Below are positions 1-6,692 of a DNA stretch of 6,692 bases, piece by piece. A program made the position numbers and the translations under genes. The stretch is from a bacterium. GTDB taxonomy: Bacteria; JAJVIF01; JAGGVT01. The notes beneath the pieces were generated by a model. The model ran no database searches. It was not told where the DNA came from and was given only the letters and a program-made list of their open reading frames with translations. Location of the stretch: positions 1-6,692 of the forward strand of contig JAGGVT010000069.1 in assembly GCA_021157815.1 (NCBI GenBank), given 5' to 3'. The stretch's first letter is position 1. Each line of letters begins with the position of its first letter.

Positions 1-2142
1 GTTGTCGATGTCAGCACCAACTATCCAAATCCACCGCAACCTGTTATCGATAATGCCCCTGAACCGGTTATAATTAACGCAAATATTGGACTGGGATTAA
101 CGCCGGATGGTGGAAGCGCTTTAGTTGAGGTCGTATTCCTCGATTGGCAGGGGCCATCGGATATCAAATGTAAAGTAGAATCACCTTCTCTTTTTAATGC
201 AGCTGTTCAATTGTCATATTCCGGGCCTCGTCCAAATCCCAATATATATGTTTTTTCAGGCACAATCACAAATGAGCTTCATGCACCAGAAGGTATATAC
301 TCGGTTTTGATAGCTGGTTGGGATATTCCATCTGGTGTTCACAGTTTCAATGAAGTGGAAGCTGTTGTATGCAATGATGTTTTCAATCCAGTTGATGTAA
401 CCCCGCTATGGTTGAATTATTCACCGGAAGATGTCTATATCGATGGCAATTACGCATATACTGCCGGTGGAGTAAACGGACTTCATATTTTCGATATTTC
501 GAACCTCGAAGATCCGATTTGGGTTAACGGGGTTGATACTCCCGGTGATGCAAGAGATATATATGTAACCGGCGGTTTCGCGTATGTCGCGGATAATGGT
601 CCAGGACTTCAGATAATAGACATTGATCCGCCAGAAAGCGCGTATATCGTTAATACGGTTAATGTTCCCGGGCGTGCAGTGGGTGTACATGTATACAGTG
701 GATATGCGTATGTCGCGGATTTTTATAACGGACTTCAAGTAATAGACGTTGATCCACCAGAAAGTGCGTATATTGTTAATTCGGTTGATACTCCCAGTAA
801 TGCAGATGGAGTATATGTAAGCAACGGTTACGCGTATGTCGCGGGTTGGTTGTCAGGACTTCAGATAATAGACATTGATCCGCCAGAAAGCGCGTATATC
901 GTTAATTCGGTTATTACTTCCGATTATGCATTTGGCGTATATGTAACCGATGGATATGCGTATGTCAAGATTGATTCTTCAGGACTTCAGATAATAGACA
1001 TTGATCCGCCAGAAAGCGCGTATATCGTTAATTCAGTTGATGCACCAGGTCGGGAAAAGGATGTATATGTCAGCAACGGTTACGCGTATGTCGCGACTGG
1101 GAGGTGGAATGGACTTCAGATTATAGACGTTGATCCGCCAGAAACTGCGTACACTGTTAATACCGTTGATACTCCCGGTGCTGCAGAGGGAGCATATGTA
1201 AAAGGCGGTTATGCGTATGTTGCGGATATAGTTTCAGGACTTCAGGTAATAGACATTGATCCACCAGAAAGCGCGTATATGGTTAATTCCGTAGATACTC
1301 CCTGCAGTGCGAAAGAAGTATATGTAACCGGTGATTACGCGTATGTCGCGAATACTTGTTCAGGACTTCGGATAATAGACATAGACCCACCCGAAAGCGC
1401 ATATATCGTTAATACGGTTGATACAGGCAATCTTACAGATAATGTATATGTGTCCGACGGTTATGCGTATGTTCTGGATTCTTTGTCAGGACTTCAGATT
1501 GTAGACATTGATCCACCAGAAAGCGCGTATATCGTTAATTCAGTCGAAGATGTAAGGGGCAGAGGAATATATGTAACTAACGGTTACGCGTGTGTCGTGA
1601 GAGGAGCCGAGCTTAAGATAATTGACGTTGATCCACCCGAAAGCGCGTGGGTCGTTAAAAACATTAATACTCTTCATGATGCCAAAGATGTATATGTAAC
1701 CGGCGGTTACGCGTATGTGGCTGATGGAACTTCAGGTTTTCGGATAATAGACCTGGTTCCACTAGAAAGCGCGTCTATCGTTAAATCAGTTGCTACTCCC
1801 AATTGGGCAGCGAGAGTACATGTGATCGGCGGTTACGCGTATGTGACGGATACTAAAGCAGGACTTCAGATAATAGATGTTGATCCAATACCAAACGCGC
1901 ATATCGTTAATTCGGTTGATACTCCCGATAATGCAAGAGCAGTTTATGTTAGCGGAGGTTACGCGTACGTAACGGCTGATGATTATGGTTTATTTATAAT
2001 CGACATATACCCGCCTGAATCAGCGTATTTAGTGGATTCAGTCGAACCACCGGGTTATACGACTTATGATGTTCACGTATCCTACGGTTATGCATACGTT
2101 GCGAATTTTAATGGCGGTCTTCGAATAATCGACCTTTGGTAG
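1..2142 (+). CDS. LVIVD-repeat beta-propeller surface/secreted protein, 5'-truncated by the window
   Basis: The frame is open from the first base to the TAG at 2140-2142 (713 residues visible), so the true start lies outside the window. The TTG at 211 is an internal codon without a ribosome binding site. Residues 1 to about 125 look like an extracellular beta-sandwich domain, rich in Pro, Asn and Gly (for example VIDNAPEPV and LSYSGPRPNPN). Residues 141-713 are 14 blades of about 42 residues with the consensus VYVxxGYAYVA, variable loop, GLQIIDIDPPESAYIVNSVDTPG. This is the LVIVD repeat type of bacterial surface proteins, which fold as beta-propellers. The last blade stops after RIIDLW, lacking its final strand. 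The segment just before blade 1 (TPLWLNY, residues 134-140) could supply it, as in a velcro closure. Fourteen blades would fit two seven-bladed propellers (inference). The ligand is unknown. Export is inferred from composition and family, because the N-terminus is not visible. Confidence 0.85.
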   Translation, partial: VVDVSTNYPNPPQPVIDNAPEPVIINANIGLGLTPDGGSALVEVVFLDWQGPSDIKCKVESPSLFNAAVQLSYSGPRPNPNIYVFSGTITNELHAPEGIYSVLIAGWDIPSGVHSFNEVEAVVCNDVFNPVDVTPLWLNYSPEDVYIDGNYAYTAGGVNGLHIFDISNLEDPIWVNGVDTPGDARDIYVTGGFAYVADNGPGLQIIDIDPPESAYIVNTVNVPGRAVGVHVYSGYAYVADFYNGLQVIDVDPPESAYIVNSVDTPSNADGVYVSNGYAYVAGWLSGLQIIDIDPPESAYIVNSVITSDYAFGVYVTDGYAYVKIDSSGLQIIDIDPPESAYIVNSVDAPGREKDVYVSNGYAYVATGRWNGLQIIDVDPPETAYTVNTVDTPGAAEGAYVKGGYAYVADIVSGLQVIDIDPPESAYMVNSVDTPCSAKEVYVTGDYAYVANTCSGLRIIDIDPPESAYIVNTVDTGNLTDNVYVSDGYAYVLDSLSGLQIVDIDPPESAYIVNSVEDVRGRGIYVTNGYACVVRGAELKIIDVDPPESAWVVKNINTLHDAKDVYVTGGYAYVADGTSGFRIIDLVPLESASIVKSVATPNWAARVHVIGGYAYVTDTKAGLQIIDVDPIPNAHIVNSVDTPDNARAVYVSGGYAYVTADDYGLFIIDIYPPESAYLVDSVEPPGYTTYDVHVSYGYAYVANFNGGLRIIDLW
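421..2139 (+). repeat. 14 coding tandem repeats of about 126 bp (LVIVD blades)
   Basis: Blades begin at about 421, 547, 673, 799, 925, 1051, 1180, 1306, 1432, 1555, 1678, 1804, 1930 and 2056. The spacing is 126 bp, apart from one 129 bp step after blade 6 and shorter steps around blade 10. The last unit is incomplete. Blades 2-9 are the most alike. Blades 1, 10 and 11-14 have diverged further; blade 10, for instance, has CVV in place of YVA and no GL motif. A 53 bp stretch is identical, synonymous positions included, at 602-654, 854-906 and 980-1032. The array is translated throughout and no repeat disrupts the frame. Confidence 0.9.
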
Positions 2143-2194
2143 TTTATTATTAAGATGATTAGAGGTATCCAAGTATATGGGAGATAAATATAAA

Positions 2195-2946
2195 ATGAAA
2201 CTTTCGAATATTCTGTTAGCTCTGTTTGTTGGCATTCTGCTTGCCACGACAATAACCGCGTGCTCGAAAGGGAAATCGCCTGTTGAGCCGGTGATTAACG
2301 ATGCGGATGACATTCCTGTTTCATTCAGCACGGAGAGTGATAATCGAAGCGTACTCGCTGTTTACAACGCGGTGATTGACCCCGACGCCAAAACATTCAC
2401 AGTTGAACCGGCAAACCGTAGCGGTGAATATCATTTCCCACTGACCTAGAGGCATCCCGACGTACTGCAAATAACAAACTGGAGTGAGTTATAACTTTCC
2501 TGCACTTGATGTAAACGTAAATAATTCCATTATCTCTGAACCTGTACACGAAACCATGTGACTGGATTGCCCCGTCAATTCCGGGCAACGCAAATCCGTT
2601 TATGGCATACTTCAAATACCAGCCAAATCGAGTGTGGTCATCGACAAGTGGCACAGAGGAAACCCGGCAATGGTACATGGATTTCAGCGGTTTTGGCGGT
2701 CCGATAAGGTTTATGCTTGCAGTCAATCTGAACAGGAATTCCGCAAGCAGTCTTTATATCAAAGTGATTGGAAACTCCGGCATGCTGGATTACACAATCG
2801 ATGTAGATATCGTTCCTGAAATATCAAGTGTGGCTGTGGATGAAATCCGGAAAGCGAAAAGCAGGAAGAAGGTCGATTGGCTGATTGATGTGATTGACAA
2901 GTCGCTGGAGAAGGTGGAGGCTTATAAGTTTCCGAAGAGAAAGTAA
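2195..2946 (+). pseudogene. decayed lipoprotein gene, broken by one stop and two frame changes
   Basis: The likely start is ATG 2195, after GGGAG at 2179-2183; an ATG at 2177 would add six residues. The product begins with a lipoprotein signal: MKLS, a hydrophobic stretch, then lipobox ITAC, with Ser after the Cys, compatible with an outer-membrane lipoprotein. The reading frame stops at TAG 2447-2449 after SGEYHFPLT, yet the same frame still reads sensibly (RHPDVLQITNW, 2450-2482). Sense then appears in the next frame at 2490-2558 (YNFPALDVNVNNSIISEP), ends at TGA 2559-2561, and resumes in the third frame from 2560 (DWIAPSIPGNANPF, then YQPNRVWSS and FSGFGGPIRFMLAV) to TAA 2944-2946. The ATG at 2602 inside this last piece has no ribosome binding site. 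The piece ends in a Lys-rich helical tail. I infer one ancestral lipoprotein, perhaps with internal deletions, related to the gene at 1-2142. The function is unknown. Sequencing error could explain some breaks but hardly all. Confidence 0.65.
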
Positions 2947-2955
2947 TGTTTAAGC

Positions 2956-2986
2956 AATAAAAAAAGCACCATGATAAATCATGGTG
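2956..2986 (-). terminator. intrinsic terminator of the M42 peptidase gene
   Basis: An 8 bp perfect stem, CACCATGA (2967-2974) with TCATGGTG (2979-2986), encloses a 4 nt loop. Read on the minus strand the hairpin is followed by one C and then seven T residues (A-run 2959-2965 on the plus strand), 60 nt past the peptidase stop. On the plus strand only TT follows the stem, so it is at best a weak terminator for the pseudogene. Confidence 0.85.
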
Positions 2987-3045
2987 TTATTGAATCATGC
3001 TAAAGCAGACATCGTTAATACGAACTGCAGTATGTTTTTTATAAA

Positions 3046-4089
3046 CTAATACTTGTTAAGCCATTCTGCGAGCAGGTCAATTCCGGCTGTTACATCATTG
3101 ATGGCGCATATTTCGTTTACGGTGTGGCCATAGCGAGTCGGGATACTTAATGTGATTACCCTGCATCCTGAGCGTGAACGCTGAATTCCGCCGGCATCTG
3201 TGCCTCCGCGCGGGAGAATTTCCATCTGGTGTTTGATTTTCTTCGATTTCGCAATTTTCTTAAATTCCTGCACGAGACCGCGATCTGAAATGGATGCTCC
3301 ATCCGATATTTTAATCGTGATGCCCTCACGGAGCCTTGCTATCTGCTGGTGAGGTTCGGTTCCGATAATATCCGCAGCGAGTGTTATATCCAGAGCGACT
3401 GCGATATCCGGCTCGATTCCGTGCGATGATGTAATCGCGCCGCGCAATCCGATTTCCTCCTGAACTGTGCCTACGGCGTAAATGTCATTCTGGTTGTTTT
3501 TTACATTCTTCAGCGCCTCAATCATGAGAAAAACGCCGACCCGGTCATCCATCGACTTGTTTGTAACGCAATCGCCAATCTGCATGTATTCGCGATTCAT
3601 TGTCACAAAATCGCCTATCTCGACTTTCTTCTTGACTTCCTTTTCCGGCATGCCCAAATCGACATAGTAATCGGGAACAGTCGATTCTTTCGCAGTTTCG
3701 CCGGGAGGCATAAGGTGAATCGGTTTTGTGCCGAGATTCAGAAGCCCGGACAGTTTCTCACCTTTCTGCGTGATAACCCAGACACGCTGGCACATAAGAG
3801 CTCGCGGGTCAAATCCGCCAAACGGGAGGATTCGCAGAAAGCCGTTGTCATCGACATAGTTAATAATGAACCCGATTTCATCCATGTGCGCGGCAAGCAT
3901 AATTTTCAGTTTCTTGCCCTTTTTGCTTCCGGGCTTGAATCCGATAATGCTGCCCATCGGGTCTTTCGTAACGGTTTTGCACAGCTTTTTCAGTTCCCTA
4001 GTGCAGATAACCTGGATTTCATCCTCGAATCCCGCGATTCCCGAGGCGTCCGTAAGTTCCTTCAAAAGTTTGTGATTAAATTTAGCCAT
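3046..4089 (-). CDS. M42-family metallo-aminopeptidase (TET-type / 'endoglucanase M' family)
   Basis: This gene encodes a 347-residue cytoplasmic dinuclear-metal aminopeptidase of the M42 family. The family trims N-terminal residues from peptides and usually assembles into tetrahedral dodecamers. The expected active-site residues are all present: His68 and Asp70 in AAHMDE, bridging Asp181 in SMDDRVG, the catalytic base Glu211 with ligand Glu212 in QEEIGLRGA, Asp234 in VALDIT, and His322 in RYGHTV. RGGTDAG (294-300) is the family's conserved loop. Length and residue spacing match well-studied members almost exactly, so the gene looks complete and active. The start is supported by AGGAAGG (4099-4105) nine bases upstream. 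Its own terminator lies at 2956-2986 and no partner gene is in operon with it. Substrate preference (acidic, neutral or basic N-terminal residue) cannot be read from sequence alone. Older annotations call such proteins endoglucanase or cellulase M, which is misleading. Confidence 0.95.
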   Translation of the reverse strand: MAKFNHKLLKELTDASGIAGFEDEIQVICTRELKKLCKTVTKDPMGSIIGFKPGSKKGKKLKIMLAAHMDEIGFIINYVDDNGFLRILPFGGFDPRALMCQRVWVITQKGEKLSGLLNLGTKPIHLMPPGETAKESTVPDYYVDLGMPEKEVKKKVEIGDFVTMNREYMQIGDCVTNKSMDDRVGVFLMIEALKNVKNNQNDIYAVGTVQEEIGLRGAITSSHGIEPDIAVALDITLAADIIGTEPHQQIARLREGITIKISDGASISDRGLVQEFKKIAKSKKIKHQMEILPRGGTDAGGIQRSRSGCRVITLSIPTRYGHTVNEICAINDVTAGIDLLAEWLNKY

Positions 4090-4134
4090 TTTAGTAAGCC
4101 TTCCTGGTTGGAATGGAATTGAATCATAATATAT

Positions 4135-4154
4135 TTATTAAGAGTGGTTAATAA
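4135..4154. repeat. AT-rich inverted repeat upstream of the peptidase gene
   Basis: TTATTAA (4135-4141) and TTAATAA (4148-4154) are perfect inverted repeats around a 6 bp centre, 45-65 bp upstream of the M42 start codon. The position would suit an operator overlapping an AT-rich promoter, with TATTAT-like -10 candidates on the minus strand nearby. No convincing -35 is seen and the role is speculative. Confidence 0.3.
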
Positions 4155-4208
4155 TACACTTGGGGCAGAATAATCTCAAGGGGGTTTAGAAGACGAAGTG
4201 GAAAAAGC

Positions 4209-4227
4209 GTCAGCCGAGAGGACAGCC
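4209..4227 (+). repeat. REP-like motif on the 3' side of the transposase gene
   Basis: The sequence reads GTCAGCC, five bases, GACAGCC. The same 7-5-7 motif in the same orientation occurs at 5004-5022 and 5172-5190 on the other side of the transposase gene. It lies about 27 bp beyond the transposase stop codon. This is a single short copy here, without the extra 12 bp units seen on the 5' side. Confidence 0.6.
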
Positions 4228-4253
4228 ATACTAACAATCATACTGTCAAACGC

Positions 4254-4892
4254 TCACGCTAGTTTTTCAAGTGCGGTGTTACGAACATTAATATCATTTC
4301 CGGATGGCATCAACGGTTGTCCAATTAGAGTGTTAAATCGAATATTCCTGGCAATATCCTTATCGAGGATTACATTCAGGAAGTCGTGCCATTCAATTGG
4401 ATTGAATCGTTCATTCCACCAATTCATCGCGACAATGCCCTTCCTGTCGATTCCGGTAGTATGCGCAATTGCGCTTGACCAGGGGTAATCAACGGCTCTA
4501 CTCACAGTTCCCGACCTGACAGGATTCTGTTCGACATATCTCAAGGCTGCGACAAGGTGCTTATCATCCAGAGGGCAGGAATAGTGTCGTGCCTGCCAGA
4601 GGTGGCCGCATCGTCCAAACATTTGATTTAATGCTCGAGCGTAATTGTTATGTGCGACTCCTATCGCTTTTGCCATAGAATCCTCATGATTGGGCAACAC
4701 TACAAGGTGAATGTGATTAGGCATAAGGCAATATCCCAGGATAGTTAAATCATGCTTTCGAGCATATTTTTTTAAAAGTGAGAGGTAGAAATCGCGGTTG
4801 GAATCTGAGTGGAAGATCACCTGCCTGTTGTTTCCTCGATGAGTGACATGGTGAGGAGTCCCTGGTATTACAATTCGTGGAGTTCGTGGCAT
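4254..4892 (-). CDS. REP-associated tyrosine transposase (RAYT), Y1/IS200-like HUH nuclease
   Basis: The product is 212 residues, a single-strand DNA nuclease/transposase of the RAYT branch of the Y1 family (PF01797-type), which acts on REP hairpins. The N-terminus has the typical TPHHVTHRGNNRQ segment (12-24). The metal-binding HUH motif is His60 and His62 in MPNHIHLVV. GHLWQARHYS (97-106) is a conserved family block. The likely catalytic tyrosine is Tyr119 in RYVEQNP. YPWSS (136-140) is also typical. All catalytic residues are present, so activity is plausible. The C-terminus (IGQPLMPSGND to ALEKLA) seems shorter than in many relatives and lacks a basic tail. The start at 4892 is set by AGGAGGG eight bases upstream. 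The longer frame to 5054 only translates repeat DNA. No clear promoter is seen. Matching repeats flank the gene at 4209-4227, 5002-5154 and 5170-5312. Confidence 0.92.
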   Translation of the reverse strand: MPRTPRIVIPGTPHHVTHRGNNRQVIFHSDSNRDFYLSLLKKYARKHDLTILGYCLMPNHIHLVVLPNHEDSMAKAIGVAHNNYARALNQMFGRCGHLWQARHYSCPLDDKHLVAALRYVEQNPVRSGTVSRAVDYPWSSAIAHTTGIDRKGIVAMNWWNERFNPIEWHDFLNVILDKDIARNIRFNTLIGQPLMPSGNDINVRNTALEKLA

Positions 4893-4899
4893 TTTATTG

Positions 4900-4906
4900 C
4901 CCTCCT
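4900..4906 (-). promoter_or_regulatory. Shine-Dalgarno site fixing the transposase start
   Basis: AGGAGGG on the minus strand lies eight bases before ATG 4892. The upstream in-frame ATG at 5054 has no such site and would place 54 residues of repeat-derived sequence before the conserved N-terminus. Confidence 0.85.
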
Positions 4907-5001
4907 GATGTTTTGATAGAAAAGTGTTTAAATCCAATAGACGGCGCCAAACAGTAAAACGCTGCACAATATTGGAAAATAATCGAAAAAAAATGAAAAG
5001 G

Positions 5002-5154
5002 GTGTCAGCCATGGTGACAGCCGTGGTGACAGCCACGGTGGCAGCCCATATCAAGTCTTATGTTAAGATAAGCGTAGGATAATATCTCATGCAACTAGTT
5101 TAGCATTAGAGGAAAACCCAGTAAACATCGGCTCCAGCACTGTTTGAACACTTC
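5002..5154 (+). repeat. REP-like repeat, copy A
   Basis: The copy begins with four 12 bp units at 5002-5046: GTGTCAGCCATG, GTGACAGCCGTG, GTGACAGCCACG, GTGGCAGCC. These can form a hairpin, CCGTGG (5021-5026) with CCACGG (5033-5038). A well conserved core at 5047-5097 follows, matching copy B in 48 of 51 positions. The core contains a short hairpin (CTTAT 5057-5061 with ATAAG 5068-5072) followed closely by GTAG (5074-5077). The remainder to 5154 matches copy B more loosely, for example ACTGTTTGAACA against ACTGTTGGAACA. Confidence 0.8.
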
Positions 5155-5169
5155 AAAACTGCAGTAAAA

Positions 5170-5312
5170 GTGTCAGCCGTGGTGACAGCCACGGTGACAG
5201 CCCATATCAAGTCTTATATTATTATAAGCGTAGGATAATATCTCATGCAACTAATAACACATGACGCAAAAAAACTCGGAAAACATTGATTCCGGTACTG
5301 TTGGAACATTCC
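5170..5312 (+). repeat. REP-like repeat, copy B
   Basis: This is a direct repeat of copy A at an offset of 156 bp in the core. It has three 12 bp units rather than four (5170-5202), the same CCGTGG/CCACGG hairpin (5177-5182 with 5189-5194), a 51 bp core at 5203-5253 and GTAG at 5230-5233. The core hairpin is extended to six pairs (CTTATA 5213-5218 with TATAAG 5223-5228). Its right end overlaps the -35 box of the promoter for the gene at 5375. Confidence 0.8.
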
Positions 5313-5329
5313 ATCCTGTGTGATATAAT
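5301..5329 (+). promoter_or_regulatory. sigma70-type promoter of the gene at 5375
   Basis: The boxes are TTGGAA (5301-5306), a 17 bp spacer and a perfect TATAAT (5324-5329) preceded by TGA, giving an extended -10 (TGATATAAT). The 5' leader would be about 38 nt and ends in GGAGG (5361-5365), nine bases before the ATG. The -35 box lies within the right end of repeat copy B. Confidence 0.75.
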
Positions 5330-5374
5330 CTAAATTGAGATACATATTATACGTTTCATTGGAGGTCGTTCTGT

Positions 5375-6364
5375 ATGCGACCCGTAGTATTGTTTGTTTT
5401 TATAACATTCATATTGTGCATGTGTGCACCGGCAATTGCCCAGGGTGCGCGCGACACGAAAACAGTAGTGCCTGACAGTAAGGTCAATCTTTACCGCATT
5501 CCGCTTGATCCAGCAGAAAGGGCGAAAGCGTTAAACGAAATTTTCAATGGCGTTTCTCCCGGCAACGGTTCCGCGTTTATGTTCAATACGCTGTTTACAC
5601 CATCGAATCCGGAGCAGTCATCGCTTAGGCCTGAACTGATGCTGAACTATCAGGCATCGCCCCCGTATAAATTCCAGGGGTGCTGTGTGACTCGCGATTC
5701 AACAGGATTGCGAGCTTTCAAGTTTGGCAATAGATTTGCCAATAACCAGACATCAGAAGTGGCGTTGATGTATGCCGGTGGTAATCGAGTATATCACTGG
5801 GTCAACGGAAGTGATGATAAGTTTTATGAGGACACTCTGGAAAATGACTACCTTGATATTGATGGCAAAGGCGCGAAGTATTTCCTTAACGCCGTACAAC
5901 TCAAGGGAATGATTGTGGGTACCAGGATGGAGCAGCTTCTTAAAGAAACCGATGCGCGACGTATCGGTGGTGAAAATATCCGAGGCACTCGAACAATCGT
6001 TTACGGCATCCAGCCCACAAAAGCGGATTTCCTCAAAGGCTATCGCTACCTGCAAGTCTGGGTTCGAGTTGGTGACTCGAAAATCATCAGGACAAATCTC
6101 GATTTGACCTACGGCCGCGAGTTTACCGAGTATTCACGTCACATGACAAATATCGCGTTCGATGATGAACGATTCCTTCTTCCCGGCGAGACTGTCGAGG
6201 AAATGCGTCAGGAATATTTCGACATCCTTGGCGATACAGCACAAGCTCAGATGCTATTCGAAAAGCCTGTTGAGGCACTCGAGGAAACACCGGATGAAAC
6301 ACCATCTGAGGAAACTGATGGTGTCGAGGAAAAAACCGACGAGGAAGTTACCTCTGACGAGTAA
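5375..6364 (+). CDS. secreted protein of unknown function with acidic C-terminal tail (possibly LolA/RseB-like fold)
   Basis: The product is 329 residues. A Sec signal peptide is clear: Arg2, a hydrophobic stretch 4-20 and likely cleavage after AIA at 22. There is no valid lipobox, so the mature protein should be periplasmic or secreted. The body (about 38-285) alternates beta-strand-like stretches and ends with GGENIRGTRTIVYG, then YLQVWVRVGDSKIIRTNLDL. This resembles the antiparallel sheet of LolA/RseB-like lipoprotein carriers, but I do not recognise a specific family and the similarity is only suggestive. Cys103-Cys104 are adjacent. Residues 300-329 form a low-complexity tail with 15 Asp/Glu and a single Lys. 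Start, promoter (5301-5329), ribosome binding site (5361-5365) and terminator (6392-6417) show a single-gene transcription unit. Confidence 0.85.
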   Translation: MRPVVLFVFITFILCMCAPAIAQGARDTKTVVPDSKVNLYRIPLDPAERAKALNEIFNGVSPGNGSAFMFNTLFTPSNPEQSSLRPELMLNYQASPPYKFQGCCVTRDSTGLRAFKFGNRFANNQTSEVALMYAGGNRVYHWVNGSDDKFYEDTLENDYLDIDGKGAKYFLNAVQLKGMIVGTRMEQLLKETDARRIGGENIRGTRTIVYGIQPTKADFLKGYRYLQVWVRVGDSKIIRTNLDLTYGREFTEYSRHMTNIAFDDERFLLPGETVEEMRQEYFDILGDTAQAQMLFEKPVEALEETPDETPSEETDGVEEKTDEEVTSDE

Positions 6365-6391
6365 CTCCCTTCAGCACAATCTGAATGTAAT

Positions 6392-6417
6392 AAACCGGCC
6401 AAATGGCCGGTTTTTTT
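6392..6417 (+). terminator. intrinsic terminator of the gene at 5375
   Basis: A perfect 9 bp GC-rich stem, AAACCGGCC (6392-6400) with GGCCGGTTT (6405-6413), has an AAAT loop and continues into a run of seven T residues (6411-6417). It lies 28 nt after the stop codon. It separates the gene at 5375 from the next promoter. Confidence 0.95.
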
Positions 6418-6460
6418 ATAAGATTCAACTCCTCTTTTGATTTAAAAACAATGTAAAATC

Positions 6461-6490
6461 TTGACAAAAATGGGGGGGGGGTGATATAAT
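6461..6490 (+). promoter_or_regulatory. strong promoter with a ten-G tract in its spacer (candidate phase-variable promoter)
   Basis: A perfect TTGACA (6461-6466) is followed by an 18 bp spacer and a perfect TATAAT (6485-6490) with a TGA extension (6482-6484). Ten consecutive G residues (6472-6481) fill most of the spacer. Loss of one G would give the optimal 17 bp spacing, and gain of one or two would weaken the promoter. Length change by slipped-strand mispairing is the known mechanism for such tracts, as in Neisseria porA. It controls the gene at 6553 with a leader of about 55 nt. Confidence 0.85.
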
Positions 6491-6552
6491 TAGTCGTGAG
6501 GATATTGGACCGCTGAAAATTAATTTAATATTTTTATCAAAGGAGCTAAATG

Positions 6553-6692
6553 ATGAACTTCAGGCTTTTTTCAAAGTACTATATGTTACTGATTCCTTTG
6601 TTTCTAATTCTCCTCGCATCTCCCGCAATGGCACCCGAGCATGTTGATTACAGCCAGGATAACTACTGTTATGAGGAAGACCCAGAAGAGGA
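6553..6692 (+). CDS. secreted protein of unknown function, 3'-truncated by the window
   Basis: Only the first 46 codons are visible. They encode a signal peptide: MNFRLFSKYY, a hydrophobic stretch (MLLIPLFLILLA) and likely cleavage near SPAMA. The mature start, PEHVDYSQDNYCYEED, is acidic. Two ATG codons are adjacent (6550 and 6553). AGGAG (6541-6545) lies four bases before the first and seven before the second, so 6553 is preferred. The product is exported, but nothing in the visible part shows a function. Its promoter carries the ten-G tract, which suggests a surface-exposed or variably expressed product. The acidic mature start recalls the acidic tail of the preceding protein, but no homology between them is visible. 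Confidence 0.8.
   Translation, partial: MNFRLFSKYYMLLIPLFLILLASPAMAPEHVDYSQDNYCYEEDPEE

Follow-up and report, generated by a model that had tools for sequence, protein, structure and literature searches.

A ten-G tract in the spacer of a consensus promoter as a candidate phase-variation switch for a secreted-protein and lipoprotein operon

Overview

A run of ten G residues lies between full-consensus -35 and -10 hexamers ahead of a two-gene operon in an uncultured bacterium, where it very probably acts as a transcriptional phase-variation (contingency) switch. The window analysed here is a stretch of 6692 nucleotides, the whole of one contig (G000:C216) of a 3.2-Mb genome in 221 contigs. A preliminary description of the window had proposed such a switch, and the proposal is now well supported, as far as sequence comparison goes, by homologous operons that stand under other tracts and by the recurrence of the architecture elsewhere with differing tract lengths. 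The kind of switch is already known from porA, fetA and tp0126. What is new is this member, its lineage and the occurrence of one operon family under three tract types: G in the promoter, C in the promoter and C in the reading frame.

Promoter structure

A strong terminator precedes the promoter, and a signal-peptide gene follows it (Table 1). Direct reading bears out the TTGACA hexamer, the 18-bp spacer with its G10 tract and the extended -10 element that had been described, together with their placement ahead of a signal-peptide gene with a ribosome binding site. The start codon is the ATG at 6550 (or 6553), 59 nt from the -10 and 83 nt from the -35 hexamer. When the whole window is scanned, the other homopolymers are all 8 nt or shorter, and the tract is thus unique in it, as had been stated. 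The spacer would measure 16 bp at G8, 17 bp at G9, 18 bp at G10 and 19 bp at G11.

Table 1. Features of the promoter region and the start of the operon in the window
Feature	Position	Strand	Basis
Intrinsic terminator that ends the upstream 329-aa gene and insulates the promoter	6392-6417	+	9-bp stem; -17 kcal/mol, z -4.65
-35 hexamer TTGACA	6461-6466	+	6/6 consensus, read directly
AAAAT between -35 and tract	6467-6471	+	read directly
G10 tract, proposed slippage switch inside the 18-bp spacer	6472-6481	+	read directly
Extended -10 TGATATAAT (TGA 6482-6484 and TATAAT 6485-6490, 6/6)	6482-6490	+	read directly
Predicted transcription start, about 7 nt 3' of the -10	6497	+	promoter geometry only
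Shine-Dalgarno AGGAG	6541-6545	+	read directly
Signal peptide MMNFRLFSKYYMLLIPLFLILLASPAMA	6550-6633 (start possibly 6553)	+	translation; judged by eye, no trained predictor
Gene 1, 5' end, cut at contig end	6550-6692	+	remainder on contig C167

Two other kinds of switch were considered for the window gene and rejected. A translational (frameshift) switch does not fit, since the tract ends 68 nt 5' of the ATG, before the predicted transcript start; a tract within the frame is found in a paralogue on contig C14, unlike in the window gene. An invertible promoter (inverton) does not fit either, as no inverted repeats flank the promoter. The repeats that were found comprise the terminator hairpin, a single pair located 5' of the promoter and a weak 10-nt pair 243 nt apart.

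The operon and its relatives

Gene 1 runs off the contig, and a protein search located its remainder at the end of contig C167, which has an exact 127-bp overlap with the window. Joined across the overlap, gene 1 codes for a protein of 227 aa that begins with a signal peptide. It is followed on C167 by gene 2, a 393-aa lipoprotein whose signal ends in ...ISTGC. Pfam and PDB gave nothing significant for either gene, nor did NCBIfam for gene 2. Relatives of gene 1 were absent from three other genomes of the class (E<=0.01), which counts against the proposed switch, and from a wider collection of genome contigs. The contig break itself was considered as a sign of length variants and rejected: the overlap (6566-6692) is a 127-bp k-mer join, which is not where a bubble of differing G lengths would close, and so the break is no evidence of such variants.

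A paralogous operon is present on contig C14 of the same genome (gene 1 42% and gene 2 40% identical). Its promoter is an ordinary TTGACA promoter without a tract, TTGACATTTATTAAATAAAATGTAAACT, and its gene 1 contains a C9 run in codons 4-7 that is in frame as assembled (226 aa). A homologue of the gene 2 lipoprotein (25-28% identity, E 1e-16 and 6e-24) occurs in the genome G001, which belongs to another family of the class, and is preceded by a promoter with TTGAC, a run of 14 C and then GTGTTATACT (-10 TATACT), with a 16-bp spacer; a Shine-Dalgarno sequence is present, and the ATG follows 59 nt after the -10. A fourth lipoprotein homologue, on contig C54, has neither a tract nor a gene 1 partner; thus, inheriting the gene does not by itself bring the tract along, and the family does not need one.

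Two further promoters in these genomes share the layout of the window promoter. The first, on contig C149 of the same genome, reads TTGACT-tttc-G8-tg-TAACAT and precedes genes for a 157-aa Cys-rich secreted protein and a 342-aa lipoprotein. The second, on G001:C300, reads TTGACA-tttatc-G10-TATATT and precedes genes for a 115-aa Cys-rich secreted protein and a 231-aa secreted protein.

These comparisons bear on the explanation that the spacer is static, its G run tuning or lowering promoter strength or binding a regulator without meaningful variation from cell to cell. In its favour, the hexamers are perfect, and one can imagine a strong promoter whose activity the spacer moderates. We nevertheless consider this explanation unlikely: homologous promoters elsewhere keep the layout and change the tract length, the paralogous operon on contig C14 carries its tract inside the coding sequence, a position that makes sense only for frame switching, and G runs about 10 long are inherently unstable in bacteria. 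In Treponema pallidum, tracts of 7-11 G are found within isolates (PMC7864442).

The window also contains, at 2177-2946, a two-piece lipoprotein open reading frame (CSKGKSPVEPVI...) without a tract. By eye, it looks like a broken member of the tract-bearing lipoprotein family.

Tracts across the genome

The genome has no excess of long G/C runs. A global excess of runs of at least 8 was looked for and rejected (37 seen versus about 37 expected under a first-order Markov model), and runs of at least 10 number four, with about two expected under the same model. The case therefore rests on placement. In 200 shuffles of the window, a perfect TTGACA-N14-20-TATAAT arose by chance in three and a G10 in one. 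Perfect promoters number 28 genome-wide, and a long G run occurs in this one only. The rough odds that any of the 11 tracts of at least 9 would land in a perfect promoter are 7e-4.

Fifteen of the 37 runs of at least 8 belong to one repeated intergenic palindrome. The non-palindrome tracts include two in promoters (contigs C216 and C149) and eight at or directly after signal peptides (contigs C13, C14, C23, C70, C89, C109, C174 and C194); a ninth signal-peptide tract, on contig C37, is a C7 run. Under a rough model, chance alone would put about 0.8 non-palindrome tracts within the first 45 nt of a gene; several of the signal-peptide tracts belong to paralogues, and so the independent count is about four. 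The promoter tract on C149 (G8) is the second in this genome ahead of a secreted-protein gene. G9 runs outside promoters include those at C41:19586 and C104:8543.

That the G run arose in the promoter by chance, without selection, agrees with the match between the number of runs of at least 8 and the Markov prediction. It would have to be reconciled with the placement odds, with the second tract promoter in this genome and the two in G001, and with three tract types having hit one operon family, and we regard it as very improbable.

An artefact of sequencing or assembly, through poly-G dark-cycle calls or a miscounted homopolymer, seems extremely improbable, as the G10 is internal, flanked by correct promoter parts, and the architecture recurs in many independent assemblies. 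On the other side, of the 37 long G/C tracts, 7 are found no more than 300 bp from a contig end, versus 1.5 expected; tracts thus disturb this assembly, via coverage loss or length heterogeneity, and as a sign of length variants this excess is suggestive only. The exact count in the window could be off by one, at 9, 10 or 11.

The palindrome, CCCCCCGCTCGCGGGGGGATTAAGGGGGGGG, has 15 intergenic copies in G000 (including C11:7106, C143:34765 and C170:156), among which the 3' G run ranges from 8 to 10. Another family of the class also has an element of this kind (G003 L133, position 1584).

Besides the paralogue on C14, eight genes of the genome carry coding C/G tracts near signal peptides (contigs C13, C23, C174, C194, C37, C89, C70 and C109). 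All eight tracts are out of frame as assembled, and where the contig has room, a long intact frame lies downstream. Seven of the nine coding tracts are exactly one base under the in-frame length: C13:8250 (L139), C23:14050 (L140), C174:3860 (L058), C194:8095 (L141), C37:3674 (L314), C109:3999 (L365) and C70:507 (L062). The flank of the C37 tract has substitutions with total length unchanged. The one-base regularity could reflect a population that is mainly in the OFF state, descent from a common ancestor, or programmed slippage or frameshifting. In another arrangement, at about 1586-1595 of G001:C140 (L125), a C10 tract is immediately 5' of a GGAGG Shine-Dalgarno sequence, possibly as a translation-level length switch or an element that masks the Shine-Dalgarno.

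The same architecture in other bacteria

The pattern TTGAC-N0-10-G8-N0-10-TANNNT was searched in 385 genomes. It gave 81 non-redundant matches, and the reversed pattern gave 18, by a hand tally in which de-duplication covered the matches only. Where the pattern leaves a position open, the matches tend towards consensus, the sixth -35 base being A in 43 of the 81, and spacers of 15-19 bp are found in 56 of the 81 (38% expected). The C-tract equivalent gave 36 matches versus 22 reversed; this signal is weaker than that for G tracts, and C-tracts on the non-template strand were therefore rejected as an equally common device.

A stricter pattern in named genomes yielded at least 120 stretches. The matches listed come from many metagenome bins of Clostridia, Bacilli and Saccharibacteria, and also from Treponema, Helicobacter and Streptobacillus. 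Among them, spacers measure 15-20 bp at 74 of 82 named-genome sites, and the downstream protein is secreted or membrane-bound in 51 of 70 readable cases, a call that used a simple hydropathy rule to recognise a hydrophobic signal or anchor at the N-terminus. The same rule called 72 of 200 background genes, and for tract-less promoters 0 of 20 (strict) and 6 of 27 (looser). In six homologous promoter pairs, the layout is kept and the tract lengths differ (G8/G11, G8/G10, G9/G11, G11/G12, G9/G10 and G10/G11), which is comparative evidence that such tracts change length, at loci other than the window promoter.

By spacer length, the 82 named sites among the matches listed (L180-L259) include 14 with 16 bp, 7 with 17 bp, 15 with 18 bp and 23 with 19 bp. 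The scarcity of 17 may mean that assembled states are often off the optimum, or that G tracts shift it.

Proposed mechanism and known systems

In the proposed switch, slipped-strand mispairing at replication would add or remove Gs in the tract, the changed G count would shift TTGACA relative to TATAAT, and a sigma-70-type RNA polymerase would then transcribe the operon at levels differing from cell to cell. RNA polymerase favours a spacing of about 17 bp. We infer that the tract varies in the population, that expression tracks spacing and that the product is exposed at the surface. By a possible second route, a T-to-G mutation would in one step add to the tract and abolish the TG of the extended -10; a T located 3' of a G-run is a T-to-G mutation hotspot (PMC12344412).

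Closely comparable promoters have been described in pathogens. Neisseria meningitidis porA and N. gonorrhoeae fetA have a G or C tract between the -35 and -10, and a one-base change in the tract alters spacing and transcription (PMC3899988, PMC5320596), in porA among them (PMC3899988). The window promoter likewise has a homopolymeric tract between its hexamers; the organism and product are unrelated, however, and here the hexamers are full-consensus with an extended -10 and switching is only proposed. In T. pallidum, tp0126 (an OmpW homologue) has a poly-G between the -35 and -10, with a reported optimum at a total spacing of 17, measured in an Escherichia coli reporter (PMC7864442). This is the spacing predicted for the window promoter at G9, although the product is another one and the optimum, measured there, is predicted here. 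Three hallmarks of the porA/tp0126 type are found at the window promoter: a mononucleotide tract of at least about 7 between the hexamers (G10), a tract length within reach (G9) that would bring the spacing to the near-optimal 17 bp, and a surface or secreted product, here with a localisation predicted from the signal peptide and the downstream lipoprotein. Two more, tract lengths that differ between cells or strains and a transcript level that follows tract length, would be expected of such a switch.

The earlier suggestion that the present state is intermediate holds in its arithmetic (G10 gives 18 bp and G9 17 bp) and in its match with tp0126; the effect is possibly graded, not ON/OFF, because the consensus hexamers and extended -10 may blunt the effect of spacing.

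Translational phase variation uses poly-G/C tracts in 5' coding regions, for example in Neisseria and Campylobacter. This is the layout of the C14 paralogue and of the lipoprotein family of the genome, whereas the tract of the window gene is upstream of transcription and outside the frame. Homopolymers have also been proposed as a general prokaryotic switch in a survey of poly-A/T tracts at the 5' ends of coding regions (Orsi et al. 2010, PMC2831843); here, in contrast, promoter spacers carry poly-G and signal peptides poly-C. A limited literature search found no survey of poly-G promoter switches in metagenomes, and one may exist.

Other features of the window

Positions 1-2142 encode a long LVIVD-repeat protein (PF08309) that has 11 repeat stretches and whose frame is open where the contig begins. 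An IS200-like Y1 transposase gene at 4254-4913 (minus strand) adjoins two 84-nt direct repeats (5014-5097 and 5170-5253, 94% identical) that contain GTGACAGCC repeats; the transposase and repeats are possibly a RAYT with REP-like elements.

Implications

Homopolymer phase variation has been described chiefly in host-adapted pathogens. Here, what appears to be a system of this sort is found in an uncultured lineage, and its targets, too, are proteins that are secreted or anchored by lipid. That a single operon family stands under three types of tract speaks for selection on the ability to switch as such. A broader proposition could equally well prove right or wrong: that the class keeps a phase-variable operon family of a secreted protein and a lipoprotein in which the switch was re-invented at least three times, and that poly-G promoter-spacer switches for secreted proteins are common and largely uncatalogued across bacterial phyla. 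If so, the re-invented types would be the poly-G promoter, the poly-C promoter and the poly-C reading frame, and the common poly-G switches would be found especially in Clostridia and Bacilli of the gut that are known chiefly through metagenomes. The pattern TTGACA-Nx-G8+-Ny-TATAAT finds many more promoters of this build, and so the distribution of such switches in uncultured bacteria can be tested from existing reads.
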